DNA of 64,000 nt from Chloroflexota bacterium (lineage in GTDB: Bacteria > Chloroflexota > Dehalococcoidia > Lucifugimonadales > JADFKI01), in NCBI GenBank assembly GCA_009840355.1, contig VXNZ01000003.1, positions 1 through 64,000 of the forward strand, in the 5' to 3' direction. Made by a program: the position numbers and the translations under genes. Position 1 is the stretch's first letter. Each line of letters starts with the position of its first letter. Shown one piece after another: positions 1-64,000 of the stretch. The notes under the pieces are model-generated. The model searched no databases and had not been told where the DNA came from. It saw nothing but the letters and a program-made list of their open reading frames with translations.

Positions 1-1183
1 ATCATGACTCCGTGTTGAGTATAGGTGTGCGGTCGTTGGTCGGCAACGGGCGGCATCAGAGTCCGGGGACGGGTCAATGCTGTCTCCTTGCTTCAAATTC
101 CCAGGAATCGGCTTGTTCAGATTTACCAGCTTAATTCGATGAGAGGCGGGGTTTCAGTCATGATAGATTAAGGGCTGCATCGTATTCGCGCAGAAGTGGG
201 CTGTCAATGGGTGCGGGCCGCATTACCAAACTCTATTCGAGGTGACCACGCGCGTCGTCTCGCCATTGGAATGGCGGAAGTAGCAGGGCCATTTGCTGTC
301 GGGAAACGCCATGTGGCTGCTGTCCATCTAAAGGAAACACCTTCAATATGCAAAAGCATCAAGAGGATACAGCGCAGCAGGTAGAGGGGCAGCCGGCACC
401 CGCCCAATACCATGTATTGCGGGCGTCCCACAGAGCGGGGCAATCCGTTTCCCAAGAAGCACATACCAGCTCACGCGCCGCCGCTTTCGCACTAGGCTAT
501 GAGAAACTGTTCACACTGCCGCAGAAACACAGACGATGACTGCATGGCCTGGTGCAGGCTCTGGATGTCGGTGTCGGTTCTCAGGCAGGAGTGCAAGCGT
601 TACGCGTAGAGGGTGGACGAACTGCCGGAGGCGACGAGTGGCCGGTTGGCGACCATCTGCAAGTACCACGCCGGTTCGCTCGCGTACTTCGTGCCGGACA
701 CCCCCGACTTTGCTGAAGCTGGGGAACTGAAGGGCGACGACCTTGCCGCGGCCCAGCGAATCCTCGATGAGAGGAGACTTACTGGTGGGACACCGGGCTG
801 ATTTTCAGCCAATCGCTCTCCCTGGCGCTTGCGGCGTGTCCATTCTGGTGACGAGAGATACCGGGGCGCACCTCTGACGAAAATTCAGGCGCTCTACGGT
901 GATTCTACAGAGATGGTTTTCTCTAAATCAGCTTGAAAACGCCGGTTTCGCCGTCGCTCCGCGCGACCCTCGCTGTTGCGGGAACCGCTGTCGCGAAGGA
1001 TTCAGCGTGCATTCACCAGCCGTTCAACGTCCTTTCACGAGATCTGTCCTGGCACCGTGAGCTTCCCACTATAGAGCGAGTTCCAGAGTGTCGACGCTCT
1101 GCGCAATGTTTTATAACGGCGATGATAACGCATTTGGAAAGTGCCGGAAATGACCCTCCGGACACAGCAGACGACATCCGAAA
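1..1183. other. No recognisable intact gene
   Basis: This stretch holds only short open frames in conflicting frames and no start with a convincing ribosome site. A 62-codon frame at 613-801 on the + strand has a protein-like composition, but I recognise no family. Given the recombinase and IS remnants nearby, it is best read as decayed accessory DNA. Confidence 0.5.
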
Positions 1184-1490
1184 ATGCGCCGGCAATTCTC
1201 AAAGACGAACAACGTCGGGCGAGTGGCGGACGCACTTGAGAGCGCACAGTCAGAAAACACTCGCAAGAGCTATGCCAGCCAGTTTGGGAAATTCAGAAGC
1301 TGGTGCGAGCAGGAGGGCTACTCTCCTCTTCCGGCGCAATCTGAGGTTCCGGCCGGGTATGCCGCGGAGCTTGCGGACGATGGAAAGAGTATGTCCACAA
1401 TTCCAACTTGGCGATTTCGCCCATTTTAGCCGAACTGTTGAAAAAGCTCGGGTTGAAGGGGACATGTTGGCGTCGTAAAATGTCACGAAC
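1184..1490 (+). pseudogene. Tyrosine recombinase (phage-type integrase) N-terminal remnant
   Basis: The frame from 1184 encodes a helical segment with the pattern SENTRKSYASQFGKFRSWC, typical of the SAM-like core-binding domain at the N-terminus of tyrosine recombinases, which grips DNA around the crossover site. The match continues to KSMSTI and then breaks. The next stretch (LAISPILAELLKKLG) is in another frame, and no catalytic domain with its R-H-R-Y residues follows. So it is a truncated, frameshifted relic of an integrase, and evidence that the region received mobile DNA. Family assignment is from motif shape only. Confidence 0.6.
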
Positions 1491-1534
1491 ATCCGGCGTT
1501 CGCACCCCTCTTGTGTAATACATCCAGAGGGTTC

Positions 1535-1702
1535 ATGCTGTCCTTGACCATCGTCGTTCTACTTACTTCGGATATGTTCACTTACGGTGATAAGGATGAA
1601 GCGATGGTTTGTCTCTATACAGCCCTCCCTTTTGCACTATGTTGTGGGATACTACTGACGGAGTTGACGAAATCCAAGTCGTTGGCAGCGGTGATTAGAT
1701 GA
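1535..1702 (+). CDS. Small two-helix membrane protein, unknown function
   Basis: A 55-residue protein if started at the ATG at 1535, which follows an AGAGGG at a short spacing. It has two hydrophobic segments (MLSLTIVVLL and ALPFALCCGILL) separated by a short acidic loop, so it probably spans the membrane twice. Its stop codon overlaps the ATG of the HAD gene downstream by the ATGA arrangement, which suggests translational coupling. I recognise no family. The overlap is the best argument that it is a real gene. Confidence 0.4.
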   Translation: MLSLTIVVLLTSDMFTYGDKDEAMVCLYTALPFALCCGILLTELTKSKSLAAVIR

Positions 1703-2418
1703 AAATGATCAATGTCAGATCAGGGTCAGATCTGTCCCGGATCACGACTATCTCGTTCGATGGTGACGATACGCTGTGGGACTTCCGGTCAGCGATGGAA
1801 AATGCGCTGGGACTGACGCTGCGGCAACTTCGAAAGGTCGTAGAAAGTGATGCGACTCAACGTTTGACCGTGCAAGAGATGATTGTGATAAGGGATAGAG
1901 TGGCGTATGAGCTGGGCACCGCCGTAAACCTAGATGAGATCAGGCATGCGGCATTCGTTCGAACGCTTGAATATGTGGGCGCGCCCAGCGAGGAAATTGC
2001 AGGAAATCTATTTCGCTTCTATATGGACGCCAGACTGAGAGGCACTAAGCTATACACTGAGGTTCCAGCCGCGTTGAGCCGTCTTGAGGGTGCATACCGC
2101 ATAGGGCTGATTACCAACGGGAACAGCAAGCCCGTGGTGACTCGGATTCCAGTAAAGTTCGACTTCACAGTGTTCGCGCAAGACTGCGGCTTTTCTAAGC
2201 CTGATCCTCACATCTTCAGGTTAGCTCTCACTGCCAGCAGTTGTGAGCCCGAGGAAGTTCTCCACGTCGGAGATTCTCTGAGTGACGATGTTGCGGGCGC
2301 GAACAACAGCGGGCTGCTTAGCGCATGGATGAACCGACAATGCCTGAAAAACGAGACGCAAGTTACCCCGGACTTAGCAATCCGGGACCTAAATGACCTC
2401 GTGACGATTCTGGTCTGA
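1699..2418 (+). CDS. HAD-superfamily hydrolase
   Basis: A cytoplasmic 239-residue HAD-fold phosphatase/dehalogenase-like enzyme. Motif I DGDDT is at residues 21-25 (nucleophile D21 and acid/base D23), preceded by the beta strand TTISF. The helical cap occupies about residues 30-110. Motif II is TNGN, motif III is the lysine of FSKPDPHIF, and motif IV is GDSLSDD, so the catalytic set is complete and the length is usual for subfamily I. The substrate cannot be inferred. It overlaps a small membrane-protein ORF by 4 bp and converges with a second, different HAD gene 6 bp beyond its stop. A start at the second ATG (codon 3) is equally possible because no clear ribosome site is visible. Confidence 0.9.
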   Translation: MKMINVRSGSDLSRITTISFDGDDTLWDFRSAMENALGLTLRQLRKVVESDATQRLTVQEMIVIRDRVAYELGTAVNLDEIRHAAFVRTLEYVGAPSEEIAGNLFRFYMDARLRGTKLYTEVPAALSRLEGAYRIGLITNGNSKPVVTRIPVKFDFTVFAQDCGFSKPDPHIFRLALTASSCEPEEVLHVGDSLSDDVAGANNSGLLSAWMNRQCLKNETQVTPDLAIRDLNDLVTILV

Positions 2419-2424
2419 CGGCAT

Positions 2425-3138
2425 CTATCGATTCAGCAGCAGGTTGACCACTCTTGCAGTGTCTGAAAGGTCTTGAATAATGTGACTGGGATGGTGCTCG
2501 CTAAGCTCATCTGTGGTGTATTGACCGGTTGCTACCGCCAGCGTCCGCACATGATTGGCGTGGCCTGCCCGTATGTCTGATGGCGTGTCACCGACTACGA
2601 AAATTTGATCATTGGAGTAGGTACGCCCGGACCTTTCCTGACATGCGTCAATTGCACTAGTCACAACATCAGCCCTATCCATGTGCTCTCCTCCGAATCC
2701 ACCATCCTGAAAATAGGAATCCAGGCCAAATCTTCGTAACTTGATGAAGGCCGATTCTCTGAAGTTGCCAGTCTCCAGCCCCAACTGCACATTCGGCTCA
2801 GAAGCGAGCGATTCCACCAGAAGGGACGGAACGCCTTGGCAGGCATTGCCATCGGTCCACGTCTCCAGTAATTCGCCTAGATGCCTGAAGTACACTGATT
2901 TAAGATCGGACAGATCAGGCGGGGTACCCGAGCCCCCAGGTGTCAAATCCCACTTGAGGTACACCTCTTTCATAAGAGGCAAGTCCAAGCCGCCAGCAAA
3001 GGCCATCCCAGTAAACGCATGCGGGACGCCATGAACCTCCTCAAAGGCGCTGTTAAGGGCTGTAGTGCCGCAACCGGGTAGACTGACGAGCGTCTGGTCC
3101 ACATCGAATAGAATCAAAATTGGCGAGTCGGCTTCCAT
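2425..3138 (-). CDS. HAD-superfamily hydrolase (phosphoglycolate phosphatase-like)
   Basis: A 237-residue HAD enzyme with motif I FDVDQTL (D12 and D14 in place), a cap domain with two glycine-rich turns, motif II GLETGN, and motif IV GDTPSDIRAG. The overall layout resembles phosphoglycolate phosphatase/beta-phosphoglucomutase-like members, so a small phosphate ester is a plausible substrate, but this is family-level inference. The start is well supported by AAAGGGA about seven bases upstream. It lies tail to tail with another HAD gene that is clearly not a recent duplicate of it, since their sequences outside the motifs differ. Confidence 0.9.
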   Translation of the reverse strand: MEADSPILILFDVDQTLVSLPGCGTTALNSAFEEVHGVPHAFTGMAFAGGLDLPLMKEVYLKWDLTPGGSGTPPDLSDLKSVYFRHLGELLETWTDGNACQGVPSLLVESLASEPNVQLGLETGNFRESAFIKLRRFGLDSYFQDGGFGGEHMDRADVVTSAIDACQERSGRTYSNDQIFVVGDTPSDIRAGHANHVRTLAVATGQYTTDELSEHHPSHIIQDLSDTARVVNLLLNR

Positions 3139-3962
3139 TAATATTCCCTTTCAAGAGGATCCGTCGTGGGTCGCTTATAGGGTTGAAGCGAGATGATGCG
3201 AGTTTACTGGGTCTTCTTCTCGTGCCTATCCCGTTCCGAAGGAAGCTTGGGAATCGGCCAATCGGGCTTGGGAACCCAATTCTCCCATCCATGGCTAAAT
3301 AGTGGCGCGCCGTCTTTGAAGCGATGGAGAGCCACGTATCATTCTGATTGTATCAGGACCGACTGCTCTTCAGGCACCAGTCCCAATGAAACCGCACAGC
3401 CGAGTTCCGGCGATTAGCCTCTGCTCTTTGGCGGATGGAGGTGGTATGCGAACAGAAACAAAGTTGCGGATGGACTCGCCTGTGAGTGGGCTTGATGTGA
3501 AATCGGCGAAATACCGCCGTTTCGGACTCATGCGCTGAACTATGCGAGCTTGTGCAGTATCAATAACATCGACAAGGCGCAATAAGTCTCAATAAGGGTT
3601 AGTCAGCGGTTTGGACGGTGACCCTATTTTGCCCAGCCCTATTTACATCACGGTGTATTGCGCACATTCTAGGTTCCGTGGACAATTCAGACTTTCACCT
3701 ATCGTTCCCGCGCAGGCCGGAATCCATAGGGGTTGAGCGGTGCTGATGTACGCTGCTCGCTACGATTTTTCTATGCTGAGTTGCACGGTAGGTCGCTCAG
3801 GAAATTGCAGGATAAGAAGTTCCTGCTCCCCCTTGAAGAAAACGCTACCATGCGATCCGCCTTCCTTGACCTTTCATGCGAGCCTGCTACACTCACAGCC
3901 GCTGCCGTTGGTTACACTTGAAGCGGCAATCACCAATCTATCAAACAACTAGGTGAGTTGAT
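3139..3962. other. Intergenic stretch without a recognisable gene
   Basis: About 820 bp with only short, mutually overlapping open frames and no family match that I can defend. It contains one palindromic repeat copy at 3703-3726 and leads into the OsmC gene, whose ribosome site (AGGTGAG) is just upstream of 3963. The promoter of the OsmC-NHL-RidA cluster presumably lies in its right part, but I cannot point to a clear pair of promoter boxes. Confidence 0.5.
3703..3726. repeat. Short palindromic intergenic repeat
   Basis: The segment reads CGTTCCCGCGCAGGCCGGAA followed by TCCA. Its two halves (TTCCCGC and GGCCGGAA) are imperfectly complementary around CGCAG, as in the small palindromic repeats scattered between genes of many bacteria. 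Only one copy is evident in this window. Confidence 0.35.
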
Positions 3963-4442
3963 ATGACTACTGATATACCTCACGAAGTACATGGAGACGA
4001 TCTTCCACTCGGCGTTTCGCACCGCACCCTCGCGATTGACTGCGAGCATGTCGAGAAGATGCTCCACAAGGGCACTCGCGAGCACTTCGTCATCTACTGC
4101 GACGAGCCGGAGCGTATGGGCGGTGAGGATGCCTATCCGCGGCCATTGACATACATCACATCCGGCATCGGCTTCTGACTGTTCACCCAGTTGAAGCGAT
4201 ACGCTACAATGAGAAAAATCGTTATCGACAGAGCGCGCGTCCACGTCGAGATGGACTACTACTTGGCCGGCTCTGTACTGGTGGGAACGGTGCACAGTGG
4301 CGTAACTGAGGTGCTGTCCGAGTTCGAGGTCACCGCCGATGCGGACGAGGAAGACATAGCCTATGGCATCAGGCTTGCGAAGCGGGGCAGTTTTGCCGAG
4401 AGATTGGTTGAAACGGCGGTGCCCATCAAGGGCACCCTTTGA
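3963..4442 (+). CDS. OsmC-family protein, candidate selenoprotein (in-frame UGA at 4176-4178)
   Basis: OsmC/Ohr-like proteins reduce peroxides through a reactive cysteine. Residues 1-71 (ending YPRPLTYITSGIGF) run into a TGA at 4176-4178. The same frame continues without a shift (LFTQLKRYATMRKIVIDRARV) for another 87 codons with normal OsmC features. The TGA falls where the family has its catalytic Cys, so the likely reading is selenocysteine 72 in a 159-residue protein. OsmC-like selenoproteins are a reported family. A candidate SECIS hairpin follows at 4190-4210. The usual second, C-terminal Cys is replaced (TAVPIKG). The start has AGGTGAG five bases upstream. Beyond the stop at 4440-4442 the frame still looks coding (LNGKEATNLLED) up to a TGA at 4476-4478, just before the NHL gene. 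The alternative is a pseudogene with nonsense codons. Confidence 0.75.
4190..4210 (+). promoter_or_regulatory. Candidate bacterial SECIS hairpin in the OsmC gene
   Basis: The RNA can fold as GUUG-A-AGCG-AUA-CGCU-A-CAAU. That gives four pairs plus four pairs around an A/A mismatch, with an AUA loop (or GAUAC if the last pair opens). The apical loop begins 20 nt after the UGA at 4176-4178, inside the distance range known for bacterial SECIS elements recognised by SelB. Folding was done by eye. Confidence 0.5.
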
Positions 4443-4483
4443 TTGAATGGCAAAGAGGCGACGAACCTACTGGAGGATTGATT

Positions 4484-5365
4484 ATGGCGACAGCAACCGT
4501 GGGCACAGACAAACTCACTTATGAACTCGCTCAGGACTTCCCGAAACTTCCGGACGGCGAAGATTTCGCGGTAGTCAGCACTGTGGCCACCGATTCACAG
4601 AACAATCTCTACGTCTTCCAGCGGAAAGACCCGCCCGTCGTCGTCTTCGACAGCAACGGCAACTACTTGAACGCCTGGGGGCATGGCGCGTTCAACTCGC
4701 CGCACGGCATGAGCATCAACGGCGATGTCGTCTATCTGACTGACCGCGATGACTCCGTCGCTGTGGCATTCACGCTGGAGGGCAGCCCTCTCATGGTGCT
4801 TGGAGAGCGCGGTGTTCACTCCGACACGGGCTGCGAAAAGCCGGGTGACCTGGTCCCTCGCGCCGCCGGTCCGTTCAACTACCCGACCGAGATTGTGAAG
4901 GGCCCGTCCGGCAGTATCTATGTTGCTGACGGCTATCGGAACAGCAGGATTCACAAGTTCACGGATGGGGGCGAACTCGTCAACTCATGGGGAACTCCGG
5001 GAAGTTCGGAGCCGGGCGAGTTCCACCTGCCGCATAGCCTGATGGTCGATGATGATGAAAAGGTCTATGTATGCGACCGGACCAACCGCCGCATCCAGAT
5101 TTTCGACAGCGAAGGCGAGTTCATCACCGAGTGGACCGGCATGGGCGGGCCTAACGACATCGCGCAAGGCGCGGATGGCTTGTTCTACATCTGCGAGCAG
5201 GAGGCTGACGGCAACCCTCCGTATGTTACTATCCGCGATGGTGAAGGCGAAGTGCTGGCGCGCTGGGGAATACGACACGCTCATGGGATATGGGTGGACT
5301 CGCGGGGCGACATCTATGTCGGCCTGACGACGAGCCAGAGCGTGGACAAGTACGTGCGCGTGTGA
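4484..5365 (+). CDS. NHL-repeat beta-propeller protein
   Basis: A 293-residue protein built of about six NHL-type blades, each with a pattern such as GSIYVADGYRNSRIHKF or EKVYVCDRTNRRIQIF. It starts at the ATG at 4484, which has TGGAGG nine bases upstream; an earlier in-frame ATG at 4439 overlaps the OsmC frame and has no such site. There is no signal peptide, so it is probably cytoplasmic. NHL propellers include peptidyl-alpha-hydroxyglycine lyase-like enzymes and lactonase-like proteins, but no catalytic set is obvious here. It sits between the OsmC-family gene and a RidA-like gene on the same strand, probably as one transcription unit. Confidence 0.8.
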   Translation: MATATVGTDKLTYELAQDFPKLPDGEDFAVVSTVATDSQNNLYVFQRKDPPVVVFDSNGNYLNAWGHGAFNSPHGMSINGDVVYLTDRDDSVAVAFTLEGSPLMVLGERGVHSDTGCEKPGDLVPRAAGPFNYPTEIVKGPSGSIYVADGYRNSRIHKFTDGGELVNSWGTPGSSEPGEFHLPHSLMVDDDEKVYVCDRTNRRIQIFDSEGEFITEWTGMGGPNDIAQGADGLFYICEQEADGNPPYVTIRDGEGEVLARWGIRHAHGIWVDSRGDIYVGLTTSQSVDKYVRV

Positions 5366-5379
5366 GGGCAGAAGTCCCT

Positions 5380-5411
5380 TCCCCCTTGATGGGGGAAGGT
5401 TAGGATGGGGG
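5380..5411. repeat. Dispersed palindromic repeat, copy 1 (terminator-like)
   Basis: CCTTCCCCC-TTGA-TGGGGGAAGG forms a strong hairpin just after the NHL gene, followed by TTAGGATGGGG. Recognisably related copies, some inverted, occur near 49952, 51046 and 61103. It could end transcription, but the dispersed copies argue for a repeat family. Confidence 0.65.
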
Positions 5412-5448
5412 GGAATACTCCCTGAATCGAATTGGTGAGGTGTTGAGA

Positions 5449-6111
5449 ATGGGCAAGTTCTATGACGAGGCGCTGCTACCCGACGAACTGCGGCGCGGTT
5501 ACGACGTGTACGACAGGATTAGGGAGCTTGGCATCCCATTGGGCAGCTTCGATGAGGATGTCATATCATTGGAAGGCGCGGGAATAGCGGCGGCGGTCGT
5601 GCAAGAGAGCGGCCTCGTGTATCTGTCCGGCACTTCCGCCGGGACGTATCCGATGAACGACGATGCGGTGCGTATCGAGCACGGGTTTCAGGCGGCGCAG
5701 GATACGGCTGACAGGCTGATTCGCAGGCTGCACTGGACCCTGAGTTGCGGCGACGAAGGCGACCTGAACGATGTGCTGTACACCGTGAAGGCGCTGGGCA
5801 TGGTAGTTTCACCGGGCGGTGGAGCGAGCGGTGCTGCGCCTGCCGTGACCAACGGGTTCTCATTCAGGTGGCACTCGGTCTTTGGCGGACCTCGAAGCGA
5901 CTACGCGGAGGACGGCGTTGACCCGGGCGGGTTTGCCGGAATCCATGCCCGAAGCGCGATGGGCGGCTTCGATGGCAAGTTCTCCATCGAGCCGGAGATT
6001 ATCGTCGCAATCCCACCTGCGCTTGCAAGAGAGATTATCAGCAACAGGGGCTGGGTCTTCCCCCTGCCGCCCGTGATGCTGGAGAAAGTCAGGGCTGCCA
6101 AGGGTTCATGA
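5449..6111 (+). CDS. RidA/YjgF-YER057c-like protein with C-terminal extension
   Basis: A 220-residue protein started at the ATG at 5449 (GAGG about nine bases upstream; a GTG at 5440 is also in frame). Residues 30-125 carry a RidA-like fold signature: AVVQESGLVYLSGTSAG, then a helix with the spacing of the family, then DLNDVLYTVKALGMV. RidA proteins hydrolyse reactive enamine/imine intermediates. The C-terminal 90 residues (glycine-rich, HSVFGGPRSDYAEDG) are not part of the standard ~130-residue RidA and suggest a specialised member. It ends 15 bp before the convergent SDR gene. Confidence 0.7.
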   Translation: MGKFYDEALLPDELRRGYDVYDRIRELGIPLGSFDEDVISLEGAGIAAAVVQESGLVYLSGTSAGTYPMNDDAVRIEHGFQAAQDTADRLIRRLHWTLSCGDEGDLNDVLYTVKALGMVVSPGGGASGAAPAVTNGFSFRWHSVFGGPRSDYAEDGVDPGGFAGIHARSAMGGFDGKFSIEPEIIVAIPPALAREIISNRGWVFPLPPVMLEKVRAAKGS

Positions 6112-6126
6112 GCCACCCGCACTAAT

Positions 6127-7629
6127 CTAGTCGCCGCCGACTTGACCTTGGGGTTCTTCCTCGTATGCGGAGGCGGCCATTCGCTCCGCTCGCCGGGCAA
6201 TGGACCTGATCAATCCCCGAAATATCCATGTGTGGAAAGGATACAGAGCATACCAGTAGAGCATACCCGCCACCCCCTTGGGGCTGAAAACAGCCGTCTG
6301 CTCCAGTTGAGTCGTACCGTCAGCGCCTTCAAGCACGTCGAACTGAAGCCACGCCTTGCCCGGAAGTTTCATCTCGGCCCTCAGCCGCACCACGCAGTTT
6401 GTCTCCAGCGCCTCTACTCGCCAGAAGTCCAGTGCATCGCCGACACGCAGGTCGTCGGGATGTCGCCGTCCCCTACGCAGACCGGCGCCACCCAGCAGCC
6501 GGTCGAGCATTCCCCGCAATCTCCACGCCCAGTTCGCAAAGTACCATCCGCGGTCTGCACCAATGCCGGTGCAGACTCGGAATACATTCTGCATGGGAGC
6601 GGCGACACTACGGCGGCGGCGCTCGATAATCAGCCCCTCGCGCGACTCCAGATAGACAAGCTCTTGTGGCGCTGTGGCGCTGCCGGCGGCATCGCTCCAC
6701 GAAGTGTCTATCAGCCCCGCATCCATATCCTTCACAACATTGCCAATAGCTGAGGCGTAGTCCTGCGGCACGACGCTAGGGAAGAGGGTGTGTGCAAGAT
6801 TGTCGGTAACGACGACATCGTTGCGAAGTCCCTCCACCAGCGGCACCGCGATAGAGGAGGGGATAGGCGTCATCCAATGCACCCAATATGACGATAGACG
6901 AGGTGTCAGAACCGGGACCGGAATCATCAGCCGTCGCAGTCTCCTTGCCCTGGCATACCCGAGCATCAGCCCTCGGTAGGTCGTCATATCCGACCCTCCG
7001 ATCTCGATTGTGCGCCCCTTGCAGCGGGGAACCCTCGGTGCGGCGACCAGATAATCGAGTAAGTCGTCGATTGCGATTGGCTGAATGCTGGAGTAAATCC
7101 ACCTTGGGCATACCATGACCGGCAGGCGCTCAACTAGGTAGCGAATCATCTCGAACGAAACACTGCCGGCGCCAACAATCACGGCAGCGCGGAACTCAGT
7201 AACCGGCACGCCGCTTTCGCGCAGCGCCTGTCCCGTTTCCTGGCGGGAGCGCAGGTGAGTGGAAAGGTTGGCTTTTGGGTCTCCCAGCCCGCCCAGATAA
7301 ACGATATGTCTAACGCTTGCTTTACTGGCAGCTTGACCGAAGGCGCGGGCGACCTGCATGTCCAGCTCATGGAAGGCGGCGCCGCTGGACATGCTGTGAA
7401 TCAGGTAATAGGCGGTGTCCACACCGTCCAGTGCCTCGGCGAGGCTCTCAGAGTCAAGGGCATCTCCGACAACCACCTCGACCTGCCCTATCCAGGGACG
7501 GGAGAGCACCCGGGCCTCGCTGCGGACGAGGACGCGAACCCTGCATCCTTCCTCAAGCAGTCGGGAAACCAGCCTTCCGCCGATGTACCCCGTTGCCCCT
7601 GTAACCAGAATTGTGCCAATATCGGACAT
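6127..7629 (-). CDS. Atypical SDR NAD(P)-binding protein with DUF2867-like C-terminal domain
   Basis: A 500-residue protein. Residues 1-300 form an NAD(P)-binding Rossmann domain of the atypical/NmrA-like SDR type: VTGATGYIGG at 9-18, then DALDSESLAEALDGVDTAYYLIHS, a typical second-half signature. There is no canonical YxxxK pair. Residues 330-490 (ADRGWYFANWAWRLRGMLD onward) match the START-like DUF2867 domain commonly fused to this SDR type, ending in a hydrophobic stretch MLYWYALYPFHTWIFRGL. The enzyme class is therefore clear but the substrate is not; relatives are linked to lipid or envelope metabolism. The start has GGGAGG seven bases upstream. Confidence 0.85.
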   Translation of the reverse strand: MSDIGTILVTGATGYIGGRLVSRLLEEGCRVRVLVRSEARVLSRPWIGQVEVVVGDALDSESLAEALDGVDTAYYLIHSMSSGAAFHELDMQVARAFGQAASKASVRHIVYLGGLGDPKANLSTHLRSRQETGQALRESGVPVTEFRAAVIVGAGSVSFEMIRYLVERLPVMVCPRWIYSSIQPIAIDDLLDYLVAAPRVPRCKGRTIEIGGSDMTTYRGLMLGYARARRLRRLMIPVPVLTPRLSSYWVHWMTPIPSSIAVPLVEGLRNDVVVTDNLAHTLFPSVVPQDYASAIGNVVKDMDAGLIDTSWSDAAGSATAPQELVYLESREGLIIERRRRSVAAPMQNVFRVCTGIGADRGWYFANWAWRLRGMLDRLLGGAGLRRGRRHPDDLRVGDALDFWRVEALETNCVVRLRAEMKLPGKAWLQFDVLEGADGTTQLEQTAVFSPKGVAGMLYWYALYPFHTWIFRGLIRSIARRAERMAASAYEEEPQGQVGGD

Positions 7630-7797
7630 CCGGCAGCCTCCCGCTCCAAGGTTCCCGAAGTGGAACTCCTATAACCTCATTATAGCGGCAAACGTCCTAC
7701 ACCATGATTCCGCCACGCCCCCTTGTTCAATGTACGGTAATGGCAACATTGGAAACCGTCATAGAAGCCCTATGTCTCTGACTGCCGACCTAAGTTG

Positions 7798-8600
7798 TGT
7801 GGACAATTCATTGCAGCCAGATGAGCGTACCCGCGATATGGATGAAGCTCAGGTAAGAGTAGGCTAACTTGCCGTAGCCAGAGAACACTCTACGAAATCG
7901 ATTCATCTTGTTGAAAAAACACTCAACCAAGTGGCGCTCTCCGTATGTGTGTTCATCATATCGATACTGCCTCTTGCGGCTCGACTTAGGAGACATTGTA
8001 GACGTTGCGCCACTTAGCGCGATATACTCGCGGAACGCATCCGAATTGCGCCCTTTGTCTGCTATGACCCGCTCGCACTCCGCATCCTATATCAGCGCCT
8101 CTGCCTGAGTAATGTCAGCTTCTTGCCCCGCCGTTAGAATGAACCTCAACGGATTGCCCAGAGCGTCAACACTCGCGTGTACCTTCGTGCTGAACCCACC
8201 CCGACTTCTGCCTAACGCTTGGGCGGCGTGCCCCCTTTTCAGCCGACGCGCCCGCAGCACAAGGATGCCCTCTTGCTATCGTGCTGTCTATCAGTAGATT
8301 TTCCATATCCGGGTCTTCTATGAAGTGCTCATACATCCGCTCCCAGACTCCGCTTTGCTTCCAGCGCGTGAATCGCCTAAATACGCTTTAGACTGGCAGA
8401 ACTTCTCAGGCAGGTCTCTCCAAGGCGCTCCCGTTCTGTTTATCCAGACTATCGCCTCTATGAACTTCCTGCACTCGGCTTCGTCTTTGACATATACGCT
8501 GCTGTCCGAACGAAGAATCTCCAGTATCCGTCTCCAATTGACTGTCGTTAATCTCGTGTTTGACATCCACTCAACATTGCATATATCTCAATTGTCCACA
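7798..8600 (-). mobile_element. IS5-family insertion sequence, degenerate copy
   Basis: The 803-bp element is bounded by perfect 11-bp inverted terminal repeats: TGTGGACAATT at 7798-7808 and its complement at 8590-8600. Inside, on the minus strand, is a broken IS5-type DDE transposase. I see no convincing target-site duplication next to the ends. Length, terminal repeats and transposase type together support the IS427-like part of the IS5 family. Confidence 0.85.
7808..8566 (-). pseudogene. IS5-family transposase, broken
   Basis: The N-terminal part (from 8566) reads WRRILEILRSDSSVYVKDE and WINRTGAPWRDLPEKF, the DUF4096-type start of IS5 transposases. At about 8395 the frame shifts. The next frame gives MYEHFIEDPDMENLLIDST with the first catalytic Asp, followed by another shift near the GRSRGGFSTK-like segment. 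A stop codon follows ALI, and the final frame (RQYRYDEHTYGERHLVECFF) carries the last catalytic region to the end at 7808. With two shifts and a stop it cannot make active transposase. Confidence 0.85.
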
Positions 8601-9299
8601 GAGCCCAACAAGAAAAATGCATTTGCTGTAGAGGAGCATCGGCGCTCCAGCCACTTGATGAAAACCCACACTTCGTCAGGCTAGCGGCAATAGCGAGAGC
8701 AAATTAAGCTCCGTATCGACAATCTGCTGTCAGGCTGGAAACAGGAGCCTCTGCGTGAGCGCTCGCGGTTTCCCGAGAGGGTGCTTGAGCAGTTTTGCGC
8801 CAATCCGTTTTTGGAGCGTGGAGACGCCTCCTGAACGGATGGAAATGGTTTGTTCGTCCGCGTAGCAAGCCATCAACCAGCTTGTGAGCCCAGGCGCAGT
8901 CTCGACTGTTGGAGATGGACGCAGAAACCGTATGTACTGTGATCAGGGAATCTTCGAGGTACTGAGCGAGTCGTAGAGGGTGGCCTATGGCACCATCGCC
9001 AGGATCCTGGTCGGGTCCGGCACAAGCTCCAATTAGGTTAAGGTTATCTGAATCGAGCCGTAACCCAGCCATCGGCACAGATTCTATCAGATCGGTGGTG
9101 CTGACGTACATCGCCTCGGTGGCCAAGACGATTAATTTGAATGAACTGACCGCGACATCATTCGTTATTTCTGAGGTAGTATAGCTGGAGAAGCCTACTC
9201 AGCCATCCCAAGGTCCACGAAGACACTCGATGAGGCTGCACGACAAAGCTAATGGAATCATCGGAGATATACGTTGGAATATTATCCGGATCCCAGTCA
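8601..9299. other. Stretch without a recognisable gene
   Basis: Between the IS5-type element and the permease remnant. A 140-codon minus-strand frame (8704-9126) exists, but its sequence has no domain-like pattern, ribosome site or recognisable family, and it abuts degraded genes on both sides. I regard it as chance or decay. Confidence 0.5.
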
Positions 9300-11029
9300 C
9301 TATTGTACCTCTCTCACCCTTTTGCCTTCCACGCGAACCGTTATCACATCCATGTTATGGAACTTCTGATGTTTCACGGAAGAGGCGTAATGGCGAAGCA
9401 GCCTGTAAGAAATTTCTGCTTCGTCTGGAACTTCAGGCTGCATGTCGAGATATGCGAGCCTGTCTTCTAGGTTTTCGACATCATAAGCTGTCGACAGGAA
9501 CTCCAACTCTATGTCGTCATCAACGGGATGCGCATTGATCATTAGGCGGCGCTTACGTTCGAATTGCTCTTCATCTTCATACTGGACCATAATTGTCAGA
9601 GTTTCCTCACCACCTGCCCTCACACTCTGTATTGAGAATTCGTCCCAGTGCCTGTCTAAGGCGACGCCCCGCAGGAACGTGTCCACCGCCGGCATCGAAT
9701 CGAGATCCAAAGACACTTCCATGCGCTTTCGGCGAGCCGCCGTAATTTCGACAGAAGCAAGCATTAAAGCTGCGGCTAATCCCCCGAAGTTACACTGTTA
9801 CTTAGCAGTGAACTCCAAGTCCCGGACAGTAGGTCTGCAAATATTGCATGGTTTTGGAATCCTATGCCGACCTAGAAGGAAACGGCGACGACTATTGCCT
9901 TGCGATGATCCATCCCATCTTGCATCACCGTCTGAACACCTTCTATGTACACCAGCCCCATGATTATCATTATGTAAGCTGCCGCTACGGGAGCCGGAAT
10001 CGCGAGCAGGATCGCGGTCACTTTCGGAAGCAGTGCTAACGCGACAAATATGGCACCGGCCCATACCCCAACACTGCGAGATGCAACTCCCGTGAGCTTG
10101 ATCATCGCTACACTCGGAGACCCCGTCATTGTCGGCATAGTGCCGGCTATCCCTGACAGCAAGTTGCTCATTCCATTTACGTTAAGCCCACCTTGGATTT
10201 CTCTGAAGTCACTCGCTATCGGCTGACGACGAGACGCACGTTATACGGCGGCAACATCGGCGACAGCCCAGAATTTGAGGCTGGGTGTCAGTTCCAGACC
10301 TGGCCATGTAATTTCAGGGAACCCTATCCATGGGGATTCAACCACCAGACTCGAATCGTAAAGCCCAAAAGGCAACGCGACAATACAACCCACTACTATC
10401 CCTATGATTGGCGACCAGAGTCGAATGCCACGTGGCGCCCTGAGCAGCAGCACGGCAATAGTCGCAAGCGTAACAATGGAAGCCAGAGGAGCCGCCAAGG
10501 GGGATATTATTTTCCCGTCTGGTGCATATGTAAGAATTCGAAACACTGCCAGAATGACGGTTGCTGCTATCAGCATAAGCATTGTGTCTGATACGACAGG
10601 AGTGATCACGCGTCTCAGAAGGGATAGACGAGCCGCTACGAAGAATTTTAGCAGTGACTAGAGTACGACGAGAATAGCCATCATTGACGGGCCGCCTTCT
10701 ATCAGAGCAGTGATGCAGATGGCGATCGCCGGTTCAGCAGTCCCTATGATGACAATATGGCCGGTACCCAGGCGTCCAACCTTCGAAGCCTGGAACAGGG
10801 TAGCGAAGCCACATATGACAAGCGATGCAAATACCGACTAGGTCAGGTAACTTTCTGGTTTTTCAGAGCTTCGGACTATGATGACGACTGGCACTACTAC
10901 AAGGGCGACCACCACCACAGCGAGTTGAAGGCCAGTAATCGCTGAGGTCAAAGGAGGGCAGTTCTCCTCTGGCTCAAAGCGAACAGCTTCCTGTGAGTTC
11001 TCCTTGGAAGACAAGCGTGGTTCCTCCAT
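9300..11029 (-). pseudogene. NCS2 (uracil/xanthine-type) permease with C-terminal regulatory domain, inactivated
   Basis: The minus strand encodes a complete nucleobase:cation symporter-2: N-terminal PPLTSAITGLQLAVVVVALV, then GTGHIVIIGTAEPAIAICI, RASRRQPIASDFREIQGG, NGMSNLLSGIAGTMPTMTGS, then WSSLLSNSVTSGGLAAALML and a 150-residue cytosolic tail (MEVSLDLDSMPAVDTFLRG...) of a kind seen fused to some NCS2 proteins. The frame is interrupted by TAG at 10838-10840 (a Trp position), TAG at 10658-10660, TAA at 10241-10243 (a Gln position) and TAG at 9872-9874 (a Trp position), plus a one-base loss in a C run at 9781-9785. All four stops can arise from single G:C to A:T transitions. The start (ATG at 11029) is uncertain. 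Confidence 0.85.
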
Positions 11030-11873
11030 ATATCGAACACGGCAAGCCCTGTAGTTTAAGATTTCAGTTTCACCTTGTCCACATCTCAGAGTTGACCCGG
11101 CGTGTTCAGGCAGATGGAAACTTGCCGGGCTCATTGTATACATATGATTCCTGGGCTAGACAGGTTTCATTCGTAATGACCTGCTCCAGTTAAGATTCCC
11201 GGCTGTCCAGCTTTCGTTTTCTGGGAGAATTCATACCCATAATACTCGACAGATTGGGAATGACCGAAGAATAGCGTCCCGTCAAGCGATATAGGAGTTC
11301 GACACTCCTCTTGCCCCGCAATCTACTCTGTGAGCTGTACCCACGGCGGGGCTTCGGTGTAAGTCTCTCATGCCGGCGTTACGCACCTGCGACCGAGTAT
11401 TCACTCAACGTTCTGCACGGCGAGCGCGGCGCCAACCAACCGAAGCGACGACGGTCTGTCCGAGAAGATACTTTCCGCTCTGGTATAGCATCCTATCTCC
11501 CTGTTAAGCCTATCCTGCAAATCATACCACAGGGTCTCATTCCGGCACTCCTTCGAGAGGTTCGTGAACACCATGAGGGCCAATCCAACGTCAATCCGCT
11601 GCGCGCAGCCCGATATTATGAGGTCGCAGGAGTCGACGAATAAACGCTCTGCGACGATAAGACGATACACCCAGATTCGACTCCGGACTGGCATAAGCGG
11701 TGATCTATCATACGGTACGGCGGCGTAGAACTTCGGTACAGATGGAGGCCGTTGCCTTACTTAGAGTGAGCGTTCATACTGATTTCGCACCGGGCAGGAT
11801 TGCGCTTTCCGAGATTCGTTGCAGAACTAGCATTGAATTCGGTGATTATGTGGATTGATGGGACGTGGTTCAC
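11030..11873. other. Stretch without a recognisable gene
   Basis: Several short frames on both strands, including a 97-codon minus frame at 11401-11694, but none with a ribosome site or a recognisable domain. Flanked by two pseudogenes, so probably decayed coding DNA. Confidence 0.45.
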
Positions 11874-12190
11874 TCAAGGTTGCACGGAGGACACAAGCCC
11901 TCTCGTAAATCTTTTTCTTCGGTAAGTCTAGCAGATTCACCGTCGTAATTTGTACGAGCATGAATATGCGTAAATCCATACTGTTGAGCGCAAAGTAGTT
12001 TTTCCATGACTGTCAACTAGGCGAGTCTTGAAACTTCCAGTTTCGCCGACATAGATAGCCGACCAGAATCCATCCTGTTCCAGCTTGGCAAATATGCAAT
12101 TGCCTGGTACGTCAAGCCAGACGGCGCTTAGCTCATACACGGTGTAGGTGTACGAGAGACCCGACTTGCCTATCCAGTTAACTTGTTGCT
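11874..12190 (-). pseudogene. GIY-YIG-like domain protein, frameshifted
   Basis: Minus-strand translation gives VNWIGKSGLSYTYTVYEL, then VPGNCIFAKLEQDGFWSA and IYVGETGSFKTRLVDSHGK, a pattern shared by small GIY-YIG-like proteins (paired strands followed by YVG-T-...-RL...H). After the His the original frame is lost. The matching continuation CAQQYGFTHIHARTNYDGES lies in another frame and runs to a TGA at 11874-11876. GIY-YIG domains are nucleases in many mobile and repair proteins, but this short type has no assigned role. Confidence 0.55.
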
Positions 12191-12271
12191 GTGTTTAAGT
12201 TGTCAGGCCTGTGTCCTTTCGTTCAGACTAATTGAGTGCAAACCACAGGATAATCGTAAAGACTACGGAGA

Positions 12272-12457
12272 TCAGCGCCCTTTTCCCTCCACTATGTTGG
12301 CGTATTTCTCGTACTGTTCTTGCGTAATCTCCGCATCGTCTCGTGCGATTACGAGAGGCATAAGGATGCTTAATTCCTGAAGTTTAATGAGTCTGCGGAG
12401 CAGCATATTATTGGTTTTCAGTTCGGTGTAAAGCAATTCGCTGTCAGTTAATGCCAT
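12272..12457 (-). CDS. Small hypothetical protein
   Basis: A 61-residue protein starting MALTDSELLYTELK at 12457, chosen because AAAGGA lies seven bases upstream; a longer frame to 12529 lacks such a site. It is mostly helical and charged, with a central hydrophobic LIKLQELSILMPLVIA and a C-terminus rich in Glu/Lys (EITQEQYEKYANIV). No family recognised. It could be a small regulator or antitoxin-like protein, but nothing in the sequence proves that. Confidence 0.45.
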   Translation of the reverse strand: MALTDSELLYTELKTNNMLLRRLIKLQELSILMPLVIARDDAEITQEQYEKYANIVEGKGR

Positions 12458-12748
12458 CGTGAATCCTTTCATCACTCTGCCGTTGTTCGCATCTGTTCTA
12501 TTATAAGCCGTGCTGATTTTGAGCGCCATAGAAAACGCCGCTACGATTTCTCCATCCTAGGCTTGCCAGGCCCCCCCCCGACCACGCTACCATTCTCCTA
12601 ACCTCACCACAGGTTAAGTCATAAAAATCCACAAGTCTGTTCACGCTTGGATGGGACAAGGCATTCGTGCCTCCCTTGCGGCGTGAACGTGGATACCTTG
12701 GCAACCTGTGGTGAGGAAGCCGAAATCCTAGCCACGAGGGAGGTATCC

Positions 12749-12943
12749 GTGTATTGCACGTATTGTGGTGTGCAGAATCCCGATAACGCCAATTTCTGCT
12801 CAAGCTGCGGCAAAGAGCTAGTTGCTCAATCTGCCGAACCTCAACCACAAGTACATCATCCCTGGATGACCGCTCAGGAGCCGCCAGAACAGCCACAGGC
12901 GCAATCAGAGGAGCAGGGTAAGGGTGTGTGTAATCTAATCTAA
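12749..12943 (+). CDS. Short zinc-ribbon protein
   Basis: From the GTG at 12749 (GGGAGG just upstream), a 64-residue protein begins with a double-CxxC zinc ribbon, CTYCGVQNPDNANFCSSCG, as in the zinc_ribbon_2/DZR group, followed by a Gln/Pro/Glu-rich linker. Such ribbons usually head membrane proteins. Here the frame stops at 12943, and 45 bp later a second frame opens with basic residues and a membrane helix, which is what would normally follow. The two may be halves of one ancestral gene, but no single frameshift joins them, because stops separate both frames. Confidence 0.55.
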   Translation: MYCTYCGVQNPDNANFCSSCGKELVAQSAEPQPQVHHPWMTAQEPPEQPQAQSEEQGKGVCNLI

Positions 12944-12987
12944 AGTGAATTCAGGGTTGGAGCAGGCGCAAGAAGATACTTTGGGGA

Positions 12988-14118
12988 ATGGTGGTAGGAT
13001 TCCTGTTTCTGGTGTGTGTAGGAGCGGCTTTGGCAGAGCCTGTTGAAGATGAAGAAACTGCCAGCGTATCAACAGAGCCGACAACTCAAATCGTCTCCGA
13101 GTCTGATAATGCGAATCCTGAACAGGTTGATGAAGACAGCGCAGGTGAGTCAGTAGCCGAGAGTTCCGAACAAAGTCCAGGCGTGTCCTTCAATGACATT
13201 AGGATTGAGTTAGTGGGTACATGGAACTTCAGCTTCAACAGAATGATTTCGGTTCACGATGAAACGGCAGTCATTACAGGAACAATTGGAGACAACAGAT
13301 TTCCAGCTACCTTACGCATAGAGGAATCGAAAGGTGAGATAGAGAAGTTTGAAGCTCGTATTGACACCATAGAAGGCGGGAAGATACTAGGCGCGGAAGA
13401 CACCATTGTTCTTAGTGTTGGAATGCTCTCCGCCTTCATGGAACTTGTTCTGCCAGAGTGGGGAGAGGAAGGTGCTGAATGGTTGGTGAGGAGCGGAGAG
13501 GATTTGGCGAACGGCAACAGTCCAGTAAAGGCTACATACAAGAATGCTGAAATCGCCTATGAGTTGGAGTCGGGCGTGTTGATTCTAACCATACAGTTAA
13601 ACGGCGACGGCGATACGGAAACAGCGAAAGCGCAGTCTCCCGAATCAGCCTCAACTCAAAGACCGTCCGTAACCCTTGAACCGACAGCCACTCCTAAGCC
13701 TGAAGTGAGTGCTTCTAGTATCTCATTGGTTCCGACTTTTATTCCCAAACCGACAATATCTCTTAAAGGGGTGAGTGAAGAAGACCGCATAGCGGGCAAG
13801 CATTGTATGTCGGAGTTGAAGAAGCTCTCAAAGGCAGACTTGCAATTCGGAATGCAGCAGCCTATTAGTGACAGATGGTTTGGCTATGACCCTGCAAGTT
13901 TGAAAATGGTTGAGTTCGAGATATACCCATTAGGTAGTGAATACCACTCCGTTTTTGTGGAGCGGGGACGTTACGGCGACCCGTGGAGCGACCACGAAGA
14001 GCATGTTGCAAGAGTGGAATTCACCGTCAAAACTGATGAAGGACTCAGGGTAAAACGCACAGCCGCCTATTGGGTTAGGAATGATAATTGCGAGATTGCG
14101 CTGATAGACTTTGATTAA
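12988..14118 (+). CDS. Secreted or membrane-anchored protein of unknown function
   Basis: A 376-residue protein beginning with a hydrophobic segment GFLFLVCVGAALAEP that reads as a signal peptide or anchor; the bases upstream of the ATG also encode RRKKILWG in frame, as if a cytoplasmic part once preceded it. An acidic Ser/Glu-rich linker (20-65) leads to a beta-rich domain (about 70-205: IELVGTWNFSFNRMISVHD...). A Pro/Thr spacer (TLEPTATPKPEV, PTFIPKPT) and a second domain (265-376) follow with two cysteines. No family recognised. It probably acts outside the cytoplasm. The ribosome site for the ATG is poor. The next small gene starts 9 bp after the stop. Confidence 0.6.
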   Translation: MVVGFLFLVCVGAALAEPVEDEETASVSTEPTTQIVSESDNANPEQVDEDSAGESVAESSEQSPGVSFNDIRIELVGTWNFSFNRMISVHDETAVITGTIGDNRFPATLRIEESKGEIEKFEARIDTIEGGKILGAEDTIVLSVGMLSAFMELVLPEWGEEGAEWLVRSGEDLANGNSPVKATYKNAEIAYELESGVLILTIQLNGDGDTETAKAQSPESASTQRPSVTLEPTATPKPEVSASSISLVPTFIPKPTISLKGVSEEDRIAGKHCMSELKKLSKADLQFGMQQPISDRWFGYDPASLKMVEFEIYPLGSEYHSVFVERGRYGDPWSDHEEHVARVEFTVKTDEGLRVKRTAAYWVRNDNCEIALIDFD

Positions 14119-14127
14119 GGAGAGGGA

Positions 14128-14388
14128 ATGGCGTTGAAGCGAAGGAGAACGCCGATGGAAGCGACATTTGAAATGACTGGTTTGAGAGGTGAAGCAGGTG
14201 GAAGTGAAAGAGGCATATTGGTCAGGCGATACGGCGAGCGTGAATTGCTGATAAGGGCAGGACTCACAACCGACACCCAATCAACCTACGCATACATCAA
14301 TCGCTCTGAGGCGTTGGCGCTGTCAGACGCAATCCGCGTCATGGCGCGTACTTTAGAATACGAAGAGGAAGCCCAAATCGATTTCTAA
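14128..14388 (+). CDS. Small hypothetical protein
   Basis: An 86-residue soluble protein with AAGGAGAGGG directly upstream of the ATG, so translation is well supported. The sequence alternates strand-like and helical stretches (GILVRRYGERELLIRAGL; SEALALSDAIRVMARTLEY) and ends acidic. It follows the secreted protein at 9 bp spacing and is probably cotranscribed. I recognise no family. Confidence 0.55.
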   Translation: MALKRRRTPMEATFEMTGLRGEAGGSERGILVRRYGERELLIRAGLTTDTQSTYAYINRSEALALSDAIRVMARTLEYEEEAQIDF

Positions 14389-14427
14389 GTCCGCTGTCCG
14401 TTACCTTCCGTCCTTTCCTGCTTTATT

Positions 14428-14455
14428 GACCTCAGAGTTTAACGGCTCTGAGGTC
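14428..14455. terminator. Hairpin between convergent genes
   Basis: GACCTCAGAG and CTCTGAGGTC form a perfect 10-bp stem with an 8-nt loop, 40 bp after the + strand gene ending at 14388 and 180 bp before the end of the - strand SMP-30 gene. No long U tract follows on either strand, so terminator function is plausible rather than certain. Confidence 0.5.
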
Positions 14456-14635
14456 GATATTCGTAAAATACCACAGACTTCCTTGGCGTGGTTAAGGCGT
14501 GGAGGTATAATTGTAGGTGAGGGACGGCGCATGGTTACTTTGCCGTATAATTCCCCTTCCATAAGTCCGGGATAGGGCTGATAAATCTCGACGCCCATTG
14601 CCAAACCTGTCATCTGTACACAACCCGCCACCGCA

Positions 14636-15595
14636 CTACTTCACAGGCACGGGAACACCGGGGATCTTGACCCTAAAGGTGCCGATCCTGCCACGGGTGG
14701 TGAAGAACACCGATTTCCAGTCGCTGTCCCCAAAGCAGACGTTTGTGGTGGCGGGCTCCCCGTGAACCACGATGCCCAGACGATCGCCGCCGGGATTTAG
14801 GATGTGAATACCACCGGAACCACCGCAATAGACATTGCCTTCGGTGTCCACCTTCATGCCGTCCGGTATGCCTTCTCTTGCATCAGAAAGCATGTCGGCA
14901 AACAGCCGGTCTGATGCCAAAGCCAGCGTGCCGTCGTCCTGCACATCGAAGGCCCTGATGATGCCCTTGCGGGAGTCGTTGATATACAGGATGCTCTCAT
15001 CGGGCGAGAAGGCCAGGCCGTTAGGCACGACAAAATCGCTCACCAGCAGAGTCAGAGTGCCCAGGTCCGCTGAAAGGCGGAAGACGCCGGAGATGGTCTG
15101 CTCCCACTGCTCCCGCGGACGCCGAAAGGTCCAGGGGTCGGTGAAGTAGATGCTGCCGTCGGATTTTACCACGACGTCGTTCGGGCGGTTGAGCTGGCGA
15201 CCCTGGAACTGGTTGGCGAGCACAGTGGTGGACCCGTCGTGCTCTAGGCGACTGACGCGACGTCCATCGTGCTCTGCGGCAATGAGGCGTCCCTGCAGGT
15301 CTCTTGTCAGTCCGTTGTGACGGTTGACAGGCTCGGCTTCAACGGTGAGCGAACCCAAGGACTTATGACCATCCTCGGCTATTCCATCATCAATGGTGAA
15401 GCGCATGCGCCGGTCGTTGTGGATGTCACTGAAGAGCAGATGGCCACCGTAGTTCTCACCAGGGTCAGCCCACCAGAGCGGGCCTTCAGCAGGACCTTCC
15501 GCACCTCCGAAACTGTAGCCTTGGGAATCAATCAAAGAGACCGAATCAGAATCGATAATGTCGTCGAGCGCGGGAGATAGTTTCTCGATAGGCAT
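14636..15595 (-). CDS. SMP-30/gluconolactonase-family protein
   Basis: A 319-residue six-bladed propeller of the SMP-30/gluconolactonase/LRE-like family, which hydrolyses sugar lactones or related esters with one divalent metal. Visible signatures are EGPLWW near residue 38 (metal-binding Glu), GLTRDLQGRLIAAEHDGRRV, NRPNDVVVKSDGSIYFTD (metal-binding Asn), VPNGLAFSPDE, and DGMKVDTEGNVY near the end (catalytic Asp region). There is no signal peptide. Strong start: AGGAGG seven bases upstream. It stands alone, convergent with the preceding + strand unit, so the natural substrate cannot be read from context. Confidence 0.9.
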   Translation of the reverse strand: MPIEKLSPALDDIIDSDSVSLIDSQGYSFGGAEGPAEGPLWWADPGENYGGHLLFSDIHNDRRMRFTIDDGIAEDGHKSLGSLTVEAEPVNRHNGLTRDLQGRLIAAEHDGRRVSRLEHDGSTTVLANQFQGRQLNRPNDVVVKSDGSIYFTDPWTFRRPREQWEQTISGVFRLSADLGTLTLLVSDFVVPNGLAFSPDESILYINDSRKGIIRAFDVQDDGTLALASDRLFADMLSDAREGIPDGMKVDTEGNVYCGGSGGIHILNPGGDRLGIVVHGEPATTNVCFGDSDWKSVFFTTRGRIGTFRVKIPGVPVPVK

Positions 15596-16026
15596 GTCTG
15601 CGCCTCCTGTCTGTTGATATGCTGTGTAGATGTCCGAGTGCGTAAGGTCATACTATCAAATTTTATAGCGTTCTATTGGATTCCTTAGGGTGTGTTGGTT
15701 GTTGGCACAGATGTATGCCTGTACTAGTGGTGATTTGCATGGATGTACGAAGCGACAATGGCAGGTCCTGATGGCAAATCAGAAGCACTAATGATACGCT
15801 ATATGAGCGTGTAAACTTGTGTGGACTAAGGGCAGGAGGGATCCCTGAGCTATCTTCGTGCCCTGAGTAATCTCCTGAAAGACCACGCTCAATCGACTAC
15901 CATCGTGATTCTTGGAGAAGGATAGGGAAGTATTTTAGCGTCCGCCGCCAGGACCAACGTTCTGAACTCGGCGAAATGCTCATCGGCGTAGGAAGAAGAA
16001 GACCTTAAGAAAAGAGGGATGAGCCT
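15596..16026. other. Intergenic stretch without a recognisable gene
   Basis: About 430 bp with no open frame of interest. It would hold the promoters of the divergent SMP-30 gene and the small membrane protein; I see no clear promoter boxes. Confidence 0.45.
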
Positions 16027-16287
16027 TTGCAGGATCGCATATTTCTTGGCCTGTCATTACGCCGCCGATTGATTCACGTCGCTTGGGCAGTCTATTACCT
16101 GGTATTTGTGCTTATATGCTTCGCGATCAGGCGCAGTATCCCAAGTGTGGAACTCTTGGCGATAATCTTTCTGTTCTTACTCATCGTTCTTCAGTTCAAC
16201 CCGACAGCAAGGCTCCACGTGGCAATTCAGCGGTGGCTGTATAACGCCTGGGGGCGGCTGCGATACTTTCGGGACAAGGGTGATTGA
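16027..16287 (+). CDS. Small membrane protein, unknown function
   Basis: An 86-residue protein with two long hydrophobic helices (VAWAVYYLVFVLICFAI and LLAIIFLFLLIVLQF) separated by a short polar turn, and a basic, tryptophan-containing C-terminus (AIQRWLYNAWGRLRYF). The start is a TTG with GAGGGATGAG a few bases upstream; no ATG fits the frame. Function unknown. The composition is clearly membrane-like, which supports a real gene. Confidence 0.5.
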   Translation: MQDRIFLGLSLRRRLIHVAWAVYYLVFVLICFAIRRSIPSVELLAIIFLFLLIVLQFNPTARLHVAIQRWLYNAWGRLRYFRDKGD

Positions 16288-16383
16288 CAACCGCGGCATG
16301 ATACGAGGTAGTGAGTGCCCGGCAGTGCCGCTTCCACAGGGGCTAACCGACAACTGAAGGAAGTCCCGGTCGAAGGTCTTTAC

Positions 16384-16731
16384 TCACCTTATCCCGCGCG
16401 TACGGCAGCTTGCCCAGTGGCACAAGTCCCGCGCACTCAGCGTAGGATGCTGCACGTACATCTGCCGAGCCAGCTCAATGTCTCTCTTTCCAGCGGCAGC
16501 CACACCTCAGCAATGGACTTGTGGACGAGTTCCATTGCAACGGCGAAGGTGTCCATTCGCCTCGTAGCCTCATAGACGTGAAAGAGCTCCTGCAAGACTT
16601 CCGCCGAAGTGAAAAGCCTCAAGTGATTGTCTGATTGTCGGCGGATTCGGCAAAGAAGTCCTGCGCTTCGGATTGCAGCGAATGAGGCGGCCCACCGCAT
16701 ACATGAACACATTGGTATCGAGGAAAATCAT
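16384..16731 (-). pseudogene. PIN-domain (VapC-like) toxin remnant
   Basis: The minus strand starts MIFLDTNVFMYAVG, the classic PIN N-terminus with the first catalytic Asp. It then continues in three other frame segments: PHSLQSEAQDFFAES, then LFTSAEVLQELFHVYEATRR with the second acidic site, then DIELARQMYVQHPTLSARDL with the third. At least three frameshifts separate these, so it is dead. PIN domains of this size are the RNase toxins of type II toxin-antitoxin pairs. The frame just upstream (about 16740-16950, ERLKPFASSEDVREFLAAHH) may be the relic of its antitoxin. Confidence 0.7.
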
Positions 16732-16934
16732 GTGTCGGAAGCCCTGCCATCTTTGACTCGTCTAGCGTCTTGAGGTGTTCCTCCCGGTCGGGCTCACGCA
16801 AGCCTGACCCACTGTCATTATGATGGGCTGCAAGGAATTCCCTGACATCCTCAGACGAAGCGAATGGCTTGAGGCGCTCTCTTTGCCTGTTTCGGTCTTC
16901 GGCCGCTGACCACAGGCCGCTACGGTCGTCTTTT

Positions 16935-17648
16935 TCACATTCCCACCTCTCTCCAGACTGTGGAAGCCCTTCTGTAGCGAAGTGCAACAAATCCCTTCTG
17001 TTTGTCTTCGGGGATGAAGATCAGGCTACTGCCTATTGTTGGCGTTTCTCCAGGTGCTGAAGGGGAAAGTGCCCTCAAGGTATGAGCCCGTATCATTGGA
17101 GAGAAGCCTCTTCCTGAAGCTAAGTCTGTCTTGACTGGTACGAAATTCACGCTAGAAATTAATTCATTCAAAGGACCGAAATCACGTATCGCTTCTCCGT
17201 AGACTTGACTGTCGTCAATGGTCAGAAGTTTATGCGCCAAGATAATACGGCGACCAATAAGATTCCTCCACGAAGCTTCGTTTGCCGAGGTTTTGTCTGG
17301 TAATTCAAAGAGCAGTGCTGCTAGACTTGTTCCGACTTCCTTTAACTTATCGTCCACTTTCTTGATAGCTTCGCTAGTGTCCTCCACATATCTCTTTAGA
17401 TCCGCCATGAGATCTGTGTCTAGCTCATTCGCGACCTGAATGCAATCAATTACTCTGAGAGCCGCCTGGGTACTTCGCGCAGCGCTTAACATGAACTCCA
17501 TTGAGTAAACACAGGTATCTGAGAGCTTGTCATTACTTCCTACACGCCACGTCAAAATGGATTCATCGAATAGGTTATTCAGATCGGCCTTCGACGCTCC
17601 GTGTCTGAGCAATCACGCTTCTAAGTGCGTCAAGTCACCTTCAGCCAT
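16935..17648 (-). pseudogene. Hypothetical helical protein (weakly HEPN-like) with an early nonsense codon
   Basis: The best start is the ATG at 17648, with AAAGGA eight bases upstream, giving MAEGDLTHLEA and then an in-frame TGA at 17613-17615. The frame then runs unbroken for 225 codons and could restart at the TTG at 17612. The protein is all-alpha with a possible R-x4-6-H motif (GRRIILAHKLL) followed by a conserved-looking IRDFGPLNELIS, which resembles the layout of HEPN/HepT-like RNases. That is a weak, motif-only suggestion. It lies next to the PIN-toxin remnant. The stop may be a CGA to TGA transition; the TGA is not at a cysteine-like position. Confidence 0.5.
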
Positions 17649-17692
17649 GTGCGCGTTTCCTTTCTGTGATTTCTACTTACCATTCTATTGAC

Positions 17693-18159
17693 TTACTCTC
17701 CCGCGCCCGCTCCGCCTACGCCCTCTCCACAATAATCCACTACAGTGTCTGCACGCTGCGACCGCGCACCTTGTGCCCATAGCGCTTCTTCCTGCCCTTC
17801 CGACCTCGCCGCTTGCCAGCCATCATTGTTGTCGTTTTCGGCAAGCGCATCGCTGTCTCTGTCCGCGCCCGAAAGAAGGTACAGGTATGTGTCGTCCTTG
17901 GATGTCAGCGTGACCGTTACGGTCGCGTCCTCAGTGAGGGTGAATGCGTAGAAGCGCGCGCCGCTCACCTGACTTTCCGGGCGCTGCTTTTGCCGAGAGG
18001 CAGTCCACGTCCCACTCGCCTACAATCGCGTCGTCGCCCTCCGCACTGATAGCCAGCCAGTGCATGCAGGCGTCCCTCTCGTACGACTGCGCCTCCCGTA
18101 TGGTGCGCAGCAAAATCGCCCAGGCGACCTTGCTCGGAAGTTCCAAGATTACTCAGCAT
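17693..18159 (-). pseudogene. Pre-peptidase C-terminal (PPC) domain fragment
   Basis: Two overlapping minus-strand frames contain GEWDVDCLSAKAAPG and then ARFYAFTLTEDATVTVTLTS and DTYLYLLSGADRDSDALAEN. The same beta-sandwich pattern is intact in the neighbouring gene (YYARFYTFTLDAAASVTITL). A frame break lies between them near 17965, and the end runs into a low-complexity Gly/Ala tail. It is a decayed duplicate of that secreted-protein module. Confidence 0.65.
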
Positions 18160-18229
18160 CCATCAAGGAATTCTCATCGGCTTTCCATGACTTGGCGTCG
18201 TTGAAATCTGACGCCCAATGAATTGACTC

Positions 18230-19885
18230 CTAGGGAATGTCGATACTGCCCCAGCATACGACTGCGCCGTCGTTACGCAGCGCGCAGGTGTGATTGTCGC
18301 CGCTGCTTATCGCTGTGAAACGCCCGCGCGTGGGCCTGTCTGAGACCTGCCCTTCGCTGTCGTCGCCCCAACACATTATCGAGCCTTCGTCCGCAATGGC
18401 GCAGACGTGGTTGGCACCGCTGCCGATGGATATGTACTTCATATCGGGCGCGGGTGGCTCAGGCGGTTCGCCAGTCGGTCCTATGTCCACGATGAGCGTG
18501 AATTCGCCGAATTCCGCAGCGTTATAGGTTGTCGCTTCGATTGTGTATGTGCCCGGCTCCAGGGGATGGTCCTCAATGTGTGAGTTGCGGTTGCTCGATG
18601 AAATATCATCGTTCACCGCCACTGCTTCGCCGTCCTTTTCTTCTCCGTGCCTGAGATACAGGAAAGTATCCACCGGCGGTTCGTCATCTGAAGTCAGGGT
18701 TATAGTGACGCTCGCCGCCGCGTCCAGCGTGAAGGTGTAGAATCGGGCGTAGTAGTCTTCGCCGGCCTGCCCTCCGTTGTCGCTGTCGTCGGGTCTTTTC
18801 TCGGATTTGCAGGTATCGTCCCATTCACCTGTGTACGTGCCTGCGCCGTCAATAGGCATGAAGCACGGACCGGGCAGCGCCGGCGGTGGCATCTCGCCGT
18901 AGTAGCCGGAGACGATATAGATGCCGATGAAATTGGTCACGTAGGAATGCTTTGTTTCCACTTGATTCGTTTGAGGATTCGTCCACATGTGTGTAATCCA
19001 ACGTGCTTGCTGAGGTTGCACCGCCAGCATACGCTCGCCAACATCCGGATAGACGTCGGCTATATTCTGTCCCACCAGTTCGGGCATGGTAGCGTCCGCG
19101 GTAATTAGACCGTCTGGAAATGCCAACCAGACGTAAATCTCACCGTCGATGCTGTCGGTTGACTTGTAATAGTTAAATGTTGGGACAGCTGTTCCAACTG
19201 TTGGGACTGTTACTTCAACCTGCATGCGCGCCCTGGCTTCGATGACGGCTCCGACGGCTTTCTGCGCTTCATTGAATGTGGATTCGACCTCTCCTTCCAA
19301 GTCCAGCCAGCCCGCTGAGAACACCAGGTCTTCCATTTCACCAGGGTTATCGATATCAGGGACGTTAGCGCGAATTGCCCAAGCGGTCTTCTTGCGGAAA
19401 GTGTAGTCCTGGCTGGAAATCGGAAGTAGATATTCCACTACGATGCCATCTTCGTCAGCGGCTGCCAACTTTGCTCCATATCTGTTCCCCAGAGGGTCTT
19501 CGCGCCAAGAGATACCCAATCCCTCAGCGCCACGGAATACAGGGTTTACCTTGATGGTGTCGCCGTCCAGCAAAGTGAGGTACAGGCCGGGCGGGTCGTT
19601 GACGATGCTTCCCCCAGATCGATAGTAAGCCAATGCCGCTTCAGGGTCTTCTCGGTACGAGGCGATGGCGTCATTCACGTAGGCTTTGGTCGCTTCGAGT
19701 GGATCGACTTCGGTCTGAGGCGATGCGCCACTATCCCTATTGAAGAGCCGCAATTCGCGGCTGCTCGCTTCGACATTTCCTGAGTTCTCCAATGGGAGAA
19801 ATCCCATTGGCAGGATGCCTGCAAATACTGCGAGGGCAAATGCTCCGATAACTATGGTTGCCACGACACTGGCTTTCGGTCTCAT
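18230..19885 (-). CDS. Secreted protein with Cache-like, PPC and RCC1-like modules
   Basis: From the ATG at 19885 (GGAG nearby; a GTG at 19906 is also in frame) the protein has about 551 residues. A signal or anchor segment (VVATIVIGAFALAVFAGILP) is followed by two Cache-like sensor regions (YVNDAIASYREDPEAALAYY onward; GEIYVWLAFPDGLITADATM onward), a pre-peptidase beta-sandwich (FYTFTLDAAASVTITLTSDD), then the beginning of an RCC1-like propeller (GSGANHVCAIADEGSIMCWG and a second copy). Only two RCC1 repeats precede the stop, whereas full propellers have seven, so the C-terminus may be truncated, consistent with the PPC debris downstream. Likely exported. Ligand unknown. Confidence 0.7.
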   Translation of the reverse strand: MRPKASVVATIVIGAFALAVFAGILPMGFLPLENSGNVEASSRELRLFNRDSGASPQTEVDPLEATKAYVNDAIASYREDPEAALAYYRSGGSIVNDPPGLYLTLLDGDTIKVNPVFRGAEGLGISWREDPLGNRYGAKLAAADEDGIVVEYLLPISSQDYTFRKKTAWAIRANVPDIDNPGEMEDLVFSAGWLDLEGEVESTFNEAQKAVGAVIEARARMQVEVTVPTVGTAVPTFNYYKSTDSIDGEIYVWLAFPDGLITADATMPELVGQNIADVYPDVGERMLAVQPQQARWITHMWTNPQTNQVETKHSYVTNFIGIYIVSGYYGEMPPPALPGPCFMPIDGAGTYTGEWDDTCKSEKRPDDSDNGGQAGEDYYARFYTFTLDAAASVTITLTSDDEPPVDTFLYLRHGEEKDGEAVAVNDDISSSNRNSHIEDHPLEPGTYTIEATTYNAAEFGEFTLIVDIGPTGEPPEPPAPDMKYISIGSGANHVCAIADEGSIMCWGDDSEGQVSDRPTRGRFTAISSGDNHTCALRNDGAVVCWGSIDIP

Positions 19886-20065
19886 TTTCTCCGTCCCTAA
19901 CTTCACAATATGGATACAGCTATCGACACAAAGATAAGTTAACAGATCAACGGTTAGTCATTCTTGGCTCTCAAATGTGTGGATATTCACTTACGGTAAG
20001 CAGAATCGGGACGCTCGCAGGGTGAACTCCTGTGATTTGAACTGTAATGGGAGTCTATCCAGTCA

Positions 20066-20097
20066 ATCGCCGCTCTTGAAGCTTCAAGAGCGGCGAT
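20066..20097. terminator. Perfect 32-bp palindrome, probable bidirectional terminator
   Basis: Sixteen bases (ATCGCCGCTCTTGAAG) are followed directly by their reverse complement, giving a 14-bp stem with a minimal loop in RNA of either strand. It lies 32 bp beyond the stop of the secreted-repeat gene ending at 20129. No U tract follows, so terminator function is inferred from position and stem strength. Confidence 0.55.
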
Positions 20098-20128
20098 ACT
20101 TGTGCCCGACATCAACTAGCGCTGCCGC

Positions 20129-21934
20129 CTATTCGGGATCCACATCCGTTACGGTTACCTGCACATGCTGGCGACCGAAGTAGTTCCCGTACCAGAGTCC
20201 CAGTGTCGGATTCACCTCCCAGCCCAATACGTCTGTGTGATAGACGTTGTTGGCCGGCGAGCTGCTGTCCGTGGGCGCTTCGTAGTCCGGCGAGGAGGCA
20301 AAAGAGAGCACGCCATTTCCGTCATCGTTATTCGTTATGGAGAAGTCGTCCTTGTCGTCTTCTTCGTCTTCCCCGGTTCTCGATGCCAACTGCCAGTAAT
20401 AGTCCTTGTCAGGGTCGGAAATGGAATATGTGCCTATGGCGTCGGTGCCGTTCTCCGCATAGTCCAGCGTCGCAGTACCGGTTACGGCTGCCTTGCGAAT
20501 AACGAAGAATTCGTACTGGTGACCGGTGTGATAGTCTCCACGACTAACAGTCAACCAGAACATATCGGTGCCGTTGGGATCATTGTCGTCAAACCGGAAC
20601 TGGAAGTCGTCCTCCATGTCGTCGTCGTCGGTGACGGTCACTGTGTCGTTTAAGGACCATGTGGCGAACTTGGCAATTTCCACGCCGTTAACGGTGATGG
20701 AATACACAGTCTTCGTCGAGCCATGGTAAGTAGCAGAATATCCGTCTTTCAGCACCGCCTTGATCGTTGCTACGTCAGCATCTCCGGCGTTCCATGTGTA
20801 ATCGTACTCCTCTTGCGTCTTGTATGGATCAAAGTCGCTTTGGGCAGTTCCGTTGATCTGAAACTCAGTGATTCCGGGCGCGCTGGAATAGGTTCCGGCA
20901 ACGGGCCTGAGCGAGGTCGAGTCAACGGGGAGCTCGTCGCTTTCTACCTTGCTGCCCGTGTCGTCGTCGCCGCAGTATATCTTGAGCGCCAAGTGGTCGC
21001 CGTCCGAAACCGCCTTAACCGTGGAGAATGTGGAGACTTTCTGAAGGGGATCCGTGGTCGCGGCAACAGCACCGAGGTGGACGCGACCGTCCGAGTCCTG
21101 AGTGGCGCCCGTCGGCAGGCCGACGCCATTGGAGTCGATGTTGTCCAGGTACAGATTGTAGTTGCCGGCGCATGTCTCGGCATCAACCCAGCTTATGGTA
21201 AATGTCGAACCTGTGGCGCCATTGTTGGCGATGGTTGTAGAGATGGAGCTGTGAGTATCCCCATCGTCGGACATGGGGACTAAGCTGCGAGTGCCCGTTG
21301 CGTCGAAGAGTCTGGTGTAATCCGGGTCGTCAAGACTGGGATCTTGGAAGATGTTTCCCTTTCGGTCGGTGACTACTAAACCGGAGCCGCTAATCGCGCC
21401 TGAAATGCCGACGCCTTGAAGCCCTGTCACCGTCTGCGCGCTGGAGTATGCGCCCTGCACCGGCCTGCGGGTTTCCGCGTCCACTTCGACATTATCCACT
21501 GCGGCAACCGCGCGCCCCGAGCCATCGTCGTTTCCGCAGTACACGGAAACGGTCAGAGCCGAAGCGCCTGAAGCCGCGAAGAGAGCAGCGAACGAGGCAG
21601 TGACCTGAGTGGCTGATGATGCCGCGGACTCCAAGTGGATGCGCCCGGAATCGTCAACAGTTGTCCCTTCTGGCAAGCCGATCGAGCTAATCTCCACGCC
21701 GTCCAAATACACGTTGTAGCCGGCGCTGCACTCCTGGCTGTCGGTCCAAGTTGCCGTAATGGTCGTAATGTCAGAACCGACATCGCCGTCATTAAGGTTA
21801 AGGACCAAGACTGTGGCACTCCCGGTACCGTTTCCGTCCGCACTGACTTGGGGAGATGGTATCAATGAGAGTGCAGTGAATATGGCGACAGCCATCGCCA
21901 GCATGCATATTCTCGCTAAAGTGTTAAGTCTCAT
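20129..21934 (-). CDS. Large secreted repeat protein, unknown function
   Basis: A 601-residue exported protein with signal sequence MRLNTLARICMLAMAVAIFT ending near VSADG. Two tandem beta-sandwich repeats of about 150 residues follow: the first contains CSAGYNVYLDGVEISSIGLP and VYCGNDDGSG, the second CAGNYNLYLDNIDSNGVGLP and IYCGDDDTGS; each keeps a pair of cysteines. A third region (365-490) and a C-terminal segment (GTYSISDPDKDYYWQLASRTGED) with cadherin-like strands and acidic calcium-type loops complete it. Probably a surface or extracellular protein. The ribosome site is modest (GAGG about ten bases upstream). No enzymatic motif seen. Confidence 0.75.
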   Translation of the reverse strand: MRLNTLARICMLAMAVAIFTALSLIPSPQVSADGNGTGSATVLVLNLNDGDVGSDITTITATWTDSQECSAGYNVYLDGVEISSIGLPEGTTVDDSGRIHLESAASSATQVTASFAALFAASGASALTVSVYCGNDDGSGRAVAAVDNVEVDAETRRPVQGAYSSAQTVTGLQGVGISGAISGSGLVVTDRKGNIFQDPSLDDPDYTRLFDATGTRSLVPMSDDGDTHSSISTTIANNGATGSTFTISWVDAETCAGNYNLYLDNIDSNGVGLPTGATQDSDGRVHLGAVAATTDPLQKVSTFSTVKAVSDGDHLALKIYCGDDDTGSKVESDELPVDSTSLRPVAGTYSSAPGITEFQINGTAQSDFDPYKTQEEYDYTWNAGDADVATIKAVLKDGYSATYHGSTKTVYSITVNGVEIAKFATWSLNDTVTVTDDDDMEDDFQFRFDDNDPNGTDMFWLTVSRGDYHTGHQYEFFVIRKAAVTGTATLDYAENGTDAIGTYSISDPDKDYYWQLASRTGEDEEDDKDDFSITNNDDGNGVLSFASSPDYEAPTDSSSPANNVYHTDVLGWEVNPTLGLWYGNYFGRQHVQVTVTDVDPE

Positions 21935-21973
21935 AGCTTCGTTACCTCAAGCATCGTTGGCTATTCGTCGCCA

Positions 21974-22431
21974 TCAGTCCGAGTCTGGGCTGTCTTGCAG
22001 CCGTGTCAACGCTCTGTGTGCGTGCCCAGCGGCAAATACCTCGTCATGATGAACGTCCCGGATCAAGCCATCCTTGTCTATCAGATATGTCACTCTCGAT
22101 GTACCCAGTCCGAACCATCGCCTCACGTCATACAATCGAGCGATGCTGCCTCCCGAATCGCTGATCAGCGGAAACTTGACACTGTGAGTCTCTCCGAATA
22201 TCTGCAAGCGCTCTACGCTGTCAGTGCTGATGCCAACGATTAAGGTATCGGTCAATTCGAACTGATCCTGGAGTTTCACGAACTCCCTTGTCTGCATGGT
22301 TCATCCCCAGGTGAAAGCCTTTACAAAAAAGTAGAGAACGACGTTTGTCCCCGGTAGTCCGAGAGGGTAAATTCGCCCCCTAACACCTTGGGTCCCGTGA
22401 AATCGGGCGAAGTATCTCCGAGCTTCAACAT
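21974..22431 (-). CDS. Peroxiredoxin (Bcp/PrxQ-like), candidate selenoprotein, with an apparent frameshift
   Basis: A thiol peroxidase that reduces peroxides. It starts MLKLGDTSPDFTGPKVLG at 22431 (AAAGGA eight bases upstream) and continues FTLSDYRGQ. After one missing base in an A run near 22344-22346 the fold resumes in the next frame as VVLYFFVKAFTWG-[UGA]-TMQTREFVKLQ. The UGA (22301-22303) sits precisely at the peroxidatic Cys of the usual FTPGCT motif, so selenocysteine about residue 44 is likely; Sec peroxiredoxins are known. The rest (IVGISTDSVERLQIFGE, FPLISDSGGSIARLYDV) is normal. There is no resolving Cys five residues later. A SECIS-like hairpin lies at 22270-22286. The frameshift may be a sequencing error or real decay. 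Confidence 0.75.
22270..22286 (-). promoter_or_regulatory. Candidate bacterial SECIS hairpin in the peroxiredoxin gene
   Basis: On the minus strand GGAGUU pairs perfectly with AACUCC (6 bp) around the 5-nt loop CGUGA, which has a G at its second position as common in bacterial SECIS loops. The loop starts 20 nt after the UGA at 22301-22303, the same spacing as in the OsmC gene at 4 kb. Folding by eye. Confidence 0.6.
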
Positions 22432-22888
22432 ATGTATTCCTTTCAGCCACTTGCTGCCGATTAACGTGGTTGAAAGCCGCTGACTATTCTCTGATGGTCC
22501 CCTCTGGCCCGGTGCCGCCGGGACGGAATCGCCTGCCCCGCTGTTCATGCGCTCCCGTAACAGCCCTTACACGATTTTCAAAGGTCAGGGGCAGGAATGG
22601 ATGAAATGGAAGTCTGCTGCTATTCATCGTCTTCTAACTCTGCTCTGAAGCATTCGCCGCCGGCGTCATGCATGAATGTGGCCGGTCCGGGTCCATTCGA
22701 GAGACAAATTCGTATCGCCCGCTGGCGAGGGAAATAGTGTACAACAAACAAGGCGGCAAAGGTGTTTCCGTTGCATAACCGCACGGACAAATTTTCATAA
22801 CTTCCTGTAACTATCCGCAGAATGCGGCATAATTGACCTCGCTGACGCCGATTACCATAGATTACCATAGATGTATAGAGGTGACGAG

Positions 22889-23305
22889 ATGGCATAACCC
22901 GACGAGCGAGACCTGCGGATACAAGAGCTGGAAGAGCGCCTATCGCGCCTGAGCAGCGCAAGCCTGCGCATCACCGAAGACTTCGACTTCAACACCGTGC
23001 TCCAAGGCGTGCTCGACTCCGCCCGCTTTCTCACCGGCGCTCGCTACGGCGCGATAACCCTCGTGGACGACTCGCTCGGACTCCAGGATGTCTTCTTCTC
23101 CGGCGTCAGCGAACAGGAAGCGCGGCAGCCCGCCTGCCCCACCTGTTCCGCAAGTTCTCAGGGACGCAGTTCGACGAAGGGGGAGGAGACACGGGACTGG
23201 GACTTGCCATCTGCAAGGGTATTGTGGAGGCGCACGGGGCCGCATCTGGGCTGAGAGCGACGGACCGCGGGACTGGGCGCGCGCTTTACCTTCACTCTGC
23301 CGACG
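22889..23305 (+). pseudogene. Sensor histidine kinase part of a hybrid protein, gutted by deletion
   Basis: The ATG at 22889 is followed at the third codon by TAA (CAA in the likely ancestor). The frame then gives RIQELEERLSRLSSASLRIT and FNTVLQGVLDSARFLTGARY, the N-terminus and GAF start shared with the intact paralogues at 32256 and 41308. After GVSEQEA the sequence jumps straight to the last ATP-binding block, LPHLFRKFSGTQFDEGGGDT and LGLAICKGIVEAHG. The rest of GAF, PAS and the His-containing dimerisation domain are deleted, and two small frameshifts follow. No kinase can be made. Confidence 0.85.
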
Positions 23306-24073
23306 GTGGAGGAGTCGGCGCGCGGCATGGCAGGCGCACTCCGGCAAGTCTCAGCCGGGTCGCGGGAAGGCGGGCCGGACTCAGGGGAACGGGTCCGGGT
23401 GCTCGTGGTGGACGACGATCCCAACGACCTGCGATACATCCGCGATACCCTCACCGTGTCAGTCTATGCGCCGGTGGTGACCGGAGACCCGGAGGAGGCG
23501 GTCCGTCTCGTGGAGGATGAGATGCCCGATCTGGTGCTGCTGGACCTGATGCTTCCGTATATTGACGGGATAGAGCTGATGAGGGACATCCTGGATGTGG
23601 CGGATGTGCCGGTCATATTCCTGTCCGCATACGGGCGGGACGAAGTCGTCGCCAGGGCATTCGAGATGGGGGCGGTCGATTACGTGGTCAAGCCGTTCTC
23701 TCCCACCGAGCTTTCCGCTAGGATCAGGGCTGCTCTGCGCAGGCGGGAGACCGTCGAGCCGTCGGAGCCATACGTTCTGGGCGACCTGACCATCGACTAC
23801 GACCAGCACATGGTGACCGTGGCCGGCCGTCGAGTGGGGTTGACCCCGACGGAGTACCGGATGCTGGTGGAGCTGTCGTCCCACGCCGGAAGGGTGCTGA
23901 CCTACGATCACCTGTTAGAACGTGTCTGGATGAATAGGAGCGACGGCAATGTGCGGCCGATGCACACCATGATAAGCAAGCTCCGCCGCAAGCTGGGCGA
24001 CGATGCCGGCAACCCCACCTACATCTTCACCGAGTCCCGCATCGGCTTCCGAATGCCGAAGGGGGAGGGGTAG
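23306..24073 (+). CDS. OmpR/PhoB-type response regulator left from a broken hybrid kinase
   Basis: An intact frame of 255 codons, usable from a GTG at 23306. The receiver domain (about 30-150) has the acidic pair VLVVDDDP, phospho-acceptor Asp in LVLLDLMLPYIDG, FLSAYGR and KPFSPTE. The C-terminal winged helix (about 160-250: LGDLTIDYDQHMVTVAGRRV; LTPTEYRMLVELSSHAGRVL; NPTYIFTESRIGFRM) is complete. In its paralogues this module is the C-terminal half of a single GAF-PAS-kinase-receiver-DNA-binding protein. Here the kinase half is destroyed but the regulator survives. It may act as a stand-alone regulator or may simply not yet have decayed; its start has no good ribosome site. Confidence 0.75.
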   Translation: MEESARGMAGALRQVSAGSREGGPDSGERVRVLVVDDDPNDLRYIRDTLTVSVYAPVVTGDPEEAVRLVEDEMPDLVLLDLMLPYIDGIELMRDILDVADVPVIFLSAYGRDEVVARAFEMGAVDYVVKPFSPTELSARIRAALRRRETVEPSEPYVLGDLTIDYDQHMVTVAGRRVGLTPTEYRMLVELSSHAGRVLTYDHLLERVWMNRSDGNVRPMHTMISKLRRKLGDDAGNPTYIFTESRIGFRMPKGEG

Positions 24074-24369
24074 ATGGGGACAGTTCAGTAACTCTGGCGA
24101 AGTCGTGCGTCACCTCTTCGTCCGCCGCTGACCTCTTGTGGGGGTAAGCCCGCCACTGGCACAATTCAGTCTTACACAGCCCGTCGGAAAGGATGTATTC
24201 CGGGCTGCCGGCGGCGTCTCCCATCTTGTGACGCCGCCTCATTACACAGGTACGCACTGGACTTGAGCCGCCGGAGTTGCCCTGTCCCCAGGCTTCGCTT
24301 TAGCATCGGCTCGTGTGAAGCCACCGTCCCCTGACCTTAGGACGGCATCCAACAAGTCCTGGACTCTGT

Positions 24370-25050
24370 CTATTGCCACAGGTCGGGATCTGGTCGGTTC
24401 ATCAGTCCGAAGCCCAGATATCCATACCAGATAACCAGTAGCACGTAGCAGCCCCGGGCCAGGGTGATGAAGGTATCATGGCCGGCATTGCTGAGTACGG
24501 CTAGCACGAAGAAAACCATTACTGCCAGGCTGACAAGAGCGGCCAACAGGGAAATTATCCGGTTGAAGTCCTCTCTCGTGGATAGTCCCAGCGCGAATAT
24601 GAAGCCGCCAAACCCGAGCGCAATCCCACCGGCGTAGAGGAAAGCGGAGCCGACGTAGTAGACGGGAACGCTTTCCCTGATCCGGTCACCGGTTTGGGCA
24701 TCGGCCAGAATGAAGTCCATGCCGCTGGATAGAATCCAGCCGGTCAGGCCGACGAATATCACGAAGAAGCCCATTTGGACGAATGCCTTGCCGTTGCCTT
24801 GCAAGGTTACGTTCCGCATTAGAGCATAGAGGCCTGAGAGGATTAGGGTCAGGCCAAGGATTATCGCGATGTTGGTTATGTTGGTCAGCGCGGCGTTGGC
24901 GCTCTTGGCCGTTATTGAGCCAATAGCGTCTGACACGGCGGCACTATCTATCAATAGTCCGCCCGGCTCTATGAGAAAGAAGACGAAGGCGATTATCGGG
25001 CCGAATATGAGGGACAGCCCCGCTAGCCGGTTCACAGATATTGTTCCCAT
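24370..25050 (-). CDS. Multi-pass membrane protein, unknown function
   Basis: A 226-residue integral membrane protein with about six hydrophobic helices: LSLIFGPIIAFVFFLIEPGG, ITNIAIILGLTLILSGLYAL, FVQMGFFVIFVGLTGWILSS, then GSAFLYAGGIALGFGGFIFA, LLAALVSLAVMVFFVLAVLS and a last GCYVLLVIWYGYLGFGL. The start is strong (AAAGGAGG seven bases upstream). The arrangement recalls DUF4386-like proteins, but I cannot assign it with confidence and see no catalytic motif. It is isolated between the response-regulator remnant and an IS fragment. Confidence 0.65.
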   Translation of the reverse strand: MGTISVNRLAGLSLIFGPIIAFVFFLIEPGGLLIDSAAVSDAIGSITAKSANAALTNITNIAIILGLTLILSGLYALMRNVTLQGNGKAFVQMGFFVIFVGLTGWILSSGMDFILADAQTGDRIRESVPVYYVGSAFLYAGGIALGFGGFIFALGLSTREDFNRIISLLAALVSLAVMVFFVLAVLSNAGHDTFITLARGCYVLLVIWYGYLGFGLMNRPDPDLWQ

Positions 25051-25175
25051 GTCTCAACCTCCTTTATGCTTTATGCGATTCTATGGGAAGTATCCATTGG
25101 GTTCAATCCCCCTTATTACACATCCACATTCGGGGGACGTCTCGGCGCTGTTAAGTCGATCAGATGTAATGGAAG

Positions 25176-25277
25176 CAGAGGCGCTGGAACCACAAGGTGA
25201 TCAACGTGCTCAACCGGCTGCCGAAGCACCGGCAGGGGCAGGCAAAGCCGACGCTGCACGGTGGCTTTGCCGTATAA
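25176..25277 (+). pseudogene. IS256-family (Mutator-type) transposase fragment
   Basis: A 33-codon piece QRRWNHKVINVLNRLPKHRQ followed by GQAKPTLHGGFAV matches the short block near the third catalytic residue of IS256-family transposases (usual form: W..K..NVL.KLPK..Q..AK..LH). Nothing else of the element is left, and no terminal repeats were found. A relic of a former insertion. Confidence 0.6.
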
Positions 25278-25315
25278 TGCCACAGACCCAATTGTCAGGC
25301 AATTGACCTTGAATT

Positions 25316-25543
25316 GTGTTAGATGAGGCTGCGTGTTACAGGCAAAGCAGACGCGATTGCTCATGCGGCAGGTACGTCGATCTGCCCGCGAGCGAGTTAT
25401 ATAGTCGCCTGGAGAGCCGGGGCGAAAAGAGATCGAGGGACAACTTTCTCCGGGGGCTGCTCATCGGGCTTGGCTTCCTTGCACTTTTCCTGCTGCTGGA
25501 AACAATCATGGAGACCGTTTTATTGCCCATGAATTCTTCGTAA
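25316..25543 (+). CDS. Small hypothetical protein with one membrane helix
   Basis: Up to 75 residues from a GTG at 25316: a polar, cysteine-containing N-terminus, a charged helix (YSRLESRGEKRSRDNFLRG) and a single hydrophobic span LLIGLGFLALFLLLETIM near the end. A clear ribosome site is missing and the region contains transposase debris, so it may be a fragment. The membrane helix with flanking basic residues is the only protein-like feature. Confidence 0.3.
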   Translation: MLDEAACYRQSRRDCSCGRYVDLPASELYSRLESRGEKRSRDNFLRGLLIGLGFLALFLLLETIMETVLLPMNSS

Positions 25544-25741
25544 GCACTGTTCTCCTGGTAGCGGCTTTGGCAATAGCTTTCAACATCTGGCAGTTGGGTC
25601 CGAGAGTTTCTGCTGTATGTCGCCGTCTCGCCCCACAGTGCGAGTAGACAGGACTGAGAACAATTCTGTGTAACTAGCGAGGCTATAGGTGTATCTGCAG
25701 GTGTATAATGTTCTGCATACTGTATGAAAAGCGGGGAATGC

Positions 25742-26551
25742 ATGACCATCGAACTCATACCCGACGAAATTCGGTTCGCCGAAAATCCGGAGCCGCGATG
25801 TCCTTGCGTGCTGCTCGTGGATGTTTCCAATTCTATGCTTGGGAACAAGATGGAGCAGCTGAATAACGGCATCGCCACTTTCGCGCAAGAGCTGAAATCC
25901 GACTCGCTCGCCTCGCTGCGGACAGAAGTGGCTATCATTACCTTTGCCGGCAGCGCGGAGATGGCGCAGGAATTCGTTACCGCCGATAGGTTCGAGCCTC
26001 AGCCTCTGAATGTGGATGAAGGCGTCATGATAACCGAGGACCAATGCTATCCTAACCCCCTCTCATTTGGAGACGGAACGAATGAGCAGAAGCCGGACTA
26101 CATGTCGGAGGACGGCCTGTATTGCTATAGGGCCCCGTTCAGGCTGCTCGGCGGCACGAATACGAGCGAAGGCATCAGCCTCGCGCTCGACGAGATAGAA
26201 AAGCGCAAGCAGACTTACAGGGACAGCGGCATAGACTACTATCGCCCCTGGCTATTTCTGATAACGGACGGAGAGCCTACCGAACCTCAAGAAGTCGTTG
26301 ACCACATTGCAAGGAGGCTGAAGGAAGCCGACAGTCAGAAGAAGGTCGCGGCGTTTTCGGTGGGAGTCGAGGGCGCGGATATGGATGTGCTCGCCCGGAT
26401 AAGCCCGCGCCGCCCCCTAATGCTCAAAGGGCTGGCGTTCTCCAGCATGTTCGTCTGGCTGTCTCATTCCATGTCGCGCGTGTCCCGCTCCCGCACCGAC
26501 GACGAGATAACGCTGGACACCGACGGGCTGAAAGACTGGGCGGCGATTTGA
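25742..26551 (+). CDS. VWA-domain protein (TerY-like), copy 1
   Basis: A 269-residue protein that is nearly all von Willebrand factor A domain, a metal-dependent protein-binding module. It starts MTIELIPDEIRFAENPEP at 25742 (GGGGA upstream; an ATG at 25724 is also in frame). The MIDAS site is DVSNS (27-31), the Thr region GGTNTSEG, and the Asp in LITDGEPTE. Relative to the tandem copy downstream it carries an insertion of about 45 residues (26007-26140) with two cysteines just before the Thr loop. Ends of both copies are near-identical (SRSRTDDEITLDTDGL). With the next three genes it forms a VWA-phosphatase-kinase set of the TerY-P type. Confidence 0.9.
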   Translation: MTIELIPDEIRFAENPEPRCPCVLLVDVSNSMLGNKMEQLNNGIATFAQELKSDSLASLRTEVAIITFAGSAEMAQEFVTADRFEPQPLNVDEGVMITEDQCYPNPLSFGDGTNEQKPDYMSEDGLYCYRAPFRLLGGTNTSEGISLALDEIEKRKQTYRDSGIDYYRPWLFLITDGEPTEPQEVVDHIARRLKEADSQKKVAAFSVGVEGADMDVLARISPRRPLMLKGLAFSSMFVWLSHSMSRVSRSRTDDEITLDTDGLKDWAAI

Positions 26552-26597
26552 CAGACTCGGCGCAGATAGATAATCCGGCGCAAGCAAGGAGGAAAAG

Positions 26598-27275
26598 ATG
26601 ACCACCGAACTCATACCTGACGAAATACAGTTCGCCGAAAACCCCGAACCCCGATGTCCTTGCGTGCTGCTCGTGGATGTATCCTCATCTATGTACGGAC
26701 CGCCGATGAATGAGCTGAATAGCGGCATTGCCACTTTCGCGCAGGAACTTAAGGCAGACCAACTCGCTTCGCTGCGGACCGAAGTCGCCATCGTTACCTT
26801 CGGCAGCACTGCGGAGATGGTTCAGGAATTCGTTACCGCCGACCAATTTCAGCCTCCCACGCTGGTGGCGAACGGCGCGACGATGATGGGCGCGGGCATT
26901 AATCTCGCGCTGGACAAGATCGAAGAGCGCAAGCAGATGTACAGGGACAACGGCATCGATTACTATCGCCCCTGGCTGTTCCTTCTGACTGATGGCGCGC
27001 CGTCCGAATCGCAGGAAGTGGTGAGCACGGCGTCCCAAAGGCTGCATGATGCGGAGAGCGAGAAGAGGGTCGCCGCCTTCTCCGTAGGTGTTGAGGGCGC
27101 GAACATGGACTTGCTCACCGATATAAGCCCGCGCCGTCCTCTTATGCTGAAAGGGCTGGAGTTCTCCAGCATGTTCGTCTGGCTGTCGCAGTCTATGTCG
27201 CGCGTTTCGCGGTCGCGCACAGACGACGAGATTACGCTCGACACCGACGGCTTGCAGGACTGGGCGGCGATATAA
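26598..27275 (+). CDS. VWA-domain protein (TerY-like), copy 2
   Basis: A 225-residue VWA protein, a clear tandem duplicate of the preceding gene over most of its length but without its internal insertion. The MIDAS residues are DVSSS, the Thr in NGATMMGAG, and the Asp in LLTDGAPSE. AAGGAGG lies six bases before the ATG. Its stop overlaps the start of the phosphatase gene by one base (TAATG), so translation is coupled. In TerY-P triads the VWA protein is thought to be an adaptor controlled by the kinase/phosphatase pair. The duplication suggests two adaptors with different partners. Confidence 0.9.
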   Translation: MTTELIPDEIQFAENPEPRCPCVLLVDVSSSMYGPPMNELNSGIATFAQELKADQLASLRTEVAIVTFGSTAEMVQEFVTADQFQPPTLVANGATMMGAGINLALDKIEERKQMYRDNGIDYYRPWLFLLTDGAPSESQEVVSTASQRLHDAESEKRVAAFSVGVEGANMDLLTDISPRRPLMLKGLEFSSMFVWLSQSMSRVSRSRTDDEITLDTDGLQDWAAI

Positions 27276-28075
27276 TGGATGTCGTCAATTCCGCGTCTCG
27301 TTGGCGCGTTATACGCGCGTCCGTGCAAGGCACGAGCCACGCGAAGACAGGGCAGCCCTGCCAGGACAGTACAAGCGTGGGCAAAAACGTGCCCGCCGGC
27401 TTTCTGGTAGCCGCCGTAGCCGACGGCGCGGGGTCCGCCGAACTTTCTGCCGACGGCTCGCGCATCGCCGCTTGCGCCGCGACCAAAAGGGCAACCGGAC
27501 TGTTGCACTATCATGTGCATCCCCTCTACGAAGGCGTGCTAGAAGAAATCCTCCGAGAATCCGTCCGCGCCGCAAGGAAGGAACTGGAAGCCGAATCCCA
27601 TAGGCAGAAGAGACCTCTCAGGGACTTCGCCACCACCCTGATAGTCGCAATCTGCGCTCCCGAAATCACCGGCGCGGCGCAGATAGGCGACGGCGCTATG
27701 ATAACGACCGGCGCGGGCATATCCGAGGACGACAGTGGCGGCTACACCCTGTTCAGTGCCCCGCAGCGCGGCGAGTATGCGAACGCCACCAACTTCATCA
27801 CATCCGACAACTGGCAAGACTCTCTCGATACGAGTATGCAGTACGGCGGCATCAGCCGTTTGGCGATGTTCACCGACGGCATACAATCCATCGCTCTGAA
27901 CGCGACCTCCGGCAACGCGCCGCATGCGCCCTTCTTCGACCCACTCTTTGGCTGGGCGGAAAAACAGGAAGATACGGATGCTGCCGGGAACAGTCTCGCA
28001 GCCTTCCTGTCATCGCCCAGGGTAGCCGCCCGCGCGGACGACGACTTGACGCTGTTGCTCGCGGTTCGGGGGTGA
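27275..28075 (+). CDS. PP2C-family Ser/Thr protein phosphatase
   Basis: A 266-residue metal-dependent phosphatase. Signatures are GTSHAKTGQPCQDS (the family's early region), VAAVADGAGSAELSADGSRI (metal-binding Asp-Gly), FATTLIVAICAPEITGAAQIG with the GDGA turn, FTDGIQSI and the C-terminal ADDDLTLLLAV (metal-binding Asp-Asp). It begins one base inside the stop of the VWA copy 2 and is followed 27 bp later by the giant kinase, so the three proteins are made together. The expected role is to remove phosphate placed by the kinase, probably on the VWA proteins or their targets. It lacks a signal peptide and acts in the cytoplasm. Confidence 0.9.
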   Translation: MDVVNSASRWRVIRASVQGTSHAKTGQPCQDSTSVGKNVPAGFLVAAVADGAGSAELSADGSRIAACAATKRATGLLHYHVHPLYEGVLEEILRESVRAARKELEAESHRQKRPLRDFATTLIVAICAPEITGAAQIGDGAMITTGAGISEDDSGGYTLFSAPQRGEYANATNFITSDNWQDSLDTSMQYGGISRLAMFTDGIQSIALNATSGNAPHAPFFDPLFGWAEKQEDTDAAGNSLAAFLSSPRVAARADDDLTLLLAVRG

Positions 28076-28102
28076 TGGCGGCGCGTTAGGAAGACGGCAA
28101 GG

Positions 28103-31100
28103 ATGGTTAATCAAGGCAACATATCCGTTTGGAGCAGCGCGACGAACCGAATCACGCTGTCGCAATCGGATGTGCTGGGGAGCGGCGGCGAGGGCGCGGT
28201 TTACAGCCTCGGAAGCCATCCCGACCTCGTGGCGAAGATATACCATTCCGACAGGCGCACGGATGCGGTCATCAACAAACTCGATGTGATGATAAACTAT
28301 CCGCCGCGCACCGAGGACGACCTAACGGGACACCTGTTCGTCGCATGGCCCCGGCAGCTCGTCTATGATACGGCGAGCGAAGTCATCGGCTTCCTGATGC
28401 CGAAAGTCGAAAAGACGCACAGCCTTTTCGAGTACTACAACCCCGCGTTGAGGCGCAGACACGCGCCGCACATCAATTACGCGAACCTGTGCTCTGTCGC
28501 CAAAAGCCTCGCCGTCGCCCTTGACAGACTGCACGGCATTAACTACACCTATCTCGTAGGCGACATCAACGAATCCAACGCCTACATCACCGAGGATGAG
28601 CATGTAACGCTGATAGACGCTGATTCGTTCCAGGTAACCGATAGCCGCACGACACCGCCCACGATATATCGCTGTGTGGTGGGCAAGCCGGAATATACCC
28701 CGCCCGAGCTGCAAGGCGTGAGTTTCGCTCAGGTGGACAGAAACGTACACCACGACAACTTCGCGCTGGCGGTAGTCATATACCAGCTTCTAATGGAGGG
28801 CACGCACCCGTTCAGAGGTATATACACCGGCGCGGGCGAGAAACCGCAGGTAGAGACTTGCATCTCGCGCGGCTACTTCCTGCACACTGCGAGCAGAAGC
28901 GTCCCGCTGAATCCCATGCCGACTGCCGTGGAATGGGATACGCTGCACGAAGACATTCGGGTGCTCTTCCGCAAGTGCTTCGACGATGGCCATACGGACC
29001 CGCAGTCTCGCCCCGCGCCGAGAGACTGGGTTGACGCGCTGGACGAGGCGATGCGGACGCTCAGGCAGTGCGCCCGAAACGCCAGCCACTGGTACTTCGA
29101 CAAGCAGGCGTCCGCTTCAGGGAGCGCGGCGTGTACATGGTGCGAGCGAACGGCGAATATCGGCATAGAGTCGTTCCCGGACCATCCGGGCGCGCAAATA
29201 TTCGTCCCGCCGATGCAGGCAGCTCAACCACCACCACCCACGCCGCCGCCTACGGCTCCCGCACTGCCGCCCCCTATGCCGCCTGCGCCGCCGCCAGCTA
29301 CAGGCGGCGGGCCTCAGCTTCCGGGTTCGCGCGCTGCAGGGATTCCCCCTTGGGTGATGTTGTTAGGCATGGGGTGGTTGGCGATACAACTGTTTTTCGG
29401 AGACGATAATCTTTCATTCATCGCAGAAATCCCCCTTTACTTAGCGTTAGCTGGCTTACTATTCGTAACTATGTTTTGGCGGGGACGTGTAAGTTCTCTT
29501 CTGCATCAGCTTCTGCCCTCACATCTGGGTTCATTTGGCGCTGCGGCAGTCGCTTTTCTGTGGGGAACGCCCGGCAACAGAAGACCTTTATGGCTAAGGG
29601 TACTTCTGGTGAGCGTAATGTGGATTGTATTGACTATACCGATAATCTTAATGACATTGGTTATAGAACAGGCACGGAATACAGTTGAGGCAGGGTTGAT
29701 TTCGCTGATTCCCACGCCTACGCCTGCGCCTACCTATACCCCTGAACCTACAAGCACACCGATTCTCGCGCCAATCGCGTCAAGCCCTACCGACATATCC
29801 GCGCTCAACCTTGTGCCGTCAGATTTCGACAATTTGGATATGCTCGCCTTCAAAAAGATTTTCGTTGCGAAAAACCTACCGGAAGGTTACGCGCATGAAG
29901 TTACAGGCGATTATAGGAACTGTCTGAACGATGTAGGGGTATCAATAGATGAAGTGGACATTTTGGCTCACCCGCATGTTCCCGGCGGCACCTTGACCAT
30001 CGTCTCAGGCAAGTTCTCGCGTAGCGATGTCTCGGACAGGCTCAATGCCCGCGGGTTTGCAAAGGTCCTGTATCAAGGCTCCGAACTGTGGGCATCCGCG
30101 CAAGCGTGTGTAGATGACGCGAAGTATCAGCATAATGTTGATGCCGTGGCTGTTCTGGAGGATGGGTACATCATAATCGGCGATGAAGCGCTGGTGAAAC
30201 TCATTCTTGGAACGGTGAAGGAAGGCGGGAGCGAATTGAGGCTGAATGCTTCGATAACGCGCGCGCTGGGCGAGGCGGATCAAGTCGTCCGAGCGTGGAC
30301 GAGTACCGATGGCTGCGTCGCGCACAATTGCTTGAATTATGCTCTGGTCTGGTCCGCAAGCTCCGAAAACAACACGCTTGACCTCTTGTATGTGGGGATG
30401 TTCACGAACGCGCGAAGCGCCGGTGAGGGACGGAGTGCAATGGAGGCTTGGATAAGCGAAAATCACAGAGTATTGAGAATGGATGTGAATCAGGATGAAG
30501 AGTTCATAATAATCGATACGACTGTCTCATTTGCCGCGTCCGAGCCGTCGCCCACGCCTACCCATTCGCCCGAACCACCGGACATGCCCCTCGCTGCCGC
30601 AGTCGTTCCCACGAACATCCCCATACCGACCAGCAGCACTCTAACTCATACTCCAGCGCCCACGGAAACGCCCACACCGTTGCCAACCTTCACTCCTTCC
30701 CCGACATCTACGGCGACGCATACGCCATCGCCTACTGCTACTCATACGCCTGTGCCTACCAGTACGCCAACTCCCCTTCCAACTCATACGCCTACACTGA
30801 TTCCAACGGCGACACACACGCCCCTGCCCACACCCACGCATACTCCGATGCCGTGCAGACCGGATATACCGGGGTCTAACCTAAACAGGTGCGACTTGAG
30901 GGGAAATGACCTGCGCGGCTACGACCTGACGGGCGTCGATCTCAGATATGCGAACCTCGCCGGTACAGACCTCAAAGACGCCGTGCTCACGGGCGCAAAT
31001 CTCACCGGCGCGAACTTGACGAATGCGGACTTCACGGGCGCGGTTCTGGCAGACGCTGACTTAACCGGCGCGTCGGTGGAAGGCATCGTTCTCACCCGCG

Positions 31101-31843
31101 TCAATCTCAGCTCGACCACGATTAGCGCGATAGAGTCCTTCAATAACGCGAAGCTTCAAAGGGCTGTATTTCCGAACGCGGTAGGGTTGGCAGGAGTAAC
31201 CTTCGTGGATGCGGACCTTTCCCATAGCTCACTGGTTGGCGCAAACCTCGAATCCACCGACTTCACTGAGGCAAATCTCTATCGCGCCGATTTAACGGGC
31301 GTTGTTCTTGTGAAGGCGAACTTCAGAGGGGCTAACCTAGACGACGCAACCTTGGATAGCGCGAATCTGCAAGGGGCGAATCTCGCCTCTGCCGACTTCA
31401 GTGACACGGCGTTTGACAGCAATCCCGACTTCAGAGGGGCGGACCTGAGAAATGCGAGCTTCAACAAGGCAGTCCTGAATGGAGTCGATTTCTCAGACGC
31501 GCGCCTGGACGAGGTTAAGTTCAACAAGACCGAATTAAACGGCACTATATTTGTCAACGCTAACCTGAACGAATCTGAGATGAAAGACGCCGTCGCACAG
31601 GGAGCGCGTTTCAACAACGCAGATGTCAGCGATGCGAACTTCAGCGAGTCAGACTTGACTAGCGCCAGCTTCCAGGGCGCGAACATCGAAGACGCTAGAT
31701 TTGGCGGAGCGAACCTCACGGGCGCGAACTTCTCAGGTGTCCTCAACGCCAATAAAGCCATCTTCGATGACACAGTCTGCTCAGATGGAACCACAAGTAG
31801 CAGCTGCTACTTCGATGGCAGGCTGCATGGGACACTGCCCTGA
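28103..31843 (+). CDS. Giant membrane Ser/Thr kinase with zinc knuckle, TPT linker and pentapeptide-repeat tail
   Basis: A 1246-residue protein. Residues 20-320 are a kinase of the type found in TerY-P triads: GSGGEGAVY loop (27-35), Lys45 in LVAKIY, catalytic VGDINESN (Asp154; the usual HRD is replaced by VGD), and metal-binding Asp172 in IDADSF, with PEYTPPE after it. A zinc knuckle follows (Cys323, His329, Cys344, Cys347), then a Pro-rich spacer, about four membrane helices (413-520), a globular part (about 560-810), a Thr/Pro-rich linker (about 813-917) and some 300 residues of pentapeptide repeats ([20 protein letters not shown] style). Topology suggests cytoplasmic kinase and external repeats. 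The last gene of the VWA-VWA-PP2C operon. Confidence 0.92.
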
Positions 31844-32255
31844 CATAAAGGAAGCCGCTAAGGGTATTTATACGGCATGTCATTCGGAGGACCGGGAAGA
31901 TTCTGAAAATGCTTCGGCTCTTCCAGTCCACCGTCTCTCTTATACCACTCTACGGGGCAATACTCATTGCAAATTACGAGGCATCTGCGTTACAAATTAA
32001 TGGCGTTGAATGCGCTCTCTTTGACTGTCCTGTTATCATATGAGGTTCGCACGAAATCCTGCACTCAAACGGCAAGACGGATGTCTGCCGGATGTCTGGG
32101 ACATGATTGCAATAATGATTAATGCGTTTCCATAAGTTTTTATATGATATTGTTATTCCGATGCAATCGCCCCCGAAGACGCAGATTCCTGTCGTTTGTC
32201 CCGGCCCCCGAGGGCGAGACGGAAGTGCTTCCGTGTTCCGAAGAGAGGTGGAAAT
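31844..32255. other. Intergenic stretch, no gene seen
   Basis: About 410 bp, richer in A/T than its surroundings, separating the kinase operon from the hybrid sensor gene on the same strand. It probably contains the promoter of the latter; I see AT-rich runs near 32100-32160 but no convincing pair of boxes and no terminator hairpin. Confidence 0.45.
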
Positions 32256-34622
32256 GTGACGAAAAAAGACCGGCGTGACCTGGACATCAAGGCGCTGCGT
32301 GACCGTCTGTCCCGCCTGAGGGACGCCAGCCTGCGGATTAGCGAGAGTCTGGACATGGACACGGTGTTGCAGGAGGTGCTGGACTCCGCGCGGGAACTAA
32401 CAGAAGGTCGTTACGGGGCAATCGTCCTCCTCGATGACACTGGCATGATAGAAGACTTCCTGTCGTCAGGACTGAGTGTCGAAGAGGCGAATGGGATGTG
32501 GAGCATGCCAGATGCAATACGCTTTCTCGACTATCTGGGACGGATCGAAGATCCGCTGAGAGTGCCGGACTTCATTTGCCACCTGCGCGAACAGGGGTTG
32601 CCGGAACTGCGTTCCTCGTCAGTGGGCGCGTTTCTGGGTGCTCCCATACGGCGCGGGAGCCAGCGTGTGGGCAACATATTCCTAGCCAGGGATAAAGGAG
32701 GGCAAGAGTTCTGCAGCGAAGACGAGGAGACTCTGGTGATGTTCGCCTCCCAGGCGGCGCTGGTTATCGCGAACGCCAGTCGCTACCGCGACGAGTTGCA
32801 AGCCAGGTCTCACCTTGAGACTCTGATAGAAACTTCTCCAATAGGGGTGGTGGTCTTCGATGCCCAGACCGGAGGGCTGGTTTCATTCAACAGGGAGGCG
32901 GTCAGGATTGTTGAGGACCTCATAGACCCGGGCCGTCCCCTTGAAGAGATAATCGGGGTTCTGACCGTCCGGCGTGCCGACGGGAGAGAGGTGTCCCTTC
33001 AGGAGTTTCCCCTGGTAGAGACTCTCAGCGACGCCGAGACCATACGCGCTGAGGAGGTGGTCATCGCGGTACCGGATGGCAGGTCGGTTGCTATCCTGCT
33101 GAATGTAACCCCCATCCGCGCGCATGGCGGCGACGTGGAGTCTGTGGTGGTCACGATGCAAGACTTGACCCCGTTGCAGGAGACAGAGCGTCTGCGGGCG
33201 GAGTTTCTGGCGATGGTGAGCCACGAGTTGCGCACTCCGCTGACTTCGATCAAAGGATCTGTCGCTACTCTGCTGGATCCTGGCGCCGGGCTGAACCCTA
33301 CCGAGATAGACCATCTTTACCGGATTATAGACGCTCAGTCCGAGCGCATGCGTATGCTGATAAGCGACCTTCTCGACGTGGCTCACATTGAGACGGGAGC
33401 GCTATCTGTCTATCCCGAACCCAACGATGTGGCGGTGGTGGTGAACGAGGCGAGGCACTCCTTCTTGAGCAGCGGCGGCAAGCACACCATGCGCGTCGAA
33501 CTTGCCCCAGAGCTACCCTGGGTCATGGCAGACAGGCCCCGAATGGTGCAGATATTGGGTAACCTGCTCGCCAACGCGGCCCGACACTCGCCGGAGTCGT
33601 CGCCCATTGAGGTGAGCGCAACGCGGGATGGGGTTCACGTTGCCGTCTCCGTGTCTGACAAGGGTAGAGGCATACCGGCGGACAGCCTGCCGCACCTTTT
33701 CCGGAAATTTTCGCAGCGCCAGGGCGAGGACAGAGGCGACACCGGCCTAGGCCTCGCCATCTGCAAGGGGATCGTGGAGGCACATGGGGGCCGAATCTGG
33801 GCAGAGAGTGACGGGCCGGGGCTGGGAGCACGCTTCACATTCACTGTCCCAGTGGTCGAGGAAGCCGGGTTCATATCTCCCGTCGCTCCTGCAACTCGCT
33901 CCTCGCGACAGAAGAGAACGGAGGAAAGGATCTGCGTACTCGCAGTTGACGACGACCCCCAAGCCCTCAGGTACGTCAGAGAGACGCTGTCGAACGCAGG
34001 CTACCTGACGGTCGCTACGGGAAACGCGAGGGAGGTGCTGCGGTTGGTCGAGGAGTCGAGGCCCGATCTTGTGCTGCTCGACCTTGTGCTGCCCGGCGTC
34101 GACGGGATCGAGATGATGCGGGAGATACAGGAGGCGTACGACATTCCGGTCATCTTCCTGTCGGCTTATGGGCAGGACCAACTTGTGGCAAGGGCATTCG
34201 ACCAGGGAGCCGCCGATTATGTTGTCAAGCCCTTCTCTCCGACAGAGCTCGCGGCAAGGATCAGGGCGGCATTGCGGCGAAAGATGACGCCGGAGCCGAT
34301 GTTGCCCTACGTGTTAGGGGACCTGACCATCGACTACGCTGAGCGCCGGGTGACCCTTGGGTGCCAGCAGGTGCGGCTGACCTATATCGAGTACCGCACA
34401 CTTGTCGAGTTGTCGCTCAACGCGGGCCGTGTGTTGCCATACGCGCATCTGCTGAGGCGGGTATGGGGAGTGGACGAGGACGGGGACGTGCGGCCGATTC
34501 GTACCGTCATAAGCACGCTGCGCCGCAGGCTGGAGGACGAGACCGATAACCCCACTTACATCTTCACCGAGCCTCGAGTCGGCTACCGAATGGCATCAGG
34601 AGAGAATCAGGGGCAAGAATGA
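32256..34622 (+). CDS. Hybrid sensor kinase fused to an OmpR-type transcription regulator, copy 2
   Basis: A complete two-component pathway in one 788-residue soluble protein. It starts at the GTG at 32256 (GAGGTGG upstream). Order: coiled N-terminus, GAF domain (about 25-180: FDTVLQ-like start, LVMFASQAALVIANASRYR end), PAS (about 195-310), HisKA with His323 in MVSHELRTPLTSIKG, ATPase with NLLANAARHS, DKGRGIP and GDTGLGLAICKGIVEAHGG, receiver domain with Asp609 in LVLLDLVLPG, and a winged-helix DNA-binding domain (RLTYIEYRTLVELS, PTYIFTEPRVGYRM). No membrane segment, so the signal is cytoplasmic. Near-identical layout to the gene at 41308 and the broken copy at 22889. Confidence 0.92.
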   Translation: MTKKDRRDLDIKALRDRLSRLRDASLRISESLDMDTVLQEVLDSARELTEGRYGAIVLLDDTGMIEDFLSSGLSVEEANGMWSMPDAIRFLDYLGRIEDPLRVPDFICHLREQGLPELRSSSVGAFLGAPIRRGSQRVGNIFLARDKGGQEFCSEDEETLVMFASQAALVIANASRYRDELQARSHLETLIETSPIGVVVFDAQTGGLVSFNREAVRIVEDLIDPGRPLEEIIGVLTVRRADGREVSLQEFPLVETLSDAETIRAEEVVIAVPDGRSVAILLNVTPIRAHGGDVESVVVTMQDLTPLQETERLRAEFLAMVSHELRTPLTSIKGSVATLLDPGAGLNPTEIDHLYRIIDAQSERMRMLISDLLDVAHIETGALSVYPEPNDVAVVVNEARHSFLSSGGKHTMRVELAPELPWVMADRPRMVQILGNLLANAARHSPESSPIEVSATRDGVHVAVSVSDKGRGIPADSLPHLFRKFSQRQGEDRGDTGLGLAICKGIVEAHGGRIWAESDGPGLGARFTFTVPVVEEAGFISPVAPATRSSRQKRTEERICVLAVDDDPQALRYVRETLSNAGYLTVATGNAREVLRLVEESRPDLVLLDLVLPGVDGIEMMREIQEAYDIPVIFLSAYGQDQLVARAFDQGAADYVVKPFSPTELAARIRAALRRKMTPEPMLPYVLGDLTIDYAERRVTLGCQQVRLTYIEYRTLVELSLNAGRVLPYAHLLRRVWGVDEDGDVRPIRTVISTLRRRLEDETDNPTYIFTEPRVGYRMASGENQGQE

Positions 34623-34661
34623 CTGTCGAGCCTTCTCCATCAGATCCGATGCCAATAAAAG

Positions 34662-37151
34662 CTAGAGCGACCTCACCGCCTGCTCTATTCTGTCTGTGGC
34701 GTCTTCGTAAGATGTGGCCCGCGAAAAGGTGATAGGAGAGCCGAAACGTACCTCAACTTCTCCTCTACCAAGTACCGGAAAATCACTGGGTGATCCGAGT
34801 TTCAATATGTCCAACTTCACGGGAACGACAGGTATGCCTGATTCTACCGCCACCAGCCCAGTTCCTCCCCTGAAGGACTGCATTGGGCCTCCGACGGTGA
34901 GCTCCCCCTCAGGGTAGATTAGCACGGACCAGCCGTCGTCAAGAATTCGGCCCATATTGTCCAGGCTCGCTCGAACCGCACCTTCTTTTGAGAAGGGAAA
35001 GCCGTTTCCGATGAGCGGGTGTGTAATGCGATATGCAGGATTACGCCATAATTCCTCCCACGCCGCGATGGCAAGTCGCCTGCGATGACGCAGTGGCATT
35101 GCCTTGATGAGGAGGCCGTTGTCAAGTCGCAGGCAGTGGTTCGCGGCGAAAAGTATCGGACCCTTCATGCCCTCTATTTCCGAAGCCCCCACTACACTAA
35201 ACTTATACAGCAGCCTGAGAACAGGAAATATGGCTGCTCGTTGGATGGCGCCCCTAAGGGGTCTGCACCACCAGCTCATACCCCATCGTACGAACTTTCT
35301 CCGCTCTACGCTCCGTGGTCCCTGATCGACCATTCTTGCCAGGTAGTCGATGGTAGTGCCGCGCTCGATGACGGACTCATCCAAATAAACCCCGAACTGC
35401 TCTTCAATGGCTGACAGGAGTTCCACGCGCTTGAGAGAGTCCATGTCCAGGTCACCGTCGAGTGTCTTGTCCGCGGTAATCTGGGCGACAGGCATCTCGG
35501 CAATCTCGGCGACCAATTGCTCCAGCGTCACCTCTTCTGAAATCGCTGGCTGACGCGCCGGCAAGTCAGACGTCGCCTCAGCATCGTTGAGCAGTATTTC
35601 CGTGAGGAGGTTCTTCTTGACTTTGAGGGTATGAGTGCGAGGAAAGTCTTCCTCTTTCCAGACTGTAAATCCGCGCACACGCTGATGTTCTGCCAGCCGA
35701 TTATTTGCCCAAGATACGGCATCAGATACCAGCGCGATGTCCCGTACCAGCAGCGCAGCATGCACCTCCGGGCCGGTCGAGCCTGGCAGACCGACGACAG
35801 CGGCGTCATCAACGGCATCGTGCCTGACCAACATGGCTTCGATATCCTCAGGATAGACGTTAAGGCCGCTGCCGAGGACAATCATGTCCTTCTTTCGCCC
35901 CTTAAGGTGAAGGTTGCCGTCGCTGTCGAATTCTCCCTGATCACCCGTCTTGTACCATTCGTCCTGGAAGGCGGCGGCTGTTGCGTCCGGCGCGTTCCAG
36001 TAGCCCGGAGTAACGTTTTCGCCTCGGACGAGCACTTCGCCGTCAGGTGCGATCTTCACTTCCACACCGGGCACCGGAGGACCGGGGGAATCGTGGCGTG
36101 GCTTCGATTGCAGATGACAGGTGATTACGGGGGACGTCTCGGTTGCGCCATAGCCCTGGATGACGTTAATGCCGAGGAGGTTCCACTTGACGCCGAGATC
36201 CCCGGGCAGCGGAGCGCCTCCGGCGAAAATGAAGGCGAGCCGTCCTCCGAATGTCTTGTGCACTCGTCTGAAAAGGACCCGCCGCAGAGGGAACGGAGCG
36301 CCTGCGGCGACCTTCAACAGCCTTGCCCAGAGTGCCTCTTTTCCCTGCCTCCGTACCTCCCGTTCTATTCCTTTCATGAACAGGTCAAGGAGTTGAGGCA
36401 CGAGCACCATCATCGTGACGCGGCGCTCCTGCATCGTCCTGAATAGAACCGTTGCCTGGCGCGCTATCGGGTAGGTGATGTTTGCCCCGGCGTTCATAGG
36501 TACGAATAGACCTCCCATCTGCTCCAGCATATGGCTGAGGGGCAGAATAGACATCAGGCGGTCGGATTCCTTGCCGGGAGCTACCTGGACGACGGAGCTT
36601 ATGTTCGCGGTAATGTTGCGATGCGTCAGCATTACACCCTTTGGATCGCCCGTAGTTCCGGAAGTAAACATCACCTCTGCAAGGTCGTCCGGTTCAATGT
36701 CAACGTGAGCCGGTGAGGGCAGGTCCTCTGACAACGCTTCCAGATCCTCGAAGTCTATCTCCGGAACGCCGAGTTCCGCATGGTAGCTTGGCGTCGCCCG
36801 GGAAACAAAAGAGAGCTTGGCATCAACCCTGGAAGTGACATTCTCCACGAATTCGCGCGGACTGCGTACGTCTAGCGGCACCACAATAACGCCGGCGCGC
36901 AAGCATCCAAACAGGCAGATGACCCATTGAGGACAGTTCGGCCCCCAGATTATGACGCGGTCGCCCTTGGACAGGCCGCGTGCCTGCAGCAGCGCGGCGA
37001 TACGCTCGGAGCCATTCCAGACATCGTTGTAGGACCAGCGCTGGTAGCGAAATCCGGGCTTGAATAGCAGCGCATCTCGGTCACCGAACTTCTCAGCGCG
37101 CTCTCGGAGGAATTCAACCAAGGTTGCCTCTATATCGCCATTCCTGCTCAT
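34662..37151 (-). CDS. Acyl-CoA/ACP ligase - acyl carrier - acyltransferase fusion
   Basis: A single 829-residue protein. Residues 1-520 are an AMP-forming ligase: FTSGTTGDPKGVMLTHRN P-loop, QGYGATETSPVI, and GRKKDMIVLGSGLNVYPEDI. About 535-610 is a phosphopantetheine carrier domain with the attachment Ser in LDMDSLKRVEL. About 640-829 is a PlsC-type acyltransferase: NHCLRLDNG (NHx4D motif, catalytic His) and YPEGELTVGG. The layout resembles Aas-type enzymes that reacylate lysophospholipids, but with its own carrier domain. Alternatively it is a step in an unusual lipid or secondary-metabolite route. It is divergent from no close partner and ends 40 bp after the convergent sensor gene. Confidence 0.88.
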   Translation of the reverse strand: MSRNGDIEATLVEFLRERAEKFGDRDALLFKPGFRYQRWSYNDVWNGSERIAALLQARGLSKGDRVIIWGPNCPQWVICLFGCLRAGVIVVPLDVRSPREFVENVTSRVDAKLSFVSRATPSYHAELGVPEIDFEDLEALSEDLPSPAHVDIEPDDLAEVMFTSGTTGDPKGVMLTHRNITANISSVVQVAPGKESDRLMSILPLSHMLEQMGGLFVPMNAGANITYPIARQATVLFRTMQERRVTMMVLVPQLLDLFMKGIEREVRRQGKEALWARLLKVAAGAPFPLRRVLFRRVHKTFGGRLAFIFAGGAPLPGDLGVKWNLLGINVIQGYGATETSPVITCHLQSKPRHDSPGPPVPGVEVKIAPDGEVLVRGENVTPGYWNAPDATAAAFQDEWYKTGDQGEFDSDGNLHLKGRKKDMIVLGSGLNVYPEDIEAMLVRHDAVDDAAVVGLPGSTGPEVHAALLVRDIALVSDAVSWANNRLAEHQRVRGFTVWKEEDFPRTHTLKVKKNLLTEILLNDAEATSDLPARQPAISEEVTLEQLVAEIAEMPVAQITADKTLDGDLDMDSLKRVELLSAIEEQFGVYLDESVIERGTTIDYLARMVDQGPRSVERRKFVRWGMSWWCRPLRGAIQRAAIFPVLRLLYKFSVVGASEIEGMKGPILFAANHCLRLDNGLLIKAMPLRHRRRLAIAAWEELWRNPAYRITHPLIGNGFPFSKEGAVRASLDNMGRILDDGWSVLIYPEGELTVGGPMQSFRGGTGLVAVESGIPVVPVKLDILKLGSPSDFPVLGRGEVEVRFGSPITFSRATSYEDATDRIEQAVRSL

Positions 37152-37346
37152 TTGTGGCTCCTAATGCTCAGAGTGTTTTTTCGAGTGTAGATTGTCATTG
37201 GGGACGGCACCGCATTCTTCACATTGTCCAGCATAGAGTAATCGAGTGCCCCGGATTGCTGTCAACCCCGTGAGGGCTGCGAATTTTATACATATATCGC
37301 GGCGTGAAGAACAATACTTATCGCCTATAACGGGCACCGCGCCGGG

Positions 37347-38393
37347 TCAGTCGGCATTGATGGCGCGGCGCATGAATACCTGCGGATCAGCCGCCCACTC
37401 CGCGTAGCCGATGCGTCTATCGTCGGTCAGGTAGTCTATCTTCTCGTCGAGGCAGGCTCGCAGTTCGGCGTCTTGCACGGCAAGGGTGAAACCGCCCAAT
37501 TCGACCGCATCGTCCAGCGCGGTGACGGCGAAAGCGCCGCCGGAGACATTAGCGGCGTCAAGGTTGCCGATTTCGCCCCTCGCCAGCGCGTCGATGCTGC
37601 CTGCTCGCAGGGCTTCAAGAAGCTCGGATTCACCGGCATCGTCGCCCAGATAGACCACTTGGGGCATATCCTCCGACGGCGGGTACAGGCGTCGCCTGCC
37701 CTCCAGAACGGGAGACTCGCCGGCTGCGTTGATGGTGTAGCCGGCGCCTCCGTCTGCCGTTACCGTGCCCGTGTCGGTCTCGACGCGCGTGCCTGTGGCA
37801 AGCCGGCCGTCGGCATTCACCAAGCCTGTCCGCTCCAGCAGGCGGTGCTCTCCCGTGGTGCCTGCGAGCGCTCCCACGCGCACATCAGCGGTCAGGTCGG
37901 CAGGGGAAGCCAAGCGCTCAGCGTCCTCTGCCCGGACCAGCAGAGACTGTCGAAAGCTCACATGGCCGGAGGTGAACGAGACGACCTGCTCGTCCGCCGC
38001 GTTGCGTGTGCGCGAGTCGAGGATGGTGATGCCGCCGCCCGCGATGTCGTACTCAGGCTCCGCCGACCGCAGCCAGATGTTGTCCCATGGTCCGATGCCG
38101 CGACGGGAAAAGGACAGCCCCGCGCCTTCCAGCGCCTCCAAGGCGGTCAGCAGGTCTGCCTCGTAGCCCAGATGCGTGTTGAATCCCGGCGATGCCGGAT
38201 CGGGATCGGCGCTGTAGCTCATGGGCGCGAAGAAGGCGTAGAAACCAACATTCAGAACACGGTCCGCGTCGGTACACGATTCGGGCGCGGCACCATCGGG
38301 CGAGCAGGCGGCAAGGGACACGAGCAACAAGCCTAACAAGACGATTCTGTGCGAAATGGGTAGATGGCAACCTGCTCCCGCTATTGGATTCAT
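37347..38393 (-). CDS. Solute-binding lipoprotein, family 3 (amino-acid type)
   Basis: A 348-residue lipoprotein when started MNPIAGAGCHLPISHRIVLL at 38393, which puts a lipobox LLLVSLAAC about 29 residues in; longer in-frame starts reach into a decayed upstream fragment. The mature part has the two-lobe pattern of family 3 binding proteins: RVLNVGFYAFFAPMSY, GYEADLLTALEAL, WDNIWLRSAEPEYDIAGGGI, VGALAGTTGEHRLLE, and late LAVQDAELRACLDEKIDYL. These bind amino acids or cyclohexadienyl-type acids, and some are enzymes. No permease or ATPase is adjacent, so transport partners are elsewhere or it acts alone. Confidence 0.8.
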   Translation of the reverse strand: MNPIAGAGCHLPISHRIVLLGLLLVSLAACSPDGAAPESCTDADRVLNVGFYAFFAPMSYSADPDPASPGFNTHLGYEADLLTALEALEGAGLSFSRRGIGPWDNIWLRSAEPEYDIAGGGITILDSRTRNAADEQVVSFTSGHVSFRQSLLVRAEDAERLASPADLTADVRVGALAGTTGEHRLLERTGLVNADGRLATGTRVETDTGTVTADGGAGYTINAAGESPVLEGRRRLYPPSEDMPQVVYLGDDAGESELLEALRAGSIDALARGEIGNLDAANVSGGAFAVTALDDAVELGGFTLAVQDAELRACLDEKIDYLTDDRRIGYAEWAADPQVFMRRAINAD

Positions 38394-38470
38394 GGCATAC
38401 GGTCTATCCGATTCGAACATTAGGTATTTGTGAAATCGTCTCCATCCTACCACAAGAGGAGCTGCACACT

Positions 38471-38516
38471 GACGAGCAGGGCGCAGCAGGTCGTCGGTCG
38501 TCTCTAAGGTCGTCAT
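38471..38516 (-). pseudogene. N-terminal scrap of an uncharacterised gene, copy 1
   Basis: The minus strand encodes MTTLETTDDLLRPARQ, the start of a family common next to nuclease-type genes, which then stops resembling it and runs in frame into the lipoprotein gene. The same start and its 5' flank recur at 44084. It looks like a duplicated gene head whose body is lost. Confidence 0.45.
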
Positions 38517-38540
38517 AACTTCGCCTCACCGCCGCTTATC
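38481..38540. repeat. 60-bp duplicated segment, copy 1
   Basis: About 90 percent identical to 44049-44108 in the same orientation. It covers the first codons of the scrap gene MTT(L/I)ET and its upstream GGCGAAGTT region. Sequence similarity stops on both sides. Confidence 0.65.
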
Positions 38541-38705
38541 CCCCGATGCCCACGAGACCTCCGAGACTTCACGGGTATAAAAATTCGTGCCATTAGTAAG
38601 AGAATTAACATATAATTTAGTATTATACATTGTTGTGCATCATATAATGGCATGGTATAGTGGGGTTCTACCGACCATAAAATTCGATTTCAGATATGCA
38701 GGAGC

Positions 38706-39782
38706 ATGACGATGCGACTCAATATGCCTAATACCCCCCCCCTCCATAGCATAAGACGTCACTTATACAAGGCATCTCCGAATAGCAGGGCCCTCCGCTT
38801 CGCACTTCCCTTAACTGCGCTTGCGGCGGCCCTGCTTTTATTCGTCGTCTCCTTCGCGTCGGAGCGGGTAAGCGCCGATCACCCCGTCCCCGCCGTGACC
38901 GGAGTGGATGCCTGGATCGATTACAGCAGCCCCAGCGGGCTGGCGGGGTTGAAATTGGATTTTAACTTCAACTCGGATACGGATGCGGATGGTGAGAAAC
39001 TCGTCGGATCCTACCGCATCGACACGCGGTATCGCAGAGACAGTAACTCCAACTTTTCCGATTGGCTGTTATACGTGGGATACACAAACACATCCCACCC
39101 ATGCCCCGTAAACGTGGAAAATCCCAACAATGACCCCGAAATCACGAGAAGAAACAGGCAATGCTCAATCGCCACCATCTGGCCCGACAACGGTATCGGC
39201 GAGTACCAGGCGCGGATAGTCCCCGAATCACCGCAAGGGCATGAAGGGACTCCCTCTCGCACGATTTCTTCGCTTGGGATCGAGGAGAAGCCGGGCGTAC
39301 CTAATCTGACGGCTACCGGAATTGCTGACCCCAATGTCGCCAACCAGGGAGGAATCAACGTGGCATGGGGAAGTGCGCACAGGGCCGCCGAATACATAAT
39401 CCAGTGGGCCACTGCTGACTCCGGTAGTTTCGGCCATCCCGATTATGAGTCGAGAGTTAGCAGCGAAGTCCGCTCCGCCGGGATTGGTGGACTGCAACCT
39501 AACACCGCCTACCTGGTGCGGGTAATCGCTGTGGCGCAGTTCGGTCGTCAAGCCGATCCTTCCAATGTGGTCGAAGTCACGACCCGTGGCACAGGGACGA
39601 CCACGCCGCCTACGCCTACGACGACGCGCACACTGCAGCAACTCATGGCTGTGTTCGACACCGACAGAAACGGCGTACTCAGCCTTGCTGAAGCCAACAA
39701 CGCCATCTCTGGCCCAAACGCGCTCACCAACAAGACCGAGCTGTATATCCTGCTGGACTTCTACTTTTCGCAGGGCAACTAA
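38706..39782 (+). CDS. Secreted protein with fibronectin-type region and EF-hand/dockerin-like tail
   Basis: A 358-residue exported protein: basic N-terminus, hydrophobic LTALAAALLLFVVSFA signal segment ending near RVSADH, an N-terminal beta domain (45-200), a fibronectin type III-like domain (about 205-300: INVAWGSAHRAAEYIIQWAT and PNTAYLVRVIAVAQFG), a short Thr/Pro linker, and a C-terminal calcium-loop module FDTDRNGVLSLAEANNAI followed by a helix. The tail resembles a single half of a dockerin, used for protein anchoring. The next gene, 30 bp on, ends with the same kind of module. The stretch upstream is AT-rich with a TATAAT at 38643-38648. Confidence 0.7.
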   Translation: MTMRLNMPNTPPLHSIRRHLYKASPNSRALRFALPLTALAAALLLFVVSFASERVSADHPVPAVTGVDAWIDYSSPSGLAGLKLDFNFNSDTDADGEKLVGSYRIDTRYRRDSNSNFSDWLLYVGYTNTSHPCPVNVENPNNDPEITRRNRQCSIATIWPDNGIGEYQARIVPESPQGHEGTPSRTISSLGIEEKPGVPNLTATGIADPNVANQGGINVAWGSAHRAAEYIIQWATADSGSFGHPDYESRVSSEVRSAGIGGLQPNTAYLVRVIAVAQFGRQADPSNVVEVTTRGTGTTTPPTPTTTRTLQQLMAVFDTDRNGVLSLAEANNAISGPNALTNKTELYILLDFYFSQGN

Positions 39783-39812
39783 TCGGCCCGCGATGAAATT
39801 GGAGGACGGATA

Positions 39813-40724
39813 GTGATGAAAGAAGTTGTCGTCAAGGCGGTGATCCCGTTGCTGGCGGTCGCCGCCTTGACCATCGGCCTGGCGTACTACAATCTGACGG
39901 AGGCGAGCGGTCACAGCGCGGTCCGCAGTATTTCGCCGTCCACCGTACAGCCCGGCGGCGAGCTGCAAGTAACCGTCGAGGTCGCCAACTACGGTACTAT
40001 CGGCAGAGTGATCGAAACCATCCCGAACCGATTTAGCTATCTCGGCGTCCGGGGACTGCCCGCCGATGCCGTCAGACAGGACGGTCAGACCGTCAGCTTT
40101 ATCGTGGTCGCCAGAAACAACGAGTACGAGTTCACCTACCGGCTGAGAGCGCCCACGACGCCCGGGCAGTACACATTCAGCGGGGTATTCCTTGACGCGG
40201 GATTGGATCAGCGGACGGTAGGCGGTGCAACCAGGGTAACCGTAGCCGCGCCCACGTCCGTTCCTACCGCAACTGACGCCAGCCTGTCGTCGCTGAGCCT
40301 GACGGACGGCGAAGGCATGGCAATCGCCCTGACGGACGTGGACGGCAATGTGGTGGACTTCGCGTCCGACGTCACGGCGTACTACGCTGCCGTTGACAAC
40401 GCTGTTGACATGATAGACGTCATGGCGACTGCGACGGATGAGAACGCTGCTGTGACGGGCACCGGAGCGATGAGCCTGTCCGAGGGCAACAACACCGTTG
40501 AGGTTGAGGTGACGGCTGCGGACGGGACGACGACGATGACCTACACGGTCGTGGTGACTCGTGAAGAATCGTCTGATGAGGCGAGGCTGCTTCGCATATA
40601 CGATGCGGACGGCGATGGCGCCATCGACGCTTCTGATCTCAATACGGCTATTGGGGACTACCTTGCCGGAGACCTTCCAGCCTCCGATATGAATATCCTC
40701 ATATCCCTGTACCTCCGCGGGTAG
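39813..40724 (+). CDS. Secreted protein with cadherin-like beta-sandwich and dockerin-like tail
   Basis: A 303-residue protein: signal anchor VIPLLAVAALTIGLAYYNL, a first immunoglobulin-like domain (35-150: SPSTVQPGGELQVTVEVANY), a cadherin-like beta-sandwich domain (about 158-253: SLSSLSLTDGEGMAIALTDV to TMTYTVVVTR) and a C-terminal module IYDADGDGAIDASDLNTAIG with DLPASDMNILISLYLRG, i.e. a calcium-loop plus helix as in dockerins. GGAGG lies seven bases before the GTG at 39813 and ten before the ATG at 39816. It is probably cotranscribed with the preceding gene. Both would be displayed outside the cell. Confidence 0.72.
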   Translation: MMKEVVVKAVIPLLAVAALTIGLAYYNLTEASGHSAVRSISPSTVQPGGELQVTVEVANYGTIGRVIETIPNRFSYLGVRGLPADAVRQDGQTVSFIVVARNNEYEFTYRLRAPTTPGQYTFSGVFLDAGLDQRTVGGATRVTVAAPTSVPTATDASLSSLSLTDGEGMAIALTDVDGNVVDFASDVTAYYAAVDNAVDMIDVMATATDENAAVTGTGAMSLSEGNNTVEVEVTAADGTTTMTYTVVVTREESSDEARLLRIYDADGDGAIDASDLNTAIGDYLAGDLPASDMNILISLYLRG

Positions 40725-41307
40725 AGAAATCGATTCTCATAACCGGGTAAGAGACCCGGGCGGGCGGCGTCACTACTGTCGGGGCGGCGGCGCGGGATGA
40801 TTCAGAAGAGGTTGCTGCTATCGTCAGCCTTTTCGCAACGGCTGTGGTGCACACTCAGCGCCGCCGTCGTCGTCGGAATGTTCCAGCGCGGAGATTAGAT
40901 GTCCCGCGTTATGGACGGATCGAAGTTGGACTGCTCCGCAAGCGTATCCGGCTCAGCTGACAGACCGAATCTACCGCACATGTTCCCACGTTATCCCTCT
41001 GCGCAGCTTCCTAAGCCCCCTGCGGCACTCTTTTGTCGCCACAGTATGAGCAGCCCCAGTCCTCACCCTCCCTGCCCTCGCGTGTACGGATTTCACAGAC
41101 CTGATTGGCGCAGCAACACGCAATCCGGCAGGTGGCTATCGGTCTGACCGGCGCTGCCACTCCTGCATTTGTTATATATATGCCCCGTATCTCTTGAGAA
41201 TAGCGTATCAATGGCGTACTATGTCGTATGAATTGATGTATAAGCGATTTGCTATTCCATGCTACCGCTTCCTTAACTTCCCACCATCGGGGCTGAACGG
41301 AGGAAAA
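40725..41307. other. Intergenic stretch, no gene seen
   Basis: About 580 bp between the secreted pair and the next hybrid kinase. Only short frames, none with a recognisable domain. The last 100 bp are AT-rich and would hold the kinase promoter. Confidence 0.45.
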
Positions 41308-43686
41308 ATGACCCAGCCAGACCAACCGGACCGCGAGATAGATGTCCTGCGGCAGCGCCTGTCCCGCCTGAGCGAAGCCAGCCTGCGCATCAATGAGAGC
41401 CTGGAATTCGATACCGTGCTGCAGGATGTTCTGGACTCCGCGCGCGCTCTGACGGACGCGCGCTACGGCGTGATGACGCTGCTGGACGACGAGGGCGGGA
41501 TGGAGGACTTTCTGGCTTCCGGAATGACCGCCCAGGAAGCCGAAGAGCTGTGGCTGACGCCGGAAGGGCTTCGCATCTTCGAGTCGCTGACCGGTATCTC
41601 CGAAACCCTGCGACTCCCCAACGTGATGGAGCACATCCGGTCGCTGGGCTTCGCCGAGTTCAGCGCACCCGTCCCGACGGGAGGAGACTTCCCCTTCCTG
41701 GCGGCGCCGATGTTCCACCGGGGCGCACGGGTGGGCAATGTCTTCGTGGGCGACAAGGATGGCGGCGAGGAGTTCAGCCGCGCCGACGAGGAAACGCTGG
41801 TGATGTTCGCCTCTCAGGCGGCGCTGGTGATCGCCAACGCGCGCAGATACCGGGAGGAGCGGCGCGCCAGGGACGACCTGGAAACGCTGGTGAATACCTC
41901 GCCTGTGGGTGTAGTCGTTCTGGACGGCCAAACGGGAGCGCCGGTGTCCGTCAACCGCGAAGCAAGGCGCATCGCGAATATGCTGGGAGAAGGCGAGCAG
42001 TCGGTGGAGGACCTTCTGAAGTTAGTGACCTGTGTGCGCGGCGACGGAAGGGAGATTGCCCTCATGGAGCTGCCGCTGGCGGAGGCGCTCACGGCAGGCG
42101 AGACGGTCCGCGCCGAGGAGATAGAGCTGCGCGTTCCCGACGGGCGGAGCGTGAGCGTCCTGCTCAATGCCACGCCCATCTACGGCAAAGATGGCTTGAC
42201 GACTTTTGTGGCGACCTTGCAGGACATGACGCCCCTGAAGGATATGGAACGGCTGCGCGCCGAGTTTCTGGCAATGGTGAGCCACGAGCTGAGGACGCCT
42301 CTGGCGGCGGTCAAAGGCTCGATTACCACGCTCCTGGAAACGGCAAACGAGCTGCATCCGGCTGAGATGATCCAGTTCTTCCGCATCATCCGGGACCAGT
42401 CCGACCAGATGCGCAACCTGATAGGCGACCTGATGGACGTAGCCCGCATCGAGACTGCCACCTTGCCGGTCACTCCGGAGCCATCGGACGTGCGCCTGCT
42501 GGTGGAAGAGGCACGGAGCAGGTTTCTGAGCGGCGCCGCCGTGAATCCCCTGGAGTTGGAACTGTCGGATGACCTGCCTCTTGTGATGGCAGACCGGCTG
42601 CGAATCGTCCAAGTGCTGAGCAACCTGCTCTCCAATGCCACCGGGTACTCGCCCGACGACTCGCCGATTGTGGTTAGCGCAAGGCGGGAAGGATTCCATG
42701 TCGCGCTCTCCGTGGCAGACCGGGGGCGGGGCATACCTGCGGAACTCATGCCTGAACTGTTCCGCAAGTTCTCGCGCGCCAACACCGCTAACACTGCATC
42801 CGGCGTTGACGGCTCAGGGCTGGGTCTCGCCATCTGCAAGGGCATCGTGGAGACCCACGGGGGCCGCATCTGGGCTGAGAGCGACGGCCCCGGCATGGGA
42901 TCACGGTTCATATTCACGCTGCCAATGGCTGAAGGGGTGGCTGCCGCTCCCCCAACTCCTCGTGCGATACCACGGCAGATAAGCCGGACTCCGCTCCGTG
43001 TTCTTGCCGTGGACGACGACCCCCATGCGCTGCGGTATGTTCGGGACGCCCTTCGCAGGGAGGGCTACGCGCCCATCGTGACCGGCGACCCGGACGATGT
43101 GCCCCGCCTCATGGCGGAGGAGAGGCCCCACCTGGTCCTGCTGGACCTGGTGCTGCCCGGCAAAGATGGCATCGAGCTGATGAACGACATTCTGAGGATG
43201 GCGGACGTGCCGGTAATCTTCCTGTCGGTGTACGGTCAGGACGAGACCATAGCCCGTGCATTCGACATGGGCGCTTCCGACTACCTAGTCAAGCCCTTCT
43301 CGCCGACCGAGCTTGCCGCCAGAATCAGGGCGGCACTCAGGAAACGGCTGGCTTCTCCGGAGGTCGAGCCGTCGGAAGTCTATGCCGAAGAAGGCTTGAG
43401 CATCGACTTTGCCAAGCGCCAAGTGGCTGTGGACGGGGAGCTGGTGAACCTGACGAGCACGGAGTTCGCGGTGCTGTATGAACTTGCGGTGCATTCTCCC
43501 CGCGTGCTGACCCACAGCGTGCTGCTCCATCGGGTCTGGGGCCCGGAGAGGATCGGCGATGCGTGGCTCTTGAGGGAAGTGGTGAAGAGGCTTCGCCGCA
43601 AGATTGGCGACGATGTCTCCAACTCCAAGTACATATTCACCGAACCTCGAGTCGGCTACCGGATGGCGAAGACGCCGACTCCATAG
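41308..43686 (+). CDS. Hybrid sensor kinase fused to an OmpR-type transcription regulator, copy 3
   Basis: A 792-residue soluble protein started at the ATG at 41308, with GGAGG six bases upstream (an earlier in-frame ATG at 41194 lacks a site). Domains: N-terminal coil, GAF (about 25-185, ending LVMFASQAALVIANARRYRE), PAS (200-310), HisKA with His326 in MVSHELRTPLAAVKG, ATPase (NLLSNATGYSPDDSP; DRGRGIPAEL; SGLGLAICKGIVETHGGRIW), receiver with Asp613 in LVLLDLVLPGKDG and KPFSPTELAARI, and a winged helix (VNLTSTEFAVLYELAVHSPR; SKYIFTEPRVGYRM). It senses an intracellular signal and can phosphorylate and dimerise its own DNA-binding part. Paralogous to the genes at 22889 and 32256. Confidence 0.92.
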   Translation: MTQPDQPDREIDVLRQRLSRLSEASLRINESLEFDTVLQDVLDSARALTDARYGVMTLLDDEGGMEDFLASGMTAQEAEELWLTPEGLRIFESLTGISETLRLPNVMEHIRSLGFAEFSAPVPTGGDFPFLAAPMFHRGARVGNVFVGDKDGGEEFSRADEETLVMFASQAALVIANARRYREERRARDDLETLVNTSPVGVVVLDGQTGAPVSVNREARRIANMLGEGEQSVEDLLKLVTCVRGDGREIALMELPLAEALTAGETVRAEEIELRVPDGRSVSVLLNATPIYGKDGLTTFVATLQDMTPLKDMERLRAEFLAMVSHELRTPLAAVKGSITTLLETANELHPAEMIQFFRIIRDQSDQMRNLIGDLMDVARIETATLPVTPEPSDVRLLVEEARSRFLSGAAVNPLELELSDDLPLVMADRLRIVQVLSNLLSNATGYSPDDSPIVVSARREGFHVALSVADRGRGIPAELMPELFRKFSRANTANTASGVDGSGLGLAICKGIVETHGGRIWAESDGPGMGSRFIFTLPMAEGVAAAPPTPRAIPRQISRTPLRVLAVDDDPHALRYVRDALRREGYAPIVTGDPDDVPRLMAEERPHLVLLDLVLPGKDGIELMNDILRMADVPVIFLSVYGQDETIARAFDMGASDYLVKPFSPTELAARIRAALRKRLASPEVEPSEVYAEEGLSIDFAKRQVAVDGELVNLTSTEFAVLYELAVHSPRVLTHSVLLHRVWGPERIGDAWLLREVVKRLRRKIGDDVSNSKYIFTEPRVGYRMAKTPTP

Positions 43687-43989
43687 CCGTCGTCAGCCTC
43701 GGCGACATTGACAAATCCGCCTTTCGCGCATCCGGCGACGAGCCGCCATCAGAGCGGACACTCTCGTCGTGCCTGAAACGCCTCTCCCGTCTGCGCGCTG
43801 ACTGGCATTGACTGGAACGATGCCGATAACATCGCCGCATGGCAGGATTTCGGCTACCGGACGCGACACGCAGGCGTCGCTATCCTGCCCCGGCATCACC
43901 GAAGCGGGCTGTGTCGGCTCGCCTCAGGCGTCCTAAGTCCTCTACCGCTACGGCATCTGCGTTCGCGAATCTATCCTGCGACTCGTCGT

Positions 43990-44084
43990 CTATGCCGCCG
44001 GTGCCTTGCGCCTGAACGCCTCGCGGAACTCCGCGTTCTCGCGGGCGGGCGCAGCAGGTCGTCGATTGTCTCTATGGTCGTCAT
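43990..44084 (-). pseudogene. N-terminal scrap of an uncharacterised gene, copy 2
   Basis: The minus strand reads MTTIETIDDLLRP and, after a one-base shift, ARENAEFREAFRRKAPAA then stop. This is the head of a short helical protein family of unknown role that often begins with an ET-DDLL-ARENP-FR-AFR pattern. The remainder is missing. The head matches the scrap at 38516. Confidence 0.5.
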
Positions 44085-44108
44085 AACTTCGCCTCACTGC
44101 CACTTATC
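44049..44108. repeat. 60-bp duplicated segment, copy 2
   Basis: Same sequence as 38481-38540 with about six differences. It includes the first codons of the scrap gene and its 5' flank. Confidence 0.65.
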
Positions 44109-44380
44109 TGAGTGAAATCGTCTCGTATATTGGTATCCCAGTTGGATATGCTGTATCTTAGCGTGGTGGCGATAGCGGCTATTCGCAAGTCCGCTGCCCA
44201 TAGCATATGGGAATGTTCTTATAGAATATCCATTACACACTGCAATGTGAAGGGCTGATTACACGCGGCACTTGTGAAGAAGGCACTGGCTGGAATTGGG
44301 GGACGCGACTTGAACATCGGCATTGGCGGGTCTAACATGGGCGCACTGGCACGACCCCGATGACAAGCAGTGAGGCAGCG

Positions 44381-45826
44381 ATGCGAGACAATCCACGAAA
44401 CATCCTGTTGGTAGCATTCGACGGCTTGCAGCCCGCGCAGGTTACGCCCGCGCTGACGCCCAATCTGGCGGCGTTCGTCGCCGAAGGCGTGGCGTTCGAC
44501 AATCACCATCCTTCTTTTCCGTCGGTAACGCGCTCGAACGCGGCGACTATGACGACGGGATGCTATCCGGGCAGGCATGGCTTGGCGGCGAATATGCTGG
44601 TGATGCGCGACTTCGATCCGCATACGGCGTTCTCCGCGCTCGAACCGACGCTCGCCGAAGTCGCGCGCAAGACGCCGGTTCTGCTCGCGCCGACACTCGC
44701 CGACATAATGTCGCGGCACGGTCTGGAATATGTCGCGGTGGGCACCGGCACTAGCGGAAATGCGTATGTGCACAATCCCGATGCAGCCACTGCCGGCGGC
44801 GCGACGATACATCCGGAGTTCTGCCTGCCCTATCCGCTGCACGAGGACATCATCGCGCGGTTCGGCGAATGGCCTCCCGAAGGCGAGACGAACGCTGACA
44901 AGCTCGCGCATGCCGTGGACATCACGACCGAGTATGTGCTTACCGAGCGGCAGCCCGCGGTTACATTCGTCTGGTTCACGGAGCCGGACAAGGCGCAGCA
45001 CGCGCACGGCGTCGGCGCGAAGATGAGCAACCGCGCACTGCGCGAGACGGACGAGCAGTTCGGCAGGCTGCTGGAGTGGCTGGACGCCGCCGGTGTGGAC
45101 ACCGATGTGCTGGTCATATCGGATCACGGCTATTCCACTATCATCGACATTGTCGAGATCGAGGCGCTGCTGCGAGACGCGGGATTTCCGGCGGGGGACG
45201 AGCCGGGCGGCGTAACGGTCGCCGGAAACGGCGGCGCGGCGCTGTTCTACGCGCACGACAGGGACGCGGCGACGGTGGACAGGCTGGCGTCGTGGATGAT
45301 GCGGCAGGCGTGGTGTGGCGCGCTGGTCGCGTCCGATTCGCTGGGGCAGATAGAAGGCACGCTGCCCGCGTCGCTGGTCGGCGCAGAGGGCTTGCGCGCG
45401 CCCGATCTGGCGGTGTCGTTCCGCTGGGATGACCGTCTGAACGCATCGGGCTATGAGGGCTATGTGTATTCCACAGGCGGCGCGGCCGGTCTTGGGCAGC
45501 ACGGCTCGATGGGACGCTCCGAGATGCGTTGTTCGCTGTTCGCGCGTGGCGGCAGCTTTAAGCGCGGCGTCCGCATCGATAGCCCGACAGGCAACACCGA
45601 CCTCGCGCCGACAGTCCTGCACCTGCTCGGCGTCAGCGGCGCCGACACGATGCACGGCAGAGTGCTGACGGAATCGCTGGCAGACGGCAAACCCGTCAAG
45701 TGGCAGACGACCACGCACCGCGCAAAGCGAGACACCGGCGCAGGCGTGTACAATCAGCACATCACCATATCCCATGTGGGCGACACCATCTACTTGGACG
45801 AAGGCAATGGCGGTTTGGCGGGGTGA
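44381..45826 (+). CDS. Alkaline-phosphatase-superfamily phosphodiesterase (nucleotide pyrophosphatase-like)
   Basis: A 481-residue enzyme from the ATG at 44381 (GAGG nearby; an ATG seven codons earlier is possible). It has the metal-binding Asp in LLVAFDGLQP (residue 13-15), the nucleophile Thr in SVTRSNAATMTTG (about 50), EPDKAQHAHG with metal-binding Asp/His, VISDHGYSTI with Asp-His, and a late HGSMGRSEM with His, completing the two-zinc site. It cleaves phosphodiester or phosphonate bonds; the substrate is unknown. There is no signal peptide. It starts the operon that continues with livG one base after its stop, suggesting a role in handling a compound taken up by that transporter. Confidence 0.88.
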   Translation: MRDNPRNILLVAFDGLQPAQVTPALTPNLAAFVAEGVAFDNHHPSFPSVTRSNAATMTTGCYPGRHGLAANMLVMRDFDPHTAFSALEPTLAEVARKTPVLLAPTLADIMSRHGLEYVAVGTGTSGNAYVHNPDAATAGGATIHPEFCLPYPLHEDIIARFGEWPPEGETNADKLAHAVDITTEYVLTERQPAVTFVWFTEPDKAQHAHGVGAKMSNRALRETDEQFGRLLEWLDAAGVDTDVLVISDHGYSTIIDIVEIEALLRDAGFPAGDEPGGVTVAGNGGAALFYAHDRDAATVDRLASWMMRQAWCGALVASDSLGQIEGTLPASLVGAEGLRAPDLAVSFRWDDRLNASGYEGYVYSTGGAAGLGQHGSMGRSEMRCSLFARGGSFKRGVRIDSPTGNTDLAPTVLHLLGVSGADTMHGRVLTESLADGKPVKWQTTTHRAKRDTGAGVYNQHITISHVGDTIYLDEGNGGLAG

Positions 45827-45827
45827 T

Positions 45828-46721
45828 ATGCAATCAATCGGGCAGACGACACAGGCACAAACGGCAACCGCGCAGCCCATTCTTGAAGTGCGGGATGTGG
45901 TCAAGGATTTTGGCGGTGTGCGTGCGGTTGATCATTGCTCGCTGGATGTGATGTCGGGCACCATTACGGGGCTAATTGGCCCGAATGGCGCGGGAAAGAC
46001 TACGCTGTTCAACCTTATCAGCGGCTTTCACAAGCTTACGGCTGGCACGATTACATTTCTTGGCAAGCGCATTGACGGCATGGAGGCGCATGAGACTTTT
46101 CATACTGGGCTTGTTCGCACATTCCAGATACCGCGCGAGTTCAAGTATATGACCGTGCTTGAAAACCTTATGCTCGTGCCTGCGAATCAGGCGGGCGAGC
46201 GCATCTGGGCGTCGTGGTTTATGCCTTGGCGCATCGGACCGCAGGAACGCGCCATAGAACGGCAAGCGCTCGAAACGCTGGAGTTTCTGAACCTCGACCA
46301 TCTGAAGGACGAATATGCGGCGAACCTATCCGGCGGGCAGAAGAAACTGCTCGAGCTTGGCAGGACGCTTATGGCAAAGCCGAAGATGATCCTGCTGGAC
46401 GAGCCGAGCGCAGGCGTCAGTCCCGCGCTCACCGAACTGCTGATGGAAGACATACGCCGCACGCAGGAAGAGACCGGCATAACCATCCTCATCATCGAGC
46501 ACAATATGCGCGTGGTGATGAGCCTGTGCGATCCGGTAATCGTGATAAGCGAGGGACGGAAGCTGATGGAAGGCACGCCCGAAGAGGTGCAGCGCAACGA
46601 AGAGGTGCTGCGAGCATATCTCGGCTTCAGCGGCGAAGCGAGTGCGGCGGCGGGCGAGAATACGGCGCAAGAAACAGCGCCGAATGAAGCGGGTCCCGGT
46701 GAGACGAAGGCGGGCGCATGA
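45828..46721 (+). CDS. Branched-chain amino-acid-type ABC transporter ATPase LivG
   Basis: A 297-residue ATP-binding subunit. It starts at the ATG at 45828 just after the phosphodiesterase stop, with GGGGTGAT as ribosome site. Walker A GPNGAGKTT, signature LSGGQKKLLELGRTLM, Walker B MILLDEPSAGVSP and switch His in LIIEHNMRVV are all present, as is the LivG-type loop GLVRTFQIPREF. The C-terminal 25 residues are a low-complexity Ala/Glu/Gly tail. It overlaps livF by ATGA. It powers import through LivH/LivM; the cargo may be amino acids, amides or urea-like compounds. Confidence 0.93.
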   Translation: MQSIGQTTQAQTATAQPILEVRDVVKDFGGVRAVDHCSLDVMSGTITGLIGPNGAGKTTLFNLISGFHKLTAGTITFLGKRIDGMEAHETFHTGLVRTFQIPREFKYMTVLENLMLVPANQAGERIWASWFMPWRIGPQERAIERQALETLEFLNLDHLKDEYAANLSGGQKKLLELGRTLMAKPKMILLDEPSAGVSPALTELLMEDIRRTQEETGITILIIEHNMRVVMSLCDPVIVISEGRKLMEGTPEEVQRNEEVLRAYLGFSGEASAAAGENTAQETAPNEAGPGETKAGA

Positions 46722-47425
46722 GCATCCTGAGCGTGGACGGCATATTCGCGGGGTATGGCGAGACCGAGATTCTTCACGGCGTTTCGCTGCGTGTTGAGCC
46801 GGGCGAGGCGGTTACGATGTTTGGGCCGAACGGCTGCGGCAAGTCAACGCTGATGAAGACGATATTCGGCTTGCTGACGCCAAGGCAAGGCAGCATCGTA
46901 TTCGAGAACACGGACATCACGAGCATGCAGACGGATAGGCTCATACGGATGGGAATGTCGTATGTGCCGCAGGTCGGAAACATATTCCCGTCGCTTACCA
47001 TCGAAGAAAACTTAGAGATGGGCGCGTTCGCGGACGATACGGACATGCCCGCGCAGATTGCGGCAATGTACCGTATGTTCCCGGATTTGCGGCGCAGCAG
47101 ACGACAGCGCGCGGGCAGTTTGTCCGGAGGTCAGCGGCAGATGCTCGCGTTCGCGCGCGCGATGATGCTCAAGCCGAGCCTGCTGCTGCTCGATGAGCCT
47201 AGCGCGGGATTGTCACCCATTATGGCGCAGCTGATATTCGACAGGCTGCGCGTCATACGCGGCACCGGCGTGGCGCTACTCATCGTCGAGCACAACATCC
47301 GCACGGCGCTGGCAATGTCCGACAGGGGCTATGTGCTCGCGGACGGTGAGAATCGGCTGGACGGCAGCGCGGCGGGATTGCTGAACAATCCGGACATTGG
47401 CAGGCTGTACTTGGGCGGAAAGTGA
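46718..47425 (+). CDS. Branched-chain amino-acid-type ABC transporter ATPase LivF
   Basis: A 235-residue ATPase, the usual partner of LivG. Walker A FGPNGCGKSTLMKTIFGLL, LivF-type MSYVPQVGNIFPSLTIEENL, signature LSGGQRQMLAFARAMM, Walker B LLLLDEPSAGLSP and the switch His in VEHNIRTAL are complete. It starts with a 4-bp overlap with livG (ATGA), so the two are translated in concert and form the heterodimeric motor. It is followed after 50 bp by the permease livH. Confidence 0.94.
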   Translation: MSILSVDGIFAGYGETEILHGVSLRVEPGEAVTMFGPNGCGKSTLMKTIFGLLTPRQGSIVFENTDITSMQTDRLIRMGMSYVPQVGNIFPSLTIEENLEMGAFADDTDMPAQIAAMYRMFPDLRRSRRQRAGSLSGGQRQMLAFARAMMLKPSLLLLDEPSAGLSPIMAQLIFDRLRVIRGTGVALLIVEHNIRTALAMSDRGYVLADGENRLDGSAAGLLNNPDIGRLYLGGK

Positions 47426-47475
47426 ACATACATAGATATACAGGATGCGCAGTATATAGTGGATAGATTCGGCTG

Positions 47476-48528
47476 ATGATTGGGCAGGGGATAGGTGTAC
47501 GAGCTAGGTCGGCGGCGCTGGGCGAATGGGGCTGGTCGGCGGCGCTGGTGTTGCTTTGCGTCGTTGTGTTCGTGGCGGCGCCGGGCAAGGTTGTCAACGG
47601 CATTCTGCTCGGTAGTATGATCGCGCTCGGCGCTATCGGGATCACGCTGATTTACAGCATTCTGCGCTTCGCGCACATCGCGCACGGCGACTACATGACG
47701 CTCGGCGCATACATATCGTTCTTCCTGCTTACGGTCGTGTTCCCTGCAATCGGCATTGTTGGCACGGGCTTTGGTCCGTTCACATTCGGCTATCCGCTGC
47801 TGATTGCGCTGCCTATAACCGTCTTGGTATGCTGCGCCATCGCCATCGGAATTGACAACTCGGTGTATCAGCCGCTGCGCGCGCGCGGCACCGGGCTTAT
47901 CACCATAGCGATGGTATCGCTGGGCATCGCTATCGCCCTGCGCGGCGCGATACAGCTGCTCTGGGGCACCGGACCGATTCGCCTGCCACGCGAGACACGG
48001 TCTTTCTACCACATCGACTTTGAGATAGCCCTACCCACAGGCGGTGCGTTGCCATTCGACATTCGCGTGCCGCCGGACAATATCTTCCTCGGTCTGACTG
48101 CTATCGTGCTGGTCGCCGCGCTGTATCTGTTCCTGAATCGCACGCGCACCGGCAAGGCGATGCGCGCCACGGCGGACAACATAGACCTCGCTCGAATTAC
48201 GGGCATCGACACGACGCGCATCGTTCACTGGACATGGGCAATCGCCGCCGCTTATGCAGCCATAGCCGGCACGCTTGTTGCGGTGGCGCAGGCGCAGCTG
48301 CATCCCAATGCGGGCTGGGCGACGCTGATACCGATGTTCGCGGCGGTGATGTTGGGTGGCGTAGGCAAGCCTTGGGGTGCGCTCGTGGGCGGGCTGCTCA
48401 TCGGCGTGTCGATGGAAGTTTCGACCGAGTGGGTTTCGCCTGCGTACAAGCCTGCCGTGTCATTCGCCATAATGCTGGTTGTGCTGCTGGTGCGTCCTCG
48501 TGGGCTGTTCGGCGACAGGGACGCATAA
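47476..48528 (+). CDS. Branched-chain amino-acid-type ABC permease LivH
   Basis: A 350-residue inner-membrane permease with about eight to nine hydrophobic helices. It has the family pattern GIGVRARSAALGEWGWS-type soluble start, then VNGILLGSMIALGAIGITLI, YSILRFAHIAHGDYMTLGAY, RARGTGLITIAMVSLGIAIA, the EAA-like cytosolic loop around RTGKAMRATADNIDLARITG, and AVMLGGVGKPWGALVGGLLI. It forms the channel with LivM, whose gene starts two bases after the stop. The 50-bp gap upstream has a GATATACAGGATG motif that recurs before the NIPSNAP gene. Confidence 0.93.
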   Translation: MIGQGIGVRARSAALGEWGWSAALVLLCVVVFVAAPGKVVNGILLGSMIALGAIGITLIYSILRFAHIAHGDYMTLGAYISFFLLTVVFPAIGIVGTGFGPFTFGYPLLIALPITVLVCCAIAIGIDNSVYQPLRARGTGLITIAMVSLGIAIALRGAIQLLWGTGPIRLPRETRSFYHIDFEIALPTGGALPFDIRVPPDNIFLGLTAIVLVAALYLFLNRTRTGKAMRATADNIDLARITGIDTTRIVHWTWAIAAAYAAIAGTLVAVAQAQLHPNAGWATLIPMFAAVMLGGVGKPWGALVGGLLIGVSMEVSTEWVSPAYKPAVSFAIMLVVLLVRPRGLFGDRDA

Positions 48529-48530
48529 TT

Positions 48531-49496
48531 ATGGACATCATCTACTTCCTCGTGGGCTTCGGCATACTCGCCGGCATTTACGGCGTGTTCACGCTTGGGC
48601 TGAATGTGCACTGGGGGTACACGGGGCTGTTCAACATCGGCGTGGCGGGCTTCTTCGCGCTTGGCGCATACACCGCCGCGCTGCTGACGACCGCTCCGCC
48701 ATCGCCGGAACTGTTTGAGGACTTCGTCTTCGGCGGCAATCTGGCGAACACGCTCCAGTTAGGTATCGACCTGTGGTTCTTCGTCGCGCTGGCATGCGCC
48801 GCCATAGTGAGCGGTGTGGTCGCGCTGGTCGTTGGCGCGATAACGTTGCGGCTGCGCGACGACTACCTCGCCATATCTACGCTCGGCATCGCGGAGAGCG
48901 TGCGGCTGATGTTCTTGAACGAGAAGTGGCTGGCGAACGGGTCGCGCGGGCTGTACAACATCCCCAAGTTCCTCGGAGACCTGGTAACTCCGGAGCAGTA
49001 CGACCTGCTGTACTTCGCGGTGGTAATCGTCACGCTGGTGGTGCTGTACTTCATCATACAGCGCGCGATAAACTCGCCTTGGGGACGAGTGCTGCGCGCC
49101 ATCCGCGAGGACGAAGAGGCGACGGCGGCAGCGGGCAAGAACGTGTTCCGATTCAAGCTGCAAGCGTTCATTCTGGGCGCGGCGGTGATGGGCATAGGCG
49201 GCGCGTTGTACGCGCACGGCTTTCGCTATGTGGACCCGGAGGTCTTCGACCCGCTGCTGGCGACATTCATCGTTTGGGTGATGCTGATGGTAGGCGGTAG
49301 CGGCAACAACCTGGGTGCGTTGCTGGGAGCGTTCGTAGTTTGGGGAATATGGAGCGGCACGCAGTTCCTGCCGGCGGAAATCAACAATCCAAACCTGCGC
49401 TTCTTCCTAATCGGCTTCCTGCTGGTGCTGGTGATAATGCTTCGCCCAAACGGTATCATAGGCGAGCGGCGGCGCGTGTCGGAAGGCGGGACTTGA
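48531..49496 (+). CDS. Branched-chain amino-acid-type ABC permease LivM
   Basis: A 321-residue permease started at the ATG at 48531, two bases after livH; a longer in-frame extension overlaps livH and is not needed. Family markers are LGLNVHWGYTGLFNIGVAGF, FFALGAYTAALL, LRLRDDYLAISTLGIAESVR, INSPWGRVLRAIREDEEATA (the ATPase-contact loop), and GGSGNNLGALLGAFVVWGIW. It pairs with LivH in the membrane. No periplasmic binding protein gene for this transporter lies in the window, so its substrate-recognising part must be encoded elsewhere. Confidence 0.94.
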   Translation: MDIIYFLVGFGILAGIYGVFTLGLNVHWGYTGLFNIGVAGFFALGAYTAALLTTAPPSPELFEDFVFGGNLANTLQLGIDLWFFVALACAAIVSGVVALVVGAITLRLRDDYLAISTLGIAESVRLMFLNEKWLANGSRGLYNIPKFLGDLVTPEQYDLLYFAVVIVTLVVLYFIIQRAINSPWGRVLRAIREDEEATAAAGKNVFRFKLQAFILGAAVMGIGGALYAHGFRYVDPEVFDPLLATFIVWVMLMVGGSGNNLGALLGAFVVWGIWSGTQFLPAEINNPNLRFFLIGFLLVLVIMLRPNGIIGERRRVSEGGT

Positions 49497-49573
49497 CACG
49501 AGACTTAACATCGATATACAGGATGAGTAGGATAAATTTGACTTATGATAAATTGGATTGAAAGAGGTGTGAA

Positions 49574-49894
49574 ATGATTTACGACATGCGAATTTACGAC
49601 TTGCAGCCCGGCTCCGTGCCGCAGTATATGAAGGCGGTGGAAGAGGTCGCCATCAAGATACGCGACGACTATGGTGTGAAGCTCGCTGGCTGGTACTACA
49701 CGGACATCGGTCCACTGAACCGCATCGTGCACATCTGGGCGTACGAAGACTACACACACTTCGAGAAGGCGCGCGACCAGGTGCGCTCCGACCCGCGCTG
49801 GGAGGGCGAATACATGCCGCGCGTGCGTGGCTTGGCAATCCGCCAGCAAGACATGATGATGCAGGGCGCGGACTTCTTCCCGGGGCCGCAATAA
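49574..49894 (+). CDS. NIPSNAP-family protein
   Basis: A 106-residue protein with the NIPSNAP pattern: MIYDMRIYDLQPGSVPQYM, then GWYYTDIGPLNRIVHIWAYE, YTHFEKARDQVRSDPRW and a final helix-strand. It is a ferredoxin-like fold (dimeric alpha-beta barrel) found near amino-acid and aromatic-degradation genes; no reaction has been fixed for most members. AAAGAGGTG lies just upstream of the ATG. It is the last gene of the livGFHM unit, 77 bp after livM, and may support metabolism of the transported compound. Confidence 0.9.
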   Translation: MIYDMRIYDLQPGSVPQYMKAVEEVAIKIRDDYGVKLAGWYYTDIGPLNRIVHIWAYEDYTHFEKARDQVRSDPRWEGEYMPRVRGLAIRQQDMMMQGADFFPGPQ

Positions 49895-49951
49895 GTGCAG
49901 CAGGTCAACCTGAAATTGAGCATGGCATGATGTACTGCCGTCTCAAGTCCC

Positions 49952-49985
49952 TTCCGCCTGTGGTGATCCTGTGGGGAAGGGACAA
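49952..49985. repeat. Dispersed palindromic repeat, divergent copy
   Basis: CCCTTCCGCCTGTGGTGATC followed by CTGTGGGGAAGGG: ends complementary (CCCTTCC/GGAAGGG), related to the element at 5380. It lies between the NIPSNAP and formamidase genes, where it could also act as a two-way terminator. Confidence 0.45.
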
Positions 49986-50014
49986 ACGACGCCCGACACT
50001 AGCGCGCGGACACG

Positions 50015-50917
50015 CTACGACGGCAGGTACTCGCGGTTGACTTTCGCGATGTAGCTGAAGGTGGGGTTGACGAATTGGGTGCAGCGGGCTTCTAGCACTT
50101 GTCCAAGGAACAGGTACGCCTCGCCGCGTGTGAAGCCGTAGTCGTGCTGCAGCCACAGGATCATCTCGGACAGCGCCATGCGGAAGGCGTCCTCGGCTGG
50201 GCGCGCCATCGCGGTGGTCATTATGTGCGTGTCGTTGGTGATGCGCGGCCAGGTCATCGCCGCGGGCAGCGGCACAAGCTCACAGCGTAACCGGACTCTG
50301 CCGCCCGTCTCGATGCCGCCTGCGCCGCATATTTCACCGTCGCCCTGTCGCGCGTGCATATCGCCTACATGCAGCAGCGCGCCGGGCACGTTTACCGGCA
50401 GCCACACGGACGCGCCGGTCGTAACCTCTTGGATGTCGAAGTTGCCACCCCACTCGCCTGCCCACGCATTCGTCCAGCGCGTGTGCTTTGGCGCGACTGC
50501 GACGCAGCCCAGCATCGGCGCGATGGGAATCTGCAGCGTGTCGTTCCACAAGATATTGCCGTCGCGAATCTCCACGACCTTATGATGCCGCCCGATGCCG
50601 CTATCGCCCATCCAGCCGGGCATTGCGCTTGTGCTGCCGCGAAAGTTGGTGAAGCCGATGGGATCGACATCGATCTCGCCGACATGCACCACGAGCGCCA
50701 TCCCCGGCTCCGCGCCGTTGACATAGATGCAGCCGCTCGACGGATTGCCACCGCGCAGCAGTTCGCGCAGACGCTCGCCATCCGGGTGGTCGTCGAGCCA
50801 CGGACCGCGGTTCATCTGCGTCTCGACCTCGAATTCTTCGCCGGGGTCGACCCACATTGTAGGCGCATTGTCGGGGCCTGTCTCGAAGTAGAGGATGTCT
50901 TTGGTAGCGCGCTGCAT
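50015..50917 (-). CDS. Acetamidase/formamidase family amidohydrolase
   Basis: A 300-residue enzyme of the FmdA/AmdA family, which releases ammonia from formamide, acetamide or related small amides. It shows the family's EEFEVETQMNRGPW start, NGAEPGMALVVHVGEIDVDP, IPIAPMLGCVAVAPKHTRW, GASVWLPVNVPGALLHVGDM with HARQGDGEICGAGGIE (metal/active-site region) and the C-terminal LSEMILWLQHDYGFTRGEAY. The start has AGGAGG seven bases upstream. It is convergent with the livGFHM-NIPSNAP unit, fitting a module for uptake and breakdown of nitrogenous compounds. Confidence 0.92.
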   Translation of the reverse strand: MQRATKDILYFETGPDNAPTMWVDPGEEFEVETQMNRGPWLDDHPDGERLRELLRGGNPSSGCIYVNGAEPGMALVVHVGEIDVDPIGFTNFRGSTSAMPGWMGDSGIGRHHKVVEIRDGNILWNDTLQIPIAPMLGCVAVAPKHTRWTNAWAGEWGGNFDIQEVTTGASVWLPVNVPGALLHVGDMHARQGDGEICGAGGIETGGRVRLRCELVPLPAAMTWPRITNDTHIMTTAMARPAEDAFRMALSEMILWLQHDYGFTRGEAYLFLGQVLEARCTQFVNPTFSYIAKVNREYLPS

Positions 50918-51045
50918 GGTGTTGCCTCCTTCTCCAAGGATTGTTGATTATGGGTCTTCAGTATATCAGCAGGGAAGGCGGATTTGACGGGGTGGAAATT
51001 GGTCATACGGTTAGACTGTGGTAGCGGGCGTCTTGCGGTTCTCTC

Positions 51046-51084
51046 TCCCCATCCTAGCCTTCCGCAGTCAAAGGGAAAGGGATT
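51046..51084. repeat. Dispersed palindromic repeat, inverted copy
   Basis: Reads CCCATCCTAGCCTTCCGCAG then TCAAAGGGAAAGGGATT. Its reverse complement aligns with the copy at 5380 (CCTTCCC...GGAAGG-TAGGATGGGG), with changes in the loop. Confidence 0.55.
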
Positions 51085-51247
51085 TCTCGGAATGTCGCGA
51101 TATTCGGCGGGCAGGCTTGCGTTTTCTATAGTTATTGGCTATAGTTTGCATACCAATTTAGGATAAATTAGGCGATGTGCCCACTTGCGGCTTTGCGCAC
51201 CTTTTCGGGCTTGCTGTGGGGCAGAAACTATACAGAGGAGATAGAGC

Positions 51248-52291
51248 ATGGCTACAGCGAACGGCTCAAATAACGATGTTGTTCTCGAAGTTGACGACCT
51301 GAGAACTTATTTCGTTACACGCTGGGGCGTGGTGAAGGCGGTGGACGGCGTAAGCTTCAATCTACGACGCGGCGAGACTCTCGGCATCGTTGGCGAATCC
51401 GGTTCCGGCAAGTCCGTTACTTCGCTCTCCATTATGCGACTGGTTCCCTCGCCTCCGGGGCATATCGTCGGCGGACGAGTGCTGCTGAACGACGAAGATG
51501 TCCTTCAGCTCGACGAGAAGGAGATGGAGCGCATTCGCGGCGACCGTATCGCTATGGTGCTGCAGGACCCGATGACGGCGCTCAACCCTGTGTTCGACAT
51601 CGACGACCAGGTGGGCGAGGCGCTGAAGATTCACCGCAGCATGAAGGGCAACGCCCTGCGCGATCAGGTCATCGACATGCTCCGCAAGGTGCGCATCCCC
51701 GCGCCGGAGGTGCGAATTCGCGACTATCCGCACCAGCTTTCCGGCGGCATGCGACAGCGCGTCGTTGGCGCTATCGGCATTTCCTGCGACCCCGAAGTTC
51801 TCATCGCCGACGAGCCGACGACATCGCTCGATGTAACCATTCAGGCGCAGTATCTGCGGCTGCTGAAGGACTTGCAGGCAGATACCGGCGTGGCGATTAT
51901 GTTCATCACACACGACTTCGGCATCGTCGCCAAGATGTGCGACCGCGTTGCGGTGATGTACGCCGGGCGCATCGTCGAGCACGCCGATGTTCGCACGATT
52001 TTCAACAACCCGAAGCACGAGTACACCAAGGCGCTCATCAACTCGGTGCCGAAGCTCGAAGAGAAGACGGGCCGCTTGGCGCAGATCGAAGGGCAGCCGC
52101 CGCTGCTGTACAACCTGCCTCCGGGCGACGCCTTCGCAGAACGGTCGCCGCTGCCTGTGCTCGAAAAGGACCTCGAGATTCGCCCCGAGCTGGTTGAAAT
52201 CGAGCCTGAACATTGGGTGCAGCTCTCCCACTCGTCGGTGGAAGAGTTCGACAAGTACAAGCACTTAGTCCCCTACGGCGCAGAATACTAG
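51248..52291 (+). CDS. Peptide-type ABC transporter ATPase (OppD/DppD-like)
   Basis: A 347-residue ATPase with Walker [18 protein letters not shown], signature [19 protein letters not shown], Walker [15 protein letters not shown], the switch His in [20 protein letters not shown], and the C-terminal oligopeptide-transporter extension ([19 protein letters not shown]), although the usual cluster of cysteines there (for an Fe-S site) is absent. The ribosome site GAGGAG lies upstream. Followed by the OppF-type partner. The permeases and binding protein for this family are 2-5 kb to the right, on the other strand. Confidence 0.92.
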
Positions 52292-52385
52292 ACGACAACG
52301 CAACCCAAACACTTGGGCAATCTCGGATAACCGCTTTCGCGCTTGAAGCGGGACACATCACATACTACAAGGCTGGTGTTAAGAC

Positions 52386-53489
52386 ATGACGACTAACGGC
52401 ACTTCTTCCAACGGGGCGGCGAATCGCTACGGGGTCGCCAATGCCCCTGGCGTGGACTCAAGCTCCGACGCCATCATATCTGTGCGACACCTTCGCAAGT
52501 GGTTCCCCGTGGGCAACTCATTCCTCAGCCGCAACAAGAGCCTCTTGAAGGCGGTGGACGATGTCAGCTTCGACATCGAGCGCGGTAAGACGATGGGACT
52601 CGTAGGCGAATCAGGTTGCGGCAAGACGACTACACTAAAGGTCATGCTGGGTCTTGAGGAGCCGACTTCGGGTCAGGTGTTCTTCGAGGGCGAGGATGTG
52701 GCGACGCTCAGCCGCGCCGGAAAGCGCGAATTGCGCAGCTCGCTTCAAGCCGTGTTCCAGGACCCGTGGGCATCGCTGAACCCTCGTATGCGCGTCGGCA
52801 GCATTATCGGCGAACCGCTCGAGGTCAACACTACGATGACCAAGCAGCAGATTGCCTCCCGCGTACAGGAACTGCTGGAAGAGGTGGGCTTGCCAGCGTA
52901 TCAGGCTTCGCTCTTTCCTCACGAGTTCAGCGGCGGACAGCGGCAGCGCATAGGCGTGGCGCGCGCGCTATCGCTGAACCCGAAGATCATCGCGCTTGAC
53001 GAGCCGGTGTCCGCGCTGGATGTGTCCATTCGCGCGCAGATAATGAACCTGCTCGTGGACTTGCAGCAGGAGCACGGACTGGCGTATATCATGGTCGCGC
53101 ACAATCTCGCGACTGTGCGTTACATGTGCGACCGCATGGCGGTGATGTATCTCGGCGTAGTGCAGGAGATGGGCGACACGGAGAGCATCTTCAACAACCC
53201 GGTGCACCTGTACACGAACGCGCTGCTTTCGGCGGCGCTACCATCACACCCGGACATTCAACGCGAAGAAATTGTGTTGCCGGGCGAAGTCGTATCGCCG
53301 GTGGACCCGCCCGAAGGCGATGTATTTATGACGCGCACGCCGCTTGAGGTCGATCCCAACCACGAGTATGCCAAGTCTCGCCCCCCACTCATTGAAATCG
53401 AGCCCGACCACTGGGTAGTCGAAACCCCATGGAGCACCATCGGCAACGCGCAGGAACAGGGCGTTGATCTGACCACCTTGGTGGAATAG
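52386..53489 (+). CDS. Peptide-type ABC transporter ATPase (OppF/DppF-like)
   Basis: A 367-residue ATPase with Walker A GESGCGKTTTLKVMLGLEEP, RSSLQAVFQDPWASLNPRMR (typical OppF Q-loop), signature FSGGQRQRIGVARALS, Walker B IIALDEPVSALDVS, and switch His in MVAHNLATVRYMCDRMAVMY. A flexible Ser/Asn/Gly-rich 25-residue N-terminus precedes it. The C-terminus again lacks the family's cysteines. It follows OppD-like after 94 bp and is closed by a clear terminator at 53521. It forms the motor heterodimer with the preceding gene. Confidence 0.92.
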   Translation: MTTNGTSSNGAANRYGVANAPGVDSSSDAIISVRHLRKWFPVGNSFLSRNKSLLKAVDDVSFDIERGKTMGLVGESGCGKTTTLKVMLGLEEPTSGQVFFEGEDVATLSRAGKRELRSSLQAVFQDPWASLNPRMRVGSIIGEPLEVNTTMTKQQIASRVQELLEEVGLPAYQASLFPHEFSGGQRQRIGVARALSLNPKIIALDEPVSALDVSIRAQIMNLLVDLQQEHGLAYIMVAHNLATVRYMCDRMAVMYLGVVQEMGDTESIFNNPVHLYTNALLSAALPSHPDIQREEIVLPGEVVSPVDPPEGDVFMTRTPLEVDPNHEYAKSRPPLIEIEPDHWVVETPWSTIGNAQEQGVDLTTLVE

Positions 53490-53520
53490 GGCGGCAATAG
53501 GCGACATCAATAGCGCAAAA

Positions 53521-53553
53521 GGGGCGGTCATCAGTGACCGCCCCTCTCTCTTT
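53521..53553 (+). terminator. Rho-independent terminator after the OppD/OppF pair
   Basis: GGGGCGGTCA-TCAG-TGACCGCCCC: a perfect 10-bp GC-rich stem with a 4-nt loop followed by TCTCTCTTT, 31 bp beyond the OppF stop. Confidence 0.85.
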
Positions 53554-53788
53554 ATTCAATAATGTACCCGGACTCACAATGATTGAGGTTCTCTTTTGGC
53601 TTCATTGAGCGTAAGAGGATCAAGGTGTTTGGAAACCCGTTCAAGTTCGATACCAACGAGCTTGCCAAGAGCGCCCATGCCAATATTCACACCATCGGCG
53701 ACTTCAAGGTTTTGGACCCTGCGCGTTCGCCGAATTCAATATAGGCGCTGTCCGTTTCTGGGTAATAATTCAGCTTCATCGCTAATAC

Positions 53789-54316
53789 CTAGTTCACCGT
53801 GAATGTGCCGACTTTGTCGCCGTCGCAGAGGATGTCGAAGGCACCCGCGCCCGATGCGTTGAAGTCGTAGCTGAGCCGTCTGCCGGATTCCAGTTCGAGG
53901 TTCAGCGCGGTTACGCCGGAGCCTAGCGCACCGCCGGAGCTGCTTATAGTCAAGCCATCCACGCTGTACACGGCGCTGTCGCGTTCACCTACGAACTGGG
54001 TGGAGCCTGTGCCGCCGGATGTGGTAATTTCGCCGCCGCCCTGCAACTGCACGGCAAGGCGGACACGCTGCCCATCACCCACGACGATGTCCGCAGGGTC
54101 TGCCGTGCAGCCGTCGTCGGTCTTTTCCACATCGATGCGGAACTGCTCCAAGGATGCCACCGGCGAGCGGTGGAACTCGCCAGTCTTGTCTTCGTCAGAT
54201 CTGGCGGGACGGCGGTTGCCGGATTCCACGCCGCACGCGAGCGCAATCATGCTCCCCACAACGATAAAGACTAGGGCGAATTGCGCCAGATGGAGTCGTT
54301 GTACCTTGTTCTTCAT
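53789..54316 (-). CDS. Lipoprotein of unknown function
   Basis: A 175-residue exported lipoprotein: basic start, hydrophobic FALVFIVVGSMIALACG with a lipobox cysteine at about residue 28, then a polar linker and a beta-rich domain (LEQFRIDVEKTDDGCTADPA, GDGQRVRLAVQLQGGG, ALNLELESGRRLSYDFNASG, AFDILCDGDKVGTFTV) ending two bases into a small gap. The late strands with a Cys resemble a cupredoxin-type sandwich, but no complete copper site is visible. It lies between the two halves of the peptide transporter, on the permease strand, and may be a soluble partner. Function unproven. Confidence 0.7.
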   Translation of the reverse strand: MKNKVQRLHLAQFALVFIVVGSMIALACGVESGNRRPARSDEDKTGEFHRSPVASLEQFRIDVEKTDDGCTADPADIVVGDGQRVRLAVQLQGGGEITTSGGTGSTQFVGERDSAVYSVDGLTISSSGGALGSGVTALNLELESGRRLSYDFNASGAGAFDILCDGDKVGTFTVN

Positions 54317-54442
54317 AGTCGTCCTCGTCAGTGATTCCTTTCAGAATGGGTAGCCTTTTGTGTCAAGCCGGATGTTTGCCACGCCAGAAGCGCCTTGAGA
54401 TCTGATGCTGATTGATTATTGATTTGCGTGTGCCTAGATTAT

Positions 54443-54482
54443 AATGGCGCTCCGCGTAAGGTCAAGCCTGCGGAGCGCCATT
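54443..54482 (-). terminator. Strong hairpin after the peptide permease genes
   Basis: AATGGCGCTCCGC pairs with GCGGAGCGCCATT (13 bp) around a 14-nt loop. It lies 60 bp beyond the OppC-like stop and upstream of the lipoprotein gene. No long U run follows, so it could serve either strand. Confidence 0.6.
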
Positions 54483-54543
54483 CGTTTCTAATTCTAAATT
54501 ATGTTGCGTCTGTTAGATTCAAGATTCAGGTTAGGTGCAATGC

Positions 54544-55983
54544 CTAGAGCTGGCGCAGACGCGGGTCGAAGCGGTCTCGCATCCAGTCGCCGAGGAAGTT
54601 CAGCGACATCACGACTAGGAATATGCACACGCCGGGGAAGAACGAAATCCACCAGGCATCCTGAATGTAGTTGCGTCCGTCGTTGACCATCGCTCCCCAA
54701 GCCGGTGTGGGCGGCGGTATGCCAGCGCCGAGGTAGCTCAAGATAGCCTCTGTGAGGATGAGCTGACCGACACGAAGGGTTGCGATGACTATAACCGTAT
54801 TGATTACACCGGGCAGCAAGTGCCAGATCATAATGCGGAATGTGGACGCGCCCGCCACCTGCGCGAGGCTCACATAGTCGCGCGTCTTGAGCGACAGCAC
54901 TTCGCCGCGCACATTACGCACGAATGGCGTCCACGATAATAACGCCAACAAACCAATCAGGATGATAAAAGTCTGCCCGATGGCGATGACGACCACGATG
55001 GCGACGAGAATGAACGGCATACCGAGCCAGACATCGGTTATGCGCATAATGATCTCGTCAATTAGTCCGCCGAACCAGCCGGCGACAAGCCCCATGGACA
55101 CGCCCACTAGCAAGCCGCTGCTGAGCGCGATTGCCACCACTACGATGGACACGCGCGCGCCGTGGATGATGCGGCTAAGCAGGTCGCGCCCGATGTTGTC
55201 ACCGCCTAGGATGTGGTCGGTGGTCGGGATGCGCACCTTGGCGCGCAGGTTGGCTTGGTCGAGGAATGCTGCTACGATTGCCTCTTCGTTTTCAAGGTCT
55301 TCGGGCGGGATGGTTACACCGAAGCGAACTGCGGCATCTTCCACATTTTGTAGGATGGGACGCGGCACTGCGGCGTCCTGAACCTTAACATCCAAGCCTG
55401 CTTGACCGGCGAAAGCGCTTGCGACGACCGTGCCGCCATAAAGTGGGTCGGCGAGCTGCTCAAGCGATATTTCCACATCATAAGCTTCGGCGGCGTCAAT
55501 GATGTTGAGGCCGACGGGAACCCAGTATTGCGGCTCGTCTGGGGCGTCCACATTCTTCACTTCGGTGATGGTTGCCAGTTCCATGACGGTGGCGCGGACG
55601 CCGGCTTGGTCATTGAACGCGCCTCGAATGTCACGAGAGTCGCCGATGTCAACATCTGTTAGGTCAACACCGTACTGCGCCGCCGATTCAGTAACGCCGG
55701 AAACAGCGGTTTCGCCGTCTATCGCCACGATGAGCGGCAAATCTTGAACTGTAATCAGCTCGGGGGCGTACCAGAACGGAGCGAGTGTTGTGTCGTCAGG
55801 ATCGGCGTGTGTAGGGGCGTGCGGCGCTAGGAAATTGGCGAAAACCGCCGTGAGCACCAGCAATGTCAGCACTATGATGGACACCAGCGGCAAGCGATTA
55901 ATCTTGTTCCAAAATCCCGCTATCCCAGAAGTAGGAGTGGCGAGTTCTCGGGTTATGTCCGCCGAAAGTTCTGCTTGTGCCAT
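54544..55983 (-). CDS. Peptide-type ABC permease (OppC/DppC-like) with a repeat-containing extracytoplasmic insertion
   Basis: A 479-residue permease, whereas the family usually has about 290-300. After the first membrane helix (IIVLTLLVLTAVFANFLAP, 37-55) there is an extra region (about 60-255) before the normal continuation DHILGGDNIGRDLLSRIIHG. The insertion holds three similar units, best seen as AFNDQAGVRATV, AFAGQAGLDVKV and AFLDQANLRAKV, each preceded by a YGV/YDV/FGV segment. It would sit on the outer face. The rest has the standard helices and EAA loop (VAGASTFRIMIWHLLPGVIN). It follows the OppB-like gene after 57 bp on the same strand. Confidence 0.92.
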   Translation of the reverse strand: MAQAELSADITRELATPTSGIAGFWNKINRLPLVSIIVLTLLVLTAVFANFLAPHAPTHADPDDTTLAPFWYAPELITVQDLPLIVAIDGETAVSGVTESAAQYGVDLTDVDIGDSRDIRGAFNDQAGVRATVMELATITEVKNVDAPDEPQYWVPVGLNIIDAAEAYDVEISLEQLADPLYGGTVVASAFAGQAGLDVKVQDAAVPRPILQNVEDAAVRFGVTIPPEDLENEEAIVAAFLDQANLRAKVRIPTTDHILGGDNIGRDLLSRIIHGARVSIVVVAIALSSGLLVGVSMGLVAGWFGGLIDEIIMRITDVWLGMPFILVAIVVVIAIGQTFIILIGLLALLSWTPFVRNVRGEVLSLKTRDYVSLAQVAGASTFRIMIWHLLPGVINTVIVIATLRVGQLILTEAILSYLGAGIPPPTPAWGAMVNDGRNYIQDAWWISFFPGVCIFLVVMSLNFLGDWMRDRFDPRLRQL

Positions 55984-56040
55984 AAAATCGCTACCTTATC
56001 TTACTAATCACTCACAGGTCTTCGTCAATCTGCCCGCCGG

Positions 56041-56988
56041 CTAGGAATAGCGAATGCGCGGGTCGATGAGTGCGTACAGCATGTCGGTGATGAAGTTCAT
56101 CACCACATACATCGTTGTGAACACCATAACCACGGACACCATTACAGGGAAGTCGTTGTCCTGAATGGAGCCGAACGCCAATCTGCCCAGACCGGGAATC
56201 GCGAAGATTGATTCGGTTACCACTGCGCCGGTGATGAATCCGGTAAGCAGCAAGGATGAGAAGGTGAGCGGAGCAATCAGCGCATTTCGGAAGCCGTGCT
56301 TCCATATAACGGAGTTGTTGGATACGCCCTTGGCGCGCGCCAACTTGATGAACTCCGAGTCGAATATCTCCAGCATTGCGGAGCGCACGAGTCGAAGGTA
56401 GCTGGCAGCTGCTATCCAACCCAGAGTTACGGTTGGCAGCACATAGTACTCCCACTGGAAGATACCCTGATCGCGCTCGCCTAATGTGGCGCTGGGCAGC
56501 CAGTCCAACTGCACGGAGAATACGAGTATGCCCATAATGCCCACCCAGAACACGGGCAGCGCTTGGCCGAATAGGGCGAACCCTCTACCTAGGATGTCGA
56601 ATGTCGTGCCCCGCTTGACAGCGGACAGTACTCCCAGAGGTATCCCCACTACGGAGGCGAACAGGAACGATGTGAACGCGAGTCGGAGCGTTACGGGCAG
56701 GCTGGTTACCACCTTGTTGAACACGCTCTTGCGGTCGATGAGGCTGTCCTGCCAGTTGCCCTTGAGCATGTTGCCTAGCCATACGCCATACTGCCAGATG
56801 AGCGGCTTGTCGAGGCCAAGCTCCACGCCGAGCGCGTCCCAGCGTTCTTGGGTAATGCCATAGCCGCCTTCCTGCGCGTAAAGATAGCGGGGGTCTCCCG
56901 CTGCTCTGGACAAGCTGAAAGTCAACAAAGTCGCGCCAACTAGTGCCAGAAAGGCGAATACAATCCGTCTTGCTAGGAATTGCAGCAT
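56041..56988 (-). CDS. Peptide-type ABC permease (OppB/DppB-like)
   Basis: A 315-residue permease of normal length: first helix RRIVFAFLALVGATLLTFSL, an extracytoplasmic part with the family's DPRYLYAQEG and LGLDKPLIWQYGVWLGNML, then FLFASVVGIPLGVLSAV, LFGQALPVFWVGIMGILVFS, and the EAA loop RAKGVSNNSVIWKHGFRNAL, then LGRLAFGSIQDNDFPVMVSV and a last helix. It is made with the longer OppC-like permease and the binding protein upstream, and the three are codirectional, so they form the membrane and recognition parts of the peptide-type importer whose ATPases lie on the + strand at 51.2-53.5 kb. Confidence 0.93.
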   Translation of the reverse strand: MLQFLARRIVFAFLALVGATLLTFSLSRAAGDPRYLYAQEGGYGITQERWDALGVELGLDKPLIWQYGVWLGNMLKGNWQDSLIDRKSVFNKVVTSLPVTLRLAFTSFLFASVVGIPLGVLSAVKRGTTFDILGRGFALFGQALPVFWVGIMGILVFSVQLDWLPSATLGERDQGIFQWEYYVLPTVTLGWIAAASYLRLVRSAMLEIFDSEFIKLARAKGVSNNSVIWKHGFRNALIAPLTFSSLLLTGFITGAVVTESIFAIPGLGRLAFGSIQDNDFPVMVSVVMVFTTMYVVMNFITDMLYALIDPRIRYS

Positions 56989-57175
56989 CTAACACACCTT
57001 CAAGTTAGTTGAATATCTTCGCCAACATTGCGAAAAACGTTATCGGGTTATCGCGGGTTATCGGATTGTGTCAAAGCGGGAAAATGCATTGACCACATCA
57101 CGATAGGCGAAGCAAGCGTCGAGGGTCGATTTCAAAAAGTGGTTTGTCTAAGAATGTCTTAATTTAGAGTTGGTG

Positions 57176-57211
57176 GCGCAGACGCACCTGAACTAACAGA
57201 GGCGTCTGCGC
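57176..57211 (-). terminator. Hairpin after the solute-binding protein gene
   Basis: GCGCAGACGC and GCGTCTGCGC form a 10-bp perfect stem with a 16-nt loop, 38 bp past the stop of the binding-protein gene. It could attenuate transcription so that more binding protein than permease is made. Confidence 0.6.
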
Positions 57212-57248
57212 GCAATCTCACAGGCGACGGATTAGCCCGTCAGTGGGC

Positions 57249-59192
57249 TTAATGCGCCAGTTTGACACTCCGGATGTTGTTGATGCCGCCCATGTTGCCA
57301 AGAGCGGTGGGACGCTGGTCCCAAGTCTCAATATCGGATGGGTCGTATGCAGGCCAAATCGGGAACTCGAAGACACCCACGCACAGCGCCTCGCGGCGGT
57401 TGTTCGTGTAGAACTCATTCGCAAGCTCTTCACGGGCAGCCTTGTCAGGTTCGCCTGCCATCTGCAGGTAGGTCTGCGCTGCCCAGGGGATTTCCATCCC
57501 CACGCCGTAACCGCCCGCGCTGATGGAGCTCATAACGAAGCCATGCGCCCAGTCAAACGGGAAGTTGGAGTGGTTCTCGTCGCCGCAGCCTGTGAACGGA
57601 GTCCTGTTAGTGCGGGCAACCAGACCCGGGCGGAATGTGCCGTACTCGGTCTTAACGAAATTGACCTTTACGCCGAGGTTCTGGTCCCAAGCGGCACCAA
57701 CCGCTTCACCAACGTCAGAGTTGAGCTCGGATGTACCGATCCACAGGTCCATCTCGAAACCGTCTGGATAGCCAGCTTCTGTGATGAGACTCTTGCCCAT
57801 GTCGTAGTCCGTGCCCCAGCTCCAGTCGTCGTTGTAGTTGGGGTTATTGACGGACAGGTAGGGCTGATGGTTGACCACGCCCAATCCGGCGATAACATTC
57901 TCCAGCAGGTCTTCACGCGGGATGCTCCACGCCAAGCCGTTGCGGACTAGGCGGGAGGACTGCATGGAAGGGGTGTTTTCGTCGAAGTCGCCGTTCTCAA
58001 ACGGGTTACCAATGTACGGGTACGCTGCGGTTCCTGCGTCGGACAAGTCGCGCTCAAGCGCATCGCCGCCAAGCGCGCTGTGGCTCTCCCAGTAGTTGCC
58101 CGACATCGATATGTTGAACATAGCGTTGTGAGCGGTGCCGCGCTGCGCCTCGAAGCCATCAGACAGCAGACCGGGCAGGTCGGCAAGGTTGACGCGCGCA
58201 ATCTGCGCGGTGTCGCCCTCTAGGGCTGCGCGCCTAGACGCGCCGTCCGGGATGTCAATCCACTCAACCGTCTCTACATAGGGGCCTTTGTCTTCGGCAG
58301 TCCCGTAGTAGCCGTCGAACGCGGACAGGAAGATGCCCTTCTGCTGTGTCCACTCGTCCACTACGAAGGGACCTACGCCTGTGTAGTCGTCCTGCATGCC
58401 TTCAACGCCCTTTTCATCGAAGACCTTTTTGCTGACTATGCCTGCCGTCTGCCAGAACTGGCTGAAGCGGTGCAGCATGCCGCGGCTGTCATAGTTGCGG
58501 TAGTTCAAGCGAACTGTGTAAGTGTCGATGGGCTCCATGTTCTGGATTAGCGGTGCGAAGTCGCCAGCCTGCCCGTGAACGCTCTCTGGGTTGGTTACCG
58601 AGTTCGCGTCGTTGAAGGAGAACGCCACATCTTCGGATGTCATCTCGCCAATGCCGTGATGGAACATCACGCCTTCGCGCAATGTGAAGTCGCCGTGCTC
58701 AAGGCCCGGGTCCAGCGTGAACTCAGTTGCGAGCATAGGCTCGATCACCGGTGTTCCCGTGTCGTCTAGGATGGAGTTGAAGAGCGTCTCCGTCTGACCG
58801 GACATGTAGATGATTTCCGCGCAACCGCCGGCAGAGGCGGAGCAGAAGCGGGGGAGGCCGTTGGGCGCACCAACGAACGAGGTCGCTATGGTCAGCTTGC
58901 CATGCGGCTCGTCGTGGTCATGCTCTTCCATCATCCCGCCGCTTGGTGCGGCTGTTGGCGCAGCTGCGGGTGCGGGTGCCTGTGGCGCCGGGGCCGTGGT
59001 AGCCTGCATTGCGGGCGCTGCAGGTGCAGCTGCCTGAGGCGCTGCCGGTGCAGCGGGCGCCGCCGGTGCCTGGGGTGCAGCGGGTGCCGCTGCCGGTGCA
59101 GGCGCGGAACCGCCACAAGCAATAGCGCCTATCAGCGCGGTAGCCGCTACCGCCCCGAATAGTAGCTTCTTTCCTAACCACTTAGGTTTCAT
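57249..59192 (-). CDS. Solute-binding lipoprotein, family 5 (peptide/nickel type)
   Basis: A 647-residue lipoprotein. The signal segment LLFGAVAATALIGAIACGG has the lipobox Cys near residue 26, then an unusually long Ala/Pro/Gln linker of about 60 residues and an HDHDEPHG stretch that could bind metal. The rest is a family 5 binding protein: LTIATSFVGAPNGLPRF, TEFTLDPGLEHGDFTLREGV, FHHGIGEMTSEDVAFSFND, DTYTVRLNYRNYDSRGMLHR, QSSRLVRNGLAWSIPREDLL, MGKSLITEAGYPDGFEMDLW and a late GVFEFPIWPAYDPSDIETWD. It delivers substrate to the OppB/OppC-like permeases directly downstream. The long linker would let the protein reach out from the membrane. Confidence 0.93.
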   Translation of the reverse strand: MKPKWLGKKLLFGAVAATALIGAIACGGSAPAPAAAPAAPQAPAAPAAPAAPQAAAPAAPAMQATTAPAPQAPAPAAAPTAAPSGGMMEEHDHDEPHGKLTIATSFVGAPNGLPRFCSASAGGCAEIIYMSGQTETLFNSILDDTGTPVIEPMLATEFTLDPGLEHGDFTLREGVMFHHGIGEMTSEDVAFSFNDANSVTNPESVHGQAGDFAPLIQNMEPIDTYTVRLNYRNYDSRGMLHRFSQFWQTAGIVSKKVFDEKGVEGMQDDYTGVGPFVVDEWTQQKGIFLSAFDGYYGTAEDKGPYVETVEWIDIPDGASRRAALEGDTAQIARVNLADLPGLLSDGFEAQRGTAHNAMFNISMSGNYWESHSALGGDALERDLSDAGTAAYPYIGNPFENGDFDENTPSMQSSRLVRNGLAWSIPREDLLENVIAGLGVVNHQPYLSVNNPNYNDDWSWGTDYDMGKSLITEAGYPDGFEMDLWIGTSELNSDVGEAVGAAWDQNLGVKVNFVKTEYGTFRPGLVARTNRTPFTGCGDENHSNFPFDWAHGFVMSSISAGGYGVGMEIPWAAQTYLQMAGEPDKAAREELANEFYTNNRREALCVGVFEFPIWPAYDPSDIETWDQRPTALGNMGGINNIRSVKLAH

Positions 59193-59407
59193 ATGATCCC
59201 TCCTGATTTTATTTTACCTCTCTGGTTGGGGCCAGTCTCATAGTTCATCTATGAGTTTCAGGATACTTATCACATATTCAGAGGGCAAGTCAAGCGATTG
59301 AGCCAAAAATACGGCAATTTGCGGGCGCAAGAGGGCAACTATGATAGAATCCGAAGTAGCCTGATGCGACAGGCACTTTGCACACCATTATGTTCAGGAG
59401 GATTTCG

Positions 59408-60313
59408 ATGGCAGACTTCGAGGGCATATTGCCCGCAATTATCACGCCCATGGGTGAGGACGGCAGGCTTGACGAGGCGGCGTTCCGCGAGGTGATGGAG
59501 TACAACATTCAGGCGGGCGTTCACGGCTTCTGGATTGCCGGCGGCACGGGTGAGAGCGTGCTGCTGGACGACGAAGAAAATATGAAGATAGCCGAGATCT
59601 CGGCTGACCAGAACCGCGGGCGTGTGAACAACATCATGCATGTGGGAGCGGCGACTACCGAACGCGCGGCGGCGCTCGCCGAGCACGCGGCGAAGATGGG
59701 CAACGAGGCGATATGCTGCGTGCCTCCGTTCTTCTACCGCCAGAGCGACGACGCGATTGTCGAGCATTATAGGGTAGTCGCGGCGGCAGCGGACTTGCCG
59801 TTGTTCGTGTATAACCTGCCGCAGTCCACCGGCGTAGAAATCACGCCCGAGCTAATGCAGAAAATCCAAGACCGCGTGCCGCAGCTCAAGGGGTTGAAGC
59901 ACTCGGCTATCACCTTCGTCAATGTGCGAGCGTTCGCCAAAATGGGCTTGGACTGCCTCATCGGCAACAGCATGCTGATGCTGCCCGCGATGACCATCGG
60001 CGCGACCGGCTGCGTTGACGGTCCGCCGAACTACGCGCCGGAGCTGTGGGTGGACATCTGGAACGCCTATCAGGATGGCGACTGGGAGCGCGCAGAAGCG
60101 GCGCAAGACAGGGCGAGCGACGCGACGCTGCTGGCGCGCGAATACGGCTTGCACCCGACCGCGAAGTTCATCCTCAGCGAGCGTCTGGGCATTGACTGCG
60201 GCAGCCCGCGCCCGCCGGGACTGCCCCTAACAGCCCCTCAGCAAGCCGATGTGCTGGCGCGCATGTCTCAGATTGGCATCGGCAAACTAGCCGTGGCGCA
60301 GGGCGACGACTAG
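59408..60313 (+). CDS. DapA-family (dihydrodipicolinate synthase/N-acetylneuraminate lyase) aldolase
   Basis: A 301-residue Schiff-base aldolase. Key parts are GILPAIITPMGEDGRLDEAA, the pyruvate-binding AGGTGESVLL, VGAATTERAAALAEHAAKMG, the Tyr in LFVYNLPQSTG and the Schiff-base Lys in LKGLKHSAITF (about residue 166), followed by GNSMLMLPAMTIGATGCVDG. The start at 59408 has AGGAGG eight bases upstream. With only one such gene, alone among catabolic genes, it is more likely a 2-keto-acid aldolase or lyase than the lysine-pathway enzyme, but the sequence alone does not settle this. Confidence 0.9.
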   Translation: MADFEGILPAIITPMGEDGRLDEAAFREVMEYNIQAGVHGFWIAGGTGESVLLDDEENMKIAEISADQNRGRVNNIMHVGAATTERAAALAEHAAKMGNEAICCVPPFFYRQSDDAIVEHYRVVAAAADLPLFVYNLPQSTGVEITPELMQKIQDRVPQLKGLKHSAITFVNVRAFAKMGLDCLIGNSMLMLPAMTIGATGCVDGPPNYAPELWVDIWNAYQDGDWERAEAAQDRASDATLLAREYGLHPTAKFILSERLGIDCGSPRPPGLPLTAPQQADVLARMSQIGIGKLAVAQGDD

Positions 60314-60351
60314 AACGGCGGCGCTATAGATAAGCGCTTTAGATGGTGGTG

Positions 60352-60393
60352 TAGGGCTGGGCATGATAGGAACGGCAATCCTGCCCAGCCCTA
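60352..60393. repeat. 12-bp inverted repeat
   Basis: TAGGGCTGGGCA and TGCCCAGCCCTA are perfect complements separated by 18 nt, 39 bp after the DapA-family gene. It may terminate transcription or be a small mobile palindrome. Confidence 0.6.
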
Positions 60394-60434
60394 TCGTCGT
60401 TAGCCCTATCGTCGTTAGCTCTATCGTCCATTAG
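60391..60434. repeat. 15-bp tandem repeat, nearly three units
   Basis: Units CTATCGTCGTTAGCC, CTATCGTCGTTAGCT and CTATCGTCCATTAG follow one another directly next to the inverted repeat. Likely replication-slippage DNA of no known role. Confidence 0.6.
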
Positions 60435-60502
60435 ACTCCGTGATGCCCCGATGTCCTTTTGGGGAAGAGGCTTCTGCAGACGACATAAACATACATGCTT
60501 TG

Positions 60503-60530
60503 GGGCAGGTTATTCAGCCTGCCCTTTTTT
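60503..60530 (+). terminator. Rho-independent terminator
   Basis: GGGCAGG, an 8-nt loop and CCTGCCC followed by six T residues: a textbook intrinsic terminator on the + strand, 190 bp after the DapA-family gene and 96 bp before the next gene. Confidence 0.88.
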
Positions 60531-60625
60531 CGTGCTGTCCGCCCGCGCCTTGTGCTTCATACCTTATAATATAAGGTGATAAGTGCCTATTCTTTGTCTC
60601 TTACCGATGAATGCTGGAGGTTCGT

Positions 60626-61063
60626 GTGGAAAAGTTTTTCGCCATGTTTTTGCGGGGAGGGCTGTCCTTTCTGCTTGGGTTGGGCGCCGGATTGGTCGGG
60701 TTGGCCCTGTTTTCTTCGATTATCCCTTACACCTGGAGCGAACGGCTGACTATCACCGCGTTGTGCGTCGGGCTGTGCACCGGCTTCGCCGTGTTTTTGT
60801 CGTGGTTCAAGCCGGAGTCTTCGCGCGGCGTAATCGTGGTTGCATTCGTACTTGCATTCGGCATAGCGATTGTCGGCTCGTTCGCGGGGTACATTTATGC
60901 CGGCGTGAACGATATTCAAGTGCGCAATGTGATGCTCATCGGTCGCGGCTCCGCAGAATCTACGGCGATATGGTCATACGCTGTCATATTGTCCACGCTG
61001 TGCGCCACGCTGTTCAGTGGCGCGTACTACGCTTTCAGGCTCTGGCGCTACCACGAGGTTTAG
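60626..61063 (+). CDS. Membrane protein of unknown function
   Basis: A 145-residue integral membrane protein from the GTG at 60626, chosen because GGAGG lies five bases upstream (an ATG at 60611 would overlap that site). Four hydrophobic helices are visible: GGLSFLLGLGAGLVGLALFS, LTITALCVGLCTGFAVFLSW, GVIVVAFVLAFGIAIVGSFA and a last one around VILSTLCATLFSGAYYAFRL. No family recognised. It stands alone after a terminator. Confidence 0.6.
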   Translation: MEKFFAMFLRGGLSFLLGLGAGLVGLALFSSIIPYTWSERLTITALCVGLCTGFAVFLSWFKPESSRGVIVVAFVLAFGIAIVGSFAGYIYAGVNDIQVRNVMLIGRGSAESTAIWSYAVILSTLCATLFSGAYYAFRLWRYHEV

Positions 61064-61102
61064 GCGGTCAAGCCAGTCTTCACACAGGCATTAATACCTA
61101 TC

Positions 61103-61140
61103 CCCAACCTTCCCCTCCCAATCAAGAAGGAAGGGATTTA
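61103..61140. repeat. Dispersed palindromic repeat, inverted copy
   Basis: CCCCAACCTTCCCCTCCCAA then TCAAGAAGGAAGGGATTTA. Its reverse complement aligns with the copy at 5380, with differences in the loop and one stem arm. Confidence 0.55.
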
Positions 61141-61250
61141 TGGCACAGTTTCCCACTCCTATCGTTTTCTCACTAACAGGGTGTCATCCTTGAAGGGAAA
61201 TCAACACTCTCACGACTTTCGTATCATTCGCAATAGAGGAGAAATTCGCC

Positions 61251-62000
61251 ATGAGCATCAAACCCATTGACGGCGTGAACACGCTGACCTTCGACCTGTT
61301 CGGCACGGTGCTTGACCTTGCCGGCAGCTTGACGCCGCGCATCGAGGAGTTTTTGGCGCAGCGAGAATCGCCGGTTGACGCCGCCGGCTTTTGGGCGCAA
61401 TGGCGGCTGCGTCAGCGCGTCGAGCAGTATCAGGATACGATTCTGATGCTCGGACACAGCGGCTACCTGACCGCCTGCAAGTACGCCTTCATGTACACAC
61501 TGCGCGCCAACAACATCGCGTTCACGCGCGAGGAAGCCGACGATTTTATGCAGGTCTGGCAGCGGCTCAAGCCCTTCGAGGACGCGGTGAACGGCTTGAG
61601 CCGTCTGAAGGGGCATTATCGGCTCGTCGGACTGTCCAACGGCGAGCCGTGGTATCTCGACCATTTGGCGAAGAACCGCATCAAGTTCGACTTCGATGCC
61701 GTAATATCGGTCGAAGAGGCAGGCGCGTTCAAGCCGCATCCGGGCGTGTATCGTAAAGCCGCACAGATACTTGACGCCGAGGTTGGCGAGCTGATGATGG
61801 TCGCCTCGCACTCGTTCGACATTATGGGCGCGCGCGCGTGCGGCTACCGCGCCGCCTATGTGAACCGCTACGGGCTGCCGATGGAAGAGACGCCGCATCA
61901 GCCGGACATCGTGACCGTTGACTTCGGGCAGCTCGCCGACTACCTCATCGACGGCGTCGCGCCCACGCTGCCCGACACACTGCCGTACAAGGAGGAATAA
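61251..62000 (+). CDS. Haloacid dehalogenase type II-like hydrolase
   Basis: A 249-residue HAD enzyme of the L-2-haloacid dehalogenase type: TFDLFGTVLDL (nucleophile Asp about residue 14), a helical cap rich in aromatic and Arg residues (RQRVEQYQDTILMLGHSGYL), GLSNGEPWYLDHL (Ser/Asn of motif II), EAGAFKPHPGVYRKAAQIL (catalytic Lys) and VASHSFDIMGARACGYRAAY (motif IV Asp). The catalytic set of the dehalogenases is retained, so dehalogenation of 2-haloacids is credible, but not proven. It lies four bases upstream of the FAD oxidoreductase gene (shared GGAGG region), so the two form an operon, perhaps for oxidation of a small organic acid or amino acid. Confidence 0.88.
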   Translation: MSIKPIDGVNTLTFDLFGTVLDLAGSLTPRIEEFLAQRESPVDAAGFWAQWRLRQRVEQYQDTILMLGHSGYLTACKYAFMYTLRANNIAFTREEADDFMQVWQRLKPFEDAVNGLSRLKGHYRLVGLSNGEPWYLDHLAKNRIKFDFDAVISVEEAGAFKPHPGVYRKAAQILDAEVGELMMVASHSFDIMGARACGYRAAYVNRYGLPMEETPHQPDIVTVDFGQLADYLIDGVAPTLPDTLPYKEE

Positions 62001-62004
62001 GGCT

Positions 62005-63123
62005 ATGACGACCACGACTACCGACGCAATCATAGTCGGCGGCGGCGTCATCGGCTGCGCCATAGGGTATTACCTCGCCAAGGCAGGTGTCGCCACGACC
62101 ATCCTAGAGCGAGGCGAAATTGGCATGGAAGCGACGAATGCCGCGACAGGCGTGCTGTCACATTCCTACGGCAACCCTGACGACCCGTACACGCGCCTGG
62201 TGAACACGGGCTTGAGCATGTTCCACGAACTCGCGCCGGAACTCGCGGAGGCGTCCGGCGTGGACATCGAACTCGCGCAGTGTGGCGAACTCCAACTCGC
62301 GCTTAACGAAGAGCAGGCGCATTACGAGCAGGCAGTAGCGGCAGAGCTAGGCTGGTTCGTCAACGGAGCGCAGTGGTTGGATGCGCAGAAGGTGCGCGAG
62401 ATGGAGCCGCTGGTCAGTGAAGACATTGCCGGCGCGCTATTCATGCCAGAGGTGTGCCGCGTGAACAACCAGCGGCTGAGTACGGCATACGCCCGTTCCG
62501 CTCAGCGGCTTGGCGCGTCCGTGCGCGAACACACGGAGGTCATCGGCTTGGTGCGCAGCCGTCTGCGGATCAGCGGCGTCCGCCTCCACAGCGGAGAACT
62601 GTCCGCAGACCATGTGATTATCGCGGCTGGCCCGTGGACAGCATCCATCGCGGAAGTGCTGGGCAGCGATGTGCCTGTGCGTCCCGTGCGCGGTGTCAAC
62701 CTGAACCTGAAGCCGGTCAGTGGGAACATCAACGCGGTCGTTCACGGCGGTTGGGGCTTGCTCGCGCCGCGAAACGACGGCACGGTGGTGGTTGGCGCGA
62801 CCGTGGAAGAAGCGGGTTTCGACAATCGCGTTACTGCCGGTGCGGTTCAGAGCATAATGAACATGTGCGAGCTGATAATACCTTCGCTGCGAGACGCCAG
62901 CCTGAACTGGGCGCTGTCCGGACTGCGTCCCGGCTCGCCCGACGACGCTCCGATGCTTGGCGCGGTGCCGGGCTGGCAGGGGCTGCACATCGCCACCGGG
63001 CACTTCCGCAGCGGCATCCTGCTAAGCGCCATAACGGGTAAGCTGATGGCAGAGCATATCACCGGCGAAGAGCCGGAGCTTATCGATCATTTCAGCCCGA
63101 CGCGGTTCAGTCGGATGGTGTGA
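62005..63123 (+). CDS. FAD-dependent oxidoreductase (DAO family)
   Basis: A 372-residue flavoprotein started at the ATG at 62005 with GGAGG upstream; a longer reading of the same frame overlaps the preceding gene. The N-terminal Rossmann motif DAIIVGGGVIGCAIGYYLAK and the ERGEIGMEATNAATG loop bind FAD. Substrate-domain parts include CRVNNQRLSTAYARSAQRLG, HVIIAAGPWTASIAEVLGSD and the C-terminal FAD contact GWQGLHIATGHFRSGILLS with LRPGSPDDAPMLG. This is the glycine/sarcosine/D-amino-acid oxidase family, which oxidises amines or amino acids. It is cotranscribed with the dehalogenase-like gene. Confidence 0.92.
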   Translation: MTTTTTDAIIVGGGVIGCAIGYYLAKAGVATTILERGEIGMEATNAATGVLSHSYGNPDDPYTRLVNTGLSMFHELAPELAEASGVDIELAQCGELQLALNEEQAHYEQAVAAELGWFVNGAQWLDAQKVREMEPLVSEDIAGALFMPEVCRVNNQRLSTAYARSAQRLGASVREHTEVIGLVRSRLRISGVRLHSGELSADHVIIAAGPWTASIAEVLGSDVPVRPVRGVNLNLKPVSGNINAVVHGGWGLLAPRNDGTVVVGATVEEAGFDNRVTAGAVQSIMNMCELIIPSLRDASLNWALSGLRPGSPDDAPMLGAVPGWQGLHIATGHFRSGILLSAITGKLMAEHITGEEPELIDHFSPTRFSRMV

Positions 63124-63157
63124 ACTTGGAGATGCTTATATCCAGCATGCAATTTTA

Positions 63158-63255
63158 GGGTAGGGCATAGTTCAGCCTACGCCAGATCACCCTCAGCATA
63201 ACCATCGCCCCTTGATGGGTAAAGGGAGCGGAGAAACGGTAATTGTGCCCTACCC
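63158..63255. repeat. Inverted repeat around the intergenic gap
   Basis: GGGTAGGGCA (63158-63167) and TGCCCTACCC (63246-63255) are complementary 10-mers about 80 bp apart; the interval contains a partial copy of the dispersed repeat (CCCCTTGATGGG). The shape suggests a small non-coding mobile palindrome. Confidence 0.45.
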
Positions 63256-63317
63256 CAGCAAATTGCGTGGAGGCGAATAAGATTTATGGAAAGTAGTATA
63301 ATCTCATATAATCTCAA

Positions 63318-63488
63318 ATGAGTGATATTCAGCCGAGCGGCGATGCTCACGATCACAAAGACCGCGCGGACGAAAATCAGGACGACCGCATATCGATACT
63401 GACGGTCGCGCGGACATGGTGGGCGTGGTGTCTAGGTCTCATATTTGTGCTAACAATCGTCTGGATGGCGCTCGTGGCGCAGTCATAA
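63318..63488 (+). CDS. Small single-helix membrane protein
   Basis: A 56-residue protein, MSDIQPSGDAHDHKDRADEN at the start (acidic, His-rich), then RISILTVARTWWAWCLGLIF leading into a hydrophobic span VLTIVWMALVAQ and stop at 63486-63488. The charge drop and single membrane helix make it a convincing short protein. It sits between the FAD oxidoreductase and the LLM enzyme on the same strand. No family recognised. The ribosome site is weak. Confidence 0.5.
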   Translation: MSDIQPSGDAHDHKDRADENQDDRISILTVARTWWAWCLGLIFVLTIVWMALVAQS

Positions 63489-63613
63489 CACACATAACAC
63501 GGCATAAGAACCTACCGCGCGCAAATAATCGATACATGAGCTAGCAATCTGACAGATAGACTACTTCACTGATTAACCGACTAACCCACACACGGCACAA
63601 GTAGAGGCGCATT

Positions 63614-64000
63614 ATGTCCATTAAGATTGGCGTCGGATTTGGCGGGTGGCCGTTTCCGAGCGACGACCCTGAACATCTTTGGCGATATGTGGATACCTGT
63701 GAAGCGCTGGACATCGACTCCGTCTGGCTTAGCGACCGCATCGTCTCGCCGCTTATGAATATGGAAGCGATAGTCGCGCTTTCTTTTGCCGCCGCGCGCA
63801 CGAAGAATCTAAAGTTCGGCACGAGCGTCATCGCGCTACCTCTGCGTAATCCGACCATACTCGCGAAAGAAATCGCCACGCTCGACTTCCTTTCGGGCGG
63901 TCGCAGCCTGCCTGCCGTCGGGTTGGGCACGGAAGACGCTACCGAGTATGAAGCGTGCGGCACGACTCGCAGCCGCCGCGTCAGCCGCACCGAAGAGGCG
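63614..64000 (+). CDS. LLM-class flavin-dependent oxidoreductase (5' part, runs off the window)
   Basis: The first 129 codons of a luciferase-like monooxygenase/reductase gene, open to the right edge. Signatures are IKIGVGFGGWPFPSDDPEHL, CEALDIDSVWLSDRIVSP, TKNLKFGTSVIALPLRNPTI, AKEIATLDFLSGGRSLPAVG: the N-terminal half of the TIM barrel that binds FMN or coenzyme F420. The rest of the barrel lies outside, so the cofactor cannot be decided. The ATG is at 63614. Such enzymes oxidise or cleave organic substrates and are abundant in the lineages that this window resembles. Confidence 0.9.
   Translation, partial: MSIKIGVGFGGWPFPSDDPEHLWRYVDTCEALDIDSVWLSDRIVSPLMNMEAIVALSFAAARTKNLKFGTSVIALPLRNPTILAKEIATLDFLSGGRSLPAVGLGTEDATEYEACGTTRSRRVSRTEEA

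Follow-up and report, generated by a model that had tools for sequence, protein, structure and literature searches.

A probable selenocysteine codon in an altered second copy of an OsmC-like gene from a Chloroflexota bacterium

OsmC/Ohr proteins use two cysteines, the first of which attacks the hydroperoxide while the second acts as the resolving residue. The Sargasso Sea yielded the first report of OsmC-like selenoproteins carrying a UxxT motif, in 2005 (PMC1088965); they were found again in GOS data (PMC2398784) and are also covered by recent reviews. The family is now catalogued as NF041052, in agreement with the premise of the original prediction that such selenoproteins exist. For the SECIS element of E. 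coli fdhF, a review reports that mutation of G23 abolishes UGA reading (PMC8659212). In a marine sponge study that included the SAR202 bin90, most of the symbiont bins were noted to have SelA and SelB (PMC5649159). SAR202 isolates have also been reported (PMC10444878). A full-text literature search for SAR202 together with selenocysteine returned no paper devoted to SAR202 selenoproteins.

Here, we analysed a 64,000-nucleotide stretch of a Chloroflexota genome (the window), taken from a metagenome-derived draft assembly of 3.28 Mb in 57 contigs that belongs to the Dehalococcoidia and is related to the SAR202 cluster. The OsmC gene with its codons and hairpin, and the 2.1-kb block described below, lie on the plus strand. 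The frame at 3963-4478 codes for a protein of the OsmC family (Pfam PF02566 at residues 54-156, E 1.9e-9) and matches the NCBIfam model NF041052, OsmC_like_Se 'OsmC-related (seleno)protein', with 141.4 bits against a cut-off of 95. A paralogue on contig C9 of the same genome scores 165 bits. The UxxT motif reads ULFT in the window copy and ULLT in the paralogue, and a good ribosome-binding sequence, GGTGAG, precedes the ATG of the window copy. The in-frame TGA at 4176-4178 is codon 72 and lies between GIGF and LFTQLKRYA at the position of the reactive (first) cysteine, as stated in the original prediction. The original prediction regarded this TGA as the only interruption of a full OsmC frame. 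The OsmC frame and this TGA stand, but a second in-frame TGA is present at 4440-4442 (codon 160). The reading frame proper is therefore 3963-4442, comprising 159 codons and a stop, and the codons at 4443-4478 lie beyond it. Upstream of the gene, two HAD-family hydrolase genes are arranged tail to tail (1699-2418 and 2425-3138).

The distribution of the TGA was examined across the order. Homologues of the OsmC gene were found in 85 of 250 genomes, and nearly all strong ones contain exactly one TGA. In the alignment, the TGA occupies the identical column in all 98 Sec-type rows, of which 77 are distinct sequences and some are one locus fetched twice, whereas more distant homologues without the TGA have TGC (Cys) at this column. 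Single-TGA OsmC matches also occur elsewhere in Chloroflexota, as judged by the number of TGA codons and not by their column. All four components of the selenocysteine machinery that the original prediction proposed to look for are encoded in the same genome: selA, selB, and selD with profile scores of 531, 342, and 390 bits, and a tRNA-Sec with anticodon TCA at 66 bits. According to the search listings, a strong selA match accompanies the TGA-form OsmC gene in 71 of 78 genomes, a co-occurrence of little weight because 201 of the 250 genomes pass the selA cut-off. Together with the hairpin described below, these data strongly support the view that a genuine codon for selenocysteine has been inherited at 4176-4178, in a gene belonging to the already known family of OsmC-like selenoproteins. 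The selD gene of this genome (L023 1351-2421) itself bears a TGA at its own Cys/Sec site, in the motif CAGU, as do the relatives examined. The hairpin presumed to be its SECIS element follows the TGA at about 34 nt, a greater distance than in OsmC. Other decaying OsmC selenoprotein genes were also seen, namely one with an extra TGA at a Trp codon (L082, genome G211) and one frameshifted locus of genome G239 that was fetched under three ids (L044/L071/L132).

The predicted hairpin was located at exactly 4190-4210. It has a 9-bp stem with an A.A mismatch and a 3-nt loop, AUA, at 4199-4201, which begins 20 nt past the TGA. Its folding energy corresponds to z-scores between -1.2 and -2.6 for the different stretches folded, which alone is weak evidence, so the case for a SECIS element was rested on covariation. 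Across 56 distinct sequences, the hairpin is 87% paired, compared with 69% for shuffled alignments. It reaches a covariation score of 0.439, whereas shuffling gives 0.155 and none of 500 shuffles attains the observed value; slid registers score no higher than 0.088. Stem types in the family include AGCG/CGCU, GAGAG/CUCUC, GCGCG/CGCGC, and GUCCG/CGGAC, and a second group (L106, L099, and others) has a stem shifted by one base around GGU. Identical codons are used 1.6- to 2.7-fold above expectation at codons +6 to +9 past the TGA, with most upstream codons near 1. When the window copy was left out of the covariance model, the model still recovered the window hairpin as the sole significant match in 64 kb (40.7 bits, E 5e-7; the next match has E 1.5), and the same model gave 50.1 bits for the hairpin of the C9 paralogue.

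The window copy departs from its family in three places. Codon 79, at +7 after the TGA, is the Arg codon CGA in the window copy and CGG or AGG in the 76 other distinct sequences, which changes the apical SECIS base at 4199 from G to A. As a result, guanosine is absent from the apical loop, the only G being the loop-closing base at 4198, while the stem is intact. Codon 143 (4389-4391) is AGT (Ser) in the window copy alone; the other 97 of the 98 Sec-type loci have Cys (TGC/TGT) in this column, which in the alignment corresponds to the second Cys of solved OsmC proteins such as 3CJE. Finally, the premature TGA160, found only in the window copy, trims 12 codons where homologues have Lys, Thr, Ile or other sense codons followed by a conserved LNG motif. 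The trimmed codons, LNGKEATNLLED, are still legible at 4443-4478 and match LNGKEATSLLEE of the sister gene (L046). Loss of these 12 residues may be tolerated by the protein, as the intact C9 copy is itself short at that end. Additional inactivating mutations, which the original prediction held would speak against it, were thus found in part, all private to the window copy. The missing apical G does not affect membership of the gene in the OsmC selenoprotein line of descent; it bears on whether this copy works.

Signs of selection were nevertheless retained. All residues invariant in the family alignment are kept in the window copy, and its branch dN/dS is about 0.09-0.11, compared with 0.05-0.07 in the sister, both being rough pairwise values with dS near 1. 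At sites invariant in six close relatives, the window copy carries 9 private amino-acid changes, the sister 3, and the intact paralogue 7. With dN/dS far below 1 and the invariant residues kept, the gene has not been drifting for long; purifying selection acted along most of the branch, and any decay is recent.

The paralogue on contig C9 (L014) is intact, 78% identical to the window copy, and has the TGA at the same codon. Its predicted structural model has a pLDDT of 90 and matches the OsmC structures 2OPL (E 8.5e-9) and 3CJE (E 6.1e-8). The window copy lies in a 2.1-kb block (3965-6107) that contains the OsmC gene, a gene for an NHL-repeat protein (PF01436), and a 223-aa ORF, and that is 80.8% identical by blastn to C100:15534-17630 of the sister genome G056. 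The flanks of the G056 block are colinear with C9 of the window genome, where the intact OsmC gene is present without the NHL gene. A tree places the window copy with the G056 gene at 78% support. Since the block is colinear with G056 and the flanks with C9, the window block either is a second copy that was relocated or came in by exchange. A 43-bp short interspersed repeat at 5373-5415 recurs twice on C9 with 95-98% identity (L142 5297-5339 and 17065-17106) and once in genome G059 with 93% identity (L148 8509-8551).

How the two TGA codons are to be understood was then weighed against several explanations. If the TGA at 4176 had arisen by chance, as a nonsense mutation of an OsmC gene of the Cys type, the window gene would be an ordinary pseudogene, a reading that fits its second premature stop and the frameshifted and extra-TGA members seen elsewhere. 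This origin is hardly credible: all 98 Sec-type loci in the order have TGA at this column, as does the intact paralogue, which refutes chance nonsense at codon 72, and SECIS covariation and the complete Sec machinery argue against it as well. It is just as far-fetched that UGA encodes one of the standard amino acids, through a code change or readthrough by Trp, which would account for the open frame and nothing more. Code reassignment was rejected, as many genes in related loci end in TGA, homologues without the TGA align Cys and never Trp, and the genome encodes tRNA-Sec with selA, selB, and selD. The departures of the window copy could also be sequencing or assembly errors in a metagenome assembly, with the true gene intact; the draft state of the assembly and its estimated contamination of 4.27% leave some room for this. 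We consider it improbable, because the departures are scattered across 244 bases, one codon among them is at least two substitutions away from its counterparts in close relatives, divergence in the remainder of the gene is smooth with a dN/dS of 0.1, and the window's contig (C3) resembles the other contigs in GC content and tetranucleotide pattern about as closely as they resemble one another.

The choice that carries weight is between a working and an impaired copy. A working selenoprotein would insert Sec at UGA72, end at TGA160, and use its selenol without an internal resolving Cys, perhaps with an external thiol. The low dN/dS, the retained invariant residues, the ribosome-binding sequence, and the intact stem, in a hairpin still recognised at 40.7 bits, all agree with this possibility. 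So does the apical A itself, as two of some 25 selD genes in the order have A, and one has C, at the presumed matching base, read by eye in hairpins assumed to be selD SECIS elements. If these hairpins are rightly read, the apical G may tentatively be regarded as not absolutely required in the clade. Against a working copy stand the three departures, which are independent of one another, occur in no other aligned member of the family, and in two cases affect near-invariant functional positions, as well as the intact paralogue in the same genome and the reported effect of the G23 mutation in fdhF. The larger number of private changes relative to the sister and the lower score of the hairpin relative to that of the paralogue also speak for impairment. 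We therefore regard a working copy as possible but the weaker reading, and it is rather unlikely that the window copy is specifically a functional variant Sec-OsmC without the second Cys into which Sec is inserted through a SECIS element with an apical A in place of G. An impaired, recently decaying Sec gene whose function is carried by the intact C9 copy is the more likely explanation, though not decisively so, and we assign it a rough probability of 0.57.

The following course of events would fit an impaired second copy. In intact members, SelB and tRNA-Sec would read UGA, aided by the hairpin that follows about 20 nt later. The protein made would be an OsmC-fold peroxidase, in which Sec72 is plausibly the attacking residue and Cys143 the likely resolving partner, as the intact copy suggests by analogy with known OsmC proteins. 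The window gene would represent a second copy within a relocated 2.1-kb block, held under purifying selection through most of its history, that recently lost its second Cys, its apical SECIS G, and its last 12 residues. Given these losses, the window copy is probably crippled, and the copy on C9 would carry the function. The claim of the original prediction that Sec is inserted is thus upheld as far as the nature of the codon is concerned, through the machinery, the alignment column, SECIS covariation, and synonymous constraint; it does not extend to insertion in the window copy, which has probably lost its function.

The OsmC selenoprotein family is already known and catalogued, so the surprise is modest. 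What is added is that Sec in an OsmC protein is spread across a whole SAR202-related order of Chloroflexota, and that one of its genomes has an altered duplicate of the gene as well as an intact one. The intact and the three-times-altered copy of one selenoprotein gene form a natural test pair in one genome, useful for understanding the decay of Sec genes and for learning which bases of a SECIS element are truly needed. If the A-loop variant were functional, the rule now accepted for bacterial SECIS elements would have to be relaxed.

Compared with the SECIS element of E. coli fdhF, the OsmC family has a similarly small hairpin about 20 nt past the UGA and an apical G-G-U, of which the second G and the U match G23 and U24. 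The stem sequence is different, its register is one base later, and there is no obvious U17-type bulge; in the window copy, moreover, an A replaces the G23-like base. The two-cysteine thiol peroxidases of the OsmC/Ohr type (3CJE, 2OPL, 2ONF, and 1VLA) share the fold and the position of the reactive residue, and the second Cys kept in the intact C9 copy aligns with the C of KKGCF in 3CJE. They differ in having Cys where the present proteins have the Sec codon, and the structural matches share only about 12-21% of their sequence. The gene belongs to the OsmC-like selenoproteins of NF041052. The window copy differs from them in lacking the second Cys, which is not part of the published UxxT definition, and it also has neither the G at the apex of the SECIS element nor the LNG segment at the C terminus; it shares with them the OsmC fold, the Sec codon at the first Cys column, the UxxT motif, and a downstream bacterial SECIS element.
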